Shown here one piece after another: positions 1 to 64,000 of a stretch of 64,000 nucleotides of DNA (its first letter is position 1; every line of letters starts with the position of its first letter). The DNA comes from Arthrobacter tumbae (GTDB lineage: Bacteria; Actinomycetota; Actinomycetes; Actinomycetales; Micrococcaceae): assembly GCF_016907495.1 (NCBI RefSeq), contig NZ_JAFBCC010000001.1, forward strand, positions 124,001-188,000, read 5' to 3'. The translations under genes were made by a program, and so were the position numbers. The notes below the pieces were generated by a model. The model was not told where the DNA came from. It saw nothing but the letters and a program-made list of their open reading frames with translations, and did not search any database.

Positions 1-375
1 CGCTGCCCACCAGAACCCCTCGTCCGGATAGTTCTCCGGGAACTTGATGTCCTCTGCGGGAACCGGAATTTCCGCACCGCACATATCAATCTCGAGGCAC
101 AGCTCCAGGCGGAGCGGTGCAACATCGTTTGTTGTGTCGGCGTCGCCGAGACCGATGCCCTTGTCCTGATACCAGAATGGGTACCCATTTGCATTGTCGA
201 TTGGACCGACCGCGGCCAGTCCTTCGCCGCCCGGAGTTGTTACGGCCGTCGCAACCGATGGCGCGACGAGAAGCGGCAGACACACCGCGCCCGCCGCAGT
301 AATGGCGGCAATCCGCTTCCCTGCGGATGTACTGCTGCTTTCCCGGTTCACCCGGGGGCGTCGATAACTAAGCAT
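1..375 (-). CDS. Secreted protein, N-terminal fragment (runs off left edge)
   Basis: The frame is open from an ATG at 373-375 to base 1, giving 125 codons with the C-terminus outside the window. An AGGGG-like ribosome site lies about 11 nt upstream of the start. The first ~45 residues look like a Sec signal peptide: a basic n-region rich in Arg and Ser, then an Ala/Val/Leu core ending near PSVATAVT. The mature part begins with GGEGLAAVGPID, NGYPFWYQD and a Cys-containing LRLELCLEIDMCG stretch, then aromatic residues around GFWW. I recall similar N-termini on large surface proteins of Arthrobacter-like bacteria but cannot name a function. It is divergent from the membrane protein at 524 and belongs to a cluster of exported proteins. 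Confidence 0.7.
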   Translation of the reverse strand, partial: MLSYRRPRVNRESSSTSAGKRIAAITAAGAVCLPLLVAPSVATAVTTPGGEGLAAVGPIDNANGYPFWYQDKGIGLGDADTTNDVAPLRLELCLEIDMCGAEIPVPAEDIKFPENYPDEGFWWAA

Positions 376-523
376 TACAAGACCTGCCCCTCATTGCGTG
401 TGATTGTGAGCAACCGCTGTTGTGCGGCTGTCCTCACTGAGCATCCCGGGTGCAACTTGTAAAAAACCTTGGATGCTTCCTTCGGTCACTGCTCAAAGGT
501 TTTCGTATGGTGCGGCACCCACC

Positions 524-1123
524 ATGGCGACCATGGCATCTTCAGACACCCGCGCCCCGTCTTTCGCACTGACAGATAGCGCCGACGGCTCCGGTTCCTT
601 GGACACCTCCGCCGCTGATACGCGCCCCACTATGCGCCGCCGCCTTCGGTTGCTGATCCCTCTCCTGCTAGTTGCAGCTCTTACCGGAGGGCTGCTGTTT
701 GTCTTCACAGTGGACAAGGATGAGCCAGCAACCATGCTGGGGGCGGCCGGCGCCGTCGATGGCGGGCTGGCACGCATCAATGGGATTATCCCCCTTGAGA
801 CAGACGGCTGGTCAGCGCCGGTTTCAGTATCCGAGTTGGAGCGCCCGGTCACCGAAGGCGGTCATCGGGTGCGGGTACTACTTGAGCTGACGGCTCTCGA
901 AGGTCAGGGAGTTGAGTTCGCGGCCGAAGACTACGTGCTTGACGGTCTCGGAACCGGGACCCCGGGAGTTCTATGGTCCTCCCCCTCAAGCGAAAACGTG
1001 GCCCAGGGCGGAACGATCAACGCAACACTGGTTTTCGAAATCCCCAACCGGGCACTCGCTCTCGTCCTTGAGGGGCCGGATGGGTTGCGGTTGTCCCTGG
1101 GCACGGAACACCACACTTCCTGA
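524..1123 (+). CDS. Hypothetical membrane-anchored protein with extracytoplasmic beta-rich domain
   Basis: This 199-residue protein starts at the ATG inside MATMASSDTR; an in-frame GTG at 422 and the ATGs at 473 and 533 are alternatives, and no start has a strong ribosome site. A polar Ser/Thr/Asp-rich stretch of ~40 residues is followed by RRRLRLL and one hydrophobic segment ending near LLFVFTVD. That arrangement suggests an N-in membrane anchor with an outside C-terminal domain. The C-terminal ~120 residues alternate hydrophobic and polar residues (HRVRVLLELTALEG, INATLVFEIP), resembling Ig-like extracellular domains such as DUF4352. No catalytic motif is visible. It lies just upstream of the SARP-type regulator on the same strand, but a long repeat-bearing gap separates them. 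Confidence 0.6.
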   Translation: MATMASSDTRAPSFALTDSADGSGSLDTSAADTRPTMRRRLRLLIPLLLVAALTGGLLFVFTVDKDEPATMLGAAGAVDGGLARINGIIPLETDGWSAPVSVSELERPVTEGGHRVRVLLELTALEGQGVEFAAEDYVLDGLGTGTPGVLWSSPSSENVAQGGTINATLVFEIPNRALALVLEGPDGLRLSLGTEHHTS

Positions 1124-1146
1124 AAATGGGTGGGCTGAGAGCCCAC

Positions 1147-1267
1147 TACTCAGTACTCAGCAAGTACTACTTACGCACTACCCGAAACGGTACTCAGCTA
1201 CCAGGTGAGTACCGTTTCTGCGTGATCGGCCTGTGATCCGGGAAATATTCGGGTAGTTCCTACTCAA
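1147..1267. repeat. Direct TACTCAG repeats and perfect 13-bp inverted repeat
   Basis: The heptamer TACTCAG occurs in tandem at 1147-1153 and 1154-1160 and again at 1191-1197, with TACTCAA at 1261-1267. The third copy lies inside a perfect inverted repeat: GAAACGGTACTCA at 1184-1196 and its exact complement at 1206-1218, with a 9-nt loop. There is no T-run after the second arm, so it is a weak intrinsic-terminator candidate. Directly repeated heptamers are the usual binding sites of SARP-type activators, and such a gene starts 69 bp downstream, so autoregulation is plausible but inferred. Confidence 0.55.
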
Positions 1268-1335
1268 GCCGGAGCCGCTACCCAATCCCTACCTTGGAGG
1301 CATCAACACCCGCTCAGAAGTATGAGGTCTCCATC

Positions 1336-2319
1336 ATGTTGAAGTCAGATTCCTACCCCACCCCGGCATCCAGCGCCACGGTCCCCGTCCGGACCCCGGC
1401 AAACGTACTGTCCGTGAAAGTCATCGGGAGCTTGCAGATCGTCCGTGATGGGGTGACTCTCAGCGCGAAGGATTTTGGCGGCCCGAAGCCCCGGCAGATC
1501 CTCGAAATCCTGCTCATCAATCTCGGTAATCCAGTATCAAAAGACAAGCTCATCAGCCTCCTGTGGAACGGTAACCCTCCGGCTGAGGCGCTTCCGACAC
1601 TCGAAAGCTACGTAAGTGTCCTGCGCCGCAACCTGCAGCCCGGCGCCGGCAAGAACGGAGTACTGCGCACCACTACCGGCGGCTACGTCATCGACCGCAC
1701 GCTGGTTGATGTGGATCTCGCCCGGTTCGAGCGTTCGGTGCGCCTCGCGCATCAGTGCGAGCCGATTGAAGGCTTGAAGCTGATGCAGGAAGCACTTGCA
1801 TTTGCGGATGCGCCACTCCTCGGTGACGAGCTGCTCCCCGCCTGGGCCGAGGAAGAGCGCGATTTGCATGCGGCCAGGGTCACCGAGGCCAAGCTGTTCG
1901 CCGCTGAGACCGCCACAGCTGTCGGCGCATACGATCTGGCCATCACCTGGGCCAACCAGATCACAGCGCAGGATGCACTCAATGAACGGGCGTGGACCTC
2001 GCTGATCCTGGCGCTGGAGGCTTCCGGCCGTCACACGGAGGGTCTTCAAAGTTATGAACGTTGCCGCCGGATCATGCATCGCGAGCTCGGATGCTCCCCC
2101 GGCCCTGCACTGAAAGCGGCGCATGCAAGGTTGCTGCAGGCTACGGCCGATAGCGAAGGGGAACTGTCCGACGTGCTTTCGGCTCTCCTCCTCCTTCACA
2201 ACCAGATTTCCCGGACGGGCGTGGAAGTTCCGGCTGCAACGCCCGCTGCTGGTAAGTCCCTCCGCGAGGCCGGCAACGTATTGAACTCATTCCTTCGGCG
2301 AGCGCTCGCAGCGGCGTAG
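1336..2319 (+). CDS. SARP/AfsR-type transcriptional regulator (winged helix + BTAD)
   Basis: The protein has 327 residues from the ATG at 1336, which has GAGG 8 nt upstream; an in-frame TTG at 1294 is a weaker start. After a ~25-residue variable N-terminus, an OmpR-like winged-helix domain covers roughly residues 25-105, with KPRQILEILLINLGNPVSKDKLISLLW and YVSVLRRNL typical of SARPs. A bacterial transcriptional activation domain follows (DVDLARFERSV, then WAEEERDLHAARV, ALNERAW and YERCRRIMHRELGCSPGPAL). SARPs activate secondary-metabolism or development genes by binding direct heptamer repeats. The SLH multicopper oxidase gene starts 90 nt downstream on the same strand, so co-transcription or local control is likely but unproven. 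There is no NB-ARC or TPR extension. Confidence 0.85.
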   Translation: MLKSDSYPTPASSATVPVRTPANVLSVKVIGSLQIVRDGVTLSAKDFGGPKPRQILEILLINLGNPVSKDKLISLLWNGNPPAEALPTLESYVSVLRRNLQPGAGKNGVLRTTTGGYVIDRTLVDVDLARFERSVRLAHQCEPIEGLKLMQEALAFADAPLLGDELLPAWAEEERDLHAARVTEAKLFAAETATAVGAYDLAITWANQITAQDALNERAWTSLILALEASGRHTEGLQSYERCRRIMHRELGCSPGPALKAAHARLLQATADSEGELSDVLSALLLLHNQISRTGVEVPAATPAAGKSLREAGNVLNSFLRRALAAA

Positions 2320-2409
2320 TCCCAGCCCGCAGCTTCCCGGAGTACAGGGTTTCCACAATTCCAACGGTGGACCCTGAGATAGCAAAAGCAGGAGAAAAAG
2401 GAGAAAACC

Positions 2410-4596
2410 ATGTCAGTTTCGCGACGCCAAGTGCTGCTGTTCAGCGGCCTGGGTGTATTGGGGGCCGGAGCATTGGCGACACCGCTTCGATCGATCGAAG
2501 CCAAGTCGGCGAGCGCCCTACCCGAAGAACAGATGCCGGTCCCGTACCGGACGCGGTTCACGCAGGCGCCATTCTTAGTACCCTACGCTGTTGGCACGGA
2601 CCCCAGCGACGGCGAGACCATCAAGTACTTTTCGGTTGACGAAACGGCTGCCATGGCTTCGATGCTGCCGAATCGGAATATGCTCACGCCGATCCTGGGT
2701 TACAACGGCATCTTTCCTGGTCCCACGATCAGTCTTGAGCAGGGAGAAAAGGCTTTTCTGCGGGTGTGCAACCACCTTCCCGCCATACACCCCTCTGCGG
2801 GATATACGCTCGCCACCTCCACTCATCTGCACGGGTCCGCTTCGCTGCCCCAATTTGACGGCTATGCGAGTGACGTCACGAACACGGGATTCGTGAAGGA
2901 CTACCAATACGCTAACGCCCAGCCGGCGCGCACTCTCTGGTATCACGATCATGGAGTCCACCAGACTGCACAAAACGCATATTCCGGTCTCGCCGCGCAG
3001 TACCACCTGCACGATCCGTTGGAACGTGCGCTCCTTCCCCAAGGTGAGTTCGATGTCGCGCTCACTATCAGTGATGCGATGTTCGCCGCGAACGGCCAAC
3101 TGGCGTACGACGACAACTCGCACTCCGGTCTGTGGGGTGACGTCATCTTTGTCAACGGACAACCGTGGCCGGTCATGCAGGTTCAACGGCGTATCTACCG
3201 TTTCCGCGTGCTCAACTGCAGTATCTCCCGGTCCTTCCGGTTCCGGCTGAGCACGGGGGAACCCGTAACGATGGTGGCCACCGACGGAGGCCTGATGCCC
3301 TATGCGCAGCAGGTTGGTGAATGGCGTCACGCGGGTGCTGAACGCTATGAGATTCTCATCGACTTCCGCAACTACCAGCCCGGCCAAAGAGTCGAACTGC
3401 TGAACAGCTCCAACAGGAACAATGTGGACTACGACTTCACCAACAAGATCATGGCCTTCGATGTTGTGGACGCTCCAGTGGACACCAGTGACGGCACCTG
3501 GAACACGCTGCCCTACGAACTGGACCCGCACAATGAAGTCATGGCGCTCCAGCCACAGGACGCCATAAAGAGGCGCCACTTCCGGGTGAAGAAAACTGAC
3601 AGTATCTGGACCATTGACGACCGCGGCTGGGCTGACGTCATCGCCAGCAACTATCAGGACGTCATCGCCAATCCGGATCTCGGTGACACGGAGATCTGGT
3701 CCTTCGAGAACAGTTCCGGAGGCTGGTTCCACCCGATCCATGTCCACTTGGTGGACTTCAAGATCATCGGTGGAGAGGACCGGTCAACCTACGCCTACGA
3801 ACAGGGTCCCAAGGACGTCGTCTACGTCGGGGAAGGTGAGACGGTGCAATTGCTGATGAAGTTCGGTCCACACCGGGGCCGCTACATGGTGCACTGCCAC
3901 AACCTTCCGCATGAGGATCACGACATGATGGTTCAGTTCCGGGTGGGCGCGGCCGAACTGGAGCCGCCGAACCACGATCCCATCCTCGCCGCTCCGGGGT
4001 ACTGGGATGACGGTTCGGTTCCGCCGACCTATCCGCTGGCTCCCGAGTTCAGGGACGTCCCGCCAGGCACCCAGTTCCGCAAGGAGATAGGCTGGCTGGC
4101 CGTCAACGGCATTACCACCGGCTGGCCGGACCAGACCTTCCGCCCGCTGGCGCCGGTCTCCCGCGAAGCTATGGCAGCGTTCCTATACCGACTTTGCGGC
4201 AAGCCTGAACACGAGGTCGAGAACACTTTCAGGGACGTGCCAGCGAGCAACCCCTTCCGCCTGGAAATCAGTTGGCTTGCCGAAGAGGGAATCACCACCG
4301 GGTACGACGACGGCACCTTCCGGCCGCTGGGATCAGTGTCCCGTGAGGCGATGGCGGCGTTCCTATACCGGATCGCCGGTGAACCCGATGTTGAATCGGC
4401 AGGCGTATTCCTGGATGTACTGCCCGGTCACCAGTTCTACCGGGAGATCAGCTGGCTCGCATCGACAGGCATCACCACCGGTTACCCGGACGGCACTTTC
4501 CGCCCCGGCGCGGCAGTCGCACGCGACGCGATCGCTGCCTTCCTCTACCGGTACGCGCAGAAGTTCGGACGTCCCAACCGCGAGGATCTCGACTAG
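2410..4596 (+). CDS. Tat-exported CotA-like multicopper oxidase with three C-terminal SLH domains
   Basis: This 728-residue protein starts at an ATG behind AAAGGAGAAAACC. Its N-terminus MSVSRRQVLLFSGLGV is a twin-arginine signal, consistent with export of a folded copper enzyme. All four copper-binding clusters are present: HLHG at ~139-142, WYHDH at ~177-181, HPIHVH at ~441-446 and HCHNLPHEDHDMM at ~495-507. The last holds the type 1 Cys, its His five residues later and an axial Met ten residues later, as in CotA and phenoxazinone synthase. From ~547 to the end lie three S-layer homology domains (FRDVP, WLA..GITTG, FRP, MAAFLYR), which usually bind a secondary cell-wall polymer. Its substrate cannot be read: phenolics, bilirubin or Mn(II) are possible. 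It converges on the SLH heme peroxidase gene, and a 30-bp hairpin terminator follows the stop. Confidence 0.92.
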   Translation: MSVSRRQVLLFSGLGVLGAGALATPLRSIEAKSASALPEEQMPVPYRTRFTQAPFLVPYAVGTDPSDGETIKYFSVDETAAMASMLPNRNMLTPILGYNGIFPGPTISLEQGEKAFLRVCNHLPAIHPSAGYTLATSTHLHGSASLPQFDGYASDVTNTGFVKDYQYANAQPARTLWYHDHGVHQTAQNAYSGLAAQYHLHDPLERALLPQGEFDVALTISDAMFAANGQLAYDDNSHSGLWGDVIFVNGQPWPVMQVQRRIYRFRVLNCSISRSFRFRLSTGEPVTMVATDGGLMPYAQQVGEWRHAGAERYEILIDFRNYQPGQRVELLNSSNRNNVDYDFTNKIMAFDVVDAPVDTSDGTWNTLPYELDPHNEVMALQPQDAIKRRHFRVKKTDSIWTIDDRGWADVIASNYQDVIANPDLGDTEIWSFENSSGGWFHPIHVHLVDFKIIGGEDRSTYAYEQGPKDVVYVGEGETVQLLMKFGPHRGRYMVHCHNLPHEDHDMMVQFRVGAAELEPPNHDPILAAPGYWDDGSVPPTYPLAPEFRDVPPGTQFRKEIGWLAVNGITTGWPDQTFRPLAPVSREAMAAFLYRLCGKPEHEVENTFRDVPASNPFRLEISWLAEEGITTGYDDGTFRPLGSVSREAMAAFLYRIAGEPDVESAGVFLDVLPGHQFYREISWLASTGITTGYPDGTFRPGAAVARDAIAAFLYRYAQKFGRPNREDLD

Positions 4597-4629
4597 GCTC
4601 CAGCGCCTATCCGGCGAGACGAACCGACG

Positions 4630-4659
4630 ACGACGGCGGCACGCAAGTGCCGCCGTCGT
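4630..4659. terminator. Perfect GC-rich hairpin after the multicopper oxidase gene
   Basis: ACGACGGCGGCAC at 4630-4642 and its exact complement at 4647-4659 enclose a GCAA loop. It is followed by TCTGTGCTGT, only weakly T-rich. It sits 34 nt after the oxidase stop codon. Confidence 0.75.
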
Positions 4660-4704
4660 TCTGTGCTGTGCTGGTTCTCATCGCGCAATGCTTCGACAAG
4701 CGCC

Positions 4705-4747
4705 CACAATAAGACCCCGGAACGCATTGTTCCGGGGTCTTATTGTG
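4705..4747. terminator. Bidirectional terminator between convergent oxidase and peroxidase genes
   Basis: A perfect 19-bp stem (4705-4723 with 4729-4747) has a 5-nt loop. AATAAG at the outer base gives a U-rich end on either strand, so it should stop transcripts from both sides. It lies 22 nt downstream of the peroxidase stop. Confidence 0.85.
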
Positions 4748-4769
4748 TGGCCTACCCTGCGGCGCTGCC

Positions 4770-7700
4770 CTACGGCGTCGTGAAGTTGCTGAAGCGGTAC
4801 ATGAACGCGGCCATAGCGTCCCGGTTGACGGCTTGCACGGGGCGGAACTTCCCGTCGTCGTAACCCGTAGTGATCTTGGTGGAGGCCAGCCAGGTGATCT
4901 CCTTGAAGAACTGCCCGCCAACTGCCACGTCAGGGAAGGGCGAATCCTTCGGAGCGGTAAACCCAGGCTCACCGGCGAAGCGGTACATGAACGCCGCCAT
5001 CGCATCGCGATTCACCGGCTGAAGCGGCCGGAACGTCTTATCGTCGTAGCCCGTCGAGATCCCTTCCGAGGCAAGCCAGGTGATCTCCTTGTAGAACTTG
5101 GTCGTCGGGGTGACGTCCTTGAAGGGCGAGACCGCTGGCGGCACAAAGTCAGGTTCACCGGCGAAGCGGTACATGAACGCCGCCATCGCATCGCGATTCA
5201 CCGGCTGAAGCGGCCGGAACGTCTCATCGTCGTAGCCGGTGGAAATTCCTTCCGCCGCAAGCCACGTGATCTCCGTGAAGAACCGGTTGTTCTGAGGAAC
5301 ATCAATGAAAGGGGAAGGCGTTGGCGCCAGTGGAGTTGACGCTGACGAGTACGCCCCGGTGCCGACCGCATTCACCGCGGCTACCTGGAAGCGCAACAGG
5401 ATATTCGCCGGCAGGCCCTTCAGCGTCAGGGTGAGCTGGTCGCCAGGAACCTCCCGGATTGCCCCGACCTGCGCTCCAGTCATGTCGACAACCTTGACCT
5501 TATACGCGGTGATCGGCGAGCCGCCGGTCGACCCAGGGGCCCAGCTCACGGTCGCTGAGCCGGCCTTCCCGGTGGGATCACCCACGGTCGGCTGCCCCGG
5601 TACGACCGCCTTCGGGGTCACAGCTGCGGACGCGTCCGAGAACGCGCTGTCTCCCGCACGGTTGAAGGCCTGCACCTGGAACCGGTAGCTGCTGCCGTTG
5701 GTCAGGCCCTCGATGGTGAGGGACGTGGTCCGCGCGTCGGTCGCGCGCAGTACGCCGACCTGTGCGTTGGCTGAATCGAGTACCTTCACCCGGTATCCGC
5801 TCACTGCCGAATTGGCCGGTGCGGTCCAGGTGATCGTTGCTGTGCCGTTGCTCGCGGTAGCGGCCGGGGCAGCGGGCTTCGCAGGCGCCTGCGAGTCGGC
5901 GAAGAGCAGCTGCTCGACGTTGCGCAGGGTGTCCACGCCGTCACCCTGGGCAGGTCCGTCCTCTTCGCCTGCGGCCGGATCGTCGTCCGGTTCCGGCCGC
6001 GCCAGGTGTTCAACCGTGGTGACGCTGCTCGGTGAGCCGACTGTGGCGCCGAATGGAACCGTAGTGACTTTGTAGTTGATTTCGAAGTCCGTGAAGACGG
6101 CCACGTCGATGTCGCTTCCCGATCCGCCATGAATAATTTTGCGTTCGATGACGATGTTCGACGGATTCACGTCGCCCGCGAAGACCGCTGCCTGCAGCGT
6201 CCTTGCACTTCCATCGAGGTACGGCTTCTCCATACTGGTGGCACTGCCGATCTCGGTGGCGGGATCTGAGGGATCCGTGCGTACGCTCAGGCGAACTTCG
6301 AGGTGCTTGTCGCCGTCGAGGATGTCGTCACCTCCCCGGCCTTCCAGGGTGTCGCTACCGCCGCCGCCGAGGAGAATGTTTCCTTCTCCCCAGACTTTGC
6401 CGGCGTCCGTTGCTCCGGCCGGGAGCAGATCCTTGAGCCCCGCGATCCGAGCGACGCCCTCGGCGTCCAGCCAGTTCTTGCCTGAGAACCCTTCCCCTTC
6501 AACGAGCCGCGGAAGAACGTCGTCACCGCGCAGGACATCGTCCTGGTGTGCACCCGATAGCGCCTCGACTTCGGCGTACCTGTCACGCAGCACAGCGGCG
6601 GGCAGTGGCACCCCCAACAGGTTCAGTGTGAGATCTGCATCCGCAGCCAGTGGGTCGAGCTGATGGCTGGACCAGTCGAAGCCGGCTGCACCCGCGTTTC
6701 GTTCGATCCCGGCGTCCGCAAGCAGTACGTCGTCACCGCCCTCTGCGTCGTAGTCGTCGTCACCGTTGCCGCCGAGGAGAACGTCGTGTCCCGGGGTATT
6801 GGGATCATCGAAGAACGGCGCCCCGCTGTCTCCCATCAACAGGTCCGCTCCCTCGCCGCCCTGCAGCCAATCGTCCCCGCCGTCGCCACGCGCCATATCA
6901 TTGCCGTCGCCGGCAATCAGGAAGTCATCGCCCTCCCCGCCGAACACTTCATTGGTGTTTGCGCCGCCGTTGACGAAGTCCTTGCCGTCGCCCCCAAGGA
7001 TCAGGTCCAGGCCATGACCGCCGTCGAGGGCATCATGGCCAGGTCCGCCCTTGAGAACGTCATCGCCTGCTGAGTCCGTGATGATGTCATCGCCTTCCCC
7101 ACCCAAAGCCGTGTCGGCGCCGTCGTTGCCTTCGATGACGTCATCGCCCTCGTTGCCAAGGAAAGTGTCATTGTCTACTCCACCCCAAACCCGGTCCCCC
7201 TCGGCGGTGCCGTTGTAGACGCTCTGGCCGTTGATGCCCGCGGGGTCCACGGAGTTTGCGGTGCGGTAGCGGATGGTGCCATCCGGCATGCGGATCAGCA
7301 GTGCCTCCTCGTCGCATTCAGACAACGGGTCATCGAGGACGGTGGTACCGCTGAACTGCAGCCTGCCGAGTTCGAACTTGCAGTCCGACGTCGCGAACGC
7401 ATCGGCCTTCAGCGCCCGCGCAGTGGTGTTGCGCATGATCATCTCGGCGAAGGAGTTCCCTTCGAGCTGCGACAGCAAATTCATGCCGGGGGTCCGCGCC
7501 AGGTAATAGAACCGGTCACCGTTCTGCAGATCCGTCATCTGCTGCTCGAAAACGAAGTTGAAGGTGGAGCCGAGGAGCCCGCCGAAAAGGTTGGTGCGTT
7601 CGGCCAGGCCGCCGACCCACAAATCCACGGTATCCAGGCCGGTAGTGGATACACCCTCTTTAGTGGCCCATGCTCCGGTCGATCCCATGAAGGCCTGTGC

Positions 7701-10028
7701 GTCTGCAGGAATAGCACCTTCGGGAACGTCAATGGGCGGGTCCACCAACAGCTTTGCCGCGGCGCGCTTCTCCGCCATCGTCGTGGCGGCGGTAAGGGAG
7801 GGGTGCTTGCCATAGGCAGCAACGAAGTTCACCAGGGATTCCGGATGCTTGAGGCTCAGCCCGAAATCGATCCAGTTGGTGTACGGCTTGAGTTGCCCGT
7901 CATTCGTTTCCGCGTACAGTTGCTTGCGCAAATTGTTCAGCGACGGGATGCCAGTTTCCCTTGCCCGCGCCATGTTGATTGCCGCAAGGTCCAACGGCAG
8001 CCCCAACAGATTGTTCCGAAGGGTGTCAGTGGTGAACTCGTCGAGCTCGTTACCGACCTGCTCGGACATACCCATGGCGATTGCGCCGGCCGCCTCGCGG
8101 GAATCGAGCGTGCCTGCGGAGCCGCCGTTGAAGTATTCGGGTGGGTTCAGGAACGCCTCGAACAGTGGCACGTCATTGGTGGACCCATCGGCGTTCGTCC
8201 TGGACACCGTGTCAGTGAGCATCGAGTGACCGAACCGATAGACCGCATGCGCAAACTCGGCGGTGATAGCCGGGTTCACGTCGTCGTGATAGGTGGAGAA
8301 GGGCTCGATGAGCGGCTGCACCTTTCGCGCGAACTCTTCGAAGGCCAGGTGCTGGTACTCCATCTCGGCGACGAAACGGGCAGCCTGGAAGATCCGCTCA
8401 CCGTTCCAGCCACCGGCACCCGAGGCGCTCTTCCACTCGGCAAGAGCGGTGGCCCCGCGTGCGGATGTGTCGGCTGACAGGGTCTGCTTGATGTCGTCCA
8501 CGAGCCGGTTGTGCTCGGAATGGAAGACCTGATGAATCATGGTCAGGCCAACGTTCTCATTCACCCGTCCGTCGCCGGCGACGAAGTGGGCATTCAACAT
8601 CTCGTCGTCGTAAGTGGTACCGGGTGCACCGGGAGGAGTGATGATCGTGTCCGCGTCGGCGGTGAGTCCTGGCTTCGGGACGGCGTTATGTGCAATGTCG
8701 TCGAGGAAGGATTCATTGACCCGCAACGCATCAGCCGGCACGGCCACCGGATCGGCAACATTTCCTTCGACGAGGCCGTCAGCTGTGACGTACTGCGGGA
8801 GGCCGCGGGCGGGGCCCGGAACAAACTTGCCATATGGGTCGACGGCGAGCATCGGCACACTCAGAACGTCTGAATCGGCGAGCTTCAGCCCCATCCTCGT
8901 CGCCGCCTGCTGCTTCAACATTGCCCAGGTTGCCATGCCGCCGTCGGCTGACTCCAGCAACATTCCCGTGGACACGGGCTTGCCGGCGCTGTTGTTCGAG
9001 TACTCGCGAAGGAATACCTGATGGGACGGGTCGGAACTATAGGTCTGTGACTGGTCGACATACGGGTTCGTCCGGTTGGAGGCCTCGCGCACGTCGTCGG
9101 CGGTGCCGAGCTTACCGTCTTCGCCCGGCTGGTTGGTTGCCCTCGTCAGCACCATGAACCGCATGCGCGGCGGCAGGTCGTCAGCGGTGCCTGGCTCGCC
9201 ATCCGCGCCCGCAATCAGCGGGTCGTCCGGCTGCAGCGGGATGAAGACCGAGCTGCCCGACTTGTTGATCAGGTCGAGCCCGTGATCGAAGAACTGCCCG
9301 AAAAGCGTGAAGAGAGAGTTATACGGCGGTGACAGCCCGACGTCGGTGGTCACGTTGGGTATGAAGAGTGTCTCCCCCGCCGGTACGCACCCTTCAGGGA
9401 GGCCGGTTTCATCGCAGGGCGTTACTCCCTCATTCCCCTGGGTGCGTACCGGATACTTCGCCGCGGAAACCGCAGCGGGGTTGGCTGAGGTCTGGTCAAC
9501 GATAAGGTTGCTGATCAAGCGGGGCTGGGAGTCGACGACGTTGCCAATGCTGTCGTACGTTGTCTGCCCAGGCTCCCGGATTATGGCACCGTCTTCCGCC
9601 GCATGGAATTCCGGCGGGGCCAGTCGAGGGAATAGCTGGTTGGACGCACCGAAATCCTCCCGGTCCTGCTGCAGGTTGTTGCAGGATCCGTCGACAGTCC
9701 GCAGCCCGTAGGACACCAGCGGACCCGGAACCTGGTTCGGCCCGGGTCCAAGCAGCGCACCGCAAGGGCCGGTGTCCGACGTGGTATTGGCGACATGTGC
9801 CTCGGCGATTTTGATCTGTTTCAGGATGAACGCCAGATCTGCCGTAGTCACTCTGAATCCCTGCCCCACGGGTGCCGCATGCGCAGGGGCAGCCAGCGGC
9901 AAAAGTATGCCCGCCAGTACTGCCATCACAGTCAGACCTGATACCGTCCGGCGCAGCCTCAGGGGTCTGTCCGAACCGGCCCCGCCTGCATGTGTACCCC
10001 GAAATATTTCCAGCAGTCGCCCGCTCAT
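4770..10028 (-). CDS. Secreted animal-type heme peroxidase with RTX repeats, two FN3 and three SLH domains
   Basis: The protein has 1752 residues from the ATG at 10026-10028, with GGGAGGA just upstream; a TTG four codons earlier is the longer alternative. A signal peptide ends near APAHAAP. The peroxidase domain (~80-900) carries the likely distal His in FGQFFDHG (~249), VFHSEHNRL and the proximal His in YRFGHSMLTD (~601). Glycine/Asp-rich nonapeptides (GGEGDD, GNDGAD, GGHGLD) from ~940 to ~1090, with a short second block near 1200, are RTX calcium-binding repeats. Two fibronectin III domains (~1383-1565) precede three SLH domains (~1568-1752). The RTX plus animal-peroxidase combination recalls MopA-type Mn(II)-oxidising peroxidases, a resemblance from memory only. 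SLH units one and two share a 69-bp identical DNA block. The gene converges on the SLH multicopper oxidase. Confidence 0.9.
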   Translation of the reverse strand: MSGRLLEIFRGTHAGGAGSDRPLRLRRTVSGLTVMAVLAGILLPLAAPAHAAPVGQGFRVTTADLAFILKQIKIAEAHVANTTSDTGPCGALLGPGPNQVPGPLVSYGLRTVDGSCNNLQQDREDFGASNQLFPRLAPPEFHAAEDGAIIREPGQTTYDSIGNVVDSQPRLISNLIVDQTSANPAAVSAAKYPVRTQGNEGVTPCDETGLPEGCVPAGETLFIPNVTTDVGLSPPYNSLFTLFGQFFDHGLDLINKSGSSVFIPLQPDDPLIAGADGEPGTADDLPPRMRFMVLTRATNQPGEDGKLGTADDVREASNRTNPYVDQSQTYSSDPSHQVFLREYSNNSAGKPVSTGMLLESADGGMATWAMLKQQAATRMGLKLADSDVLSVPMLAVDPYGKFVPGPARGLPQYVTADGLVEGNVADPVAVPADALRVNESFLDDIAHNAVPKPGLTADADTIITPPGAPGTTYDDEMLNAHFVAGDGRVNENVGLTMIHQVFHSEHNRLVDDIKQTLSADTSARGATALAEWKSASGAGGWNGERIFQAARFVAEMEYQHLAFEEFARKVQPLIEPFSTYHDDVNPAITAEFAHAVYRFGHSMLTDTVSRTNADGSTNDVPLFEAFLNPPEYFNGGSAGTLDSREAAGAIAMGMSEQVGNELDEFTTDTLRNNLLGLPLDLAAINMARARETGIPSLNNLRKQLYAETNDGQLKPYTNWIDFGLSLKHPESLVNFVAAYGKHPSLTAATTMAEKRAAAKLLVDPPIDVPEGAIPADAQAFMGSTGAWATKEGVSTTGLDTVDLWVGGLAERTNLFGGLLGSTFNFVFEQQMTDLQNGDRFYYLARTPGMNLLSQLEGNSFAEMIMRNTTARALKADAFATSDCKFELGRLQFSGTTVLDDPLSECDEEALLIRMPDGTIRYRTANSVDPAGINGQSVYNGTAEGDRVWGGVDNDTFLGNEGDDVIEGNDGADTALGGEGDDIITDSAGDDVLKGGPGHDALDGGHGLDLILGGDGKDFVNGGANTNEVFGGEGDDFLIAGDGNDMARGDGGDDWLQGGEGADLLMGDSGAPFFDDPNTPGHDVLLGGNGDDDYDAEGGDDVLLADAGIERNAGAAGFDWSSHQLDPLAADADLTLNLLGVPLPAAVLRDRYAEVEALSGAHQDDVLRGDDVLPRLVEGEGFSGKNWLDAEGVARIAGLKDLLPAGATDAGKVWGEGNILLGGGGSDTLEGRGGDDILDGDKHLEVRLSVRTDPSDPATEIGSATSMEKPYLDGSARTLQAAVFAGDVNPSNIVIERKIIHGGSGSDIDVAVFTDFEINYKVTTVPFGATVGSPSSVTTVEHLARPEPDDDPAAGEEDGPAQGDGVDTLRNVEQLLFADSQAPAKPAAPAATASNGTATITWTAPANSAVSGYRVKVLDSANAQVGVLRATDARTTSLTIEGLTNGSSYRFQVQAFNRAGDSAFSDASAAVTPKAVVPGQPTVGDPTGKAGSATVSWAPGSTGGSPITAYKVKVVDMTGAQVGAIREVPGDQLTLTLKGLPANILLRFQVAAVNAVGTGAYSSASTPLAPTPSPFIDVPQNNRFFTEITWLAAEGISTGYDDETFRPLQPVNRDAMAAFMYRFAGEPDFVPPAVSPFKDVTPTTKFYKEITWLASEGISTGYDDKTFRPLQPVNRDAMAAFMYRFAGEPGFTAPKDSPFPDVAVGGQFFKEITWLASTKITTGYDDGKFRPVQAVNRDAMAAFMYRFSNFTTP
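4970..5224. repeat. 69-bp identical direct repeat within the SLH-coding region
   Basis: Bases 4970-5038 and 5156-5224 are identical and 186 bp (62 codons) apart. They encode equivalent parts of two SLH units, including the DDETFRPLQPVNRDAMAAF-like core. Identity at synonymous positions indicates a recent duplication or gene conversion inside the gene. Confidence 0.85.
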
Positions 10029-10172
10029 GAGTCCTCCCAAGACACTGCCGGCGTGCCCCCGCCGGCTTCACCCAAGGATTCGTTACGTGCGCTATGAATA
10101 CCTTGGAGCAGTCAGGGTTTCTCCAAGCACGACGGCGCATCCTCAGAAGGAGAGCATCGAGGAGGAGGTCCG

Positions 10173-10667
10173 GTGGCTCACAGCACCATCGAGAAACACG
10201 GGGCCATACCGTTGCGTGTGGCAGTCGTACTGGTCTGCTGCCTGGCGGCCCTGCTGGCACTGCGCATCTGGGTACTCGAACCGTTGATCGTGGCTTCGGA
10301 CAGCATGGAGCCGACGGTCCCCGAGGGCAGCACCGTCCTGCTGCTGAAGTCACCCAGCTTTGAGGCCGGCTCCCTGGTGTCTTTCCGCAGTCCCATCGAC
10401 GACGCCTTGACCCTCAAGCGGGTCGTTGCCGTCGCGGGTCAAACGGTGGCTTTCGAAGATGCATTGCTGGTGATTGACGGTCGGGAGATACCTGAGCCGT
10501 TCGTGGACCACAGCCGCATAGACGGTACTTACTTCGGGCCGGTGACGGTTCCGGCCGGGCATGTTTTTGTGCTGGGAGACAACCGTGGACGGTCAATCGA
10601 TTCACGGGACTTCGGCGCTATCCCCGTCCACAGCATCGAAGCGACAGTGCTGTGGCCTTCACCTTAG
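10173..10667 (+). CDS. lepB: Type I signal peptidase (small actinobacterial form)
   Basis: This 164-residue protein starts at a GTG preceded by GGAGGAGG. One N-terminal membrane segment (~15-35) is followed by the catalytic serine box SDSMEPT (Ser44) and the general-base lysine in LKRVVAV (Lys82). The GDNRGRSIDSRDFG box near the C-terminus completes the S26 signal-peptidase signature. It removes Sec or Tat signal peptides on the outer membrane face. At 164 residues it is short for the family, with a minimal cap domain. It is divergent from the giant heme peroxidase, so it may serve the neighbouring exported proteins or be the housekeeping enzyme; the sequence does not decide. Confidence 0.88.
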   Translation: MAHSTIEKHGAIPLRVAVVLVCCLAALLALRIWVLEPLIVASDSMEPTVPEGSTVLLLKSPSFEAGSLVSFRSPIDDALTLKRVVAVAGQTVAFEDALLVIDGREIPEPFVDHSRIDGTYFGPVTVPAGHVFVLGDNRGRSIDSRDFGAIPVHSIEATVLWPSP

Positions 10668-10713
10668 CGACGAATAACGCCTCCGACGCCAGGAACGAGG
10701 CGCCCGGCAGGCA

Positions 10714-12303
10714 TTAGTCCTGCAGGTCCACCTCACGCGCTACCGAGGCACCAATGGCTTCCTTCAGGCTCTCCAGCACATCCTGCGGGACGGAGCTGTC
10801 CACGGTGAGCAGCGACAGCGCCTGGCCGCCCTCCTTGCTACGGGCCACCTGCATGCCGGCGATGTTGATGCCGCGCTCCCCCAGCACCCGGCCTAAAGTT
10901 CCGATCACGCCGGGCCGGTCCTGGTACAGGATGACGAGCAGGTGCTCGCTGATGGGAATCTCGAGGTCGTAGCCGTTGACCCCTACCAACTTCTGAATCT
11001 GCTTGGGCCCGGTGAGCGTGCCGGCGACCGAGATCTGCGAGCCGTCCGACAGCGCACCGCGGATGGTCAGCACGTTGCGGTACTCCTCGGAGGAGTCAGT
11101 TGTCACCAGGCGCGTGTTGATGCCGCGCTGCTCAGCGAGAACCGGTGCATTGACGTAGGAGACCTGCTCGGAGACGACGTCGGTGAAGACCCCCTTCAGG
11201 GCTGCCAGTTCCAGGGCTTTCACATCGAGCGAGGCGATCTCACCCGCTACCTCGACCTCGATCTGTGTGAGTGAATCGTGGGTAAGGGCGGTGAAGATAC
11301 GGCCCAGCTTCTCAATCAGTGGAATACCGGGACGCACCTCCGGTGCGATGACGCCTCCTGCGACGTTGACGGCGTCGGGCACGAGTTCACCTGCGAGTGC
11401 GAGTCTGACCGATCTGGCAACGGAGATACCCGCCTTCTCCTGGGCCTCGGCAGTTGAAGCGCCGAGGTGCGGAGTGACCACAACATTGTCCAGTTCAAAG
11501 AACGGGAGATCGGTGCTGGGTTCCTTGACGAACACGTCAACGCCGGCGCCGCCGATCTGTCCTTCCTTGAGCGCGGTGTAGAGCGCTTCCTCGTCAACCA
11601 GGCCCCCGCGGGCGACGTTCACCACGTAGGCGCTGCTCTTCATCTTCTGGAAGGCTGCAGCACCGAGCATGCCGACGGTCTCGGGCGTCTTGGGCATGTG
11701 AATGGTGACGAAGTCCGACTCCGCGAGCAGCTCATCCAGCGTCACAAGCTGGACTCCGAGCTGCGCGGCCCGCGCCGAGGTGACGTAGGGATCATAGGCG
11801 AGAATGTCAGTGCCGAAACCCTGCAGCCGGGCTGCGACGAGCGCGCCGATGCGGCCAAGGCCGATGATGCCGACCTTCTTCTCGTAGAGTTCGATCCCCG
11901 AGTACCTGGACCGCTTCCACTCGCCGCCCTTCAACGCGCCGCTGGCCTGCGGAATGTGCCTGGCGAGGCTCAGGATATGGCCGACGGTGAGTTCAGCGGC
12001 GGAGATAATGTTGGAGGTCGGTGCGTTGACCACCATCACGCCCGCCTGCGTGGCTGCCTTGATATCAACGTTGTCCAGGCCGACGCCGGCACGTGCGATG
12101 ACCTTCAGTTTGCGTGCGGCGGCGATCGCCTCTGCATCCACCTGGGTTGCTGAACGCACAAGGATCGCGTCCACATCGGCGATGGCGGAAAGCAACTTGG
12201 AACGGTCAGCCCCGTCAGTCTGGCGGATCTCGAAATCCGGTCCGAGCGCGTCCACGGTTGCCGGCGAGAGTTCTTCAGCAAGGAGAACTACTGGTTTTTC
12301 CAC
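10714..12303 (-). CDS. serA: D-3-phosphoglycerate dehydrogenase
   Basis: This 529-residue protein, full length for the long actinobacterial type, starts at a GTG with AAGGA upstream. It oxidises 3-phosphoglycerate to phosphohydroxypyruvate, the first step of serine synthesis. Visible features are the catalytic-domain N-terminus (LLAEELSPATVDAL), the NAD-binding GLGRIGALVAARL, the conserved VNVARGGLVDEEAL and the catalytic His region TPHLGASTAEA. An intervening domain follows, then a C-terminal ACT domain (VILYQDRPGVIGTLGRVLGE) expected to sense serine. It lies downstream of ilvC on the same strand, but a hairpin and its own promoter-like sequence separate them, so independent expression is likely. 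Confidence 0.96.
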   Translation of the reverse strand: MEKPVVLLAEELSPATVDALGPDFEIRQTDGADRSKLLSAIADVDAILVRSATQVDAEAIAAARKLKVIARAGVGLDNVDIKAATQAGVMVVNAPTSNIISAAELTVGHILSLARHIPQASGALKGGEWKRSRYSGIELYEKKVGIIGLGRIGALVAARLQGFGTDILAYDPYVTSARAAQLGVQLVTLDELLAESDFVTIHMPKTPETVGMLGAAAFQKMKSSAYVVNVARGGLVDEEALYTALKEGQIGGAGVDVFVKEPSTDLPFFELDNVVVTPHLGASTAEAQEKAGISVARSVRLALAGELVPDAVNVAGGVIAPEVRPGIPLIEKLGRIFTALTHDSLTQIEVEVAGEIASLDVKALELAALKGVFTDVVSEQVSYVNAPVLAEQRGINTRLVTTDSSEEYRNVLTIRGALSDGSQISVAGTLTGPKQIQKLVGVNGYDLEIPISEHLLVILYQDRPGVIGTLGRVLGERGINIAGMQVARSKEGGQALSLLTVDSSVPQDVLESLKEAIGASVAREVDLQD

Positions 12304-12366
12304 GGGAGATCCTTCGCAGTGCGTTGGGCAGAAGTGTTCGACATGTGTCTTCAGGAGTTTCGGTTA

Positions 12367-12394
12367 AGTGTAGTTTGCTGCATCCGCGGCCCAA
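12367..12394 (-). promoter_or_regulatory. Putative serA promoter
   Basis: On the minus strand TTGGGC (12389-12394) and TACACT (12367-12372) are separated by 16 nt, about 64 nt upstream of the serA start. The -10 fits TANNNT; the -35 is only partly conserved. Confidence 0.45.
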
Positions 12395-12441
12395 CTTTGT
12401 TACCCGTTATGGAGAGCAGATGAGAGAAGTGCCACACACAA

Positions 12442-12486
12442 GGCGACGGCCGGACCGGCAAAGTATTCGCCGGGCCGGCCGTCGCC
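12442..12486 (-). terminator. Hairpin downstream of ilvC
   Basis: GGCGACGGCCGG (12442-12453) and its complement (12475-12486) form a 12-bp GC stem with a 21-nt loop, 23 nt after the ilvC stop. The minus-strand tail TTGTGTGTGG is only partly T-rich, so termination may be incomplete. Confidence 0.6.
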
Positions 12487-12509
12487 GTGAGGGTGTCCGC
12501 TACGAATGA

Positions 12510-13616
<1,107 letters not shown>

Positions 13617-13620
13617 CTAC

Positions 13621-13664
13621 TGGTTATGCGCTTCAGGTTTTATGCGCTCCTGGTTATGCACTTC
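13621..13664. repeat. Three imperfect ~15-bp tandem repeats across the ilvN stop codon
   Basis: TGGTTATGCGCTTC (13621-13634), AGGTTTTATGCGCTCC (13635-13650) and TGGTTATGCACTTC (13651-13664) are imperfect copies. The last contains the ilvN stop codon (TAA on the minus strand). The repeats fill part of the ilvN-ilvC gap. Confidence 0.6.
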
Positions 13665-14166
13665 GCAGCGCGCGGTCACTCATTGATTTGGCGCCGCGGC
13701 TGATTGCCAGCGTTCCGGACTGCACTATTTCGCGGATGCCGAACGGCTCCAGCACTGACAGGAGTGCGGAGAGCTTTTCGGCAGTGCCGGTGGCTTCGAT
13801 GATCAGCGAGTCGGTGGACACGTCGATCACTGAAGCGCGGAACAAATCTGCTGCCTGGGTTACCTGCAGCCGTGTTGCGGCATCCGCGCGGACCTTGACC
13901 AGGATGTGGTCCCGCTGCACGGAAGATTCGGGGACAAGCTCGACGATCTTGATGACGTTGATGAGCTTGTTCAGTTGTTTGGTGACCTGCTCGAGCAGGT
14001 CACCTTCGGCCTCCACCACCACAGTTATCCGGGACATTCCGGTCACTTCGGTAGGGCCGACGGCCAGTGAGTTGATGTTGAAGGCGCGCCGCGCGAACAG
14101 GCTTGCGACGCGTGTCAGAACGCCCGGGACGTCCTCGACCAGAACGGAAAGGGTATGACGGGCCAT
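13654..14166 (-). CDS. ilvN: Acetolactate synthase small (regulatory) subunit
   Basis: The protein has 170 residues from the ATG at 14164-14166; the frame stays open upstream, but only this start fits the family and it lies 2 nt after the ilvB stop. The N-terminal ACT domain (HTLSVLVEDVPGVLTRVASL, then AFNINSLAVGPTE and SRITVVVE) binds valine and mediates feedback inhibition of IlvB. A second domain with SLIIEATGTAEKLSALL and LEPFGIREIVQSG completes the subunit. Tight spacing suggests translational coupling for a fixed subunit ratio. Confidence 0.96.
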   Translation of the reverse strand: MARHTLSVLVEDVPGVLTRVASLFARRAFNINSLAVGPTEVTGMSRITVVVEAEGDLLEQVTKQLNKLINVIKIVELVPESSVQRDHILVKVRADAATRLQVTQAADLFRASVIDVSTDSLIIEATGTAEKLSALLSVLEPFGIREIVQSGTLAISRGAKSMSDRALRSA

Positions 14167-14168
14167 TG

Positions 14169-16064
14169 TTAGTCCTCCTGCTCCCAGTCCGGGGTCATGT
14201 TGCGGGCAATCTGGATGAGGTCGTTGCTGACGCCGGTCGGCACCATGGGCCAGACCATCGAGTCGCGGCTGACCACGAAGTCGACGACGACGGGTCGGTC
14301 GTTGATCTCGAGTGCCTGCCGGATGGTGGCATCGATATCTTCGTCCCGCTCGCAACGCAGCCCGGCGCAGCCGTAAGCATCGGCCAGCTTCACGAAGTCC
14401 GGGACCCGGGCGGTGTTGTGCCCCGTGTTGAGGTCAGTGTTCGAGTAGCGGCCCTCGTAGAACAGGGTCTGCCACTGCCGGACCATGCCCAGCGACGAAT
14501 TGTTGATGACGGCGACCTTGATGGGGATGTTGTTGATCACGCACGTAGCGAGCTCCTGATTGGTCATCTGGAAGCAGCCGTCACCGTCGATTGCCCACAC
14601 CACGCGGTCCGGATTGCCGACCTTGGCACCCATGGCCGCCGGAACCGCGTAACCCATGGTGCCCAGGCCTCCGGAGTTCAGCCAGGCATGCGGCCGCTCA
14701 TAGTTGATGAACTGGGCCGCCCACATCTGGTGCTGGCCGACGCCGGCCGCGTACACGCCTTCCGGTCCGGTGAGTTCACCGATGCGCTGGATGACGTGCT
14801 GCGGTGCCGAGAGGCCGTCCTCGGGTTGGGTGAAGCCGATAGGGTAACTCTCGCGAAGCCGGTTCAACACCATCCACCAGGCGCTGTAGTCAGGGGCACC
14901 GGAAGCGGCGAACTGTTCGCGCAGTGCGCTGGTGAACTCCGGAATGATCTCCTTGACTGAGCCGACAATCGGCACGTCGGCCGTCCGGTTCTTCGAGATC
15001 TCCGCAGGATCGATATCTGCATGGATGACCTTCGCTCCTGGCGCGAAGCTCGTCAGCACACCGGTTACGCGGTCGTCGAACCGGGCACCGAGCGTGATCA
15101 GCAGATCCGACTGCTGGAGGGCAGTCACTGCGGACACCGAGCCGTGCATGCCCGGCATGCCGACGTGCTGCGGGTGGGAGTCGGGGAAAACGCCGCGGGC
15201 CATGAGCGTGGTGACAACCGGTGCGCCGACCAGCTCCGCCAGCTCGAGCAATTCTGCGGAGGCATGGGCCTTGACCACCCCGCCGCCCACGTAGAACACC
15301 GGACGCTCCGAAGCCATGATGAGCCGGGCAGCCTCGCGCACCTGCTTGGCATGGCCCCGCACCACCGTGCGGTACCCGGGCAGGTCGATTTTCGGTGGCC
15401 AGGAGAAGGACATCGGGCCCACCTGGGCGTCCTTCGCGATATCCACCAGCACCGGCCCCGGCCGACCAGTCGAGGCGATGTGGAACGCTTCAGCCATGAC
15501 CCTCGGGATGTCCTGGGACTTTGTCACCAGGTAGGAATGCTTGGTGATCGGCATGGTGATGCCGACGATGTCCGCTTCCTGGAACGCATCGGATCCGATC
15601 ACGGCGCTGGAGACCTGGCCGGTGATGGCCACCATCGGTACAGAGTCCATATGCGCGTCAGCAATGGCGGTGACCAGGTTCGTGGCGCCGGGGCCGGACG
15701 TCACGATACAGACACCCGGACGCCCCGTCACCATGGCGTAGCCCTGCGCTGCGTGCCCGGCACCCTGCTCGTGACGGACGAGGATGTGCCGGAGTTTGGT
15801 GGAGGCCATCAGTGGATCGTAGGTCGGAAGGATTGCGCCTCCGGGAAGGCCGAAGATGTCGTCCACGCCCAGTTCCTCAAGGGCGCGGACAATCGCCTGG
15901 GACCCGGTCATCTGGGTTGGCGGCACCACGCGGTTCGGTCCGAGAACGGGGCCGGCGTGCGCGGAAGCAGCCGTGTTGTCCCTGCCCGGCTGCTGGACCG
16001 GTGCCGCCGGAGCGGGTTGTTTGGTTGCCATCAGCGCCGGGCTGATGGGCGATCCCTTGGACAT
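14169..16064 (-). CDS. ilvB: Acetolactate synthase large subunit
   Basis: This 631-residue protein starts at an ATG with AAAGGAAG upstream. It condenses pyruvate with pyruvate or 2-oxobutyrate using ThDP, FAD and Mg. Key features are [15 protein letters not shown], the ThDP glutamate in [14 protein letters not shown], the FAD-domain [10 protein letters not shown], and the ThDP/Mg motif [14 protein letters not shown] followed by [13 protein letters not shown] ~45-residue Ala/Pro/Gln-rich N-terminal extension is typical of actinobacterial IlvB. It heads ilvBNC and lies behind a leader-peptide attenuator. Confidence 0.97.
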
Positions 16065-16138
16065 CCTTGAACTTCCTTTGTATCCAGCACAGCTTGATCG
16101 CTGCGCAAATGTACTGCGCTAATCTGTTCGGTGGGAAC

Positions 16139-16177
16139 AAAAAAACCCCTCAGCCTGGTGGGCTCTGCGAGGGGTTT
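16139..16177 (-). terminator. Attenuator terminator upstream of ilvB
   Basis: On the minus strand AAACCCCTC (16177-16169) pairs with GAGGGGTTT (16151-16143), with a 17-nt loop, and runs into a T tract. It lies between the ilv leader ORF and ilvB, where a transcription attenuator is expected. A segment just after the leader ORF stop (AGCCCGGCTGGT) can pair with ACCAGGCT in the loop and 3' arm, giving a candidate antiterminator. Confidence 0.85.
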
Positions 16178-16207
16178 GCGCGTGACGTAGACGTACCAGC
16201 CGGGCTT

Positions 16208-16252
16208 TTAGGCCACGCGCTTGGTAACTAGGACTACGGATACGAGCTGCAT
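16208..16252 (-). CDS. ilvBNC attenuator leader peptide
   Basis: A 14-codon ORF reads MQLVSVVLVTKRVA. Five of its 14 residues are Val and two are Leu, with a run VVLV, the hallmark of a branched-chain amino-acid leader. Its ATG lies about 7 nt after the predicted -10 hexamer, so the transcript is probably leaderless. Ribosome stalling on Val/Leu codons would favour the antiterminator and expression of ilvBNC. The terminator begins 30 nt past the stop. It is too short for ordinary gene callers. Confidence 0.85.
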   Translation of the reverse strand: MQLVSVVLVTKRVA

Positions 16253-16258
16253 ACCTGT

Positions 16259-16287
16259 AGTTTTCACTCCCCCGCCAACAGTGTCAA
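16259..16287 (-). promoter_or_regulatory. ilvBNC promoter
   Basis: A perfect -35 TTGACA (16282-16287, minus strand) is followed after 17 nt by AAAACT (16259-16264), a weak -10. The predicted start lies at or next to the leader ATG. Confidence 0.65.
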
Positions 16288-16344
16288 CAGCACCCGACGC
16301 TGTCTCACTATGTGGACAACCATTCCAGTTACTGGACACTAACT

Positions 16345-16385
16345 GAAGACGACGACGCCGACGGGCAGTCGCCGTCGTCGTCTTC
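16345..16385 (-). terminator. Hairpin downstream of ilvD
   Basis: GAAGACGACGACG (16345-16357) and its exact complement (16373-16385) form a 13-bp stem, 25 nt after the ilvD stop. It separates ilvD from the ilvB promoter. The tail past the stem (AGTTAGTGTC on the minus strand) is weakly T-rich. Confidence 0.7.
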
Positions 16386-16410
16386 AGTCCCGGTCCCCGG
16401 CCGGCGCAGA

Positions 16411-18126
16411 CTAACCGGTGTAGGCGCCCTCGGAGGCCGAGTGCACGAGCTTCGCGTACTTTGCCAGTACTCCCCTGGTGTACCTTGCGGGAAGCGGCTC
16501 CCAGCCGACCCTGCGGCGCTCCAGCTCCTCGGGATCAACCAGCAGGTCGAAGGTCTTGTTCGGTATATCGGCGCGGATACGGTCCCCGTCCTTGACGAAC
16601 GCAATGGGACCGCCGTCCACTGCCTCAGGTGCCACATGGCCGATACACAGACCGGTGGTGCCACCCGAGAACCTGCCGTCCGTCAGCAGGAGTACGTCCT
16701 TGCCGAGGCCTGCCCCCTTGATGGCTCCGGTGATCGCCAGCATCTCCCGCATGCCCGGGCCGCCCTTGGGACCCTCATACCGGATGACGACGACGTCGCC
16801 CGCCTTTACCTCGCCTGCGGCCAGCGCCTGGAGCGCTCCCTGTTCGCGCTCGAAGACGCGGGCGGTTCCTTCGAACACCTCAGCATCGAAGCCGGCTGTC
16901 TTCACGACCGCGCCTTCGGGTGCGAGGGAACCGCGCAGGACGGTCAGCCCGCCCGTCTTGTGGATCGGGTTATCCAGGGCGCGCAGGATTTTGCCGTCGA
17001 GATCCGGCGGGTCAATAGATTCCAGGTTCTCCGCCAGGGTCTTGCCCGTCACGGTCAGTACATCTCCGTGCAGGAGCCCGGCGTCCAGAAGCGCGCGCAT
17101 GATGACAGGCACGCCGCCGATCTTGTCCACATCGGTCATCACGTAACGGCCGAACGGTTTCAGGTCTCCGAGGTGGGGAACCTTGTCCCCAATGCGGTTG
17201 AAGTCATCCAGCTTGAGATCGACTTCTGCTTCGCGTGCAATGGCGAGCAGGTGCAGGACTGCGTTGGTGGATCCACCGAATGCCATGGTGACGGCAATGG
17301 CGTTTTCGAACGCCTTCTTGGTCATGATGTCCCGCGCCGTGATGCCCAGCCTCAACAGGTTGACGACGGCTTGGCCCGATTTGCGGGCAAACTCATCCCG
17401 ACGGCGGTCGGCCGAGGGCGGCGCAGCCGAACCGGGCAGTGACATACCGAGCGCTTCACCGATGCAGGCCATGGTGTTGGCGGTGTACATGCCTCCGCAG
17501 GCTCCCTCACCAGGGCAGATTGCGCGTTCGATCCGGTCGACGTCACCCCTCGACATCTTCCCTGCTGCGCATGCTCCGACGGCTTCGAAGGCGTCGATCA
17601 GGGTGACTTCCTTCTCGGTGCCGTCTTCCAGCTTCACCCAGCCCGGCATGATGGAGCCAGCATACAGAAAGACGCTCGAGAGATTCAGGCGGGCAGCAGC
17701 CATGAGCATGCCCGGCAGTGACTTGTCGCAGCCCGCCAGCAGCACCGACCCGTCGATGCGCTCGGCCTCCATTACTGTCTCCACGGAGTCGGCGATCACC
17801 TCGCGGGAAACGAGCGAGAAGTGCATTCCCTCATGGCCCATGGAGATGCCGTCGGAGACGGAAATTGTTCCGAACTGCATGGGGAACCCGCCGGCCGCGT
17901 GAACGCCTTCCTTGGCGCCCTGGGCCAGCCGGTTCAGGGAGAGATTGCAGGGAGTGATTTCATTCCAGGAGCTCGCGACGCCGACCTGCGGCTTGGCGAA
18001 GTCGTCATCACCCATTCCCACCGCTCGCAGCATGCCGCGGGCAGGCGCCCGCTCCATGCCGTCGGTGACCGCACGGCTTCTTGGCTTGATATCCGGTGTT
18101 GCCTTGGCTTCGCTATCCACGCTCAT
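16411..18126 (-). CDS. ilvD: Dihydroxy-acid dehydratase
   Basis: The protein has 571 residues from the ATG at 18124-18126 ([20 protein letters not shown]); the frame stays open upstream but that stretch does not resemble the family. It dehydrates dihydroxy-isovalerate and dihydroxy-methylvalerate, the third shared branched-chain step. Fe-S ligands lie in the [14 protein letters not shown] and [17 protein letters not shown] segments. [36 protein letters not shown] and the C-terminal [21 protein letters not shown] are family signatures. It lies upstream of ilvBNC on the same strand but has its own terminator. Confidence 0.97.
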
Positions 18127-18354
18127 AGGTAAAAGTCTAGGCCCGCAAGCGGCTGCGCCCTGCGCGTGTGACCGACCTGTTAAGAAGGTCCGAGGGGTGT
18201 CCTGCGTCACAGCCTGCGACCATCCACAGCCCACGCCGGACGGATGGACCGTGCTTTTTCGGGTAGGGTGGTCGGCGCGGACCACGTGCGGCCGGCCATC
18301 GGCGGCCGCATCCCGACCAGCCGTCCCGCGGGCACTTTCCTACCCAGGCCGAAA

Positions 18355-18831
18355 ATGATTCCCCAGTTGCCGCACGCTGCACACGACGAGCCCGGAAGCG
18401 ACGACCTGAAAAACATCCTCCGCGGAATCTTCGACTCCCAGATTCTGAACTACGGCGACTACAACCTCATCTTCGCCGTGAACGCCCGCCGCGAAGGCAG
18501 GGATGCCGACGGGGCCCGCATCAGCAAACCGCGGTGCTACGTGATCGGATACCGTTGGCAACCCACGGAAATCATGGTGGCGCCCGTCAACGGGCAAACG
18601 CTCACAGGTGGCGGCGTTCCGGTCGAGTTGAACATGACCAACCTCGCCCACGCCGTTCAGTTGGCGGACGGGGATTACGAAGTGGCAACGAATACGGGCA
18701 GGACGTTCCGCTTCGGAGTCAAGCCGGACACCATTTTCCAGCCTGCACCACAGAAGGAACTCCACCTCGAACAGGCGGACGACTACGTTGACTTCGAACT
18801 GTTCATGCAAACGTTCATCGCGCTCGCCTAG
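18355..18831 (+). CDS. Conserved hypothetical protein of unknown function
   Basis: From the ATG at 18355 (MIPQLPHAAHDEPG) the product has 158 residues; an in-frame ATG at 18244 would add 37. The later start is preferred because a GGGTAGGGTGG motif resembling a -10 element lies at 18259-18269 and the intervening residues look non-coding. The protein has no signal, membrane segment or cysteine cluster. It reads as a soluble alpha/beta domain: NYGDYNLIFAVNARRE, CYVIGYRWQPTEIMVAPV, then DDYVDFELFMQTFIAL. I do not recognise the family. Its 3' end lies 3 nt from that of the convergent dehydrogenase gene. Confidence 0.65.
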   Translation: MIPQLPHAAHDEPGSDDLKNILRGIFDSQILNYGDYNLIFAVNARREGRDADGARISKPRCYVIGYRWQPTEIMVAPVNGQTLTGGGVPVELNMTNLAHAVQLADGDYEVATNTGRTFRFGVKPDTIFQPAPQKELHLEQADDYVDFELFMQTFIALA

Positions 18832-18834
18832 CCG

Positions 18835-19803
18835 TCACCCGTCGGCACGGCCTGCTTCCCATGGACCCGGCACCACCAGGTTGACCGGCTCCCGACCGGC
18901 GGCGAATGCTTCAAGCTGGCGCCGCAGCAACCGCACGATACGTGGCAGGAAGGCACCGGTGTTTCCGCCGTTGTGCGGCGTGATGATCGCGTTTTCCGCG
19001 CTCCAGAGTGAGTGATCGGCGGGCAGGGGTTCGGGATCAAAGACATCGATCGCGGCATGCAGGCGGCCGCTGACCACCTCCGCAGTGAGTGCGTCCGAGT
19101 CCACCACGGGGCCGCGTGCGACATTGACCACCAAGGCGCCGTCAGGCAACGCTGCAAGCACGTCCCTGCCCACCAGTCCCCGGGTAGATTCCGACAGCGG
19201 GGTGATGATGATCAGGACGTCGTGGCCGGCAGCCAGCTCAAGAAGTTCGTCACTGCCGTGCACCTGCCCGCGTTGATCGGTACGCGCGGTGCGTCCAACC
19301 CTCGTGAGCTCGACTTCGAACGCGTCAAGACGCTTGGCTATTTCTTCTCCGATACCGCCGATTCCAAGCAGCAACACTTTCCGGTCGGCGAGGCCGGGGA
19401 AGCGTTCCGGCTTCCACACCCGCTTGCGCTGGTTCAGTACCGCCACGTCGATGCCGCGAAGGGAGGCGATGGCGAGTCCAACTGCCATCTCCGCTGTTGC
19501 CGCTGCGTGGACGCCGGCGGCGCTGCAGACAGCCACGCCGTCTCCCGCCATGGCCGGCACGCCCTCGTACCCCGTTGATTGGGTCTGCACGAGCTTGAGC
19601 GCGGGAGCGGACTGCAGTTGCTTGCTGAAATTTCCCCTCGCCATATACGGCAGCACGGCGACATCGACATCTTCCAGGTCCGCCCCGGAAGGTTCACTTG
19701 TGAAGTCCCAGACGGCGAGGGTGATTCCGGCGGGCGCGGGACTGAGTTCTTCCAGAAGGTAGTGGTCGGGCACTGTCACGGTACGGATGGTGGGAGCGGT
19801 CAT
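18835..19803 (-). CDS. D-2-hydroxyacid dehydrogenase family protein
   Basis: The protein has 322 residues from the ATG at 19801-19803 (MTAPTIRTVTVPDH); the frame upstream is open but antisense to the neighbouring lipoprotein gene. The Rossmann fold shows LLLGIGGIGEEIAKRLDAF. The conserved Arg lies in VVNVARGPVVDSDAL, Glu/Asp in IDVFDPEPLP and the catalytic His in NAIITPHNGGNTGAF. The family reduces 2-keto acids with NAD(P)H; candidates include glyoxylate or hydroxypyruvate reductases, but the substrate cannot be read. It is distinct from serA, lacking the ACT domain. Confidence 0.88.
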   Translation of the reverse strand: MTAPTIRTVTVPDHYLLEELSPAPAGITLAVWDFTSEPSGADLEDVDVAVLPYMARGNFSKQLQSAPALKLVQTQSTGYEGVPAMAGDGVAVCSAAGVHAAATAEMAVGLAIASLRGIDVAVLNQRKRVWKPERFPGLADRKVLLLGIGGIGEEIAKRLDAFEVELTRVGRTARTDQRGQVHGSDELLELAAGHDVLIIITPLSESTRGLVGRDVLAALPDGALVVNVARGPVVDSDALTAEVVSGRLHAAIDVFDPEPLPADHSLWSAENAIITPHNGGNTGAFLPRIVRLLRRQLEAFAAGREPVNLVVPGPWEAGRADG

Positions 19804-19873
19804 TTGATCAGCGTATCCGGACAGACGCGCGGTCCGATGGACAGCCGTTTTCCGGCGTCGTAACGTTTCTGTC

Positions 19874-21007
19874 ATGCGGGCCGCGCGGCAGGGACAGCGG
19901 GATGGTGCGATGATCCCGGCCCTCCGGGCAATCGCTGCAGCACTCTGTCTGCTCGCCGGGTTGACCGCGTGCAATGCCGGACCCGAGCCCGCTCCCATCG
20001 TCCAAGAGAATCCTCCACAGACTTCCCCGGATGCGACCGGCGGTGAACCGGCCACTCCGGTGGCTGATCCAACCGTCACAGGCGATGTCGCAACCGGATT
20101 GGATGTTCCGTGGGCAATGGCCCTCTTGCCGGATGGAAGCCTCGTCGTCACTGAGCGCGAGACTGCGGAGGTGAAACGGATCGTCGATGGCACGGTTGAC
20201 GTTATCGGTGTGGTGGAGGACGCCATCGACGCCGACGGCGAGGGCGGACTCCTCGGAGTTGCCGTGCCTCCGGACTTCACGAATGAGCCCCGTCTGTACC
20301 TCTACTACACAAGCCCTGAGGATAACCGCGTCGTCACTATGGCCTACGGCGACGGCGGCCTTGAAGCTCCAGAGGAAGTGCTGACGGGAATTCCGAAGGC
20401 GAACATCCACAACGGAGGCCGTATCAAATTCGGTCCGGACGGGTATCTCTACATCGGCACCGGCGATGCTTCCAACGCAGAAAGCGCTCAGGACCGGACG
20501 AGCCTGGGAGGGAAGATCCTTCGGGTAACAGCTGACGGCGAACCAGCGCCGGATAATCCGTTCGGTTCAGCCGTTTATTCGCTGGGGCACCGAAATGTGC
20601 AGGGTCTCGCCTGGGACTCCGGGGACCGGCTCTGGGCAAGCGAATTCGGCCCCGAGCGCGATGATGAGCTCAACCTCATAGAGGCCGGCGGCAATTATGG
20701 ATGGCCCGCAGTCACCGGGGCCCCGGGTGAGCGCGGCTTCCTTGACGCGCAGGTAGTGTGGCCGTCCACCGCAACCTCTTCTCCCAGCGGGATGGCCATC
20801 GTGGACGACGTTGCCTACATCGGCGGCCTCCGGGGTGAACGGCTCTGGCGCGTGCCGGTGTCCGGCGGTTCCGCCGGCGATCCGGCCAGCTTCCTCGACG
20901 GCGCTCACGGACGGCTGAGGGACACCCTTGCGGGGGTTGACGGCGGCCTGCTCATTGCGACCAACGAAGGCAGTGGATCCCGGATCCTGCGGGTGGAGAT
21001 GCAATAG
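19874..21007 (+). CDS. PQQ-dependent aldose-type sugar dehydrogenase, lipoprotein
   Basis: This protein has 377 residues from the ATG at 19874; a second ATG at 19910 gives a more typical lipoprotein signal, and neither start has a strong ribosome site. The lipobox LTAC predicts membrane attachment outside the cell. The six-bladed propeller of the soluble glucose/sorbosone dehydrogenase family is shown by LDVPWAMALLPDGSLVVTER, EGGLLGVAV, HNGGRIKFGPDGYLYIGTGD, GHRNVQGLAWD and EFGPERDDELNLI followed by GGNYGWP. These hold the PQQ and calcium ligands and the catalytic His. No PQQ synthesis gene is in this window. Confidence 0.9.
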   Translation: MRAARQGQRDGAMIPALRAIAAALCLLAGLTACNAGPEPAPIVQENPPQTSPDATGGEPATPVADPTVTGDVATGLDVPWAMALLPDGSLVVTERETAEVKRIVDGTVDVIGVVEDAIDADGEGGLLGVAVPPDFTNEPRLYLYYTSPEDNRVVTMAYGDGGLEAPEEVLTGIPKANIHNGGRIKFGPDGYLYIGTGDASNAESAQDRTSLGGKILRVTADGEPAPDNPFGSAVYSLGHRNVQGLAWDSGDRLWASEFGPERDDELNLIEAGGNYGWPAVTGAPGERGFLDAQVVWPSTATSSPSGMAIVDDVAYIGGLRGERLWRVPVSGGSAGDPASFLDGAHGRLRDTLAGVDGGLLIATNEGSGSRILRVEMQ

Positions 21008-21097
21008 CTCACGCGGCACGTTCCGATTTCAACTTTCCGTCGGAGTGCTGGTAGAGTTTAGTGCTGTTGCGGAACGCGGTCGGACCGGATTTCGCAG

Positions 21098-21170
21098 GCA
21101 CCTCTAGCTCAATTGGCAGAGCAATTGACTCTTAATCAATGGGTTCCGGGTTCAAGTCCCGGGGGGTGCA
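21098..21170 (+). tRNA. tRNA-Lys (anticodon CTT)
   Basis: This is a 73-nt cloverleaf. The acceptor GCACCTC pairs with GGGGTGC (one G-U), the anticodon arm ATTGA-CTCTTAA-TCAAT has anticodon CTT, and the T arm GGTTCAAGTCC lies in CCGGGTTCAAGTCCCGG. The CCA end is not encoded. A terminator follows 10 nt downstream. Confidence 0.97.
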
Positions 21171-21179
21171 CAGAGAAAG

Positions 21180-21221
21180 AAATCCTCCCGCTGGGCATCT
21201 GCCCGGCGGGAGGATTTTTAC
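21180..21221 (+). terminator. Terminator after tRNA-Lys
   Basis: AAATCCTCCCGC (21180-21191) pairs with GCGGGAGGATTT (21206-21217), followed by further T residues. It is a strong intrinsic terminator for the tRNA and may also act on the convergent MarR gene. Confidence 0.85.
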
Positions 21222-21260
21222 GTTTTTCCCGAGTGCCCGCCAGGCGTCGTTCAGCGCCCG

Positions 21261-21755
21261 TCAGTCGTCGATGAGCGCGGGCTCCGGAAGGCCGGCCCGC
21301 CGTGAGGCAGAAGGCGCACCATCAGGTTCCCAGCTCCAGCGGGGGGCGCCGAGGTCCTGGATGACGGACTGGAGGTGTGATCTCAGTTCATTGGAGACAA
21401 GCCCCTCGCCGGCGATGAGCGTACGCTCAACATCCTTCGCTTCACTAAGCGCCCGGCTGCCGGCGGATGTGATCGAGACGGCATGGCTGCGGCGGTCGAT
21501 ATCGCTGCGCGTCCTCGAGATGTGTCCGCGCACTTCGAGGCGGGAAAGGGTCTTGCCCATGGTCTGCGCCTGAACGCGCACCATCTGGGCAAGATTGGCC
21601 TGGGTCATGGCGCCCTGGGCTTCCAGCACACCGAGCGCTATCACGCCGGCATGGGTGACGCCGATGGAGACCAGCCGTTCATTCCATGCATGCTCAACCA
21701 GCCGAGCCGCCGTCGTCAGTAGTCGACCGGTAGGCCATTGCTCGAGATCCGGCAT
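21261..21755 (-). CDS. MarR-family transcriptional regulator
   Basis: The protein has 164 residues from the ATG at 21753-21755, with GGGAG 8 nt upstream; a TTG two codons earlier is less likely. The winged helix shows ALGVLEAQGAMTQANLAQM, the recognition region TMGKTLSRLEVRGHISRTRS and the wing IDRRSHAVSITSAGSRAL. There is no cysteine, so it is not a thiol-switch OhrR type. It is divergent from a peroxiredoxin gene 147 nt away and may control it or itself. The C-terminal ~35 residues are a polar Pro/Ala tail. Confidence 0.85.
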   Translation of the reverse strand: MPDLEQWPTGRLLTTAARLVEHAWNERLVSIGVTHAGVIALGVLEAQGAMTQANLAQMVRVQAQTMGKTLSRLEVRGHISRTRSDIDRRSHAVSITSAGSRALSEAKDVERTLIAGEGLVSNELRSHLQSVIQDLGAPRWSWEPDGAPSASRRAGLPEPALIDD

Positions 21756-21902
21756 CAGCAAAACTCCCTTTCGCCCCGCGTAGCTCGTGTAGCTTCACTT
21801 GGGGACCTTGAAATCCACCCACATAGGATAGCTACTGCTCGGGCCGCAATCCGGGAGAGTTGCACCGCTGATGCACAATTGAGACCGAAAAGAGAGGCTT
21901 CC

Positions 21903-22373
21903 ATGTCAGAACGACTCCAGGCCGGGGACCGCGCACCCGATTTCAGGCTTACGTCCGCGGATGGTTCGGCCGTTTCCCTCAGCGATTTCGCCGGGGAGAA
22001 TGTCGTCGTCTATTTCTATCCCGCGGCAGCGACACCGGGCTGCACAACCGAAGCCTGCGACTTCCGGGACAACCTCGCCTCGCTTGCCGCTGCCGGGTAC
22101 AGGGTCGTCGGTGTTTCCCCCGACCTGGAGGCCAAGCTCCGCTCGTTCATCGAAAAGGAGTCGCTGACCTTCCCGCTGCTCTCCGATCCGGATCACGCCG
22201 TGGCAGAGGCGTATGGAGCATGGGGCGAGAAAAAGAACTATGGGAAGACCTATGAAGGTCTCATCCGGTCCACGGTGGTGATTGATGGATCAGGGCTGGT
22301 TTCCGTGGCCCAGTACAACGTGAGGGCCACCGGTCACGTCGCCAAGCTGCGCCGCGACCTGGGGATCAGCTGA
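21903..22373 (+). CDS. bcp: Thioredoxin-dependent thiol peroxidase (Bcp/PrxQ-type peroxiredoxin)
   Basis: The protein has 156 residues from the ATG at 21903, preceded by AGAGAGG. It reduces hydroperoxides with a peroxidatic Cys47 in TPGCTTEACDFRDN and a resolving Cys52 five residues later, the PrxQ arrangement. The thioredoxin fold shows VVVYFYP, VVGVSPD and FPLLSDPD, then YEGLIRSTVVID near the C-terminus. It is divergent from a MarR-type regulator, so peroxide-linked control is possible but not shown. Confidence 0.93.
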   Translation: MSERLQAGDRAPDFRLTSADGSAVSLSDFAGENVVVYFYPAAATPGCTTEACDFRDNLASLAAAGYRVVGVSPDLEAKLRSFIEKESLTFPLLSDPDHAVAEAYGAWGEKKNYGKTYEGLIRSTVVIDGSGLVSVAQYNVRATGHVAKLRRDLGIS

Positions 22374-22472
22374 GTCGAAAGCGGCCAGGCCGGTAACCAC
22401 CAGCCGAAGTCTCCGATGGAACCAGTACAATGGACCGTGCGTCGGACGGCTTCGGCCGGCCGGCACGACCAA

Positions 22473-22557
22473 GCGCGAGTGGCGAAATTGGCAGACGCGC
22501 TGGATTTAGGTTCCAGTGTCTTCGGACGTGGGGGTTCGAGTCCCCCCTTGCGCACCA
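22473..22557 (+). tRNA. tRNA-Leu (anticodon TAG)
   Basis: This is a class II tRNA with a long variable arm. The acceptor GCGCGAG pairs with CTTGCGC, the anticodon arm CTGGA-TTTAGGT-TCCAG has anticodon TAG, the variable arm GTCTTCGGAC follows, and the T arm contains GGGTTCGAGTCC. The 3' CCA is encoded (22555-22557). Confidence 0.97.
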
Positions 22558-22590
22558 CCAGGGTGAAGAGACGCATCGCGTCGTGAACAT

Positions 22591-22623
22591 CCGGGCCCCC
22601 AGGCTTCCTGCCTGGGGGCCCGG
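22591..22623 (+). terminator. Terminator after tRNA-Leu
   Basis: CCGGGCCCCCAGGC (22591-22604) pairs with GCCTGGGGGCCCGG (22610-22623) over a 5-nt loop. The stem is very stable and is followed by TTCGTTAAT. Confidence 0.8.
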
Positions 22624-22807
22624 TTCGTTAATCCCGGGATGCGAAATCACGGCGCACGGCCGCTGTCAACAACTTTTTTTCACACTCACCCATCCGCCCT
22701 GTTCGCTCAGCCGAATGACCCATGAGACATCGACACGATGTGTTCGTCCGGAAATTAGGCCATCGCGTTTTGCCGTGGGGGTCGGAATGAATGAAGGAGA
22801 AATGAAA

Positions 22808-23500
22808 ATGGAAATTCTCAAGCGCAGGAACCTCTCCGTATTCGGTGTCGCAGCTGTAGCCATGTTCGGCCTGGCAGCATGTGGCGGTGGGGACGAAGCA
22901 GCCACCAGCGATACGGAAACCACCGAATCGACCATGACGGAGTCCGCTGCACCCGAGATGACCGAGGAAATGACGGACGAGGCCATGGACCCCGCCGCTA
23001 ACCTCGTTGGACCGGGCTGCGAGGGTTACGCTGCCGAGGTGCCCGATGGCGACGGCTCAGTGGCCGGCATGGCTCAGGATCCCGTTGCGACGGCCGCGTC
23101 GAACAACCCGCTGCTCACCCAGCTGACCGCGGCAGTCTCCGCCGAACTGAACCCGGATGTCGACCTGGTTGACACCCTCAACGGAGCAGAAGCCCTGACA
23201 GTCTTCGCGCCGGTTGACGACGCGTTCGCCGCACTGGATGCCGAGACCGTCGAGGCACTGCAGACTGACGCGGACCTCCTTTCCGGCATCCTGACCTACC
23301 ACGTTGTCGAGGGCCAGCTGGCTCCCGATGAGGTTGCCGGCACCCACACCACGCTCAACGGTGCTGAGCTGATGGTCGAGGGCGAGGGTGACTCCATCAC
23401 CGTCGGTGAAGAAGGCGCAGCCGTTATCTGTGGTGGCGTTCAGACCGCCAACGCAACGGTGTACCTGATCGACTCCATCCTGATGCCCCCGAGCGAGTAA
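22808..23500 (+). CDS. Fasciclin-domain (FAS1) lipoprotein
   Basis: The protein has 230 residues from the ATG at 22808, which has the best spacing from GAAGGAGA; ATGs at 22802 and 22787 are in frame. A lipobox LAAC (Cys25) is followed by an acidic Thr/Glu/Ala/Met linker. The FAS1 domain covers ~95-230: [11 protein letters not shown], the H1 block [14 protein letters not shown], the YH motif [11 protein letters not shown], and the H2 block [21 protein letters not shown]1 lipoproteins such as mycobacterial MPT83 are surface proteins linked to adhesion; no enzymatic role is known. It stands alone, with a terminator downstream. Confidence 0.92.
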
Positions 23501-23588
23501 TTCCCCCTGGGAAACAGGCACGGCAGTCAGGCGAGGAATCGCCCGATAAAGACTCCTTGATTCGACTCCTCTAATCTGGATCAGGGAC

Positions 23589-23630
23589 ACGGTGGGTATC
23601 TGCATCTCGGTGCGGATACCCACCGTTTTT
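23589..23630 (+). terminator. Terminator after fasciclin gene
   Basis: ACGGTGGGTATC (23589-23600) pairs exactly with GATACCCACCGT (23615-23626), followed by TTTT. It is a strong intrinsic terminator 88 nt past the stop. Confidence 0.85.
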
Positions 23631-23745
23631 CGTGTGTCATGTGTGTCCTCCGGTCGGCCGCGATCAGTGTCCATCCAGCCTCGTGACCTAGACTGGAAGC
23701 TCCGTTCGCAGTGGTTGCCTACTGCACGCGTGCCCCGAGGAGACC

Positions 23746-25479
23746 ATGCCAACCAGCCCAACGCACCGCCGTCGTACGCTGTCGGCGCCGTTCCTGCGTG
23801 CTCTGGCGGGAGCAGCAGTGCTTGGCCTGACCGCGTGCACCGCCGCCACGCCCGTACCGACGACGACGGCGCCCGCCACCTCCACTGAGCCTGCGGCTCC
23901 GATCGGTGACACCACCACCGCAACGTTCGCGTTCGGCACTGCGGCGTCGCCCACGGGTCTTGACCCGGCGCTTGTTGCCGACACTGAGTCCTACCGGATC
24001 ACGCGGCAGATGCTGGAGGGGCTTGTCGGAATCGATCCCCTCACGTCCGAGCCGGCGCCGCTCCTGGCCACGTCATGGGAGGAACGGGACGAGGGCCGGG
24101 CCTACGCCTTCGAACTGCGCGAGGACGTTGTCTTTCACGACGGCGAACCGTTCAACGCGGCGGCCGTCTGCGCGAACTTCGAGCGCTGGTACACGATGCC
24201 TCCCGAAACCCGCGCGTTGGACGCCACGATCGCCTTCAAGGCAGTGTTCAAGGCCTTCTCCGATGAGCCTGAGGAGTCGGTCTACGATTCATGCCAGCCG
24301 CTCGGAGAACACACGGTGCTCATCCGGCTCACCGGCCGACTCACGTCATTCATTCCCGCCCTCGCGCTGCCGGCCTTCGGAATGGCGTCGCCGAAAGCAC
24401 TCGAGGAGCTCGGCGCAAACCAGCTGACTGTGGAACGGAATGGCAGGAAACTGTCGGAATTCGCGCTGAGCCCGGTGGGAACCGGTCCGTTCACCTTCAC
24501 GCAGTGGACTGAGGATGAAGTGACCTTGAGCGCTTTCGAGGGGTACTGGGGCACTGCGGGTGAGATCCAGACAGTGATTTTCCGCACTATTCCGCACACG
24601 GCTGCGCGGTTGCGTGCGCTCCTGAGCGAGGAAATCGACGGATACGACCTCGTGACCGTGGACAACGCTGCCGAGCTGGCCCGGGAGGGCCAGCAGATTC
24701 TGCAACGCGATCCCTATTCAATCCTGTACCTCGGGATGAACCAGGATTTCCCCGGCGTCGATGACGTGCTGTTCAGGCAGGCGGTGGCGCACGCGATCGA
24801 TAAGGATGCGCTCATCGAGGGCCGCTTCCTGGCCGGCACCAGCCCGGCAAATCAGTTCATTCCGCCGAAGCTGGGGGTCACCAGCGAAGAGATCACCGAT
24901 TACGAGTACAACCCCGAGCGCGCACGCGAATTGCTGGAGGAGGCCGGGTACAACGGTGAGCCGCTCCCCTTCCATTACCCCCGCAATGTCTCCCGTCCCT
25001 ACCTTTCCTCTCCGGAGAAGGTGTACGCCGAGCTTAGCCGTCAGCTCACCGCTGCCGGGTTCACCATCCAGCCCGTCCCGACCGAGTGGGCCGACGGCTA
25101 CATCGAGACCGTCCAGAATGACGACAACCGGGCCTTCCACCTGCTCGGATGGAGTGGAAGCTATCAGGATCCGGACAATTTCGTAGGCGCCCTGTTCGGC
25201 AGCTACAGCGAAGAGTTTGCCTTCCGGGACAACCAGCTCTTCAGCAAGATCGCCAGGGCAGTCACCCTGCCGGGCGGCGAGGAGCGTGTGGCAGCCTACC
25301 GGGAGATCAGTGAAAGCATCGCCGTGGACCTCCCGGCCGTCCCACTCGCGTTCCCTATCTCTGCAGCGGTGGTATCTCCGCGCGTTCTGAGCTACCCCGT
25401 GAGTCCGGTGATGCATGAGGTGTTCAACAACATCGACCTCGCTGATGTTGAGCAGCCAGCTCCCTCGACAGGGAACTGA
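23746..25479 (+). CDS. ABC transporter substrate-binding lipoprotein (family 5, peptide/nickel type)
   Basis: This 577-residue protein starts at an ATG behind GAGGAGACC. The lipobox LTAC (Cys31) follows a basic n-region, then a Thr/Pro/Ala-rich linker. The mature protein has the SBP_bac_5 pattern: LDPALVADTESYRITRQMLE, LATSWEERDEGRAYAFELRE with DVVFHDGEPFNAAAVCANFE, GTGPFTFTQW, LGMNQDFPGVDDVLFRQAV and YNPERARELLEEAGY. It should bind peptides or similar solutes outside the membrane. No permease or ATPase is nearby, so it is an orphan receptor that must use components encoded elsewhere. Confidence 0.92.
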   Translation: MPTSPTHRRRTLSAPFLRALAGAAVLGLTACTAATPVPTTTAPATSTEPAAPIGDTTTATFAFGTAASPTGLDPALVADTESYRITRQMLEGLVGIDPLTSEPAPLLATSWEERDEGRAYAFELREDVVFHDGEPFNAAAVCANFERWYTMPPETRALDATIAFKAVFKAFSDEPEESVYDSCQPLGEHTVLIRLTGRLTSFIPALALPAFGMASPKALEELGANQLTVERNGRKLSEFALSPVGTGPFTFTQWTEDEVTLSAFEGYWGTAGEIQTVIFRTIPHTAARLRALLSEEIDGYDLVTVDNAAELAREGQQILQRDPYSILYLGMNQDFPGVDDVLFRQAVAHAIDKDALIEGRFLAGTSPANQFIPPKLGVTSEEITDYEYNPERARELLEEAGYNGEPLPFHYPRNVSRPYLSSPEKVYAELSRQLTAAGFTIQPVPTEWADGYIETVQNDDNRAFHLLGWSGSYQDPDNFVGALFGSYSEEFAFRDNQLFSKIARAVTLPGGEERVAAYREISESIAVDLPAVPLAFPISAAVVSPRVLSYPVSPVMHEVFNNIDLADVEQPAPSTGN

Positions 25480-25618
25480 CCGGGCACCTCGCCGAAGGAA
25501 ATGGACCGGCGGCGTACTGGGATGAGGATCACGCCGCAGCGGCTCATTCCGATTTAGGGAACCCTCCCGCCAGAGGCTACGCTTCTAGGGCTAGCGCCCT
25601 TGCTATTGGAGACCCATC

Positions 25619-27115
25619 GTGACTGCTGACAGCCAGGCGGGAAAACCCGCGAACCACACTGACGTCGTTCTTATTGGCGGCGGAATCATGAGCGCCACCC
25701 TGGGTGCGTTCCTCAAGCAACTGCAGCCGGACTGGAGTATCACCCTGTTCGAGCGGCTTGACCGCGCGGGGCTCGAAAGCTCGGACCCCTGGAACAACGC
25801 CGGCACCGGCCACGCTGCCCTCTGCGAGCTCAATTACTCGCCGGCAGGCAAGGACGGCTCTGTAGACCCCTCAAAAGCCATCGCCATCAATGAACAGTTC
25901 CAGGTCTCCAGGCAGTTCTGGGCGCATATGGTCTCGAACGGCCACCTCGGCGATCCGGGCGGTTTCATCAATGCTGTTCCGCACATGAGCTTCGTTTGGG
26001 GCGAACCGAATGTGGAGTATCTCCGTCGCCGCTATGAGTCACTCCGCACGCAACCGCTCTTCAAGTCCATCGAGTTCGCCACCGACCACTCCGCCATTGC
26101 AGAGTGGACTCCGCTCATCATGGAGGGCCGCAGCGCCGGGCAGCCCGTCGCCGCATCGAGGGTAGCCGGCGGAACGGACGTCGATTTCGGCTCACTCACC
26201 CGAGGCTTGACGAGCTATCTCGGCGAGAATGACGTCGACCTGCGCTACGGCCATGACGTCACCAACCTTTCGAAGACGTCGCAGAACCGCTGGGATGTCA
26301 CTGTCCGCAACCGTGCAACCGGTCAGGAGCACACGGTGAACACGCGCTTCGTCTTCATCGGAGCCGGTGGCGGTGCGCTGCATCTGCTGCAGAAGAGCGG
26401 TATCCCCGAAGGCCGGGGCTTTGCCGGGTTCCCGGTCTCCGGGCAGTTCCTGCGCTGCACCAACCCGAAGACCGTGAGCCGGCATGACGCCAAGGTGTAC
26501 GGGCAGGCGTCGGTGGGCGCACCGCCCATGTCGGTGCCGCACCTCGACACCCGCTACGTCAACGGCGAGCGCTCGCTGTTGTTCGGTCCCTACGCCGGTT
26601 TCTCCACCAAGTTCCTGAAGCGCGGGTCCCTCCTTGACCTGCCCACGTCGATCCGTCCATCCAATCTCCTGCCCATGCTCGCGGTGGGCAAGGACAATAT
26701 TCCGCTCACCAGGTACCTCATCAGCGAGGTGCTCAAGAAGCGTGAAGCGAAGAACGAGTACCTCAATGAGTTCCTGCCGGCAGCGGACGGCAACCGGTGG
26801 GAACTGATCAGCGCCGGTCAGCGTGTACAGGTCATCAAGAAGGCACCCGGAAAGGGCGGCGTTCTGCAGTTCGGCACGGAGATCATCACTTCGGCTGACG
26901 GCACTGTCGGCGCGCTCCTGGGAGCATCTCCAGGGGCGTCGACTGCGGCGCCGATCATGCTCGAACTCATGCGGCGATGCTTCCCCGGCCAGTTGGCTGA
27001 CTGGGAGCCCAAACTGAAGGAAATGATTCCCGGCTACGGCACGAGGCTCAACGAGAATGAGTCGCTTGCGGACGACATCCAGTCAATGACTGACAGGGTC
27101 CTGGGACTCAACTAG
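25619..27115 (+). CDS. mqo: Malate:quinone oxidoreductase
   Basis: This 498-residue protein starts at a GTG with GGAG 8 nt upstream. It oxidises malate to oxaloacetate at the membrane and passes electrons to quinone through FAD. The FAD-binding motif is [18 protein letters not shown], followed by the family signature [50 protein letters not shown] and the C-terminal [17 protein letters not shown] are also typical. No membrane segment is visible, as expected for this peripheral enzyme. The RND exporter follows after 44 nt. Confidence 0.95.
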
Positions 27116-27159
27116 ACCGCGGTGCCGCCAGGACTGGATGCCCGCAGAAGGCAGAACCG

Positions 27160-30100
27160 ATGTTCCGTTTGGCGCAGCTCTCCCTGGGTAACCGCGCACT
27201 GATCGCCCTCATCACCGTCTGCGCGGCGGTGTTCGGCGTGATCGCCATGGGATCCTTGAAGCAGGAGCTCATTCCCTCGCTGGAGTTTCCGCAGATCACT
27301 GTGGTTTCCTCGCTGCCCGGGGCCGGCCCAGAGTACCTGGATAAGCAGGTCAGTGAACCGCTGGAAAGCGCCCTCAGCGGTGTCGAAGGCCTTGAATCAT
27401 CCTCGGCCACCTCGCGGAGCGGCGTTTCTACAGTCAGCCTGATGTTCGCGTACGGCACGGACCTGGACCGCGCCCGCGGGCAGGTTGACCGTGCCATCTC
27501 GACGGTACGCCCTGTTCTGCCCGAGGACGTTGAGCCGCAGTCGCTGGCCGGAAGCATCAACGACCTCCCCGTTGTCTTCATGGCCGTGTCTTCAGACCGC
27601 ACCCTCAGTGAGTTGGGCGAGGAACTGACCCGGCTCACGGTGCCGCAGCTTCAGAAGGTGGAGGGTGTCCGCAGCGCCGAGATCACCGGCGGCGCTGAAC
27701 AGCACATCTCCATCCTGCCCCGGGAGGAAGATCTTGCGGCGCAGGGGCTTGCCGTGGGCGACATCATCGACGTCCTCGAAAACAACGGGGAGCTTTTCCC
27801 CATCGGTACCCTTGAAGAGGGCGAACGGTCGCTGACCATTCAGGCTGGCAGTCCCGTCCAGTCACTGGACGACATCCGCGCCCTTCCCATCCTGCCGCCG
27901 GAGACGTCCCCGGGTCCCGGCACACCCGGACCGGCAACGATTGGCCAGGTTGCCGAGGTCTCAATAGCCGACGACGACGCCACTTCCATCACGCGCACCA
28001 ACGGCATCGAAACACTGGCGCTCACCGTGACGAAGGTCCCGTCCGCAGATACAGTGACCCTTTCCAACGCCGTGACGGCACTGATCCCCGAGCTTGAGGC
28101 TGAACTGGGCGACGGCGCCGACATCACCGTGATTTTCGACCAGGCGCCCTTCATCGAGCGTTCCATTGCAGACCTCACAACCGAGGGTTTGCTGGGACTG
28201 GGCTTCGCCGTCGTCGTTATTCTGGTCTTCCTCCTCTCAGCGCGTTCCACGCTGGTGACCGCGGTGTCCATTCCGTTGTCGCTGCTGATCACTTTCATCG
28301 GCTTGTGGGCCACCGGCTACTCCCTCAACATCCTGACGCTCGGTGCTCTGACGATTGCGATCGGCCGGGTCGTCGATGACTCGATCGTGGTGATTGAGAA
28401 CATCAAGCGACACCTCGGTTACGGCGAGGACAAACGCTCCGCGATCCTGACCGCCATCCGCGAAGTTGCCGGAGCCATCACCGCTTCCACCCTGACCACG
28501 GTGGCGGTCTTTGCCCCGATCGCCTTTGTGGGCGATCTGGCAGGTGAGCTGTTCCGGCCGTTTGCGCTGACCGTCACGATTGCGCTGCTGGCGTCCCTGG
28601 CTGTATCGCTGACGATCGTCCCGGTGCTGGCCTACTGGTTCCTGCCGCGGACGCCGGTCGCAACCGATCAGGCAGATCCGGCGGCGGCCGCGGCGGAGCA
28701 ACGGCACCGGGCTGAGGAAAAGGAGCAGCGGTCCTGGCTCCAACGGGGATACCTTCCTGTACTCCGGGTAACCCAGCACCATCCGGTGTGGACCGTCGTG
28801 GCCGGAGCGCTCGTGCTTGCAGGAACCGTGGCGCTGGTGCCGTTCATGCAGACCAACCTCCTCGGCAATACCGGACAGAACAATTTCAGCATCACCCAGC
28901 GCCAGCAGCCGGGATCCAGTCTCGAAAACACTGTTGCCGAAGCGGGCCGCGTGGAGGAAGCCCTTGCCGGTTTCGAGGAGATCCGTGATGTGCAGGTCAC
29001 GGTCGGAAACGCAGCAGGGGCAGTGGGCGCCCGCTTTTCGGCCGGTGCTTCCACCGCACAGTTCACGGTGACCACCGAGGAAGACGCTGACCAGCAGCAG
29101 CTGCAGAACGAGGTCCGTTCCGCGCTCAACGAGCTCGAGGGAGCGGGCGAGATCTCGCTTTCCAGCCAGCAGGGCGGATTGGGGACGTCGAGCACGGTGG
29201 ACATCAATATCACTGCCCCGGAACCCGACCTGCTCGCTGAGGCAAGCGACGCCGTCGTCGCCGCCATGCAGGGGGTACCGGGAGCACGCGATGTGACGTC
29301 CAACCTGGCTGCCGCCCAGCCGCAGATCCAGGTGAGCGTGGACCGGACGGCGGCGGTGAGCGCCGGATTGACTGAGGGCCAGATCGGCGCGCTGCTGGGC
29401 GGCAATATCAGCGCCGTTCCGGGAGGCACCGTCCGGCTTGAAGCCACCGACTACCCCATCCTCATCGGTGAGGGAACCGAGATCACCAGCCTGGAGCAAC
29501 TCCGCGACCTTTCGTTGCCGACCCCGGCCGGGCCGATTCCGCTGACGGATGTCGCCACGGTTGAAGAGGTGCAGGTTCCGCTGACGATCACCAGTTCAAA
29601 CGGCGAACGGACAGCGCAGGTGTCCATCACGCCGTCCCAGGACAATCTGGGCGCCCTGACGGCGTCCGTCACCGAGCGCCTGGACGCCGTGACGCTGCCT
29701 GCCGGGGCGACCGCCACACTGGGCGGCGCGTCCGAACAGCAGGCGGATTCCTTCGGCCAGCTCTTCCTAGCGCTCTGGGCGGCGGTGGCCATCGTGTACG
29801 TCATCATGGTGGCAACGTTCAAGAGCCTGATCCAGCCGCTCATCCTCCTCGTCTCGGTTCCCTTCGCGGCTACCGGTGCGATTGCCCTGCTCGTTCTCAC
29901 GGGCATCCCGCTGGGGCTGCCCTCACTGATTGGCATGCTGATGCTGGTCGGCATCGTTGTCACGAATGCGATCGTCCTCATCGACCTGATCAACCAGTAC
30001 CGGCGGCCGCAGAACGGTTCTCCCGGGCTCAGCGTTGCCGACGCAGTGACCCGCGGTGCCAGGCAACGTCTTCGTCCCATCCTCATGACAGCTCTGGCGA

Positions 30101-30315
30101 CGGTCTTCGCCCTGACCCCGATGGCCCTCGGCCTGACCGGAGAAGGCGGGTTCATCTCCCAACCGCTTGCCGTCGTCGTCGTTGGTGGTCTTGTCTCCTC
30201 GACCCTGCTGACCCTGGTGCTGGTTCCGGTGCTCTACCGGCTGGTCGAAGGCCGGCGGGAGCGGCGGAACGTGATGACCGAAACCCGCGAGTCGGAGCTG
30301 GCCCTGCAGCGCTAG
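27160..30315 (+). CDS. RND-family efflux transporter permease (AcrB/HAE1-like)
   Basis: This 1051-residue protein has two halves, each with one N-terminal membrane helix, a large extracytoplasmic loop and a further helix bundle. The start is ATG at 27160 (MFRLAQLSLGNRALIALI). The transport signature GRVVDDSIVVIENIKRHL contains the paired Asp residues of proton-coupled HAE1 pumps, and TASTLTTVAVFAPIAFVGDLAGELFRPFA follows in segments. The second half repeats the bundle with MLMLVGIVVTNAIVLIDLIN and PILMTALATVFALTPMALGL. No membrane-fusion protein or outer-membrane partner is present, as in Gram-positive SwrC-like proteins. Substrates are unknown. EamA follows after 9 nt. Confidence 0.92.
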   Translation: MFRLAQLSLGNRALIALITVCAAVFGVIAMGSLKQELIPSLEFPQITVVSSLPGAGPEYLDKQVSEPLESALSGVEGLESSSATSRSGVSTVSLMFAYGTDLDRARGQVDRAISTVRPVLPEDVEPQSLAGSINDLPVVFMAVSSDRTLSELGEELTRLTVPQLQKVEGVRSAEITGGAEQHISILPREEDLAAQGLAVGDIIDVLENNGELFPIGTLEEGERSLTIQAGSPVQSLDDIRALPILPPETSPGPGTPGPATIGQVAEVSIADDDATSITRTNGIETLALTVTKVPSADTVTLSNAVTALIPELEAELGDGADITVIFDQAPFIERSIADLTTEGLLGLGFAVVVILVFLLSARSTLVTAVSIPLSLLITFIGLWATGYSLNILTLGALTIAIGRVVDDSIVVIENIKRHLGYGEDKRSAILTAIREVAGAITASTLTTVAVFAPIAFVGDLAGELFRPFALTVTIALLASLAVSLTIVPVLAYWFLPRTPVATDQADPAAAAAEQRHRAEEKEQRSWLQRGYLPVLRVTQHHPVWTVVAGALVLAGTVALVPFMQTNLLGNTGQNNFSITQRQQPGSSLENTVAEAGRVEEALAGFEEIRDVQVTVGNAAGAVGARFSAGASTAQFTVTTEEDADQQQLQNEVRSALNELEGAGEISLSSQQGGLGTSSTVDINITAPEPDLLAEASDAVVAAMQGVPGARDVTSNLAAAQPQIQVSVDRTAAVSAGLTEGQIGALLGGNISAVPGGTVRLEATDYPILIGEGTEITSLEQLRDLSLPTPAGPIPLTDVATVEEVQVPLTITSSNGERTAQVSITPSQDNLGALTASVTERLDAVTLPAGATATLGGASEQQADSFGQLFLALWAAVAIVYVIMVATFKSLIQPLILLVSVPFAATGAIALLVLTGIPLGLPSLIGMLMLVGIVVTNAIVLIDLINQYRRPQNGSPGLSVADAVTRGARQRLRPILMTALATVFALTPMALGLTGEGGFISQPLAVVVVGGLVSSTLLTLVLVPVLYRLVEGRRERRNVMTETRESELALQR

Positions 30316-30324
30316 AGTCGAAGC

Positions 30325-31290
30325 ATGAATCCCCCGTCCGGTGCCAGCCTTGTGCTGCGGTTTGCCGTGCTCGCCCTTGCATGGGGCTGCAGTTTCCTCT
30401 TTATCAAGGTGGCGCTCGAAGGGCTCTCGCCCAGCCAGGTGGTGCTCGGCAGGGTACTGATCGGCGCTATCACGCTGGGGCTGGTGGTGTCGGCGGGCCG
30501 GGTACCGCTGCCGCGGGGTGCAAGGGTCTGGGGTCATCTCCTCGTGGTCGGCCTGTTCCTGTGCGTCGTCCCGTTCACGCTGTTTGCGGCGGCGGAGACC
30601 TCGATCCCGTCCGGCCTTGCCAGCATTTACAACGCGACGACGCCGCTGCTCACCGCGCTGGTGGCAATCCTCGCGCTGCCTGGCGAACGGCTTTCGCGCA
30701 GGGCCGGAGCCGGGCTGGCGGTTGGCTTCCTTGGAGTGCTGGTGGTGGTCGGATTACCGGTGGGAGCGCAGACGGGGAACGACGAATCACTTGCCGGGCA
30801 GCTCATGTGCCTTGGCGCCACTGCCTGTTATGGCATCGGATTCGTCTGGATTCGCCGGTTCATCAGCCCGCTCGGCCTGCCGGCTGCGTCAGTGGCGTTC
30901 GTGCAGGTCGGATTGGGCGCAGTCGTCGCGCTTGTGCTTGCTCCCTTCACTGCGCTGCAGCCGATGACCCTAACTCCACCGGTGGTGCTGTCGGTGATAG
31001 CGCTGGGAGCATTGAGTACGGGCCTCGCCTACATCTGGAATACGGAGATCGTGGCGGGGTGGGGTGCCACCAGCGCCGCGTCAGTCACTTATCTCACTCC
31101 GGTGGTCGGCGTGATTGCCGGCGTGTTGGTGCTGGATGAAAGCTTCAGCTGGAATCAGCCGGCCGGAGGAGTCCTCGTAGTCCTTGGGGTGGTGATGACG
31201 AAGATGCCGCTGCGGCGCATCAGACGTGCGCCGCGACCAAACCCGGACAGGGAACAAATGCGCGGCAGGAGTGGTTACGGAGTACAGTAG
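30325..31290 (+). CDS. EamA/DMT-superfamily exporter
   Basis: This 321-residue membrane protein has about ten hydrophobic segments in two EamA repeats. The first begins FAVLALAWGCSFLFIKVALEG and the second LMCLGATACYGIGFVWIRRF; each ends in a conserved late helix (SIYNATTPLLTALVAILALP; SVTYLTPVVGVIAGVLVLDE). Family members export amino acids or other metabolites; the substrate is unknown. It starts 9 nt after the RND exporter stop, suggesting co-transcription. The C-terminus is a basic cytoplasmic tail, and its stop codon lies within the next gene's promoter region. Confidence 0.9.
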   Translation: MNPPSGASLVLRFAVLALAWGCSFLFIKVALEGLSPSQVVLGRVLIGAITLGLVVSAGRVPLPRGARVWGHLLVVGLFLCVVPFTLFAAAETSIPSGLASIYNATTPLLTALVAILALPGERLSRRAGAGLAVGFLGVLVVVGLPVGAQTGNDESLAGQLMCLGATACYGIGFVWIRRFISPLGLPAASVAFVQVGLGAVVALVLAPFTALQPMTLTPPVVLSVIALGALSTGLAYIWNTEIVAGWGATSAASVTYLTPVVGVIAGVLVLDESFSWNQPAGGVLVVLGVVMTKMPLRRIRRAPRPNPDREQMRGRSGYGVQ

Positions 31291-31305
31291 ATGCAAATGC
31301 ATGTA
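31283..31305 (+). promoter_or_regulatory. Promoter -10 and palindromic operator ahead of the monooxygenase-MarR pair
   Basis: TACAGT (31283-31288) is a good -10 but no clear -35 is visible. An 18-bp palindrome with one mismatched pair, TAGATGCA-AA-TGCATGTA (31288-31305), lies directly downstream, at the expected transcription start. This size and position fit a MarR operator, and the downstream MarR gene is the obvious candidate regulator. Confidence 0.6.
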
Positions 31306-31325
31306 CTTCTAGGAGGAGGAATCCC

Positions 31326-32408
31326 ATGCAGATCGGTATCTTCAGCGTCGGCGACGTAACGGTTGATCCCACCACCGGCAAAGCACCGAGCGAACACGAG
31401 CGCATCAAGGCCATGGTGACCATCGCCAAGCATGCCGAAGACGTTGGCATGGATGTTTTCGCGACCGGCGAGCACCACAACCGCCCGTTTGTTCCCAGCT
31501 CCCCCACCACCATGCTCGGCTACGTGGCGGCGCAGACCTCGCGGATCATCCTCTCGACCTCAACCACATTGATCACCACCAATGACCCGGTCAAGATCGC
31601 CGAAGACTACGCCATGCTGCAGCACCTCGCCGACGGCCGGGTGGACCTCATCCTGGGTCGGGGAAACACGGCTCCCGTCTACCCCTGGTTCGGCAAGAGT
31701 CCGCAGGACAGCGTCGACCTCACCGTTGAGAACTACCACCTGCTGCGCCGGCTGTGGGACGAGGACGTGGTCACCTGGGAGGGCAAGCACCGCACCCCGC
31801 TGCATAACTTCACTTCCACGCCACGGCCGCTCGACGGCGTTGCGCCGTTCGTCTGGCACGGCACCATCCGCACGCCGCAGGTGGCCGAGATCGCCGCTTA
31901 CTACGGCGACGGCTACTTCGCCAACAACATCTTCTGGCCGAAGGAGCACTACCAGCAGCTCATCTCGCTCTACCGCGAGCGGTACGCACATTACGGCCAC
32001 GGCACACCCGAGCAGGCGATTGTCGGGCTCGGCGGACAGTTCTTCATCCGCCCCAAGTCCCAGGACGCCGTCAACGATTTCCGCCCCTACTTCGACAACG
32101 CGCCGGTCTACGGGCACGGACCATCACTGGAGGACTTCACCTCGCAGACACCCCTGACCGTCGGTAGTCCGCAGGAGCTGATCGACAAGACACTTTCCTT
32201 CCGGGAGTTCTTCGGGGACTACCAGCGCCAACTCTTCCTCGTGGACCACGCGGGGCTTCCACTGAAGACGGTCCTGGAGCAGCTCGACCTGTTCGGCTCC
32301 GATGTGCTGCCCACACTGCGCAAGGAATTCGCGAAGCGCACGCCCGCCTCGATACCCGCTCCCCCGACGTTCGAGAACCGGCTGGCTGCGGTGTCTGCCC
32401 ATGCCTGA
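31326..32408 (+). CDS. Luciferase-like flavin-dependent monooxygenase (LLM class)
   Basis: This 360-residue protein starts at an ATG behind AGGAGGAGGAATCCC. The TIM-barrel family is shown by MQIGIFSVGDV, AEDVGMDVFATGEHHNRPF, ILSTSTTLITTNDPVKIAED and DLILGRGNTAPVYPWFG. Members oxidise small organic molecules with FMNH2 or F420; which cofactor applies here cannot be told. The gene overlaps the following MarR gene by 8 nt, and a palindromic operator precedes it, so expression is probably inducible by its substrate or a related compound. Confidence 0.9.
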   Translation: MQIGIFSVGDVTVDPTTGKAPSEHERIKAMVTIAKHAEDVGMDVFATGEHHNRPFVPSSPTTMLGYVAAQTSRIILSTSTTLITTNDPVKIAEDYAMLQHLADGRVDLILGRGNTAPVYPWFGKSPQDSVDLTVENYHLLRRLWDEDVVTWEGKHRTPLHNFTSTPRPLDGVAPFVWHGTIRTPQVAEIAAYYGDGYFANNIFWPKEHYQQLISLYRERYAHYGHGTPEQAIVGLGGQFFIRPKSQDAVNDFRPYFDNAPVYGHGPSLEDFTSQTPLTVGSPQELIDKTLSFREFFGDYQRQLFLVDHAGLPLKTVLEQLDLFGSDVLPTLRKEFAKRTPASIPAPPTFENRLAAVSAHA

Positions 32409-32880
32409 GTCTCCAGCAACACCGCTGCGCCTCACTGCCGACGCCTGGGAGTCCCTCTTCCGGGCGCAGGTCGCGGTGATGCGCAGGCTCCGGCGGGATC
32501 CGTCCTTCCAGACGCTCGCCATCGGAGAGTACGACGTCCTCTTCAACCTCAGCCGCTGTCCCACCGGCTGGACACGGCTCAACGAGCTGAACAGTCATCT
32601 TTTGATCAGCCAGCCGAGCCTGAGCCGGATGGCTGAGCGCCTTGAGCATAAGGGCCTCGTCCAGCGCAGGCAGGCGCCGGATGATCAGCGCGGTGTGCTG
32701 CTGTCACTCACAGACGAAGGCCGCCGCCTGCAGCGCGAGATCGGCTCGGCGCACGTGCGCGGCATCCACGCCCTGCTCGGTCCCCTCCTGGACGAGGAAG
32801 AGATGGAACAGCTGTTGACTCTGACCACGAAACTTCGGGCGGGCCTGGAGCACGACGACGGCGCTCACCGGCCGGACTGA
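32401..32880 (+). CDS. MarR-family regulator coupled to the LLM monooxygenase
   Basis: The protein has 159 residues from the ATG at 32401, overlapping the monooxygenase stop by 8 nt. The winged helix shows AIGEYDVLFNLSRCPTG, the recognition helix LLISQPSLSRMAERLEHKGL and wing RRQAPDDQRGVLLSLTDEG. Dimer helices flank it at both ends. It is translationally coupled to the enzyme gene it probably represses, a common MarR arrangement. One Cys (in SRCPTG) is present; whether it is redox-active is unknown. Confidence 0.9.
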   Translation: MPESPATPLRLTADAWESLFRAQVAVMRRLRRDPSFQTLAIGEYDVLFNLSRCPTGWTRLNELNSHLLISQPSLSRMAERLEHKGLVQRRQAPDDQRGVLLSLTDEGRRLQREIGSAHVRGIHALLGPLLDEEEMEQLLTLTTKLRAGLEHDDGAHRPD

Positions 32881-32903
32881 CGGCCGCTTTTCGTCTCGCT
32901 TTT

Positions 32904-32963
32904 CCGCTTCGCCGGCTTCCGTTCCGCTTCGCCGGCTTCCGTTCCACTTCGCTGGCTTCCGTC
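32904..32963. repeat. Three tandem 20-bp repeats between convergent genes
   Basis: The unit CCGCTTCGCCGGCTTCCGTT occurs at 32904-32923 and 32924-32943 identically and at 32944-32963 with three changes. It fills most of the gap between the MarR and transglutaminase-like genes. No coding or terminator role is evident; a short tandem expansion is the simplest reading. Confidence 0.8.
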
Positions 32964-32988
32964 CGGCTGGTTTGGCTGGCTAGCTACG

Positions 32989-33792
32989 CTAGCCGAGCTG
33001 GACCGGTGAGGTGCCGTCGTCGTCGTGCAGGGTGTCTGCCACAGCGGTGACCTGCAGCGTGTCCAGGGTGAGGCTCCCTCCGACCGTGGAGAGAAACGCG
33101 GTGTCCGAGGCGTCCCGCCCGGTTGCGATGCGCAGCAGGTTGGTCCGCGGAGCGAGCCCGGTTGCGTCGACGACATGCCACGCTCCGTCCACCCACGCCT
33201 CAACCACTGCGTGGAAGTCCATCGGAGTCAGACCCGGCGCGTAAACCGACACCAGCCGTGCGGGGACGTCCTTGGCACGCAGCAGTGCGATCACCAGATG
33301 GGCGTAGTCGCGGCAGACTCCCCGGCGGTCAAGCAGCGTCTCCGTGGCGCCGTCGGTGGGCCTGGATGATCCGGAGACGTAGCTGATGTTGCCGCTCACC
33401 CAAGCGCGCACTGCGGACAGCAGCTCACCGCCCTGCAGGCTTCCGAACAGAGCGTACGACGTCGGTAACAACCGGTCCGATTCACAGTAACGGCTGGGAC
33501 GGACATACCGGATGAGGTCGGCGTCGTCCTTCTCGGGTGCGGTTGCGGAGCCCCGTACCTCGGCCCTGTAGAACAGTTCCAGCACTGACGGCTGCTCGAG
33601 GGTGAGTGTGTGGAGGATTCCGCCATGGCTGTCATGAACGGGGATTGGCGCTACCGGTTTGTCGTTGGCCGTGAGCTGAAGGACCTCATCCACAGCCGAG
33701 TACCCGGAGTTCCGCGCCACCGCAACGGAAAAGGCCATCGAGGTATTGGCCCGGGTATGGGCGGTGAGGCGAGCCGTGACTGATCGATTCAT
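32989..33792 (-). CDS. Transglutaminase-like (protease-fold) protein
   Basis: The protein has 267 residues from the ATG at 33790-33792 with AGGAG 8 nt upstream; the frame continues open far upstream but antisense to the SDR gene. An N-terminal beta-rich domain (MAFSVAVARNSGY, LELFYRAEVRG) precedes the transglutaminase core. The catalytic triad is visible: Cys in RRGVCRDYAHLVIALLRA, His in PMDFHAVVEAWVDG and Asp in WHVVDATGLAPR. Such proteins act as proteases or amidases rather than true cross-linkers; the substrate is unknown. It is divergent from the SDR gene. Confidence 0.9.
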   Translation of the reverse strand: MNRSVTARLTAHTRANTSMAFSVAVARNSGYSAVDEVLQLTANDKPVAPIPVHDSHGGILHTLTLEQPSVLELFYRAEVRGSATAPEKDDADLIRYVRPSRYCESDRLLPTSYALFGSLQGGELLSAVRAWVSGNISYVSGSSRPTDGATETLLDRRGVCRDYAHLVIALLRAKDVPARLVSVYAPGLTPMDFHAVVEAWVDGAWHVVDATGLAPRTNLLRIATGRDASDTAFLSTVGGSLTLDTLQVTAVADTLHDDDGTSPVQLG

Positions 33793-33883
33793 TCCGAGAG
33801 CTCCTGGCGGATGTCGATGAGCGATGATCGGTGCCGGTCTGAAACACTGGCTGTAACACGGTACGACGAGAAAGGCGCCCCTG

Positions 33884-34807
33884 GTGAATCGCTCTACCAC
33901 TGACACCTCCGCAAACGATCGCCTGGACGGCCTGACCGCCGTCGTGACCGGCGCCAACAGCGGGCTGGGTCTGCAGACCGTTATCGGCCTGGCCAGACGC
34001 GGGGCGTCGGTCGTTTTGGCCTGCCGCAGCGAGGAACGCGGTGCAGCGGCCCTGGAGCGGGCACGCGATGCGTCCGGCAGCACGTCGCTGACGCTGCGGC
34101 AGCTCGATCTGGGAAGCCTGGAGTCGGTACGCTCCTTCAGCCGCGACTGGACCGGTCCGCTGGATCTTTTGGTCAACAATGCCGGCGTGATGGCCACCCC
34201 GTTGAAACGTACGGTTGACGGTTTTGAGCAGCAGTTCGGCATCAACCACCTGGGGCACTTCGCGCTGACAGGCCTGCTGCTGGAGGCGCTACGGCAGTCC
34301 CCGTCCGCGCGGGTGGTGACGGTGTCCTCCTTGGCCCACAAGCGCGGACGTATCGATTTTGCCGACCTGAATGCCGATGCCCGGTACCGCCCCTGGAAGG
34401 CGTACAACCAGAGCAAGCTCGCGAACCTTATGTTCACCGTGGAGCTCGATCGTCGGGTACGGGCAGCCGGTTGGCCGCTGATTGCCGCTGCCGCCCATCC
34501 GGGACTGTCGATGACCAACCTGACGGCCGGGATGCGCGGAGCGGCCGTGCTGGATCTGATGGGCGGATTCTTCCGGATCATGGGCCAATCGGATGTGGAC
34601 GGTGCGAAGCCCATCCTTCTGGCTGCAACCGGCCCGCAGGTGCATGGTGGCGACTACTACGGCCCGGATGGGCGAGGCGAGACCCGAGGAAATCCCGCAC
34701 TGGTAGCTCCCGCTCCGTCGGTCCTCGACGAGGATGTTGCTGCGAAACTCTGGGCGGCCAGTGAGGAACTGACTGGCGTAACCTATGCGGGGCTTCCTGC
34801 CGCCTGA
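33884..34807 (+). CDS. Short-chain dehydrogenase/reductase (light-dependent protochlorophyllide/retinol reductase-like subgroup)
   Basis: This 307-residue protein starts at a GTG with AAAGG upstream. The NADP(H)-binding motif is VVTGANSGLGLQTVIGLARRG, seen with ACRSEERG, which favours NADPH. NNAGVMATP, VVTVSSLAHKRG and the catalytic YNQSK (Tyr, Lys) complete the SDR signature. The longer length and C-terminal region (KPILLAATGPQVHGGDYYGP) place it with retinol dehydrogenase-like SDRs. The substrate is not predictable. It is divergent from the transglutaminase-like gene across ~91 nt. Confidence 0.93.
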   Translation: MNRSTTDTSANDRLDGLTAVVTGANSGLGLQTVIGLARRGASVVLACRSEERGAAALERARDASGSTSLTLRQLDLGSLESVRSFSRDWTGPLDLLVNNAGVMATPLKRTVDGFEQQFGINHLGHFALTGLLLEALRQSPSARVVTVSSLAHKRGRIDFADLNADARYRPWKAYNQSKLANLMFTVELDRRVRAAGWPLIAAAAHPGLSMTNLTAGMRGAAVLDLMGGFFRIMGQSDVDGAKPILLAATGPQVHGGDYYGPDGRGETRGNPALVAPAPSVLDEDVAAKLWAASEELTGVTYAGLPAA

Positions 34808-34866
34808 TTCTGGATTCCCGAGCAGACACTTCAGAGAATGTCGGTGGCGGATGATGAGCTTGAGTT

Positions 34867-36426
34867 ATGAGTTCGGAGGAGCAGTTTCCACACAGTGCCG
34901 GCAGGCGGGGTGATGGCGCACGGCTTTCGCTGACATCGGTGTGGGAAGGGTCGGCAGAGCCGGCTCCGGCGGGTCCCTATGGGCATGTCCATCTTCCGCC
35001 GACCGGCGGGTTTGACCTTCCCACTGCGGTGGACGCCCTGGTGCTGGTAAACGAGCTGCAATGCTGGGCGGAGGCGCAGAAGGCCAAGCTGGTGGACCGG
35101 ATTCGCGAGCACTATCTGGTGGAAGCCCACCTCGAGCAAGATACCGACGACGACGGCATCACCGTTGCGGAACAGTCCTCCTCGTGGGCTGCTGAGGAGG
35201 TTGGTACGGCTCTGCGCTTGCCTTCCAGCACGTCGAGGACCCTGGTGGAGCAGAGCCAACTACTCCTGGAGGAGTATTCGCGCACGTTCATCGGGCTTGA
35301 ATCCGGCAAGCTGTCGTGGCGGCATGCCGCCACTATCGTGGAGGAATGCGTCGGTGTCCCAGCTGATTCGGTGGTCCGGTTTGAGCAGGACCTTGTCGAG
35401 GTGGCTGAGCAGTCCACAGTCGCGAAGCTGACCCGGCGAGCCCGCGGACTGCGGGAGATCCTGCACCCGGAAGCTGCTCCGGTCCGCAAAACCCGTGCCG
35501 CTGCCGAACGCCGGGTCATCGTCGAGCCGGGTACTGACGGGATGGCCTGGCTGAGCGCCTACTTGCCGGCGGAACAGGCGTGCGGGATTTACAACCGGAT
35601 CGACGCCGGAGCCCGCGGACTCCAGGCACCAGAGGAGGGGCGCACTCTCGGCCAACTCCGTGCCGATGTCTTCACCGACCTGCTCACCCACACCTGTACC
35701 GGAGACATCAGCACGGGAACCGGGTTCCGTGGAATCGGAGCAACCGTCCACATCACCGTGCCCGCCCTCACCCTGCTGGACCAAATGCCAGGCGGCGGTG
35801 GTGAACGAGGAGCAGGCGGACGAGGAGCGGATCGGGGATCGACCGGCTTCATGGCTGGCGCCCGAGCCGGGAATGCTGAAAAAGGCCGCGTTGCGGGCGA
35901 TGGCTGGAACCCAATGCACGGCGAAGACGCAGACGAACATGGCATCACAGACGGGTACGGTCCCGCCGACGGTGACAGCAACGCTGATTCCGGAGCAAGG
36001 CTAGGCCGACCCGGCTACGCGGTGCTGGAGGGATACGGCCCGATCGACCCGGAGACCGCAGCACGTCTGGCCGGTCACGCACCCTCATTCACCCGGATTC
36101 TGACACACCCCGAAACCGGTGCGGCGCTCTCCATCGGCCGGGCCTCCTACCGGCCACCGAAACACCTCCAGGACTGGGTCCGAGCCCGGGACAAAACCTG
36201 CAGACATCCCGGCTGCAACCGGACGGCAAAAGCAACGGAAATCGACCACACCATCCCCTGGCACAAAGGCGGACGCACCGACCACCACAACCTTTCCTGC
36301 CTATGCGCCAAGCACCACATGCTCAAAACAAACGAGCACTGGGACTACAAGCAGCCCGAACCCGGCACCATCATCGCCATCTCACCAGCCGGCAAGACCT
36401 ACACCACCAGACCGCCGCCCTTCTAG
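34867..36426 (+). CDS. DUF222 (13E12-type) protein with C-terminal HNH endonuclease domain
   Basis: The 519-residue protein starts at the ATG at 34867. A DUF222 domain (~50-280; VDALVLVNELQCWAEAQKAKL, WRHAATIVEECVGVPA, MAWLSAYLPAEQACGIYNRI) is followed by a low-complexity Gly/Asp/Ala-rich linker. The HNH motif lies near the C-terminus: CRHPGCNRTAKATEIDHTIP followed by HNLSCLCAKHHMLK, with zinc cysteines and metal-binding His. This family occurs in many copies in Arthrobacter and Mycobacterium genomes; its biological role is unsettled, though a mobile or nuclease function is often suggested. A hairpin follows the stop. Confidence 0.9.
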   Translation: MSSEEQFPHSAGRRGDGARLSLTSVWEGSAEPAPAGPYGHVHLPPTGGFDLPTAVDALVLVNELQCWAEAQKAKLVDRIREHYLVEAHLEQDTDDDGITVAEQSSSWAAEEVGTALRLPSSTSRTLVEQSQLLLEEYSRTFIGLESGKLSWRHAATIVEECVGVPADSVVRFEQDLVEVAEQSTVAKLTRRARGLREILHPEAAPVRKTRAAAERRVIVEPGTDGMAWLSAYLPAEQACGIYNRIDAGARGLQAPEEGRTLGQLRADVFTDLLTHTCTGDISTGTGFRGIGATVHITVPALTLLDQMPGGGGERGAGGRGADRGSTGFMAGARAGNAEKGRVAGDGWNPMHGEDADEHGITDGYGPADGDSNADSGARLGRPGYAVLEGYGPIDPETAARLAGHAPSFTRILTHPETGAALSIGRASYRPPKHLQDWVRARDKTCRHPGCNRTAKATEIDHTIPWHKGGRTDHHNLSCLCAKHHMLKTNEHWDYKQPEPGTIIAISPAGKTYTTRPPPF

Positions 36427-36429
36427 ACA

Positions 36430-36448
36430 CCCGCACGGGAGGTGCGGG
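36430..36448 (+). terminator. Short hairpin after HNH gene
   Basis: CCCGCAC (36430-36436) and GTGCGGG (36442-36448) form a 7-bp stem with a 5-nt loop immediately after the stop. There is no T-run, so its strength is uncertain. Confidence 0.45.
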
Positions 36449-36544
36449 AAATCAGGCATTTGCGCTACTTCTCCCTCACGGGGAGTACCGTCGTCGTGCG
36501 TTCGCCGTGTTTCGTCCTGTCCGGACAGCGGACGTCCTTTGCCC

Positions 36545-36572
36545 TTGAACCGAACGCGATAGTAAGCATACT
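36545..36572 (+). promoter_or_regulatory. Putative promoter of the DUF2795 gene
   Basis: TTGAAC (36545-36550) and CATACT (36567-36572) are separated by 16 nt and lie ~45 nt upstream of the start codon, which has its own GAAAGGGA ribosome site. Confidence 0.45.
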
Positions 36573-36616
36573 GTTGATTCTGGTTCTACCGACTGCAGCG
36601 AACGAAAGGGAATACC

Positions 36617-36808
36617 ATGGCAGATTCACCCAGCCCCATCGACATCCAAAAAGCCCTCGGCGGCGTCAGCTACCCTGCCCGGAAAGACGATCTCGTCAAC
36701 AACGCTGAGACTTCCGGTGCAGACGGGGCTGTCCTCGACGCGCTCCGGGGCATCCCCGATCAGGAGTACGAATCTCCCGCTGATGTGAGCAAGGCCGTCT
36801 CGGAGTAG
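36617..36808 (+). CDS. Small DUF2795 protein
   Basis: This 63-residue protein starts at ATG 36617 behind GAAAGGGAATACC. SPIDIQKALGGVSYPARKDDLVNNA and DGAVLDALRGIPDQEYESPADVSKAV match the DUF2795 pattern (a short helical fold with an L..I.D..Y.S..DV ending). The family is abundant in actinobacteria and has no assigned function. It appears monocistronic behind its own promoter-like sequence. Confidence 0.85.
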   Translation: MADSPSPIDIQKALGGVSYPARKDDLVNNAETSGADGAVLDALRGIPDQEYESPADVSKAVSE

Positions 36809-36882
36809 GTCGGGATCCGGAACTTCAGGTTCACCGATATCACGCGCACAGACACAGCCATCCTGGACCGCGGCGCTGGACC

Positions 36883-37665
36883 CTAGCTCGCGACCTGCAG
36901 CGACATGATCATCCGTCGGATCTGGTCGAAGTCCTCCTGGTCAAACCGCTTCTGTGCCTCAGCGATGGTTGCAAAGGATTCCGTCCGCGAACCAACCTGA
37001 GTCGGATCCAGTGCCCGAAGCTGGATGGAGTCACCGAAGGAATAGAGGCCGATGTGCTCCGGGCCCTGAACCGTGTTGTTCAGGACGCACGCCGCTCCAT
37101 CAGCTCCGCCCACCATGTCGGTCACCCCGTATGAGCTGAAGAACCGGTAACCCTGGATGAGTCGCACCACAAAGCGAGGCTCGATGGAGCCTTCTGCCTC
37201 TGCTGTCGATGGGAGATCAACCGGCTCACTGGTGAGAACAATGTAGGGGCTTGCTGCATCCGCACCGCATTCCTCCGACGGGGAGACTATTCGGGTGTGC
37301 AGCTCTGCCATGCTGACGCCCTCAGCGTTGGACACGTCGAAGTGCAGGCCCCCCTCGCTGAACCCCTCACCCGGATCTTCGATGGGCTCCACTGTCCAGT
37401 TCTCGGGCACCTCGAAACTGACTTGCCTCTGTTCGTCGGTGAAAGCCGTCCATCCATCCCCCGGCGCCGGCCTTTCCGGAAGCATGGGGATCGCAACGGG
37501 TGTAGGGGCGGCACTCGCCGAAGCGGAACCCTCAGGCGTTGCGCTCGCAGCGGGACTGGCGGGCGGACGATCGCCAACAACGAAGTCGTCACAGCCCGTG
37601 ACGGCGACCGAAACGGCGAGAACCAGAACAGCACCCACCAGGCGGGGTCCAACCGTTCGTGTCAT
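36883..37665 (-). CDS. Hypothetical lipoprotein
   Basis: The protein has 260 residues from the ATG at 37663-37665 with AAAGGA upstream. A typical lipoprotein signal ends in VTGC (Cys25), followed by a Pro/Ala/Ser/Glu linker of ~40 residues. The folded part begins GDGWTAFTDEQRQVSFEVPENWTVEPI, a pattern seen in surface lipoproteins with a PsbP/LpqN-like fold. I do not recognise a function. Only one further Cys pair (SEECGADAA, AACVLNN) could form a disulfide. It is divergent from the hydrolase gene at 37762. Confidence 0.75.
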   Translation of the reverse strand: MTRTVGPRLVGAVLVLAVSVAVTGCDDFVVGDRPPASPAASATPEGSASASAAPTPVAIPMLPERPAPGDGWTAFTDEQRQVSFEVPENWTVEPIEDPGEGFSEGGLHFDVSNAEGVSMAELHTRIVSPSEECGADAASPYIVLTSEPVDLPSTAEAEGSIEPRFVVRLIQGYRFFSSYGVTDMVGGADGAACVLNNTVQGPEHIGLYSFGDSIQLRALDPTQVGSRTESFATIAEAQKRFDQEDFDQIRRMIMSLQVAS

Positions 37666-37761
37666 ATTCAATCCTTTCGAATGACCCGTGATGCCCACTC
37701 TATGCAGTGAAGCACGTCACTGAGGAGACATCCGCGGCCGGAGCGGCGCAGAATCACTTCC

Positions 37762-38658
37762 ATGAAGCGTTTTATCGACACGTCCCTGGGATCAGTCGCG
37801 GTGCGCATACGCCCGGCTAGTTCCAGCACTCGAATTCCACCGGATAGCCCGCCGTGGGTCCTCCTGCATGGCGCTTCGGGTTCCTGGCGTACTTTCCGCG
37901 AACTGGCACGCAACGGAGCCCTGCCGGACACGGGTGATCTGGTCATCATCGACCTGCCGGGCTGGGGCAACTCCCCCGGCAGCCGTCTGCCCTTCACGGT
38001 TGAGCAGCAGAGCAGCGCCGTCGTCGAAGTACTGAGGGCCCTCGGCTACCGGTCCTGGTACCTCTTCGGGCATTCGATGGGAGCAGTTCTCGCGCTGGAC
38101 ATTGCGGCGTCGCATCCGGAAGAAACTCACGCCGTCGTTGCTCTCTCCCCCACCGCACTGACAGCCGTCGCGGCGCTGAACCACCCGCTCCGCCATCCAG
38201 CCATGGCACCGCTTCTCGGGATGTGCGGGCTCATGTTCATTCTGCGGGCGCTCGGACGATCCGCTCCAGCTCTGTTGCGCACCGTGGAGCGCGCGGGACT
38301 GCTCCGGCTCGTCCTTCGCCCTTTCTTCGCTCATCCTTCCGTCCTGCCGCGCCAGGTGTTCGCCGACCTGGCGCTCGATGCACGGCCGGCATCCTTCCTG
38401 GCTGCAGCACATGCCCTGAGAAAGTACGACGCCGGCACCTGGCACTCGATCAGCGCCCCCACAGTTCTGGTTAGAGGCAACAAGGACATCTTCACACCGC
38501 CGGACGAACTGCGTGCCCTTGCTGCCCTCATCCCACATGCTCACCGTGTGGTGCTGGACGACACCGGACACTTCGCGCATATCGAAGATGCAACCGGAAC
38601 GGCCGGGTTGATGACGGCGCTACGTGCGGCTTCCCAAACCCTGGATGCTCTTGACTGA
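37762..38658 (+). CDS. Alpha/beta-hydrolase
   Basis: This 298-residue protein starts at ATG 37762. The oxyanion-region motif is LLHGASGSWRTF, the nucleophile elbow GHSMGAVLALDIAASHPE, the acid lies in VRGNKDIFTPPDEL and the catalytic His in DDTGHFAHIEDA. Between core and cap a hydrophobic stretch (LLGMCGLMFILRAL) could contact a lipidic substrate. The substrate is not predictable. Its last 39 bp overlap the 3' end of the cysteine desulfurase gene on the other strand. Confidence 0.9.
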   Translation: MKRFIDTSLGSVAVRIRPASSSTRIPPDSPPWVLLHGASGSWRTFRELARNGALPDTGDLVIIDLPGWGNSPGSRLPFTVEQQSSAVVEVLRALGYRSWYLFGHSMGAVLALDIAASHPEETHAVVALSPTALTAVAALNHPLRHPAMAPLLGMCGLMFILRALGRSAPALLRTVERAGLLRLVLRPFFAHPSVLPRQVFADLALDARPASFLAAAHALRKYDAGTWHSISAPTVLVRGNKDIFTPPDELRALAALIPHAHRVVLDDTGHFAHIEDATGTAGLMTALRAASQTLDALD

Positions 38659-39768
38659 AGAGACAACCGCACGGGCGGCGAGCGCAATCTCGGCATCACT
38701 CGTTGCGGCCGTCCACGATAGCCGCAGTGCTGTCTGCGCGACATCGGGTTCCAGGCCCAGTGCAAGCAAAACCGCCGAGGGTTCACTGGCACCCGCCGCA
38801 CAGGCCGAACCACTTGAGGACACGACGCCGGCGCGCTCGAGTTCAAGCAGGATCGCCTCACCGTTGGCACCTGGAAAACAAAACGAGGCGACATTCGGCA
38901 GCCGTTGCTCCCGATGACCGGTCAGGAGGGCACTCTCGACGCCATTGAGCACTGCGCTGATCAGATGATCACGCCGGGCCACCGACCCCGCGGTATTTTC
39001 CGTACGCTCCTGCTGAGCGAGCTGCAACGCAGTCGCCATGGCCACCGCGCCCGCCACGTTCTCGGTACCTGACCGCTTCCCCCGCTCCTGCCCGCCTCCA
39101 TGAACGAGGGGCTCCAGCGGAAGACGGGAGCGAACAAAAAGGACGCCACAGCCCTTCGGCGCACCGAGCTTATGACCTGAAATGCTCAGGGCGTCCACAC
39201 CGAGCTCCGCGGTGTTCAGCGACAGCCATCCCGCAGCCTGCACTGCATCGGTGTGAAAGGAAACCCCCTGCTCCCGGCAGATCGACGCCAACGCAGGAAT
39301 TGACTGCACTGTGCCCACCTCGTTGTTCGCGTACATGATCGTGCACAGCGTGGTCTCTTCCGTGAGCGAAGCGCGGAGAGTCCCTTCCTCCACCAGGCCC
39401 TCCGCCGTCACGGGAAGAAGGGTGATCCGGAAGCCGTGGAACCGCTGCAGATAGTCCAGCGTTTCGAGAACGGCGGGATGTTCGATCGCCGACGCAACAA
39501 TATGTTTGGCCTTGGGACGGGCCAGGGAAATGCCCTTGATCGCCAGATTGTCCGCTTCGGTACCGCCCGAGGTGAAGACGACGTCGTTCGGTTTGCAGTT
39601 GAGTTCCCTGGCCACCAGCCGGCGTGCGTAGTCGAGAGCGCGCGCGGCCGATTCACCGACCGTATGGGAACTCGAAGGATTGCCATAGTCGGTGGTGAGC
39701 AGCGGCCACATCGCTTCAAGCACCTCCCGGCGAACCGGTGTGGTGGCCGCAGCATCGAGGTAAATCAC
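38620..39768 (-). CDS. Cysteine desulfurase (NifS/IscS-like) of the NAD operon
   Basis: This 382-residue protein starts at a GTG that overlaps the nadC stop as GTGA. It removes sulfur from cysteine through PLP. The N-terminus MIYLDAAATTPV is diagnostic; the PLP Lys lies in SISGHKLGAPKGCGVLFV and the catalytic Cys region is GVVSSSGSACAAGASEPS. Position at the end of nadABC suggests it builds the 4Fe-4S cluster of NadA, as for Bacillus NifS (inference from context). A general IscS role cannot be excluded. Its 3' end overlaps the convergent hydrolase gene by 39 bp. Confidence 0.95.
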   Translation of the reverse strand: MIYLDAAATTPVRREVLEAMWPLLTTDYGNPSSSHTVGESAARALDYARRLVARELNCKPNDVVFTSGGTEADNLAIKGISLARPKAKHIVASAIEHPAVLETLDYLQRFHGFRITLLPVTAEGLVEEGTLRASLTEETTLCTIMYANNEVGTVQSIPALASICREQGVSFHTDAVQAAGWLSLNTAELGVDALSISGHKLGAPKGCGVLFVRSRLPLEPLVHGGGQERGKRSGTENVAGAVAMATALQLAQQERTENTAGSVARRDHLISAVLNGVESALLTGHREQRLPNVASFCFPGANGEAILLELERAGVVSSSGSACAAGASEPSAVLLALGLEPDVAQTALRLSWTAATSDAEIALAARAVVSSVKSIQGLGSRT

Positions 39769-40694
39769 CGCACGCCGCCCAACATGCTTTGGCTGGAGCC
39801 GGAACCCTGCGCAGGCACAGGCGTACCGATACGGATGTCCAGCCCGAGATCCAACGCCTGAACGCTGTGGGTCAGCGCTCCGGACGAGATGATATCGACG
39901 CCGGTGTGCGCAATAGCGCCGATCGTCTCCAGCCGGACGTTGCCGCTGGCCTCCACCAGGGCGCGCCCCGCGACCTGCTTCACGCCGCTTGCCAGGTCCT
40001 CAAGGCTGAAGTTATCCAGCATGATCGTGTCGACGCCCGCGGCCAGCACCGGCTCGATCTGATCGAGCCGGTCAACCTCCACCTCGAAATGGACGGTATG
40101 CGGCAAACGGCCCCGCGCGGCCCGGAGTGCCTCCGTCAGGCCGATTGCACCGCCCTGGGTCAGTACCGCAAGGTGGTTGTCCTTGGCCATCACTGCATCG
40201 GACAGGCTGAAGCGATGATTGGTCCCTCCGCCGCAGCGCACCGCCAGGCGTTCCAGGATGCGAAGTCCGGGAGTGGTCTTGCGGGTATCGACGACGCGCG
40301 CACCTGTCCCTGCAACCTCCGCAACATAGCGTCCGGTGAGCGTAGCGATACCGCTCAGCCGCTGCGCCAGATTCAGTGCCACCCGCTCAGCCGTGAGGAC
40401 GGACCGGGCGGGACCGGACACTGCGGCCAGCGCAGCGCCGGCGACGAACGCGTCACCGTCCCGCACACTGAAGGTGACCCGGATCCGAGGGTCGGTCAGA
40501 CGCATGGCGGCCTCGATGACCTGCTCTCCGCAGAAGACGCCGGGTTCGCGCGCCATGACGACCGCTTCAGCCTGTGCCTCTTCCGGAATGAGTGCCTGGG
40601 AGGTTATGTCTCCCCATGGCGCGTCTTCGGCGAGCGCGGCAGCAACAATGCGGTCGACGTCGGCCGCGGATGGTTTGACCAGGGCAAAGTTCAC
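39765..40694 (-). CDS. nadC: Nicotinate-nucleotide pyrophosphorylase (carboxylating), quinolinate phosphoribosyltransferase
   Basis: The protein has 309 residues from the GTG at 40692-40694 (first residues MNFALVKPSAADVDRIV as translated), overlapping the nadB stop by 4 nt. It converts quinolinate and PRPP to nicotinate mononucleotide. Signatures are EDAPWGDITSQALI, ERVALNLAQRLSGIATLT, DTRKTTPGLRILERLAVRCG followed by GGTNHRFSLSDAVMAKDNHL, and the barrel-end DTIMLDNFSLEDL and VEASGNVRLETI. It is the third enzyme of the de novo NAD route in this operon and overlaps the desulfurase start. Confidence 0.96.
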   Translation of the reverse strand: MNFALVKPSAADVDRIVAAALAEDAPWGDITSQALIPEEAQAEAVVMAREPGVFCGEQVIEAAMRLTDPRIRVTFSVRDGDAFVAGAALAAVSGPARSVLTAERVALNLAQRLSGIATLTGRYVAEVAGTGARVVDTRKTTPGLRILERLAVRCGGGTNHRFSLSDAVMAKDNHLAVLTQGGAIGLTEALRAARGRLPHTVHFEVEVDRLDQIEPVLAAGVDTIMLDNFSLEDLASGVKQVAGRALVEASGNVRLETIGAIAHTGVDIISSGALTHSVQALDLGLDIRIGTPVPAQGSGSSQSMLGGVR

Positions 40695-42232
40695 AGGGCT
40701 CTCCTCAGGATGATGGGGCTGCCCTTCCGGGCGGACGTGCCGGGAAAATCGGCTCGGTAGTGCGCTCCACGTGACTCTGTGCGTGCCAGCGCTGACGCTG
40801 CGAGGAGCCTGGAACCGAGCAGCAGGTTCGCGGTCTCCCGCTCGGCGACGGAGGATCCGTTCGAATGCCACTCGGCGAGTTGCTTCGAGGCGATGCGGAG
40901 CCCCGCATCCTCACGCAGGATGGAGACGTGGTCGGACATCACCCGCTGCATGTCGGCACGGGCGGCGCGCACCGGACCAGGCGCCAGGCTCAGCGTGTCG
41001 GCGTCGACAGTCGGCCACGGTGCGCGTTCTGCAACGATCGCTTCCGCAGCCCGCGCGCCGAATACCAGCCCCTCCAGCAGGGAGTTGGACGCCAACCGGT
41101 TGGCCCCGTGTACCCCGGTTCGGGCAACCTCCCCGACGCCGTACAGTCCGGGCACGGACGTCCGTCCGGCGGTATCCGTCCACACGCCGCCCATCCAGTA
41201 GTGGGCAGCAGGGACAACCGGCAGGGGATTCCGTGCCCAGTCGAACCCTGCCTGCGCAGTCACAGCGTTCAACGTGGGAAACCGCCGTATGAGGAAGTCC
41301 GCACCAAGCTTCGTCGCATCGAGGAATACTTCTTCCCCTCCCGTCCGCGCGAGATGCAGTGCAATGCTGCGGGAAACGACATCCCGCGGCGCCAGCTCAC
41401 CGGCAGGATGATAATCAGCCATGAACCGGCGCCCGGAGGCGTCCCTCAGCACCGCGCCTTCCCCACGCACCGCCTCGGAAATGAGCGGATGCCCGGCGAC
41501 GTTCAGCGCTGTCGGGTGGAACTGGAAAAACTCGAGGTCGGCCACCGCCGCACCCGCCCGCCAGGCTGCAGCGACGCCGTCACCGGTGGCCACGGACGGA
41601 TTGGTGCTGTGCGCGAAAAGCCCTCCCGCACCACCTGTCGCAAGCACAACGGAGTCAGCCGAAACCACCCGCTGGTGACCGTCACGTACGACGACGGCGC
41701 CGCTCACCTTCCCGTTTTCCCTCACGAGGTCGGCGGCGAAAGCGTGTTCCCACACGCTGATGCCGGGATCCGCCTGAGCGGCACGGATGAGCGGAGCAGC
41801 GATTCCCGCGCCCGTGGCATCACCGCCGATATGCAGAATCCGCGCGGCCGTGTGCGCGGCTTCCCGGCCGACTGCAAAGCCTCCATCCGGAGCCCGGTCG
41901 AAGAGCGTTCCGAGGTCGACCAGCCTTCCTATCTGAGCGGATGCCTCGGAACAGAGAATGCGCGCGGCCCGTCCGTCGGAGTGCCCGGCACCCGCAGCAA
42001 GGGTGTCAGTCACATGCGACTCGATGCTGTCGGGATCCGGACCCGGGGGGAGTTGACCCACCTGGTCCCGCCCGGGAAGTACTGCCGCAATGCCGCCCTG
42101 TGCGTACCAGGTGTTGCTCTGGGCAAGCGCACCCTTGGCCAGAACCGTGACCTGGATGTCCGACCGCCGGCGCAATTCAAGCGCCGTATACAGCCCCGCG
42201 ATGCCGCTGCCGATCACCAGGGCGGTAGTCAC
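40691..42232 (-). CDS. nadB: L-aspartate oxidase
   Basis: This 513-residue flavoprotein starts at a GTG overlapping the nadA stop as GTGA. It oxidises aspartate to iminoaspartate. The FAD motif is ALVIGSGIAGLYTALELR, followed by QSNTWYAQGGIAAVL, VLATGGAGGLFAHSTNP and the succinate-dehydrogenase-like EFFQFHPTAL. RGEGAVLRDASGRRFM and HYWMGGVWTDTAGRTSVPGL are also conserved, and the C-terminal helical domain is shortened relative to SdhA. Iminoaspartate passes to NadA. Confidence 0.96.
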   Translation of the reverse strand: MTTALVIGSGIAGLYTALELRRRSDIQVTVLAKGALAQSNTWYAQGGIAAVLPGRDQVGQLPPGPDPDSIESHVTDTLAAGAGHSDGRAARILCSEASAQIGRLVDLGTLFDRAPDGGFAVGREAAHTAARILHIGGDATGAGIAAPLIRAAQADPGISVWEHAFAADLVRENGKVSGAVVVRDGHQRVVSADSVVLATGGAGGLFAHSTNPSVATGDGVAAAWRAGAAVADLEFFQFHPTALNVAGHPLISEAVRGEGAVLRDASGRRFMADYHPAGELAPRDVVSRSIALHLARTGGEEVFLDATKLGADFLIRRFPTLNAVTAQAGFDWARNPLPVVPAAHYWMGGVWTDTAGRTSVPGLYGVGEVARTGVHGANRLASNSLLEGLVFGARAAEAIVAERAPWPTVDADTLSLAPGPVRAARADMQRVMSDHVSILREDAGLRIASKQLAEWHSNGSSVAERETANLLLGSRLLAASALARTESRGAHYRADFPGTSARKGSPIILRRAL

Positions 42233-43530
42233 GGTTTGGCCGCCAGCATTCTTTCGAGCGCTACCCGTGCAACCTCCGCCACCTCGGAGTCAACCACGAT
42301 CTGGTTGTGGACAACTCCTGCCACCAGCCCCTCAAGCACCCAGGCCAGGTAGCCCGGATGAATCCGGTACATGGTCGAGCACGGGCAGATGACCGGGTCC
42401 AAGCAGAAGATGGTGTGCTCGGGATGCTCAGCGGCAAGCCTGTTCACCATGTTGATCTCCGTACCCACCGCGAACACCGTGCCCGGATCTGCCGCAGCGA
42501 TTGCCTTCCGGATGTAGTCCGTTGATCCGGCTTCGTCCGCCGCGTCCACGACGGGCATGGGGCATTCCGGGTGCACGATGACCCTGACCCCGGGGTAGTC
42601 AGCCCGCGCCTTCTCGATCTGGTCGACGGTGAAACGCTTGTGGACGGAGCAGAAGCCGTGCCAGAGGATGACTCGTGAATCGAGCAGTTCCTGCTCGGTG
42701 TTGCCGCCCAGCACCTTGCGCGGATTCCACATGGGCATCTGGTCGAGCGGCACGCCCATAGCCTTGGCTGTGTTGCGGCCCAGGTGCTGATCCGGGAAGA
42801 AAAGCACACGCTGGCCCCGCTCGAACGCCCACTCAAGCACTGTCGCAGCGTTCGATGAGGTGCAGACGATGCCGCCGTAGCGGCCGCAGAATGCTTTGAG
42901 CGCTGCCGAGGAATTCATGTAGGTGACCGGGATGACCGGCTGGCGACCGGCGTCGTCGGGCTCTGTTCCGAAGAGCTCCTCGAGCTGTTCCCAGCAATCC
43001 GTCACCGAGTCGGCGTCCGCCATGTCCGCCATCGAACAGCCGGCCGCAAGGTTCGGCAGGATGACGCTCTGGTCGGGACGGGACAGAATGTCAGCAGTTT
43101 CCGCCATGAAATGCACGCCGCAGAACACAATAGCTTCGGCGTCCGGCCTGGTCAGCGCCGCATTGGCAAGCTGGAAGGAATCACCCACGAAGTCGGCGTG
43201 CCTGACGACCTCGTCCCGCTGGTAGAAATGGCCGAGGATGACAAGGCGCTCGCCCATCGCTTCCTTGGCTGCAAGGATCCGAGCTTCGAGCTCCGCCTCA
43301 CCGGCGAGCTGATATTCCTCGGGAAGTACCCCTTGCCGGGGCGTCGAGACCGGCGCCGTGTCTTTCATCGAAGCGCCGGGGCCATAGTCCGGGCCCTGAC
43401 CGGGACCGGCGGGAACGTCGAATTCCCACGGTCCCCTCGCGAGGTCCGGACTGCAGCTACTCCCCTGGGCAACAGACCGCTCGGCGTCCTGGCGGGACAT
43501 GAGCTGAATGGCGGTATTAATGCTCGTCAT
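42229..43530 (-). CDS. nadA: Quinolinate synthase
   Basis: This 433-residue protein starts at ATG 43528-43530 with GGGAGA upstream. It condenses iminoaspartate with dihydroxyacetone phosphate using a 4Fe-4S cluster. Family signatures are VILGHFYQRDEVVRHADFVG, DSFQLANAAL, VFCGVHFMAETADILSRPDQ, VTYMNSSAALKAFCG and IVCTSSNAATVLEWA, FFPDQHLGRNTA, IVHPECPMPVVDAADEAGST and a final CLDPVICPCSTMYRIHP. Cluster cysteines are among these. The ~60-residue N-terminal extension is usual for the long actinobacterial type. It is the first biosynthetic gene after nrtR. Confidence 0.96.
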   Translation of the reverse strand: MTSINTAIQLMSRQDAERSVAQGSSCSPDLARGPWEFDVPAGPGQGPDYGPGASMKDTAPVSTPRQGVLPEEYQLAGEAELEARILAAKEAMGERLVILGHFYQRDEVVRHADFVGDSFQLANAALTRPDAEAIVFCGVHFMAETADILSRPDQSVILPNLAAGCSMADMADADSVTDCWEQLEELFGTEPDDAGRQPVIPVTYMNSSAALKAFCGRYGGIVCTSSNAATVLEWAFERGQRVLFFPDQHLGRNTAKAMGVPLDQMPMWNPRKVLGGNTEQELLDSRVILWHGFCSVHKRFTVDQIEKARADYPGVRVIVHPECPMPVVDAADEAGSTDYIRKAIAAADPGTVFAVGTEINMVNRLAAEHPEHTIFCLDPVICPCSTMYRIHPGYLAWVLEGLVAGVVHNQIVVDSEVAEVARVALERMLAAKP

Positions 43531-43608
43531 GGGATTCTCCCTGATAGAAACGGGCTCCGGTGAGCCGGTGGTGGTTCGGTGGGGTGTTTGGTGGGTAGGG
43601 GCGTGGCT

Positions 43609-44331
43609 TCACGGTGATTGCGCTGGCAGGGGCTGCCGGACGCTGCCGTCCGGGACCGGCCCGGCATAGCGATAGAGCCGCGGCGGCCGGTGCCGTGTGC
43701 CCGTGAGGTACTCATCGGTGGCCTCGATATGGGGAGTTGCGCGAAGCTGCCGACGGAAGTTGGCGGGGTCCAGTTCCTTGTCGAGTACCGCCTCGTACAC
43801 CTCGCGGACCTGCGCAAGTGTGAAGCGTTCCCCCAGGAGGTGGTAGGCAATCGAGCCGTATCCCATCTTGTTGCGCAGCCGCCAGAGCGAGTAGTCGACG
43901 ATGTCGTTATGGTCGAACGCGAGGAACTCCAACCGGTCTGCGCGGAACCACTGCACGTTCTCGGATTCGCGCGTCAACGCTGCCTCGTCCGGCTGAACCA
44001 GGGCCCAGTACACGATCGACACCAAACGTTGCCCCACAGAACGGTCCAGGCCGCCAAAGGCGTACAGCTGCTCCAGATAGCGGGGCGCAAGTCCGGTGGT
44101 CTCGAGGAGGTTGCGCGACGCCGCGTCCTGAAGAGATTCCGAGTGCGCCAATGGCCCGCCCGGCAGCGCCCACTGGCCCAGGTATGGCTGGCGAATCCGT
44201 CTCACGAGCGGTAGCCACAGGGTGGGCCGGCCCGAGGACTCACTCGGGCGCAGTGCAAAGATGACCGTGGAGATCGCCAGTGACGGCGGCTGCACGTGTC
44301 TCTCGGATACGTTCGCTGACAGTGCATTCAT
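43609..44331 (-). CDS. nrtR: NrtR-type regulator of NAD synthesis (Nudix-like domain + winged helix)
   Basis: This 240-residue protein starts at ATG 44329-44331 (MNALSANVSERHVQPP). The N-terminal Nudix-like domain includes LPLVRRIRQPYLGQWALPGG followed by LQDAASRNLLETTGL; the Nudix box lacks the canonical REXXEE and is probably non-catalytic, sensing ADP-ribose. The C-terminal winged helix covers ~150-220 (AYHLLGERFTLAQVREVYEA, then RRQLRATPHIEATDEYL). NrtR represses NAD genes when the NAD pool is high. It leads nadABC-desulfurase with a 78-nt gap, and a perfect operator lies upstream, so it likely autoregulates the operon. Confidence 0.92.
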   Translation of the reverse strand: MNALSANVSERHVQPPSLAISTVIFALRPSESSGRPTLWLPLVRRIRQPYLGQWALPGGPLAHSESLQDAASRNLLETTGLAPRYLEQLYAFGGLDRSVGQRLVSIVYWALVQPDEAALTRESENVQWFRADRLEFLAFDHNDIVDYSLWRLRNKMGYGSIAYHLLGERFTLAQVREVYEAVLDKELDPANFRRQLRATPHIEATDEYLTGTRHRPPRLYRYAGPVPDGSVRQPLPAQSP

Positions 44332-44351
44332 ATGGCCCTCCTCCCGGCCCG

Positions 44352-44380
44352 TTACTTATAGTCACTATGACTATAAGTAA
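44352..44380 (-). promoter_or_regulatory. NrtR operator
   Basis: TTACTTATAGTCA and its exact complement TGACTATAAGTAA flank the trinucleotide CTA, a perfect 13-bp inverted repeat ending 20 nt upstream of nrtR. The TATAGTCA / TGACTATA core matches the actinobacterial NrtR site I remember. Confidence 0.88.
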
Positions 44381-44495
44381 TACTAGACCGCCGCTCCAGC
44401 TCACGACGAATCTCCGCGGTCTATGACGCGCCATACCGGATAATTCTGGGGATTTCATGGGAAATTACCGGCCGATTTGCATCCGAACAGAAGCG

Positions 44496-44509
44496 GTGAC
44501 TAAAGTCAC
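44496..44509. promoter_or_regulatory. CRP/GlxR-like binding site
   Basis: GTGACTAAAGTCAC has the GTGA-N6-TCAC core of CRP-family sites; the extended left half is GGTGA and the right half TCACA. It lies ~143 nt upstream of the hydrolase start and ~165 nt from nrtR. Which gene it serves is unclear. Confidence 0.5.
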
Positions 44510-44651
44510 ACGGGTTGGCCACTGCTGGCCGGGCGGCGGAGATCTGTTCAATGAAGCACAGTTCTCTGCCGCATTTTCTTTTCGCACGAGAGTCCTGCTT
44601 CGGGGCGCTAGAGTGCAAGTAAGACCGCAGCAAGAGCACCCGGAGGAACTC

Positions 44652-45452
44652 ATGGGACGTCACAGCGATCATCTGGTCGAGGGAACAAACCCGGGGTTGA
44701 ACGTCGCCATCCACGATCCTGCCGGTCCGTCGGCACTACGCCCTGTCCTACTCCTCCACGGATTCGCCTCCTCGGCCAGGCTCAACTGGGAAGATTCCGG
44801 ATGGGTTCGCGCACTCACGGCCGCCGGCCGCAAAGTCATCGTCCTGGACCTTCCTGGCCACGGAGCAAGCTCAGCTCCCGAAGAAATGGACTCCTACTCC
44901 CCCAGCCGCATCCGCGCGGACCTCCTCCAGGTTCTGCTGGATGCGCACGTCCACCCCCTCACGGAAGACCAGCCGGGCAGTGGCGTTGACATCATCGGGT
45001 ACTCGCTCGGTTCCCGCCTTGCCTGGGAATTCGGTGCCACGCAGCCGGAACTGGTCCACCGCATGGTGCTGGGCGGACCCGGAACCGGTGACCCACTGGC
45101 GGCCTTCGACCTCGACGCCGCGCAACGCTTCCTGACCGACGGAACTCCCATTCCGGACGAGTCGACCAATAGTCTGCTTCGGATGGCCCGACTCATTCCG
45201 ACAAACGACGTTTTTGCCCTGCTCACCATGGTTGAGGCAATCAAGCGCGAACCTTTCGTGCCGGGTGACGCGGTGCCTCACATGCCCCTGCTCCTGGTGG
45301 CTGGAGACGGGGACGAGCGGGCGCGCACCCTCCCGGAACTGGCGGAACTGAGCAGCCAGGCAGAGATACTTTGGCTTCCTGGACGCACCCATACCAACGC
45401 AGTAACTTCCCGGACGTTCAAGAGCGCAGCCATCAACTTCCTCGCTGCGTAA
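44652..45452 (+). CDS. Alpha/beta-hydrolase
   Basis: The protein has 266 residues from the ATG at 44652, immediately after GGAGGAACTC; the open frame further upstream lacks a ribosome site. LLLHGFASSARLNWEDSGWV is the oxyanion region, DLPGHGASSAPEEMD follows, and the nucleophile elbow is DIIGYSLGSRLAWEFGATQPE. The acid lies around VAGDGDERARTLPELAELS and the His in LPGRTHTNAVTSRTFK. It is a soluble intracellular-type hydrolase with unknown substrate. Confidence 0.92.
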   Translation: MGRHSDHLVEGTNPGLNVAIHDPAGPSALRPVLLLHGFASSARLNWEDSGWVRALTAAGRKVIVLDLPGHGASSAPEEMDSYSPSRIRADLLQVLLDAHVHPLTEDQPGSGVDIIGYSLGSRLAWEFGATQPELVHRMVLGGPGTGDPLAAFDLDAAQRFLTDGTPIPDESTNSLLRMARLIPTNDVFALLTMVEAIKREPFVPGDAVPHMPLLLVAGDGDERARTLPELAELSSQAEILWLPGRTHTNAVTSRTFKSAAINFLAA

Positions 45453-45514
45453 CAATCATCGAACGTGTCGGCGCTCCGGCGCGGTGGCGGTCTCCCGCAC
45501 CGCCCCGAGCAGGG

Positions 45515-45548
45515 TAGAATGGTCGAGGTGATCAGCATGCTTATCACC
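45515..45548 (+). promoter_or_regulatory. Kinase-gene promoter -10 and 22-bp palindrome at the expected start site
   Basis: TAGAAT (45515-45520) is a good -10. At 45527-45548 lies a 22-bp palindrome with a single mismatched pair: arms GGTGAT and ATCACC enclose AGCATGCT with one unpaired base each side. It is placed where a repressor would block initiation. No regulator matching it is identifiable here. Confidence 0.55.
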
Positions 45549-45592
45549 CGCTGTTCACCCCATAACTTTTCTTTCTTCCCCGGAGGTCTCAC

Positions 45593-46555
45593 GTGGATGA
45601 ACTCCTGGCCGAGCGTTACCAACCCATTGAGTTGATTGGTACCGGCGGCGCAGCATCGGTGTTTCGGGCACTGGACCGAAACCTCGGCCGGGACGTGGCA
45701 GTCAAGGTTTTCAACCCCACCACCTCCGATGACGACGATTACCGGCGTCAGCATACGGAGACACTGCTGCTGTCCACGCTGAACCACCCCGGGCTGGTGA
45801 CACTTCATGATGCCGGACTGCAGGATGACGGCAGCGGCAAGACCACCAGCTTTCTCGTCATGGAACTGGTGGACGGACTGGACCTGCGCAAGCTTTTGAA
45901 GAGCGGTCCGCTGTCTTCCGAGCACGTGGCCCAACTGGGTGCGGATCTCGCAGATGCGCTGGCCTACATTCACTCCCAGGGTGTCATTCACCGTGACGTG
46001 AAGCCGGCAAACATTCTGATGTATCACTCCGGGGAACAGGACACACGGCTCTACCCCAAGCTGACCGACTTCGGGATTGCCCGCATGGTGGATGCAACCC
46101 ACTCCACCGCACATGGTGCCACCATCGGCACGGCCAACTACCTCAGCCCGGAGCAGGCCGAGGGCACGCAGGTGGAACCCAGCAGCGACATTTACTCGCT
46201 TGGTCTCGTGCTTCTGGAATGCCTGACCGGGGAGAAGGCGTTTCCTGGCCCCGTCGTCGAGGCTGCCGTGGCCCGCCTCCTACGGGACCCGGACGTTCCT
46301 GAATCCCTCGGCACTGAGTGGGTCAACCTCCTCACCCGCATGACCGCCAGGGATCCGCGGTCGCGCCCCGACGCGCATGAGGTCGCGCTTGCGCTCCGTG
46401 TGGGAAGCGACACCGACAACGACGGCGGCATGGTACTCAAGCGGCCGGCGCCCAGCGACACTCAGGCAGATACACCCGACGTGATTACTGGCGGCGTCAC
46501 CACCGGCAACGTTCACATCCCCGAACCGCCGTCCCACGCCCCTTCACTGGGTTAG
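45593..46555 (+). CDS. Soluble Hanks-type serine/threonine protein kinase
   Basis: This 320-residue protein starts at a GTG behind CGGAGGTCTCAC. The kinase domain spans ~9-265. The glycine loop is LIGTGGAASVF, the ATP lysine is Lys38 in VAVKVF, the catalytic loop HRDVKPANIL has Asp135, and DFGIARM (Asp159) and GTANYLSPEQAEG mark the activation segment; SSDIYSLGLVLLECLTG follows. No transmembrane helix or PASTA domain is present; a ~50-residue Pro/Thr/Asp-rich tail ends the protein. It therefore probably phosphorylates cytosolic targets. The convergent acidic-protein gene ends 13 nt away. Confidence 0.94.
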   Translation: MDELLAERYQPIELIGTGGAASVFRALDRNLGRDVAVKVFNPTTSDDDDYRRQHTETLLLSTLNHPGLVTLHDAGLQDDGSGKTTSFLVMELVDGLDLRKLLKSGPLSSEHVAQLGADLADALAYIHSQGVIHRDVKPANILMYHSGEQDTRLYPKLTDFGIARMVDATHSTAHGATIGTANYLSPEQAEGTQVEPSSDIYSLGLVLLECLTGEKAFPGPVVEAAVARLLRDPDVPESLGTEWVNLLTRMTARDPRSRPDAHEVALALRVGSDTDNDGGMVLKRPAPSDTQADTPDVITGGVTTGNVHIPEPPSHAPSLG

Positions 46556-46568
46556 CACCTTCAGCGCT

Positions 46569-46736
46569 TCACCCTGCGTCCTCGTCCGGGTCTTCCTCCG
46601 GTTCGAAGCTGCTGGGCTCCTCAGTGGTTGTGGCGCCAACACCGTCGTCGTTGTTGGGTATGGTTCCTTCCGGCTCCGTGCTGGTGGAATCCTCGCCCTG
46701 GCCGTCTTGCTCTCGGTCGCGTGAATCATTCGTCAT
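46569..46736 (-). CDS. Short acidic protein of unknown function
   Basis: This 55-codon ORF starts at ATG 46734-46736, directly after a near-perfect GGAGGTCACC ribosome site. It begins MTNDSRDREQDGQGED and ends SFEPEEDPDEDAG, so it is strongly acidic and probably disordered, with 18 Asp or Glu. A TAGGAT -10-like motif lies ~40 nt upstream. The ribosome site and compact position support translation, but no homology is known to me. It is convergent with the kinase gene, from which an interaction could be tested. Confidence 0.7.
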   Translation of the reverse strand: MTNDSRDREQDGQGEDSTSTEPEGTIPNNDDGVGATTTEEPSSFEPEEDPDEDAG

Positions 46737-46872
46737 GGTGACCTCCGTAGTTGGAACCGGATCGTTACACCTTCGATCCTAGGGTCATCGGTGTCGCCGG
46801 CGAAAGGTGCCGCCACAGATCACGGGAACACCAGCGGCCGAAAGACGGCACCCGCCAGGGTCGCCCAGCGAG

Positions 46873-47748
46873 TCATTTGAGGAACCTGGACGTCCGCCGA
46901 TCCGCAAGCGGCTTACCTCCTGTCTGGCAGGTCGGGCAGTATTGGAGCGCGGAATTGGCGAATGAGACCTCGCGGACGGTGTCGCCGCATACGGGGCAGA
47001 GCTCGCCGGTCCGGCCATGAACCTTCATCTCCCGCCGCTTGGAATCCTTCAACTCCTTCGCCGGTTTGCCTGCAGCCGCGGTGATGGCTGCTTCCAGGAC
47101 CGAATGCATCGCGTGGTGAAGCACCCCCAGTTGCTCATCGCCCAGCTTCGACGCGAGTGCGAACGGAGACAGTCGCGCGGCGTGCAGAATCTCATCACTG
47201 TAGGCATTGCCGATTCCCGCAATGAAGGACTGGTCCCGCAGCGCACCCTTCACCTGGCTGCGGTGCCCATGGAGCATGGCCACGAACTGCTCCTGACCGA
47301 CGTCGAGCGCTTCCGGCCCCAACCTGCTCAGACCCGGAACCTCTGCGACCTCCCGGACGAGGTAGACCGCCGCCGACTTCTTTGTGCCGGCTTCGGTGAG
47401 ATCAAATCCGTCTCCTGCAGGCTCCGAGCATCTCAGCCTCAACGCAATCGGACCCTTGCCCGGCCGCAGGGCGGTGTCCGGGAGGGTGTCAGACCAACGC
47501 AGCCACCCTGCCCGCGCCAGATGCATCACCAGATACACGCCTTCAAGGCTGAGGATGAGGAACTTGCCCCTCCTGTCGACGCCGGTGAACGCCTTCGCAG
47601 ACACCGCAGCAAGCGGGACCCCGGCAGTCTTCAGCACTGCAAAAGAGCCAAGCTCAATGCTTCCGACACGGGCGGGTGCACCGCCCTGGGGCACCAATTT
47701 ACTGGCCAGGAACTGGGCGAGTCCCTGTACCTCAGGCATCTCCGGCAT
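46873..47748 (-). CDS. Formamidopyrimidine-DNA glycosylase family protein (Fpg/Nei)
   Basis: The protein has 291 residues from the ATG at 47746-47748 (MPEMPEVQGL), because Pro2 and Glu3 are the catalytic nucleophile and acid and must follow the initiator; the longer frame is rejected. DRRGKFLILSL carries the conserved Lys. The helix-two-turn-helix shows IAGIGNAYSDEILHAARLSP, and the C-terminal zinc finger reads CPVCGDTVREVSFANSALQ then CPTC. It excises oxidised bases and nicks DNA. MutM versus Nei specificity is unresolved. Confidence 0.93.
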   Translation of the reverse strand: MPEMPEVQGLAQFLASKLVPQGGAPARVGSIELGSFAVLKTAGVPLAAVSAKAFTGVDRRGKFLILSLEGVYLVMHLARAGWLRWSDTLPDTALRPGKGPIALRLRCSEPAGDGFDLTEAGTKKSAAVYLVREVAEVPGLSRLGPEALDVGQEQFVAMLHGHRSQVKGALRDQSFIAGIGNAYSDEILHAARLSPFALASKLGDEQLGVLHHAMHSVLEAAITAAAGKPAKELKDSKRREMKVHGRTGELCPVCGDTVREVSFANSALQYCPTCQTGGKPLADRRTSRFLK

Positions 47749-47859
47749 GGCACTACGGTACAGCGGGAGGTCTCCCCTGCGAGCGCGGCGCCACGAGAAC
47801 AGTTTGCGGCAACAGGGCAACAGGTCTTCCACTACCGTGGAGGAAGGAGCAGGTGAACG

Positions 47860-48570
47860 GTGTCGGCTCCGTCCGGGAAGGAATCAGGAACACAAACGAT
47901 GGTCAGCGCAACCGGTGCATCCCGCCGCTCAGCAGGCAGGCCGCTGAACAGGGTCCTCTCCCAGGAAGCAATTACCCGTGCGGCTCTTACACTCATCGAA
48001 ACCCGCGGGTATGAGGGTTTGACCATGTCTTCCCTTGCCCGCGCACTTAAAGTGGCGCCGTCGTCGTTATATAACCACGTGGAATCCAAGGGCGACGTGC
48101 TCATCCTTGTGCAGGACCACGTCATGACCCAGGTGGACGTGTCAGGTTTCGAGTCCGAACCGTGGGAGCAGGCCATCCGCCGGTTCGCCTGGTCCTATCG
48201 CGATGTCTTCACCCGGCACACCCCGCTCATTCCGGTGATCGCCGTGCTGCCCGTGAGCGGTGCACCGCAGACTTTGGCCGTCTATGAGGCGGTCACCGGC
48301 GGCTTTGAGCGGGCCGGCTGGCCGGAACCGTTAATTGTGCCGGCGATCATCGCCCTGGAGTCGTTCATCTTCGGGTCCGCGTTCGACGCGACGGCACCGG
48401 AAACGATTTTCGAATCAGGATCACTGGCCGGAGCCTACCCGCGGTTCACTGCTGCCGTCGCCGCGCGCAAGGATCATGCGGCCCAGCGGCAGGCGGACGC
48501 CGCCTTCGGCCTCGGGCTTGATGCGATGATCGCCGGGCTCAGGGCAGCGGTGGCAGGAAACCCACGATGA
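47860..48570 (+). CDS. TetR-family transcriptional regulator
   Basis: This 236-residue protein starts at a GTG behind AGGAAGGAGC; an ATG 13 codons in is possible. The DNA-binding domain reads LSQEAITRAALTLIETRGYE and LTMSSLARALKVAPSSLYNH followed by VESKGDVLIL. The C-terminal ligand domain (FAWSYRDVFTRHTPLIPVI, LESFIFGSAFDATAPE) resembles TetR C-terminal type 1 domains. It is divergent from the glycosylase gene (~111 nt) and stands alone on its strand; its target is unknown. Confidence 0.92.
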   Translation: MSAPSGKESGTQTMVSATGASRRSAGRPLNRVLSQEAITRAALTLIETRGYEGLTMSSLARALKVAPSSLYNHVESKGDVLILVQDHVMTQVDVSGFESEPWEQAIRRFAWSYRDVFTRHTPLIPVIAVLPVSGAPQTLAVYEAVTGGFERAGWPEPLIVPAIIALESFIFGSAFDATAPETIFESGSLAGAYPRFTAAVAARKDHAAQRQADAAFGLGLDAMIAGLRAAVAGNPR

Positions 48571-48644
48571 CGGGGGCCCTCGCGTAATTTGCACCACTGG
48601 GCGACGTCAGCCACGGAACGACGCCAGCGGCGGCCGGGCATGCG

Positions 48645-48691
48645 AAAGGCCGGCTCGGTGGGCTGGGGGAACCCGTGGCGAGCCGGCCTTT
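48645..48691. terminator. Hairpin between TetR and MHS transporter genes
   Basis: AAAGGCCGGCTCG (48645-48657) and its exact complement (48679-48691) form a 13-bp stem whose ends are A- and T-rich, with CTT following. It could serve both convergent transcripts. The rest of 48571-48826 shows no gene. Confidence 0.7.
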
Positions 48692-48826
48692 CTTGTACCG
48701 GACCCGTCAGTCCGGCGGCGGGCCCCTCGTACAAGGCCCGTCTTGATTCTCAGTGTATGAAGTGCCGGTAACGGACGCCATGGGGAGAACTACCCATGGC
48801 GGTATCCAGCCGCCCCGGCGTTCCTG

Positions 48827-50164
48827 CTACTTGGCCTGCTTGTGAGCAGCGCCGGCGTGCAGCGGCAGCCCGCGTGTCTCCTTCACCATGGTCACAGCCA
48901 CGAAGGAGATGACGCAGAGCACCATGATGTAGACGCCGATCGAGATCGAAGAACCGGTGCCCGTCAGCAACGCCTCGGCAATCAGCGGAGCGAAGGCACC
49001 ACCGAGAATCGCGCCCAGTGCATAGCCGATGCCGATGCCGGAGTACCGCACGTTCGCTGGAAACATCTCGGCGTACATTGCGGACATCGGCCCGTAGGAC
49101 AACCCGAGACCGATCGTGAGGACGAACAATGCGACACCGTAAGCGAGAATACTGCGCGTGTCGATCATCAGGAACAGTGGGATCATCCAGACGAAGACGA
49201 TCGCATAGCCGATCTGGAAGGTACGCACCCGGCCGATCCGGTCCGAGAGGATGCCTCCGTACATGGTGAAGATCAGCCAACCGAACGACGCGAGGAGGGT
49301 CGCGAACAGCACGGGTCCACCGGGCATGCCCAGCGTGCGCTGCGCGTACGCCGAGAAGAAGGCGATGAGTAGGTACCCCGCCGCGTTGTTCGCGATGAAG
49401 ATTGCTGCAGTCAGGACAACCTGCTTGGTGTTGTGGCGGAACAGCTCCTTCAGCGGAACGGAAGACTCCTGCTTCCGCTCGGTCATTTCCTTGAAGACCG
49501 GGCTCTCAGCGACCGCCTTGCGGATGAAGTAGCCAACCACGATCAGGACCACGGAGAGCAGGAATGGAACCCGCCAGCCCCAGGCAAGGAAGTCTTCCTG
49601 CGACATGGAGGAGCGCAGCAGGAACAGCACCAGCGTTGCGATGATCATTCCAACGGGAACACCGATCTGAGGGTATGCGCCCCAGAAGCCGCGCTTGTGA
49701 ACCGGAGCGTGCTCGACCGCCATCAGGGCCGCACCGCCCCATTCGCCGCCGGCCGAGAATCCCTGCAGGATGCGCAGCAGCATCAACAGGATCGGCGCCG
49801 CCACGCCGATCTGCGCGTACGTCGGCAGAAGCCCGATCAGAGCAGTGGCCGAGCCCATCATGACCAGGGTGAAGACGAGCATGGCCTTGCGGCCGATGCG
49901 ATCTCCCAGGTGACCGGCGACTACCGCTCCGAGCGGCCGGAAGAAGAAGCTGATGCCGATGGTGGCCCAGGAGACCAGCTGCGCCAGGCCCGGGCTGTCC
50001 TCGTTCAGCGGCGCAAAGTACAACTGGGCGAAGACGAGCCCCGCGGCCTGCGCGAAAATGAAGAAGTCGTACCATTCGATGGTGGTACCAACCATGGTTC
50101 CGGCAACGACCTTGCGGTCCTCCCGAGACATGCGCTGCCGGGGGGCAGCCGTTGAAGACGTCAT
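48827..50164 (-). CDS. MHS-family MFS transporter (metabolite:H+ symporter)
   Basis: This 445-residue protein has 12 predicted membrane segments, starting at ATG 50162-50164. MHS signatures are GTTIEWYDFFIFAQAAGLVF, FFFRPLGAVVAGHLGDRIGR and RILQGFSAGGEWGGAALMAV, then GAYPQIGVPVG. This family includes shikimate, proline/betaine, citrate and alpha-ketoglutarate symporters; the substrate is unknown. It is divergent from an IclR regulator, which probably controls uptake of its substrate. Confidence 0.93.
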   Translation of the reverse strand: MTSSTAAPRQRMSREDRKVVAGTMVGTTIEWYDFFIFAQAAGLVFAQLYFAPLNEDSPGLAQLVSWATIGISFFFRPLGAVVAGHLGDRIGRKAMLVFTLVMMGSATALIGLLPTYAQIGVAAPILLMLLRILQGFSAGGEWGGAALMAVEHAPVHKRGFWGAYPQIGVPVGMIIATLVLFLLRSSMSQEDFLAWGWRVPFLLSVVLIVVGYFIRKAVAESPVFKEMTERKQESSVPLKELFRHNTKQVVLTAAIFIANNAAGYLLIAFFSAYAQRTLGMPGGPVLFATLLASFGWLIFTMYGGILSDRIGRVRTFQIGYAIVFVWMIPLFLMIDTRSILAYGVALFVLTIGLGLSYGPMSAMYAEMFPANVRYSGIGIGYALGAILGGAFAPLIAEALLTGTGSSISIGVYIMVLCVISFVAVTMVKETRGLPLHAGAAHKQAK

Positions 50165-50189
50165 TGTTACTCCAAGTGGACGGACTGAA

Positions 50190-50211
50190 TTACCGACAGA
50201 ACGTTCGGTAA
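50190..50211. promoter_or_regulatory. Inverted repeat near the MHS gene start
   Basis: TTACCGA (50190-50196) and TCGGTAA (50205-50211) form an inverted repeat with an 8-nt spacer, and a perfect 8-bp palindrome GAACGTTC (50199-50206) lies inside. It is 26 nt upstream of the MHS start and is a candidate operator for the IclR regulator. Confidence 0.5.
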
Positions 50212-50292
50212 CTGTGGTTCAGATCATACTCGCAATGGACACCGCGCCGCAGTAATTACCGGCAGCCGACACATACATAGCGAGTCACCGGC

Positions 50293-50346
50293 GTTCAACC
50301 GTCGAAGAGTTCGATAGTTGAACATATCGTTCCGATATAGAATAAT
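50293..50346 (+). promoter_or_regulatory. IclR-gene promoter with spacer palindrome and flanking inverted repeat
   Basis: TTGAAC (50318-50323) and AATAAT (50341-50346) are separated by 17 nt, a near-consensus promoter. The spacer contains ATATCG-TTC-CGATAT (50324-50338), a perfect 6-bp inverted repeat. GTTCAAC (50293-50299) and GTTGAAC (50317-50323) form a second inverted repeat over the -35. The predicted start is within a few nt of the GTG, so the IclR transcript may be leaderless. Confidence 0.6.
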
Positions 50347-50354
50347 AGCGAAGT

Positions 50355-51062
50355 GTGAGCCCTGACACAACAGCCCAGCACTCGCAGACCCTTTCCCGCG
50401 GTCTGCGTTCCCTCGAGATTCTGGCGGATGCCCCGCGGGGGTTATCAATCGCCGAGCTGTCCGCAGCACTGGGGGTTCACCGCTCCATTGCCTACCGGAT
50501 CGTCCGCACGCTGGAGGACCATTCCCTCATCGTCAGGGATGATGCCGGCAAGATCACGTCCGGACCTGGTCTGGCCGCCCTCGCGCGCGGGGTATCCCGT
50601 GACCTGCAGACTGCAGCGCTGCCTGAACTGACAGTTCTGGCGAACGAACTCGGCATGACTGCGTTCGTCGCCGTCTGGGACCGCCACGATTGCGTGACTT
50701 TGGTGACGGTCGAGCCACGTCACTCCAGCGCTGCCGTCGCCCAGCGGCCGGGAACACGGCATGCCTTCAGCGCGGGCGCTCCGGGCATCGCAATCCAGTC
50801 CGCGGTGAGCCAGGAGGATTGGGAGCGGCTGGCGCCAGGCCAGCTGTACCGGGAAGAAGCTGCTGCAGCGCGCTTGCAGGGCTTCGCCACCAGTCATGAT
50901 GAGGTGATCGCCGGTTTGTCATCCGTGGCCGCTCCCATCCGGGTCTCCGGCGGACTGCCTGCGGCAGTGGCCGTCGTCTATATCCGCTCCGCCCATCCGG
51001 AGGCTGAACTCGGCCTGCGGATTGCGGGCAGCGCCCGCACCATCGAGGAACAGCTCAGCTGA
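50355..51062 (+). CDS. IclR-family transcriptional regulator
   Basis: This 235-residue protein starts at a GTG with no ribosome site; the promoter position suggests leaderless translation. The winged helix shows SRGLRSLEILADAPRGLSIA, ELSAALGVHRSIAYRIVRTL and EDHSLIVRDDAGKITSGPGL. The C-terminal effector domain has LANELGMTAFVAVWDRHDCV, HAFSAGAPGIAI and FATSHDEVIAGLSSVAAPIR. It probably controls the divergent MHS transporter. Its last 8 bp overlap the 3' end of the convergent MFS gene. Confidence 0.93.
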   Translation: MSPDTTAQHSQTLSRGLRSLEILADAPRGLSIAELSAALGVHRSIAYRIVRTLEDHSLIVRDDAGKITSGPGLAALARGVSRDLQTAALPELTVLANELGMTAFVAVWDRHDCVTLVTVEPRHSSAAVAQRPGTRHAFSAGAPGIAIQSAVSQEDWERLAPGQLYREEAAAARLQGFATSHDEVIAGLSSVAAPIRVSGGLPAAVAVVYIRSAHPEAELGLRIAGSARTIEEQLS

Positions 51063-52326
51063 CTTCCGCCGGATCAGGCCTGCGTCGCAACACCACAGTC
51101 GACACCAGGCCCAAAAGCAGGAGTACGACGGCGGCCGCCACCGGAACAGCGAAAGCACCACGGACACTCGCCTCCGCCAGCGCTCCCGCTATGGATGCTC
51201 CGAGCGCAGTGCCGGCGACAATGCCGCTTGCCAACAGGGTCATCACCGTGCCGACCAGGTGTTTCGGCGCGACCAGTGAGCCGACGCTGAAGATGGTGAC
51301 CATAGTGGGACCGACGGGGATTCCGAGAATCAGTAGTGCTGCGAGCATGAACGGAATGTCCAGCGCAAAAAGGGGCAGGAGAGCAGCCGCACTCATCAAC
51401 GCCGCTGACGCCACCCACCGCAGCGGATGGCGGAATCGCTGCGGCCAGTACGCTACGGACAGTGCGGTGAGCGCGGAGCTCACGCCCATGACGGCATACA
51501 GCAGACCGGCCGCCGTCTCCGCTCCAAAACCGCCGGCGAAAGCGATCAATGCGGTCTGGGTAGAGCCGAAGAAGGTTCCCATCATCACCATCCCGAGAAC
51601 CGGCAACACCACGAGGAAGCCGGTATGCGCTCTTCCCTGGGACTTCGCTCGTTCCGTAGCTTGCGTGCGGGGGCGTCGCCGCAGTGGAATTACCGCCCGC
51701 TCCGTCGGGTGCACGGCGAAGGCGGAGACAAAGGCCAGAGTCAGTGCAGCTGCGAGAGCGAGCGGCAGCCAGGGCGCAATCAGGCTGGCCAATAACCCCA
51801 CCAACGCAGGACCCAGCACGAACGTCAACTCATCGGCCGTGCTTTCATAAGAGAGGGCCGTATCGAGATCTGTTGGTCGCTTGTCCTGGGTCAGCGCCAT
51901 CCAGCGAACCCTGGCCAGCGGACCGATTTGAGGGCAGGTTGCGCCCATGAGGAAGGCTGCAATGAGCGTGGGCAGCAGCCCTGTCCCAGCGCCGGATGCG
52001 CCGCTGACGGTGATCAGACCACCGATTGCAAGGGTATTGAGGACGGCTGACAGCAGCAGGACCGGACGCTGGCCGTGACGGTCCGCCAGGAAGCCGAGGA
52101 CCGGCGCGCCCAGCGCAGAACCGATGCCGACAGCGCCGGCTGCAAAGCCGCCGGAAGCGTAGGAATCCGTGCCGGCTGTCACCAGGGTGAGCGCTCCGAC
52201 TGTGAGCATCGCCAGCGGCAGGCGGGCAATCAAACCGAGTGGAATAAAGCCTGCACCGGCGATCTCGGGCAGGCGGCCGAAACGTCCGCGGTGGGAGGTT
52301 TCTAATTCGGAGGTTGGTGTAGCCAT
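51055..52326 (-). CDS. MFS transporter of unknown substrate
   Basis: This 423-residue protein, from ATG 52324-52326, has ~12 hydrophobic segments. The N-half shows GVAGFAAGAVGIGSALGAPV-like packing and the motif GFLADRHGQRPVLLLSAV, an MFS motif A. A basic central loop (RRRPRTQATERAKSQGR) joins the halves. It resembles drug or sugar exporters of the MFS_1 group; nothing identifies the substrate. It converges with the IclR gene (8-bp overlap) and has sbcC upstream on the same strand. Confidence 0.9.
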   Translation of the reverse strand: MATPTSELETSHRGRFGRLPEIAGAGFIPLGLIARLPLAMLTVGALTLVTAGTDSYASGGFAAGAVGIGSALGAPVLGFLADRHGQRPVLLLSAVLNTLAIGGLITVSGASGAGTGLLPTLIAAFLMGATCPQIGPLARVRWMALTQDKRPTDLDTALSYESTADELTFVLGPALVGLLASLIAPWLPLALAAALTLAFVSAFAVHPTERAVIPLRRRPRTQATERAKSQGRAHTGFLVVLPVLGMVMMGTFFGSTQTALIAFAGGFGAETAAGLLYAVMGVSSALTALSVAYWPQRFRHPLRWVASAALMSAAALLPLFALDIPFMLAALLILGIPVGPTMVTIFSVGSLVAPKHLVGTVMTLLASGIVAGTALGASIAGALAEASVRGAFAVPVAAAVVLLLLGLVSTVVLRRRPDPAEVS

Positions 52327-52398
52327 GTGCTTTCCGGGTGCTGTGGAGCGCGCATCGTCCCTCCTCCCGATGCGCCCAACCCGGTAACACTCACAATT

Positions 52399-55300
52399 TT
52401 ACACTCGCTGCAACTGATTGACGAAGCGCACAGTCGACCCTGTCCGGCTCTTGAAAACCTGCAGCTGCGCGGGGATCCGCTGCAACAGGTCAGCAACATG
52501 GCTCACCAGTCCAACCACCCGTCCGCCGTCACGCAGGCTTTCGAGTGCGTCCATCACCTGCTCGAGGGAGTGCTCGTCGAGGCTCCCGAACCCCTCGTCG
52601 ACGAACAGCGTTTCAATGTCCAGACCACCCGACTCCTGTTGCACGACGTCTGCAAGCCCCAGTGCGAGCGCCAACGATGCCATGAAGGACTCGCCGCCCG
52701 ACAGCGTTGCCGTATCCCGGTGCATCCCGGTCCAGCTGTCAATGACGTTCAACCCGAGCCCCGATTTACGATTCCCTGATTTCGAGTCGCTATGGATAAG
52801 CGAATACCGGCCGTCGGACATCCGCTGCAGGCGCTCGGTTGCAGCATCTGCAACCTGTTCCAGGCGTGCCGCAAGCACATAGGTAGCCAGACTCATCCTG
52901 TACAGATTTTCACCGTTACCCCGGGCCGTGTCAGCAATGGATCTGGCGAGCTGATGAGCTTGCTGCAGAGGCACGAGGCGTTTCTCAAGTGCTGCGGACC
53001 GGTCCGCATAGGATCCCATCTGCACTACGGACTGCTCCAGCAACCCCACCTCCAGTACAGCCCGGTCGAGACGCTTCGACGCGTCCGCCTCCTCGGTCGC
53101 GGCCGATGCAATGTCAGCTTCATCCGGCAGGGGGCCACCGTCCTTTTCAAGGACGGCAGCGGCAAGGTTCTCCGGTCGCTGGAGGTCCCGTTCGATCCGA
53201 TGAGCTGAATTCTCGGCGTCCCGGATTGTCCGCTCCGCGGTGTCGGCCTCCGTGCTGCTCAGCAGCGCGTCGCGGACAGCTTCCGCTGACGCGAAGTCTG
53301 TTGCTGCCAGGTAAGTCTGCAGCGCAGCTTCGGCTTTCTCCAGACTCTCCTCTGCCTGTTCACAGCGACTCAGGGCAGCGCATACCGCTCCGAGACGCCG
53401 CTCTGTTGCTTCGAGCGCTGTTGTTTTCTCCTTCACCGAGTTGTACGAGTCACGCACGTCGGACAGTCTTGCAACCAATGCCGACTGCTGCTCCGCAAGC
53501 GTGGCTAGCCGTGATGATTCTTCTGCCTGGCTGCGCCCGAGCTCTGCCTCTTGCTCCTGCAGCCCGGCAAGCGATGTTTCCGCGGCGGTTTTTCGCGTGC
53601 TGAGATCGGTGGCCAGGCGCACCGCCCGTTCCGCTTCCGCATGCTGCTGTTCAAGGGACACCAGGGCAGCGCGAAGCTCCTCAGCCGGAGCGTCGCCGCT
53701 CCTGGCGCGTAGCCCTGCGGCTTTCAACGCCGCCTCATCGCGAGTAGCTGCGGTCTCCCGTAACTGTTGCTCGGCCGCGTCCTGTTTTTCACGGGCAAGG
53801 GCTTCATCCTCGCGGGTCACGAGGGACTGTGCATCCGCCGCTGCGGGCGCCGGATGGTCCTCACTGCCGCAGACGGGACAGGGCTCCCCTGCGTCCAACC
53901 GTTCGGCGAGCTCCGCAGCAGTCTGTTCCAGACGAACCTGGAGTCTCCGGAGCCAACCTTCCTTCGCCGTGAGGAAGAGTGTTTGATGCTCCTGGTGTTT
54001 CTCGTTCAACTCACGCAGGGATCGCTCCGCCAGTTCCGCCTGCGCCAGCAACTCCAACCGTGTTCTTGCTTCGGCACATTCCGTGGCCAGTTGTCCTGCA
54101 CGGGCAGCCGTACCCTGCGTATCTTCCAGCCGTGCTGTCAGCTCCACGTACTCCTGCCGCAACGCCGTATGGGCCTCACTGCACCGCGCGGCCTCTGCCT
54201 TCTGGCCATCGAGAGCGCTCTCACCCTGACGGATCCTTTCGGACAGCTGGGTCAGGTCCTTCTCCAGCGGCAAGGCTGCGCGCGCCGCCGCCAACGATTC
54301 GCGGACAGCCCCGTGTGCCCGTTCAGATGTGGCCAGCGACCGCGCGGAGTCCGGATGGAGGACCTCAGGAGCCTCGTGCAGGACTGCGGGATCGGCCTGC
54401 AACGGGCGTACAGCGGAGTGCAGATCCGCCCGCTGACGACGCACCTCATCAGCCGCCTCATCCCGCGATTGGAGGGCACCCTGGAGGATCTGGGCGCGCC
54501 GGTGATCTGCCAGCTGTGTCTTCAGGGTTACCGCCTCATCCAGGGCGACCTGATTGCCCTGTGCCTCGGCCACCAGCTCGCGGAACGTCAGGCGGTCCCT
54601 GCGTTCAGCCTCAAACCGGGAGCGCCTCTCCGCGGCGGCATCGCGTAGCGCCGTGAGCTCCCGGGCCCTTCTCCGGCCGTCAGCCACGGCGGCCGTCAGC
54701 AGCTCCTGAAGAACCAAGGGATCCGGCTTCCAGTCAGCGGTAACACTGCCCTCCTGGCCGGAACCGTCCGGTTCACTTTCCGGAAAGGACGCAGGGTTGA
54801 GTGACTGCTGGGGCGACAGGCCGTGGCGCTGCACTTCCTCTGCAGCCCGGCTGAGGAGGTCCTCCAACTCACTTTCGACCTCCTGGAGGCGCGACGACGT
54901 CCGCACGGCGTGCTCTGACAGCAGCTGTTCCACGGTCGAGAACCGGTCGGTCGCGAATAACCGTTGCAGGAGTTCACCGCGGGACGCGGCGTCGGAACGG
55001 AGGAATGCCGCAAACTCACCTTGAGGCAGCATGACCACCCGGGTGAATTGCTCCCTGTTCATCCCCAGGAGGTCCAGGAGTTCCGCTCCTGCTTCATCAT
55101 TGCGGGTGGAACGGGTGACCCACTCCCCCGCAACGCGCTCACGCAGCAGGGTTTTTGCCTGCTCGGTGGTTGTTCCGGCACCCCGTTTGGACGGCCGGTT
55201 CCAGGACGGATTGCGGGTGACTTCCAGTCTCCGGGACCCGGCAGAGAATTCACACAGCACTTCCGGTGCGAGACCGTCTGAAGCGTGATCGCTGCGCAAC

Positions 55301-55494
55301 CGCCTGGCGTTCTGGCGTGCTCCGGGAACCGAACCGTACAACGCATAGCAAATTGCGTCGAGGACGCTCGACTTACCCGCGCCGGTAGGTCCGTTCAGGA
55401 GGAACAAGCCCTGTTCGGTGAGGGCGTCGAAATCGATATGCTGGCGCTCAGCAAAGGGCCCGAACGCCTGGATCTCGAGCCGGTGGATCCTCAT
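52399..55494 (-). CDS. sbcC: SbcCD nuclease ATPase subunit
   Basis: This 1031-residue SMC-like protein starts at ATG 55492-55494, overlapping the sbcD stop as ATGA. Walker A is FLLNGPTGAGKSSVLDAICY. Long Glu/Ala/Arg-rich coiled coils flank a zinc hook GEPCPVCGSEDHPAP near the middle. The C-terminal ABC signature is TATLSGGESFMASLALALGL, with Walker B and D-loop in ETLFVDEGFGSLDEHSLEQ. With SbcD it cuts hairpins and protein-blocked DNA ends. The length is usual for actinobacteria. Confidence 0.95.
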   Translation of the reverse strand: MRIHRLEIQAFGPFAERQHIDFDALTEQGLFLLNGPTGAGKSSVLDAICYALYGSVPGARQNARRLRSDHASDGLAPEVLCEFSAGSRRLEVTRNPSWNRPSKRGAGTTTEQAKTLLRERVAGEWVTRSTRNDEAGAELLDLLGMNREQFTRVVMLPQGEFAAFLRSDAASRGELLQRLFATDRFSTVEQLLSEHAVRTSSRLQEVESELEDLLSRAAEEVQRHGLSPQQSLNPASFPESEPDGSGQEGSVTADWKPDPLVLQELLTAAVADGRRRARELTALRDAAAERRSRFEAERRDRLTFRELVAEAQGNQVALDEAVTLKTQLADHRRAQILQGALQSRDEAADEVRRQRADLHSAVRPLQADPAVLHEAPEVLHPDSARSLATSERAHGAVRESLAAARAALPLEKDLTQLSERIRQGESALDGQKAEAARCSEAHTALRQEYVELTARLEDTQGTAARAGQLATECAEARTRLELLAQAELAERSLRELNEKHQEHQTLFLTAKEGWLRRLQVRLEQTAAELAERLDAGEPCPVCGSEDHPAPAAADAQSLVTREDEALAREKQDAAEQQLRETAATRDEAALKAAGLRARSGDAPAEELRAALVSLEQQHAEAERAVRLATDLSTRKTAAETSLAGLQEQEAELGRSQAEESSRLATLAEQQSALVARLSDVRDSYNSVKEKTTALEATERRLGAVCAALSRCEQAEESLEKAEAALQTYLAATDFASAEAVRDALLSSTEADTAERTIRDAENSAHRIERDLQRPENLAAAVLEKDGGPLPDEADIASAATEEADASKRLDRAVLEVGLLEQSVVQMGSYADRSAALEKRLVPLQQAHQLARSIADTARGNGENLYRMSLATYVLAARLEQVADAATERLQRMSDGRYSLIHSDSKSGNRKSGLGLNVIDSWTGMHRDTATLSGGESFMASLALALGLADVVQQESGGLDIETLFVDEGFGSLDEHSLEQVMDALESLRDGGRVVGLVSHVADLLQRIPAQLQVFKSRTGSTVRFVNQLQRV

Positions 55495-56654
55495 GCGCCG
55501 CTCTCCGCCGCCCGGAGGGCACTGATGATTTCTGCGAACAGGGCGGCCTCCTCGCTGTTGGCCTTGCGCTCGCGCACATGTTCGAGGAATCCGCAGCAGA
55601 TTTCAGCATCATCAACGGCCTGCGCGATGCGTTCGCTGTAGGTCCGTTCCCCACCCTCAGTTCGCGACGCGGGTTCGAACGCAAGCACCAGGGTTCCGGG
55701 GAAACGCGCCCGCAGCCGTTCCATGGCCTGCTGCGGCCGCTCGGTGTCGGTCAGTGTCACCTGGCACCATGCGTTCTCTGCACCGGCGTGCTCCGGTGAG
55801 GTAATGAGTTCATCCAGGGTGCCCCGCAGGATGGCGAGGTGCCGTTGAGGCGCCCACGTCACCGCACGAATCTCGCCGACGCCATCCACTCCGACATCGA
55901 TCAGCCACGCGCCCTTTGACTGACGTGCCTCGGAGAACGAGTAGGCAAGAGGGGATCCGGAATACCGTACCCGCGCGTGCAGCTGCTGCTGCCCGTGCAG
56001 GTGGCCGAGCGCCACGTAGTCGAAATCCTCGAAGAGACCCAGGGGAACAACGCCGAGGCCGCCCATGCTGAGCTCGCGTTCGCTGTCCGATCCGACCCCG
56101 CCGCTGGCGAAAGTATGCGCCATGACCACCGAATGCACAGTCCCCTGCCCGCGGCGGCGCTGCAGGTCAGCCCTGACGCGGTCCAGGGCCGCAGAGGTCA
56201 CCGCCGTGTGGGTTGCGCTCTCGCAGCCGAGCGGATCCGCGACCATCCGCGGTTCCAGGTAAGGCAGCCCGTAGATGGCAACCTCAACCCCGGTGTCCAC
56301 GCGGAACACCGCAGGCCGGCCGATGTCATTCAACCGGGTACGGAGGTGGACTCCTCCACGCTCGATGAGCTTCCCGCCGAACCCCAGCCTGACCGCAGAG
56401 TCATGGTTGCCGCTGCTGACCACAACCTGCGCGCCCGCCACGGTGATTCGTTCCAGTGCCTCATCAAAGAGTTCGACGACATCCACGCCAGGGAGGGCGC
56501 GATCGTAGACATCCCCGGCAATCAGGACTACGTCCACGTTCTCCTCGCGGACCGTCTTCTCCAGCTGGTCGACGAAAAGCTGCTGCGCCTCGAGCATTCC
56601 AACCCCATGGAAGGAGCGGCCCAGGTGCCAGTCAGACGTGTGCAATAACCTCAT
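55491..56654 (-). CDS. sbcD: SbcCD exonuclease subunit D
   Basis: This 387-residue protein starts at ATG 56652-56654. Metallophosphatase motifs are MRLLHTSDWHLGRSFHG, VLIAGDVYDRALPGVD and VVVSSGNHDSAVRLGFGG, with the later His clusters in VVMAHTFASGG and FDYVALGHLHGQQQL. It is the Mn-dependent nuclease paired with SbcC, whose gene overlaps by 4 nt. The C-terminal ~120 residues form the capping and SbcC-binding part. Confidence 0.95.
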   Translation of the reverse strand: MRLLHTSDWHLGRSFHGVGMLEAQQLFVDQLEKTVREENVDVVLIAGDVYDRALPGVDVVELFDEALERITVAGAQVVVSSGNHDSAVRLGFGGKLIERGGVHLRTRLNDIGRPAVFRVDTGVEVAIYGLPYLEPRMVADPLGCESATHTAVTSAALDRVRADLQRRRGQGTVHSVVMAHTFASGGVGSDSERELSMGGLGVVPLGLFEDFDYVALGHLHGQQQLHARVRYSGSPLAYSFSEARQSKGAWLIDVGVDGVGEIRAVTWAPQRHLAILRGTLDELITSPEHAGAENAWCQVTLTDTERPQQAMERLRARFPGTLVLAFEPASRTEGGERTYSERIAQAVDDAEICCGFLEHVRERKANSEEAALFAEIISALRAAESGA

Positions 56655-56740
56655 GATTCCAAGCTACCGGCCGCCTCCGACAGTTTCGGACGGCAACGCC
56701 GGAGCACAGCAGGGAACGGGATGCCAATGGTCAGAAGACG

Positions 56741-57619
56741 CTACCGGGTGCCGTCGTCGTCGGCGGTGTCACGGCGGGCGGCCAGCGTTGCAGCAGCCGC
56801 CGCGGAACCCGCCGCGGTGTCCGTGGTGTCAGGGGTGCCCGGATCATTCGCCGGAGTGGACTCAGCGTGGCCGCTGCGGGTCGCCAACTCGAAGCTCCGG
56901 TACAGCAGGCCTGCAATCAGCGCGCCGAGCAGGGGTGCAAGCCAGAAGAGCCACAGCTGCTGTGCTGCCCAGGGCTCGGCGAACAGCGCCGTCGCCGTGG
57001 AACGGGCAGGATTGATCGCGCCGTTATCTATGGGAGCAAGCATGGTTAGCAGGACGGCGTATCCCAGGCCGATAGCGAAGGGAGCCGCCGCACGGGAGAG
57101 CGAGCGGCCGGTCGATCCAAGCACTACGGCGGTCAGCAGAGCAGCGGCAGCGACCTCGATCAGCAGCACACTCGCGATCGGGAACTGGGTTGAGGAGTGC
57201 TCCGCGTACCCGTTCGCCGCTGCAGAGAACAGGCCGGTGGTCTGGATGTCCTGCGGATGTGCGCTGAAGATCACCCAGAACAAGCCGGACGCCGCAAGCC
57301 CGCCAAGAACCTGCGCCATGACGAAGGGCAGCACCGGCCTCCACGCCAGGCGCCCGGCCATCGCCAGTCCGAGGGTGACGGCCGGGTTGAAATAACCGCC
57401 GGACAACCGGCCGAATGCCGCGATGGCTGCGGCCAGGGCCAGCCCGAACGCAACACCCGGAGCAATGCCTGCCTGCGGATTGAGCATGGTCACCCCCAGA
57501 CCGCCCAGGACCAGCAGAAACGACCCGAGCGCCTCAAGCAGTGAACCCGTAAGGAGGCCCGGGCCGTTGTCGTCGTACCCAGTATCCGTGGAGGGCGCTT
57601 CCTGGCTGATCGGGTGCAT
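56741..57619 (-). CDS. MIP/aquaporin-family channel
   Basis: The protein has 292 residues from the ATG at 57617-57619 with AAAGGAA upstream; earlier in-frame codons lack support. Six membrane segments and both half-helix motifs are present: GYFNPAVTLGLAMAGRLAWR (NPA) and DNGAINPARSTATALFAEPW (NPAR). Residues at the selectivity filter do not clearly separate water from glycerol channels. A Ser/Ala/Asp-rich tail of ~45 residues follows the last helix. It is divergent from the ADP-ribosylglycohydrolase-like gene. Confidence 0.92.
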   Translation of the reverse strand: MHPISQEAPSTDTGYDDNGPGLLTGSLLEALGSFLLVLGGLGVTMLNPQAGIAPGVAFGLALAAAIAAFGRLSGGYFNPAVTLGLAMAGRLAWRPVLPFVMAQVLGGLAASGLFWVIFSAHPQDIQTTGLFSAAANGYAEHSSTQFPIASVLLIEVAAAALLTAVVLGSTGRSLSRAAAPFAIGLGYAVLLTMLAPIDNGAINPARSTATALFAEPWAAQQLWLFWLAPLLGALIAGLLYRSFELATRSGHAESTPANDPGTPDTTDTAAGSAAAAATLAARRDTADDDGTR

Positions 57620-57749
57620 GGTGACTGATTCCTTTGACGGTGGGGTGTGGTGGGCACGAGGCAAACCCATTCAGCGTTCCATCCGTTTCTGGGCGTTTCC
57701 TGACAAAGGCGGCGCACGGATCATCCGCGGCACTGCCTAGACTGACGGG

Positions 57750-58703
57750 GTGACATCTTCTGAACGTTCCGGCCTGACGTTGAGCAGCAGGATCACCGGC
57801 TCGCTCCTGGCGTGCGCACTCGGTGAGGCCGCTGCAGGAACACCCGATGCATCGGTCTTCGGCGACGCCACGGCGCTCACGCTCTACACGGTGGACGGCA
57901 TGACCGAGGCGCTGGAATGGGCCAATGACGGCGTCGCTGCCGATGAAACCGCCTGCCTCTGGCTCGCATACCTCCGCTGGCTCGGCACCCAGGGTGAGGC
58001 GCCGCCGTCGTCGGCTCCCGCCCCTCCTGCCCGCTGGATCGACCGGCAGGACGTCCTGCACAGTCGACGCCAGCCGGACGCCACCACTATCCGTGCGCTC
58101 AGGAGCGGCGAAATGGGCAGCCGTCAGCGCCCGCTCGAAGGGGACGACGACGGCCCCGGCGCCCTGCAGCGGTCTGCACCTTTCGGACTTATCGCCAACG
58201 TTCCGCCCGCGATGGTGGAGAAGCTCACACTCGATGCCGCAGCAATCACGCACGGCAACCCGGCTGCCCAGATTCCCGCCGCAGTCTTCGCCGGCCTGAT
58301 CCACGGAATCGCCCACCGGGAACGCCCGCTTCCGGACGCAGTCAAGGACGCTGCGGAACACGCGGCAACATTGGGGGCAGCAGACCTCTCAGTTCAGCTC
58401 GCGCACTCAGGTGCCGGCTCGCTTTCCGCTGCTTCAGCTACTGCCGGGAACATCCTGTGCGCGGCGATCCGGCTGGTGCTGGACACCGCAACCAACGACG
58501 ACGCAGCTCACGTGAGCGCTCTGCTCACCGCTGCTGCGGAGCAGGATGCGCCGGCAGCACCGGTCATCGGGGCTGTCGCCGGTGCACTCATCGGGGCACT
58601 GTACGGACGCGATGCCTTGCCTGCCGCCGCCATGGATCAACTCAAGGGGGCCGCGGCGGTCGAAGAACTGGCCGGACGCTTCTCCGCTCAAATGGGCGCC
58701 TAG
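57750..58703 (+). CDS. ADP-ribosylglycohydrolase-like protein, probably catalytically dead
   Basis: This 317-residue protein starts at a GTG at 57750. The all-helical DraG fold is indicated by SSRITGSLLACALGEAAAG near the N-terminus and GAVAGALIGALYGRDALP near the C-terminus, matching the usual LLGLAVGDALG and AGALAGALYG positions. The dinuclear-metal ligands are degraded: the family's DDT near residue 40 reads GDAT, and the C-terminal GDxDT near 266 reads QDAPAA. It is therefore probably a non-catalytic paralogue that may still bind ADP-ribose. No toxin or ADP-ribosyltransferase gene lies next to it. Confidence 0.75.
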   Translation: MTSSERSGLTLSSRITGSLLACALGEAAAGTPDASVFGDATALTLYTVDGMTEALEWANDGVAADETACLWLAYLRWLGTQGEAPPSSAPAPPARWIDRQDVLHSRRQPDATTIRALRSGEMGSRQRPLEGDDDGPGALQRSAPFGLIANVPPAMVEKLTLDAAAITHGNPAAQIPAAVFAGLIHGIAHRERPLPDAVKDAAEHAATLGAADLSVQLAHSGAGSLSAASATAGNILCAAIRLVLDTATNDDAAHVSALLTAAAEQDAPAAPVIGAVAGALIGALYGRDALPAAAMDQLKGAAAVEELAGRFSAQMGA

Positions 58704-58711
58704 GAAAAGCG

Positions 58712-59701
58712 CTACTGGCTCGTGACGGGCCACCGTCCCTCGGTCATCTGCAGGAACTCCGCTTCGGAGAGCACTTCGATGTTCTGGCCCCGGCCATGGA
58801 GTTCCATGACGCGCCGCGCCTTGCCCGTCACTCGACCGCTGCGTAGGTCCGCGGCAACGAAGCCGCTGCCCACGACCAGCACCGTGGTCTTGCGGGTCAC
58901 GGCGCTTGCCGGTTGCGCTCCGAGCACGGCAGCCCGCTGCTTTGCCTGGGGCCGCGGAATCCCGAGGTCGCCGGTGAAAACTACTGTCTGCCCATACAAC
59001 GGGTGAGTCGGATCCGCAGCCGGGTTCGGGTCCGGGTTCAGTCCCTCATCCGGCCAGCCTGCCCATCCGGCGGCGGGCCCGCGCTCCAGGGCCGTCCGCG
59101 TAGCCTTCGAGAGCTCGGAGATTCCCGGCTCATAGGCCTCCAGGCGCGACAGTTTCAGGCGGTGCCCGGACACGAGCTCCTCGATGGTGGCCGCTTCCGC
59201 ACGACGTGCGATGTCCACCATGATTCCTGCGCAGGCGCGGGCGTCCTCGACGGCGTCGTGGTGGTTCACCAACGGCACACCGGCAGCTTCCGCCACGTAA
59301 GGCAGCGAGTAGGAGACAAGGAAGTAACTGCGGCGCGAGAGCAGTACGGTGCAGGCGTAGTCATACGCAGGACCCGCCAGGGACGACACTTCAAGCGCCG
59401 AGCGGATCACCCCGAGGTCGAAGGACGCGTTGTGCGCAACGAGAATGTCGTCTCCGATGAAAGCGCCGATCTCCGGAAATAGCTCACCGAAAGTCGGCTG
59501 GTGCGCCACCATGTCCGCGGTGATCCCGTGGATGGCGACGTTGCGGGAGTCAAAGTGGTCGTGGCCTGCCGGCGGGCGCATCAGCCACTGCGCTTCCTCA
59601 ATTATTCGGCCATTGCGGACCTTTGTGAGCCCCACTGCGCAGGGTGATCCGCGAAACCCGTTGGCAGTCTCGAAGTCGATCGCCGTGAACTCAATTCCCA
59701 C
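58712..59701 (-). CDS. DnaQ-like 3'-5' exonuclease with C-terminal BRCT domain
   Basis: This 329-residue protein starts at a GTG at 59699-59701. The DEDDh exonuclease domain (~1-175) has FTAIDFETANGFRGSPCAVG, ILVAHNASFDLGVIRSALEV and VNHHDAVEDARACAGIMVDI, holding the four acidic residues and His. The BRCT domain (~235-325) reads LYGQTVVFTGDLGIPRPQAK and TTVLVVGSGFVAADL. Such proteins are proposed accessory repair or proofreading nucleases; it is separate from polymerase III epsilon. It converges with the ADP-ribosylglycohydrolase-like gene. Confidence 0.93.
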   Translation of the reverse strand: MGIEFTAIDFETANGFRGSPCAVGLTKVRNGRIIEEAQWLMRPPAGHDHFDSRNVAIHGITADMVAHQPTFGELFPEIGAFIGDDILVAHNASFDLGVIRSALEVSSLAGPAYDYACTVLLSRRSYFLVSYSLPYVAEAAGVPLVNHHDAVEDARACAGIMVDIARRAEAATIEELVSGHRLKLSRLEAYEPGISELSKATRTALERGPAAGWAGWPDEGLNPDPNPAADPTHPLYGQTVVFTGDLGIPRPQAKQRAAVLGAQPASAVTRKTTVLVVGSGFVAADLRSGRVTGKARRVMELHGRGQNIEVLSEAEFLQMTEGRWPVTSQ

Positions 59702-59791
59702 CCGCCCACGGTATCGGCTGGTCTGCCCTCAACCCGGTAACCCGCGCCGCGTGCCGCTCTGCTGCTGCGCAGACCGGCAGGGCGAACCCGG

Positions 59792-60478
59792 CTAGGGCTC
59801 GGCCCGGCGCAGGGTGAGAAATGATCCTCCCGCAAGTGCAAGTGCCAGAACCGCGAGCCAGCCCGCAACGTTCAGCTGCGACTGGGAGCCGAGAAAAGCG
59901 CCCACCTCACCCCAGGCATTGCGTGAACCGATGAGGTACAGCGTTCCCACCAGCAGGAGTGCGACGCTGATCCCTGCCACGAGCAGCCCGCTGGTCTGCC
60001 AGCGCTTGTAGATTGTCGCCGCCCAGAAACCCACCAGGAAAAGCGCCATCATCACGGCGAAGTAGAACACGATGGGGTGGTACCAGGGTCCGTTCGCGAT
60101 CCAGTCCAGGGCGAAGAAGCGTCCGTCGACACCCCAACCGCCCGTCGCCTGCTCCACGATGCCCAAAAGGTAATACGTGACCGATGTGATGAGGGCGATC
60201 ACCGAGAAGAGTGCAAGCGTGCCGAGGAAGAACGTCCGCCGGGTGATGCTCAGCCCCTGTGAGAAGGGGAACGTCAGGGTCAGGGACTGGATGCCCAGGG
60301 CGAAAAAGTACCACATCACTGCCTGCGAACCTCCTGACAGCCGGCCGCCGCCGTCGGGCAGGAAGGACCAGATGATGAGGGTGACCAGGAAGGAGGCAGC
60401 CAGAATGATCAGTGGTATCCCGATGAAGATCCACCGGTTGATCAGCTGCATGCGCATGACATTGATGACGCGGTTCAT
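59792..60478 (-). CDS. ABC transporter permease of a YtrA-type operon
   Basis: This 228-residue protein starts at ATG 60476-60478, overlapping the ATPase stop by 4 nt. Six hydrophobic segments are visible, beginning WIFIGIPLIILAASFLVTLI and ending LNVAGWLAVLALALAGGSFL. No motif names the substrate. With the ATPase and GntR regulator it forms a three-gene operon of the kind linked to cell-envelope stress in Firmicutes (inference from arrangement). Confidence 0.88.
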   Translation of the reverse strand: MNRVINVMRMQLINRWIFIGIPLIILAASFLVTLIIWSFLPDGGGRLSGGSQAVMWYFFALGIQSLTLTFPFSQGLSITRRTFFLGTLALFSVIALITSVTYYLLGIVEQATGGWGVDGRFFALDWIANGPWYHPIVFYFAVMMALFLVGFWAATIYKRWQTSGLLVAGISVALLLVGTLYLIGSRNAWGEVGAFLGSQSQLNVAGWLAVLALALAGGSFLTLRRAEP

Positions 60479-61395
60479 CGTGCTGCCTCCGAGTAGGAAA
60501 GGTCCGCGCTGCCCGATGCTGACGGTGAGGCGGACATGGTTTTGCGGACAATGAGTTGCTGGAGGGACACGGGAGCGAGCTCAAGGCCCTGTTCAGCCGC
60601 AGCCTGGATCTCGCTGTCCGTCAGCGCTCCCAGTGCGGTGACCGAGGCAAGCGAAGCAAAGCTGTCAGTGTGAAGAACCTGGCGGTGGCCAAGGAACGCC
60701 CGAACTTTCTCGGCAGATCCCACCACGGTGAAGGCCGAGCCCCTGATGGCATCGGCGTCGTCATCCATGATGATGCGGCCCTGGTCGATCACAATCACAT
60801 GCTCGAGCAGATTGGCCACCTCATCGATCAGGTGCGAAGACAGAACGACGGTGCGCGGATGCCTGGAGTAGTCTTCGACCAGCCGGTCATAGAAGAGCTG
60901 ACGGGCAACAGCATCCAGGCCAAGGTACGGTTCGTCGAAGAAAGTCAGCTCCGCCCTCGACGCCAGGCCGATAATCACGCCGACGGCTGAGAGCTGACCG
61001 CGTGAAAGCTTCTTGATGTTGCGGCGGAGCGGCAGCTGGAAGTCCTGGGCCAACCGGTCGGCCAGCTCCTGACTCCAGTTGGCGAAAAAGAGCGCCGCGG
61101 ATCTGAAAGCATGCTCGGCAGTGAAGGAGTCCGGGTACTTCTGCGACTCACGAATGAAGCAGATCCGGTTCAGAACGCGCTCATTCTCATACGGGTGCTC
61201 ACCGAATATCCGCACCTGCCCGGACGTCGCGAAACCCTGCGCGGTGAGGATGGACATCAACGTTGTCTTTCCTGCACCGTTACGGCCAAGGAGGCCATAA
61301 ATGCGGTCCGGCTGCAGCGTAAGAGTCACCCCTCGCAACGCTTCGGATTTCCTGTACGTCTTGGTGACGTCGGTGACTTCAATGACCGTGCTCAC
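60475..61395 (-). CDS. ABC transporter ATP-binding protein
   Basis: This 306-residue protein starts at an ATG or GTG codon at 61393-61395 overlapping the GntR stop by 4 nt. Walker A is YGLLGRNGAGKTTLMSIL, the signature KKLSRGQLSAVGVIIGLASR (degenerate LSGGQ), and Walker B plus D-loop LTFFDEPYLGLDAVARQLF, with the switch His in TVVLSSHLIDEVANLLEHV. A ~90-residue C-terminal extension follows. It drives the adjacent permease. Confidence 0.93.
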   Translation of the reverse strand: MSTVIEVTDVTKTYRKSEALRGVTLTLQPDRIYGLLGRNGAGKTTLMSILTAQGFATSGQVRIFGEHPYENERVLNRICFIRESQKYPDSFTAEHAFRSAALFFANWSQELADRLAQDFQLPLRRNIKKLSRGQLSAVGVIIGLASRAELTFFDEPYLGLDAVARQLFYDRLVEDYSRHPRTVVLSSHLIDEVANLLEHVIVIDQGRIIMDDDADAIRGSAFTVVGSAEKVRAFLGHRQVLHTDSFASLASVTALGALTDSEIQAAAEQGLELAPVSLQQLIVRKTMSASPSASGSADLSYSEAAR

Positions 61396-61772
61396 TGTGT
61401 TCCCCCTTGAATGGCGTGCTCGCCCTGCCTGATCATGTCTGCAAGTTCGTCCGGCTCGATGCCGAGCTTGCGTGCTTCGCGGGCAAGCGGCTGGACGTAC
61501 TGGTCAAAAAACTCCTCGCGCCGGCGCTGCATGAGCACCGTCCGCGCTCCCGTTGAAACGAACATGCCGATTCCTCGCTGCTTGTACAGGATTTTGTCGT
61601 CGACCAACCGGTTGACACCCTTGGCCGCCGTTGCCGGGTTGATGCGGTAGAAGGCCGCAAACTCGTTGGTGGACGGCACCTGGGATTCCTCCGCCAGGGT
61701 GCCGTCGATGATGTCGCTCTCGATACGTTCAGCGATCTGGAGAAAGATCGGCCGTCCGTTGTCGATCAGCAT
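61392..61772 (-). CDS. GntR-family regulator, YtrA subfamily
   Basis: This 126-residue protein starts at ATG 61770-61772. The winged helix is short and lacks a large effector domain: PIFLQIAERIESDIIDGTLA, VPSTNEFAAFYRINPATAAK and LVDDKILYKQRGIGMFVSTG, then a ~45-residue helical tail. This size defines the YtrA group, whose members repress their own ABC transporter operon. It is the first gene of the operon, and a promoter with an inverted repeat lies directly upstream. Confidence 0.93.
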   Translation of the reverse strand: MLIDNGRPIFLQIAERIESDIIDGTLAEESQVPSTNEFAAFYRINPATAAKGVNRLVDDKILYKQRGIGMFVSTGARTVLMQRRREEFFDQYVQPLAREARKLGIEPDELADMIRQGEHAIQGGTQ

Positions 61773-61815
61773 GGCGCTCCAGGACCAGGGGCTGCGCGAT
61801 CGACGCGCTTAGCTG

Positions 61816-61863
61816 GTTCATTACTCATGTAACTAACCATATAACCAAAAACGGTGCTGTCAA
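61816..61863 (-). promoter_or_regulatory. Promoter and YtrA-type operator of the GntR-ABC operon
   Basis: On the minus strand TTGACA (61858-61863) and TATGGT (61836-61841) are separated by 16 nt. At 61816-61837 an inverted repeat with arms GTTnnTTAC and GTAAnnAAC around ATGA overlaps the end of the -10 and the expected start, where a GntR repressor would act. It is ~44 nt upstream of the gntR-type start. Confidence 0.7.
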
Positions 61864-61886
61864 TGGCTAAGGTGCTGCGGGCGCGG

Positions 61887-62537
61887 CTAACCTGCGGCGA
61901 GAAGGGGCAGGACCGGCTCGATCCCATCCACGCGGAGGGTCCACTCCGGTCGGACCAACGCGGCTGCCTCCAGCCGAAGATGCTCCTGCCGCGTCACCTC
62001 ACCGGGCCGGGAAACAATCTCCGACACACCGTTCGCTCTATAGCCGAGGCTGCGCGAAACTCCGAGCGAGGAGTTGTTCCACTCGGCTGCCTCCGAAAGT
62101 GCAGCGACGGCACCGAGGTGATCGAACGCGAACAGGAGGATTGCGGCTCGCATCTCCTTGCCGAGACCCCGCCCCTGCACGGACTGCGTGAGCCAGGACC
62201 CACTGTGAACGGTGCGCAAAAGCGGGAAGTCACGGGCAGAGACGTCCTGCATTCCCACCACCCGGCCCCCGAAGCTCACGGCGAAATTGATCGTCCAGGA
62301 CCCAGGCTCGACCGAACAGCGCTGGCGCCACTGGTGCTTGACCGTCTCGCGGATGAGCACGTCCCGCGGCGCGTCCGTCCACGGCAGACCGAACGGCATC
62401 TTCACCGGGTCATGAATTCCGTCCTGCACTGCGTCGATCAGCTCCGGCAACTGCTCGTCCCGGACAGGTGCCAGCGACAGCCGCGGCGTCCGGAGTTCCA
62501 GGCCGAAAAGCGGCCACACATCGGCGAGGCGCGTCAT
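61887..62537 (-). CDS. GNAT-family N-acetyltransferase
   Basis: This 216-residue protein starts at ATG 62535-62537, overlapping the DedA stop as ATGA. The acyl-CoA site is seen in SGSWLTQSVQGRGLGKEMRA (R-G-x-G-x-x), preceded by the beta strands INFAVSFGGRVVGMQDVSAR. NNSSLGVSRSLGYRANG near the end is the RimJ-like GNAT substrate region. It probably acetylates a protein N-terminus or small amine; the target is unknown. Confidence 0.9.
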   Translation of the reverse strand: MTRLADVWPLFGLELRTPRLSLAPVRDEQLPELIDAVQDGIHDPVKMPFGLPWTDAPRDVLIRETVKHQWRQRCSVEPGSWTINFAVSFGGRVVGMQDVSARDFPLLRTVHSGSWLTQSVQGRGLGKEMRAAILLFAFDHLGAVAALSEAAEWNNSSLGVSRSLGYRANGVSEIVSRPGEVTRQEHLRLEAAALVRPEWTLRVDGIEPVLPLLAAG

Positions 62538-63205
62538 GAGGCCTCGCGTTTGCGACGCACCTTCCGAACCTTGCTTACGATGAAGAAGACCACCACCAGC
62601 ACGACGGCGGCAATCACCATTTTCTGGAAGATGCCCGCATACTGCTCCACCAGATGCCAGTTCTCACCCAGGTAGTAGCCGGACAACACGAAGATGGTGT
62701 TCCAGATCAGGCTGCCGGCGAGGGTGAGGCCGAGGAACTTCCATACCGGCATGCGTTCAATGCCGGCAGGAATGGAGACCAGGCTGCGGAAGATCGGCAC
62801 CATCCGCCCGAAAAACACGGCTTTGTAGCCGTGGCGGTTGAACCACGCCTCAACGCTGTCAACATCCTCGAGATCGACCAGGGGAACTTTGGACACTAGG
62901 TGCCTCATCCGGTCGCGGCCAAGCAGGACTCCCAGCAGGTAGAGCAGGTAGGCACCCAAGACCGACCCGGCGGTGGTCCAGAACAGAGCTTCGAACAGGG
63001 TGAAGTCGCCCCTGCTGGCCGTGAACCCTGCAAGCGGGAGAATGACCTCGCTCGGAAGCGGGGGAAAAAGATTCTCGAGGGCGATCGCCAGGCCCGCACC
63101 GGGCGCGCCGATCGTCTCCATCATGGTTACCGCCCAGTCAGCGACACCTCCGAGTGTGGATTCATTCCCGGTCTGCAGGGGCAGGTAACTCATGACTGTT
63201 CTCAT
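62534..63205 (-). CDS. DedA-family membrane protein
   Basis: This 223-residue protein starts at ATG 63203-63205, or at the in-frame ATG at 63191-63193, which has GAGA upstream. Signature segments are GLAIALENLFPPLPSEVILP, AGSVLGAYLLYLLGVLLGRD and FFGRMVPIFRSLVSIPAGIE, followed by the NxxW-like SLIWNTIFVLSGYYLG. DedA proteins are thought to be lipid flippases or transporters at the inner membrane. The tail is highly basic (SKVRKVRRKREAS). Confidence 0.93.
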   Translation of the reverse strand: MRTVMSYLPLQTGNESTLGGVADWAVTMMETIGAPGAGLAIALENLFPPLPSEVILPLAGFTASRGDFTLFEALFWTTAGSVLGAYLLYLLGVLLGRDRMRHLVSKVPLVDLEDVDSVEAWFNRHGYKAVFFGRMVPIFRSLVSIPAGIERMPVWKFLGLTLAGSLIWNTIFVLSGYYLGENWHLVEQYAGIFQKMVIAAVVLVVVFFIVSKVRKVRRKREAS

Positions 63206-63280
63206 AACCCGGTTAAGTCTGCCCTATCAGGCCGCCCACACCGAAAGCGGGAGCCGGGCCTCTGTCTGGCGAACCGCCAG

Positions 63281-63916
63281 TCACCCCAGGAGTTCGACGA
63301 TCGACGGCAACAGTGCCTCGAACGCCTGCCCCCGGTGGCTGATGGCATTCTTTTCTTCCGGCGCCAGCTCGGCGCAGCTGCGGTCCATTCCTCGGGGCTG
63401 GAGCACGGGGTCGTACCCGAAGCCGCCCTCGCCCCGCGGCTCATGCAGAAGCGTTCCCTCCAGTTCACCACGCCTCACGACGTCCGTCCCGCCCGGTAGC
63501 GCCAGTGCCGCAACGCAGACAAAACGGGCCTGCCGCCGGTCCTGCGGAATGTCGGCGAGCTGGCTGAGCAGGAGATGCAGGTTCGCGGAGTCATCGCCGT
63601 GGCGGCCGGCCCACCGTGCCGAAAAGATGCCGGGAGCACCTCCGAGCACGTCGACAGCCAGCCCGGAGTCATCAGCGATCGACAGGATGCCGGTCGCCTC
63701 TGCAACCGCACGTGCTTTGAGAAGGGCGTTCTCCTCGAAGGTCGTGCCGCTTTCCACGACGTCGGGTGCGCCGGCCGTGACGGCGTCGATCAACTGGGTA
63801 TCGACGTCGAGCCCTGGCACTTTGCCGCGCAGCAACGAGCGCAGCTCACGCAGTTTCCCCGCGTTGCGCGTAGCGAGGACCAGGCGTGCCGGCGCAGCCG
63901 CAGGAGGTTCAGACAC
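63281..63916 (-). CDS. rdgB: Non-canonical purine NTP pyrophosphatase (RdgB/HAM1)
   Basis: This 211-residue protein starts at a GTG overlapping the rph stop by 8 nt. It hydrolyses ITP, dITP and XTP to the monophosphates. Family motifs are RLVLATRNAGKLRELRSLL, GTTFEENALLKARAVAEATG, SIADDSGLAVDVLGGAPGIF and EGGFGYDPVLQPRG, with the nearby Asp and Lys residues binding nucleotide and Mg. Pairing with rph is standard in actinobacteria. Confidence 0.96.
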   Translation of the reverse strand: MSEPPAAAPARLVLATRNAGKLRELRSLLRGKVPGLDVDTQLIDAVTAGAPDVVESGTTFEENALLKARAVAEATGILSIADDSGLAVDVLGGAPGIFSARWAGRHGDDSANLHLLLSQLADIPQDRRQARFVCVAALALPGGTDVVRRGELEGTLLHEPRGEGGFGYDPVLQPRGMDRSCAELAPEEKNAISHRGQAFEALLPSIVELLG

Positions 63917-64000
63917 CGGCGGACTCCCCTAGTGTCTCGCGCTGGATCTGGGCCAGCTGGGAGGTGCCCAACAGCGCGAGGTCAAGCAGTGCATCCAGTT
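63909..64000 (-). CDS. rph: Ribonuclease PH, C-terminal fragment (runs off right edge)
   Basis: Reading in from base 64000 the frame encodes LDALLDLALLGTSQLAQIQ then RETLGESAGV and a stop at 63909-63911. This matches the C-terminus expected for RNase PH, a 3'-end trimming phosphorolytic RNase, and the identification leans on the neighbouring rdgB. Only 29 residues are visible, and the stop overlaps the rdgB start by 8 nt. Confidence 0.8.
   Translation of the reverse strand, partial: LDALLDLALLGTSQLAQIQRETLGESAGV

What the first reader, a model, noticed from the sequence alone, without database searches (positions are those of the whole stretch)
2410..10028. Cell-wall-anchored oxidase pair: multicopper oxidase and RTX heme peroxidase with matching SLH anchors
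Two secreted redox enzymes of unrelated families, a CotA-like multicopper oxidase and an animal-type heme peroxidase with RTX repeats, are convergent neighbours, and each ends in three SLH domains of the same sequence type. A SARP-type regulator and a signal peptidase I flank them. Established knowledge: multicopper oxidases and RTX animal-type peroxidases (MopA) both act in Mn(II) oxidation in proteobacteria, and SLH domains tether proteins to cell-wall polymer. Inference: they are co-displayed as a surface oxidation system for Mn(II), phenolics or halides.
Basis: partly seen in the sequence, partly recalled or inferred. Interest (0 to 1): 0.8.

Follow-up and report, generated by a model that had tools for sequence, protein, structure and literature searches.

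The report
Probable surface manganese-oxidation cassette in Arthrobacter
Two cell-surface oxidase genes in a soil-type bacterium sit beside a third, undescribed surface protein whose relatives in other phyla often go with the known manganese oxidase MnxG, so this is probably a cell-wall-bound manganese-oxidation kit and the third protein a new part of such systems.

Summary
In detail: an intact three-domain multicopper oxidase (MCO) and an intact RTX animal-type heme peroxidase (Px), convergent, each ending in three SLH repeats. The pair is not an obligate unit: in 38 genus genomes MCO is in 19, Px in 14, both in 12, directly adjacent in 4. The matching anchors are largely the genome's common SLH type. 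P8 carries an undescribed ~230-aa domain (no Pfam or NCBIfam model, no solved homologue found; confident beta-rich AlphaFold model). In 199 sampled Pseudomonas genomes P8 is in 61 and the Mn oxidase MnxG in 59; all 59 are P8 genomes. In one Nitrospirae and one Methylomagnum contig P8 lies among mnxG-operon gene kinds. Of 19 actinobacterial P8 genomes 19 have the MCO and 16 the Px; P8 and Px end in the same module in 12 of 15. A literature table lists Arthrobacter BoxA among characterised Mn-oxidising proteins. Best reading: a cell-wall-displayed Mn(II)-oxidation cassette (P8-P3-SARP-MCO-Px-signal peptidase). Shown: genes, residues, co-occurrence. Inferred: substrate and P8's role.

The parts
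1..375 (-). 5' end (first 125 codons) of P8, an apparently secreted protein with two copies of an undescribed ~230-aa domain, CHB_HEX_C, fn3 and 3 SLH; whole gene G000:C1:121355-124375, 1006 aa (L015:15355-18375:-)
422..1123 (+). P3, small protein with a hydrophobic stretch (by eye), no Pfam/NCBIfam match, found again beside SARP/MCO/Px in other genomes
1294..2319 (+). SARP-type regulator (Trans_reg_C + BTAD), 90 bp upstream of and co-directional with the MCO
2410..4596 (+). Three-domain multicopper oxidase, bilirubin-oxidase/CotA type, Tat-like N-terminus, C-terminal SLH
4048..4524 (+). Three SLH repeats of the MCO
   Evidence: G000:C1:128048-128524
4597..4769 (.). Intergenic stretch with two strong hairpins (terminator-like) between the convergent genes
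   Evidence: 4590-4775 folded: z -7.67, 0 of 200 shuffles as stable
4770..10028 (-). RTX animal-type heme peroxidase (Px), long-peroxicin type, 1752 aa from ATG 10028 (1756 from TTG 10040; residue numbers in this report count from the TTG)
9273..9302 (-). Distal heme motif FGQFFDHGLD of Px
8217..8240 (-). Proximal histidine motif YRFGHSML of Px
6342..7103 (-). RTX nonapeptide region of Px
4809..5279 (-). SLH repeats of Px as matched by PF00395
   Evidence: G000:C1:128809-129279
10173..10667 (+). Signal peptidase I (PF10502), found again beside MCO and/or Px in other genomes

Best explanation
The stretch, extended about 3 kb to the left of the window, is a cassette for oxidation at the cell wall, most likely of Mn(II). 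Shown: P8, MCO and Px carry signal-like N-termini (read by eye) and SLH repeats; P3-SARP-MCO are co-directional; a signal peptidase I gene flanks Px; active-site motifs are intact. Inferred: SLH repeats bind a pyruvylated wall polymer; the MCO oxidises Mn(II) with O2; Px, a MopA/PepA-type peroxicin, adds a peroxide- or superoxide-linked route or removes H2O2 that would reduce Mn(III/IV) again; P8 is an accessory shared with the MnxG systems of other phyla (metal binding, partner docking or oxide nucleation); SARP switches the set on.
For: P8 tracks the recognised Mn oxidase: 59 of 59 MnxG genomes among 199 Pseudomonas have P8, 59 of 61 P8 genomes have MnxG (Fisher 9e-49, genomes not independent). 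The two of these MnxG proteins that were scanned score 3910 and 3795 bits against NCBIfam MnxG, cut-off 3100. L185 (Nitrospirae) carries an MnxG-like MCO, a YNCE/YVTN-type propeller, SCO1, P8, P8 and a cytochrome-c/ABC binding protein: the gene kinds of the mnxG operon of P. putida GB-1 (PMC11409713 Table 4, section 8 read). L172 (Methylomagnum) has the same kinds. In Actinobacteria 19 of 19 P8 genomes have the MCO, 16 of 19 Px. P8 and Px end in the same module in 12 of 15 genomes. Arthrobacter BoxA is listed among experimentally characterised Mn-oxidising proteins (PMC12896264 Table 1, passages). PF04230 pyruvyltransferases occur in 10 of 10 genus genomes in which I noted SLH and in 16 of the other 28; with E <= 1e-25 in 8 of 10 and 1 of 28.
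Against: No activity data for this strain. MCO and Px each occur without P8 or the partner. The MCO is not MnxG, and no homologue of the L185 MnxG or propeller lies in the window or in the 18 kb to its left; the rest of G000 was not searched for MnxG. P8 occurs without MnxG in Pseudomonas G094, G236 and G068. A relative of Px, PepA of P. putida KT2440, is described as a peroxidase with a proposed ROS role, and the PERCAL paper says catalytic properties cannot be predicted at present (PMC3396595, passages). MopA of GB-1 is said to show no activity in the wild type or the double mutant (PMC11930936, passages), though it is overproduced in a fleQ deletion (PMC9765421, passages). P8 and Px tails differ in G273 and G275. 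I could not read the BoxA paper or compare BoxA's sequence.
Confidence: 0.6

Rival explanations
1. A surface oxidation system for phenolics, humics or lignin-derived compounds: the MCO is a bilirubin-oxidase/laccase-type enzyme on aromatic substrates and Px a scavenging peroxidase; the Mn link of P8 in other phyla does not carry over.
For: Closest solved relative of the MCO is bilirubin oxidase; 10 of 19 MCO genomes of the genus have no P8; PepA-type peroxicins have a proposed ROS role (PMC3396595, passages).
Against: P8 goes with both oxidases in Actinobacteria and with MnxG elsewhere, a pattern a phenolics system would not predict; BoxA.
Confidence: 0.22
2. Px works as a haloperoxidase-like or H2O2-using defence enzyme against competitors and the MCO is an unrelated neighbour; common SLH anchors only reflect the house-style surface anchor.
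For: MCO and Px are convergent genes with strong hairpins between them; SLH identity Px-GH25 58% is as high as MCO-Px 56%; direct adjacency in only 4 of 12 genomes with both.
Against: Association of MCO and Px in the genus (12 of 14 Px genomes have MCO; Fisher 0.002, genomes not independent) and of both with P8; P3/SARP/signal peptidase recur beside either enzyme.
Confidence: 0.1
3. Copper detoxification (CueO-like).
For: MCO also matches the CueO model, far below its cut-off (180.5 of 525 bits).
Against: CueO cut-off not met; wall anchoring and the partner genes do not fit. Copper genes beside the cassette were not looked for systematically.
Confidence: 0.04

Closest known systems
Mnx system of Pseudomonas putida GB-1 (MnxG operon, McoA, MnxS1/S2/R) and MopA
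   Same: Multicopper oxidases and a MopA-type peroxidase in one organism; P8-domain proteins go with MnxG in Pseudomonas and in several loci lie beside one or two histidine kinases and a sigma-54 regulator (L177, L181, L182, G070, G094), as mnxS1/S2/R are; not shown to be those genes.
   Different: Here a small three-domain MCO instead of the giant MnxG; single-domain Px with SLH; SARP beside the MCO; Gram-positive wall display. P8 in strain GB-1 itself was not checked.
BoxA of Arthrobacter sp. QXT-31
   Same: Arthrobacter protein listed among experimentally characterised Mn-oxidising proteins (PMC12896264 Table 1, passages); that it is a bilirubin-oxidase-type MCO is recalled.
   Different: Sequence not compared; SLH, Px and P8 context of BoxA unknown to me.
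MopA / PepA long peroxicins (Erythrobacter SD-21, Aurantimonas, P. putida)
   Same: Animal-type heme peroxidase domain, PERCAL insertions, RTX region; heme motifs kept.
   Different: Ends in fn3 plus SLH; one peroxidase domain; Pseudomonas relatives are two-domain frames of 3378-3927 aa, 46-50% identical by tblastn (54-58% over the pieces scored).
Bilirubin oxidase / CotA laccase
   Same: Same three-domain MCO family and copper motifs.
   Different: Bacterial, SLH-bearing, in a cassette.

Membership tests
Three-domain multicopper oxidase (bilirubin oxidase/CotA type) | Three cupredoxin domains and the four copper-ligand motifs | tested here: met
   Pfam Cu-oxidase_3/1/2; motifs at 137, 178, 441, 495; alignment to 6iqz
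Three-domain multicopper oxidase (bilirubin oxidase/CotA type) | Mn(II) oxidation by this protein | not testable with these tools
   needs an enzyme assay
MnxG | Giant MCO matching NCBIfam NF041487 | tested here: not met
   P0001 has no match to it at E <= 0.001; no homologue of the L185 MnxG in the window or the 18 kb to its left. The rest of G000 was not searched
MopA/PepA long peroxicin | An_peroxidase domain with distal, proximal and Arg-Glu heme motifs | tested here: met
   the roles of the residues are recalled from mammalian peroxidases
MopA/PepA long peroxicin | RTX region and PERCAL insertions | tested here: met
   7 RTX nonapeptides; PERCAL at 278 and 306, 0 in 2000 shuffles of the protein; motif from PMC3396595
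MopA/PepA long peroxicin | Close sequence relation to a MopA proven to oxidise Mn | tested here: inconclusive
   Pseudomonas two-domain relatives 46-50% identical, but none was shown to be MopA rather than PepA; no reference MopA record was at hand
SLH wall anchoring | SLH repeats and a pyruvyltransferase for the wall polymer | tested here: met
   PF04230 in G000 E 3.3e-26, frame 520 aa. PF04230 is broader than CsaB, and binding was not tested
P8 domain family (defined here) | ~230-aa domain recognised by a profile started from Arthrobacter copies | tested here: met
   found in 30 of the 32 loci L155-L186 (not L158 and L170, whose ORF sets gave none); two copies in P8 itself, used as seed

The most novel reading that the evidence does not exclude
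The P8 domain is a dedicated, so far unrecognised component of bacterial Mn(II) oxidation that is independent of oxidase type: it serves giant MnxG in Pseudomonas, Nitrospirota and Methylomagnum, and a bilirubin-oxidase-type MCO plus a MopA-type peroxidase in Actinobacteria, for example as Mn(II/III)-binding scaffold or oxide-nucleating surface.
Probability: 0.4. Interest if true: 0.87.

Novelty: new variant of a known kind. Interest (0 to 1): 0.76.

Why it matters
Which genes let Gram-positive soil bacteria oxidise Mn(II) is largely open, and no accessory protein common to the different bacterial Mn oxidases is known to me. The P8 domain gives a sequence marker that in a Pseudomonas sample coincides with MnxG almost perfectly and in Actinobacteria points to a defined, testable wall-bound enzyme set. 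It makes two questions directly testable by gene removal in laboratory strains: whether P8 is needed for Mn oxidation in an MnxG Pseudomonas, and whether P8-MCO-Px is the Mn-oxidising machinery of Arthrobacter.

Tried and rejected
A fixed MCO-Px pair: rejected, direct adjacency in 4 of 12 genomes with both. SLH similarity as proof of pairing: rejected, since Px-GH25 is as similar as MCO-Px; the co-change of P8 and Px tails between genomes is the better argument. Signal peptidase and SARP as mere bystanders: rejected, because they recur beside MCO or Px elsewhere (Paenarthrobacter R1 plasmid for the peptidase), though not at every MCO locus (none called at G009 or at the MCO loci of G002, G004, G018, G023). 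A solved relative of P8: none found (290 Foldseek matches at E <= 10, 0 at E <= 0.001, weak SOD1-like sandwiches among the top rows, profile search, best E 0.18). A 2076-aa plus-strand ORF in L277 was first taken for the giant MCO and gave no NCBIfam match; the real one is the minus-strand ORF 2140-8313 (339 bits, far below the MnxG cut-off). Literature on an Arthrobacter SLH-MCO-peroxidase system: 0 papers with all four terms.
Full report
OBSERVATION. The window is G000:C1:124001-188000 of a one-contig 3.70-Mb genome. The MCO (2410-4596 +) and the peroxidase Px (4770-10028 -) are as described, with intact copper and heme motifs. Px carries two PERCAL insertions (residues 278 and 306; none in 2000 shuffles) and seven RTX nonapeptides. 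Between the two genes lie two strong hairpins (z -7.67), so they look like separately ended units. P3 (422-1123 +), SARP (1294-2319 +) and MCO are co-directional; signal peptidase I (10173-10667 +) is divergent from Px.

THE THIRD PROTEIN. A family search for SLH over the genome gave 14 matches in six proteins: MCO, Px, a metallopeptidase-like protein, a subtilase, a GH25 lysozyme-like protein, and a 1006-aa protein here called P8, whose start is in the window (1-375 -) and whose rest lies to the left (G000:C1:121355-124375). P8 has two copies of a ~230-aa domain, CHB_HEX_C, fn3 and three SLH. The domain region has no Pfam match at E <= 0.01 in P8, and two short relatives gave 0 Pfam families (L181 479 aa, E <= 0.01; L185 435 aa, E <= 0.001). 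NCBIfam has no model covering it (5 P8-type proteins among the 8 scanned).

GENUS SURVEY. In 38 genomes of the genus: MCO at 60% identity or more in 19 (G013 with 37% not counted); Px of the first type in 14 (a second, about 55% identical type in G000, G005, G025 and G029 not counted); both in 12; Px without MCO in G008 and G059; MCO without Px in G006, G009, G012, G015, G016, G027, G057. Full P8 in 8, a partial one in G027 (68% complete genome); all 9 have MCO, all 8 full ones also Px. Fisher tests: MCO with Px 0.002, P8 with both 1e-5; the genomes are related, so these overstate. Neighbourhoods (33 loci; G016 and G027 not fetched): the order metG-P8-P3-SARP-MCO-Px-signal peptidase in G000, G022 and G029, followed by serA in G000 and G029 (not reached in G022); Px of G029 is broken. 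In G025 no SARP was called and other genes lie between MCO and Px, which runs over a contig break. In G018, G004, G002 and G023 the site holds Px without MCO and P8 (P3 and SARP called in G018 and G004, SARP in G002, signal peptidase in G004, G002 and G023; G023's contig ends beside Px), and in G018, G004 and G023 an MCO lies elsewhere beside a P8 homologue. In G007 SARP, signal peptidase, MCO and Px are together. MCO lies with P3, SARP and/or signal peptidase, without Px beside it, in G006, G010, G012, G015, G019, G030 and G057. None of the three was called beside the MCOs of G009, G002, G004, G018 and G023. Of the 12 genomes with both oxidases the genes are direct neighbours in 4 (G000, G022, G029, G007), spaced by other genes in G025, apart in 6, unresolved in G019.

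ANCHORS. The tails of P8 and Px tend to change together: SLH/SLH in G000, G022, G025, G029; FG-GAP-like repeats in both in G002, G004, G018, G023, G274, G276, G277, G279; they differ in G273 (SLH-like P8; fn3-like Px by eye) and G275 (FG-GAP P8; both Px copies end otherwise); neither module was recognised in G272. That is 12 of 15 genomes in which both tails were seen at least in part (tails run off contigs in G002's P8 and in the Px of G025 and G279). G278 repeats G002 (same places) and is not counted twice; G280 has only a short P8; G027, G060 and G061 were not assessed. The regex missed the SLH of G273's P8; it is called SLH from the BLAST match (45-46%). The MCO has SLH only in the four SLH genomes among those read. 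PF04230 pyruvyltransferases occur in 26 of 38 genus genomes: 10 of 10 in which I noted SLH (G000, 005, 006, 008, 010, 022, 024, 025, 029, 059) and 16 of the other 28; at E <= 1e-25 in 8 of 10 and 1 of 28. The SLH list comes from calls made for other ends and from capped lists.

BEYOND THE GENUS. A scan with P8 over genome contigs gave 33 loci in Actinobacteria, Pseudomonas, Nitrospirota, Methylomagnum and others; a 225-position profile finds the domain in 30 of the 32 loci L155-L186. Nine further actinobacterial P8 genomes (G272-G280, one of them G002 again) all have MCO (51-69%) and Px (58-81%). With the uncultured actinobacterium G060 (MCO pieces 48-52%, no Px) and Rubrobacter G061 (MCO 41%, no Px; P8 seen by tblastn, not by the profile), 19 of 19 distinct actinobacterial P8 genomes have the MCO and 16 of 19 the Px (G027 also lacks Px). 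MCO and a P8 homologue are also neighbours in A. ipis (L279) and on a plasmid of Arthrobacter sp. FW305-BF8 (L275); in L157, L159-L164 and L169 no MCO was called within the fetched flanks.

LINK TO MANGANESE. In L185 (Nitrospirae) the P8 pair follows a 1699-aa MCO whose only solved match is MnxG (9bxa_A, E 9e-99), a YNCE/YVTN-type propeller and a SCO1 protein, and is followed, on the other strand, by a cytochrome-c/ABC binding protein. These are gene kinds of the mnxG operon of P. putida GB-1 (PMC11409713, section 8 read). L172 (Methylomagnum) has the same kinds. The L185 protein is below the NCBIfam MnxG cut-off (1655 of 3100 bits). Of 14 distant P8 genomes 11 have an MnxG-like match at E <= 1e-8 (not G061, G067 and the Pseudomonas G068; G062's is weak, 7.7e-16). 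In 199 Pseudomonas genomes drawn evenly from the genus, P8 is in 61 (one match of at least 740 of 756 residues in 60, pieces in G122) and MnxG (E <= 1e-100) in 59; all 59 are P8 genomes; G094 and G236 have P8 alone; 138 have neither. Two of these MnxG proteins were scanned and exceed the cut-off. In examples on one contig the two lie some 20-30 kb apart (G070, G078, G118), adjacent in G240, but more than 100 kb apart in G130, G175 and G183; this was not counted for all. In G070, L182 and G094 the P8 pair lies beside two histidine kinases and a sigma-54 regulator, an arrangement like mnxS1/S2/R; I have not shown that they are those genes, and they were not called beside P8 in G236. In G060 an MnxG-related giant MCO (339 bits, far below the cut-off) lies next to an MCO fragment of the window's type.

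P8 STRUCTURE. AlphaFold2 on 52 domains from related-loci loci: mean pLDDT 89.7, pTM 0.86, beta-rich. No PDB match at E <= 0.001 (290 at E <= 10); the profile search gave nothing below 0.18. Eleven columns are invariant: two Asp, two Cys, four Gly, a Pro-Tyr pair and a Leu; no His is among the invariant or nearly invariant columns, while Glu69, Glu94 and Asp189 are, so an acidic rather than a histidine metal site would have to be looked for.

WHAT IS KNOWN. MopA of Erythrobacter needs heme, Ca and NAD+ for Mn(II) oxidation and is not stimulated by H2O2 (PMC6247904, passages). P. putida GB-1 has MnxG, McoA and MopA (PMC11930936, passages; PMC9765421, passages). Two Arthrobacter peroxicins with PERCAL are in the PERCAL paper's table (PMC3396595, passages), so the Px family in Arthrobacter is not new. 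Arthrobacter isolates have been reported as Mn oxidisers (PMC8533519, passages; PMC11356483, passages, co-culture). BoxA of Arthrobacter QXT-31 is listed among characterised Mn-oxidising proteins (PMC12896264, passages); the original paper is not held; that BoxA is a bilirubin-oxidase-type MCO is recalled.

VERDICT. Substrate, P8 mechanism and regulation remain inference.

Noticed in passing
G000:C1:2828220-2833262 - (L141:7226-12379:-): Second RTX heme peroxidase paralogue (about 50% identical), no SLH and no MCO called in the fetched stretch; same type in G005, G025, G029 and G273, G276, G277.
   Followed up: partly
L143:2827-5166, L146:4049-6337, L148:2886-5225, L149:1813-3900, L152:10163-12460: A ~700-780-aa apparently secreted fn3/CHB_HEX protein (P9) lies near the MCO in four genomes without P8 (G012, G019, G030, G057); perhaps a substitute partner (Pfam on L143 only).
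   Followed up: no
L183:13086-14537, L182:9832-11283, L177:13313-14764: Curlin-repeat protein downstream of the P8 pair in Pseudomonas (Pfam on L183; the others by similarity), hinting at a matrix link.
   Followed up: no
window 4048-4596 and L124:6898-9090: SLH block of the MCO is 97% identical between G000 and G025 while the catalytic part is 80%: possible recombination of the anchor.
   Followed up: no
L123 (G029:C39): Px gene is interrupted in Arthrobacter sp. H5 (several pieces), while P8 and MCO are open.
   Followed up: no
L275:11953-22887 (plasmid NZ_CP084562.1): MCO, a P8 homologue annotated hypothetical, two more MCO-domain genes, a metal-dependent regulator and an Nramp transporter together on a groundwater Arthrobacter plasmid.
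   Followed up: partly
G094, G236, G068: Pseudomonas genomes with P8 but no MnxG match (first two in the 199-genome sample, third outside it); McoA not tested.
   Followed up: partly
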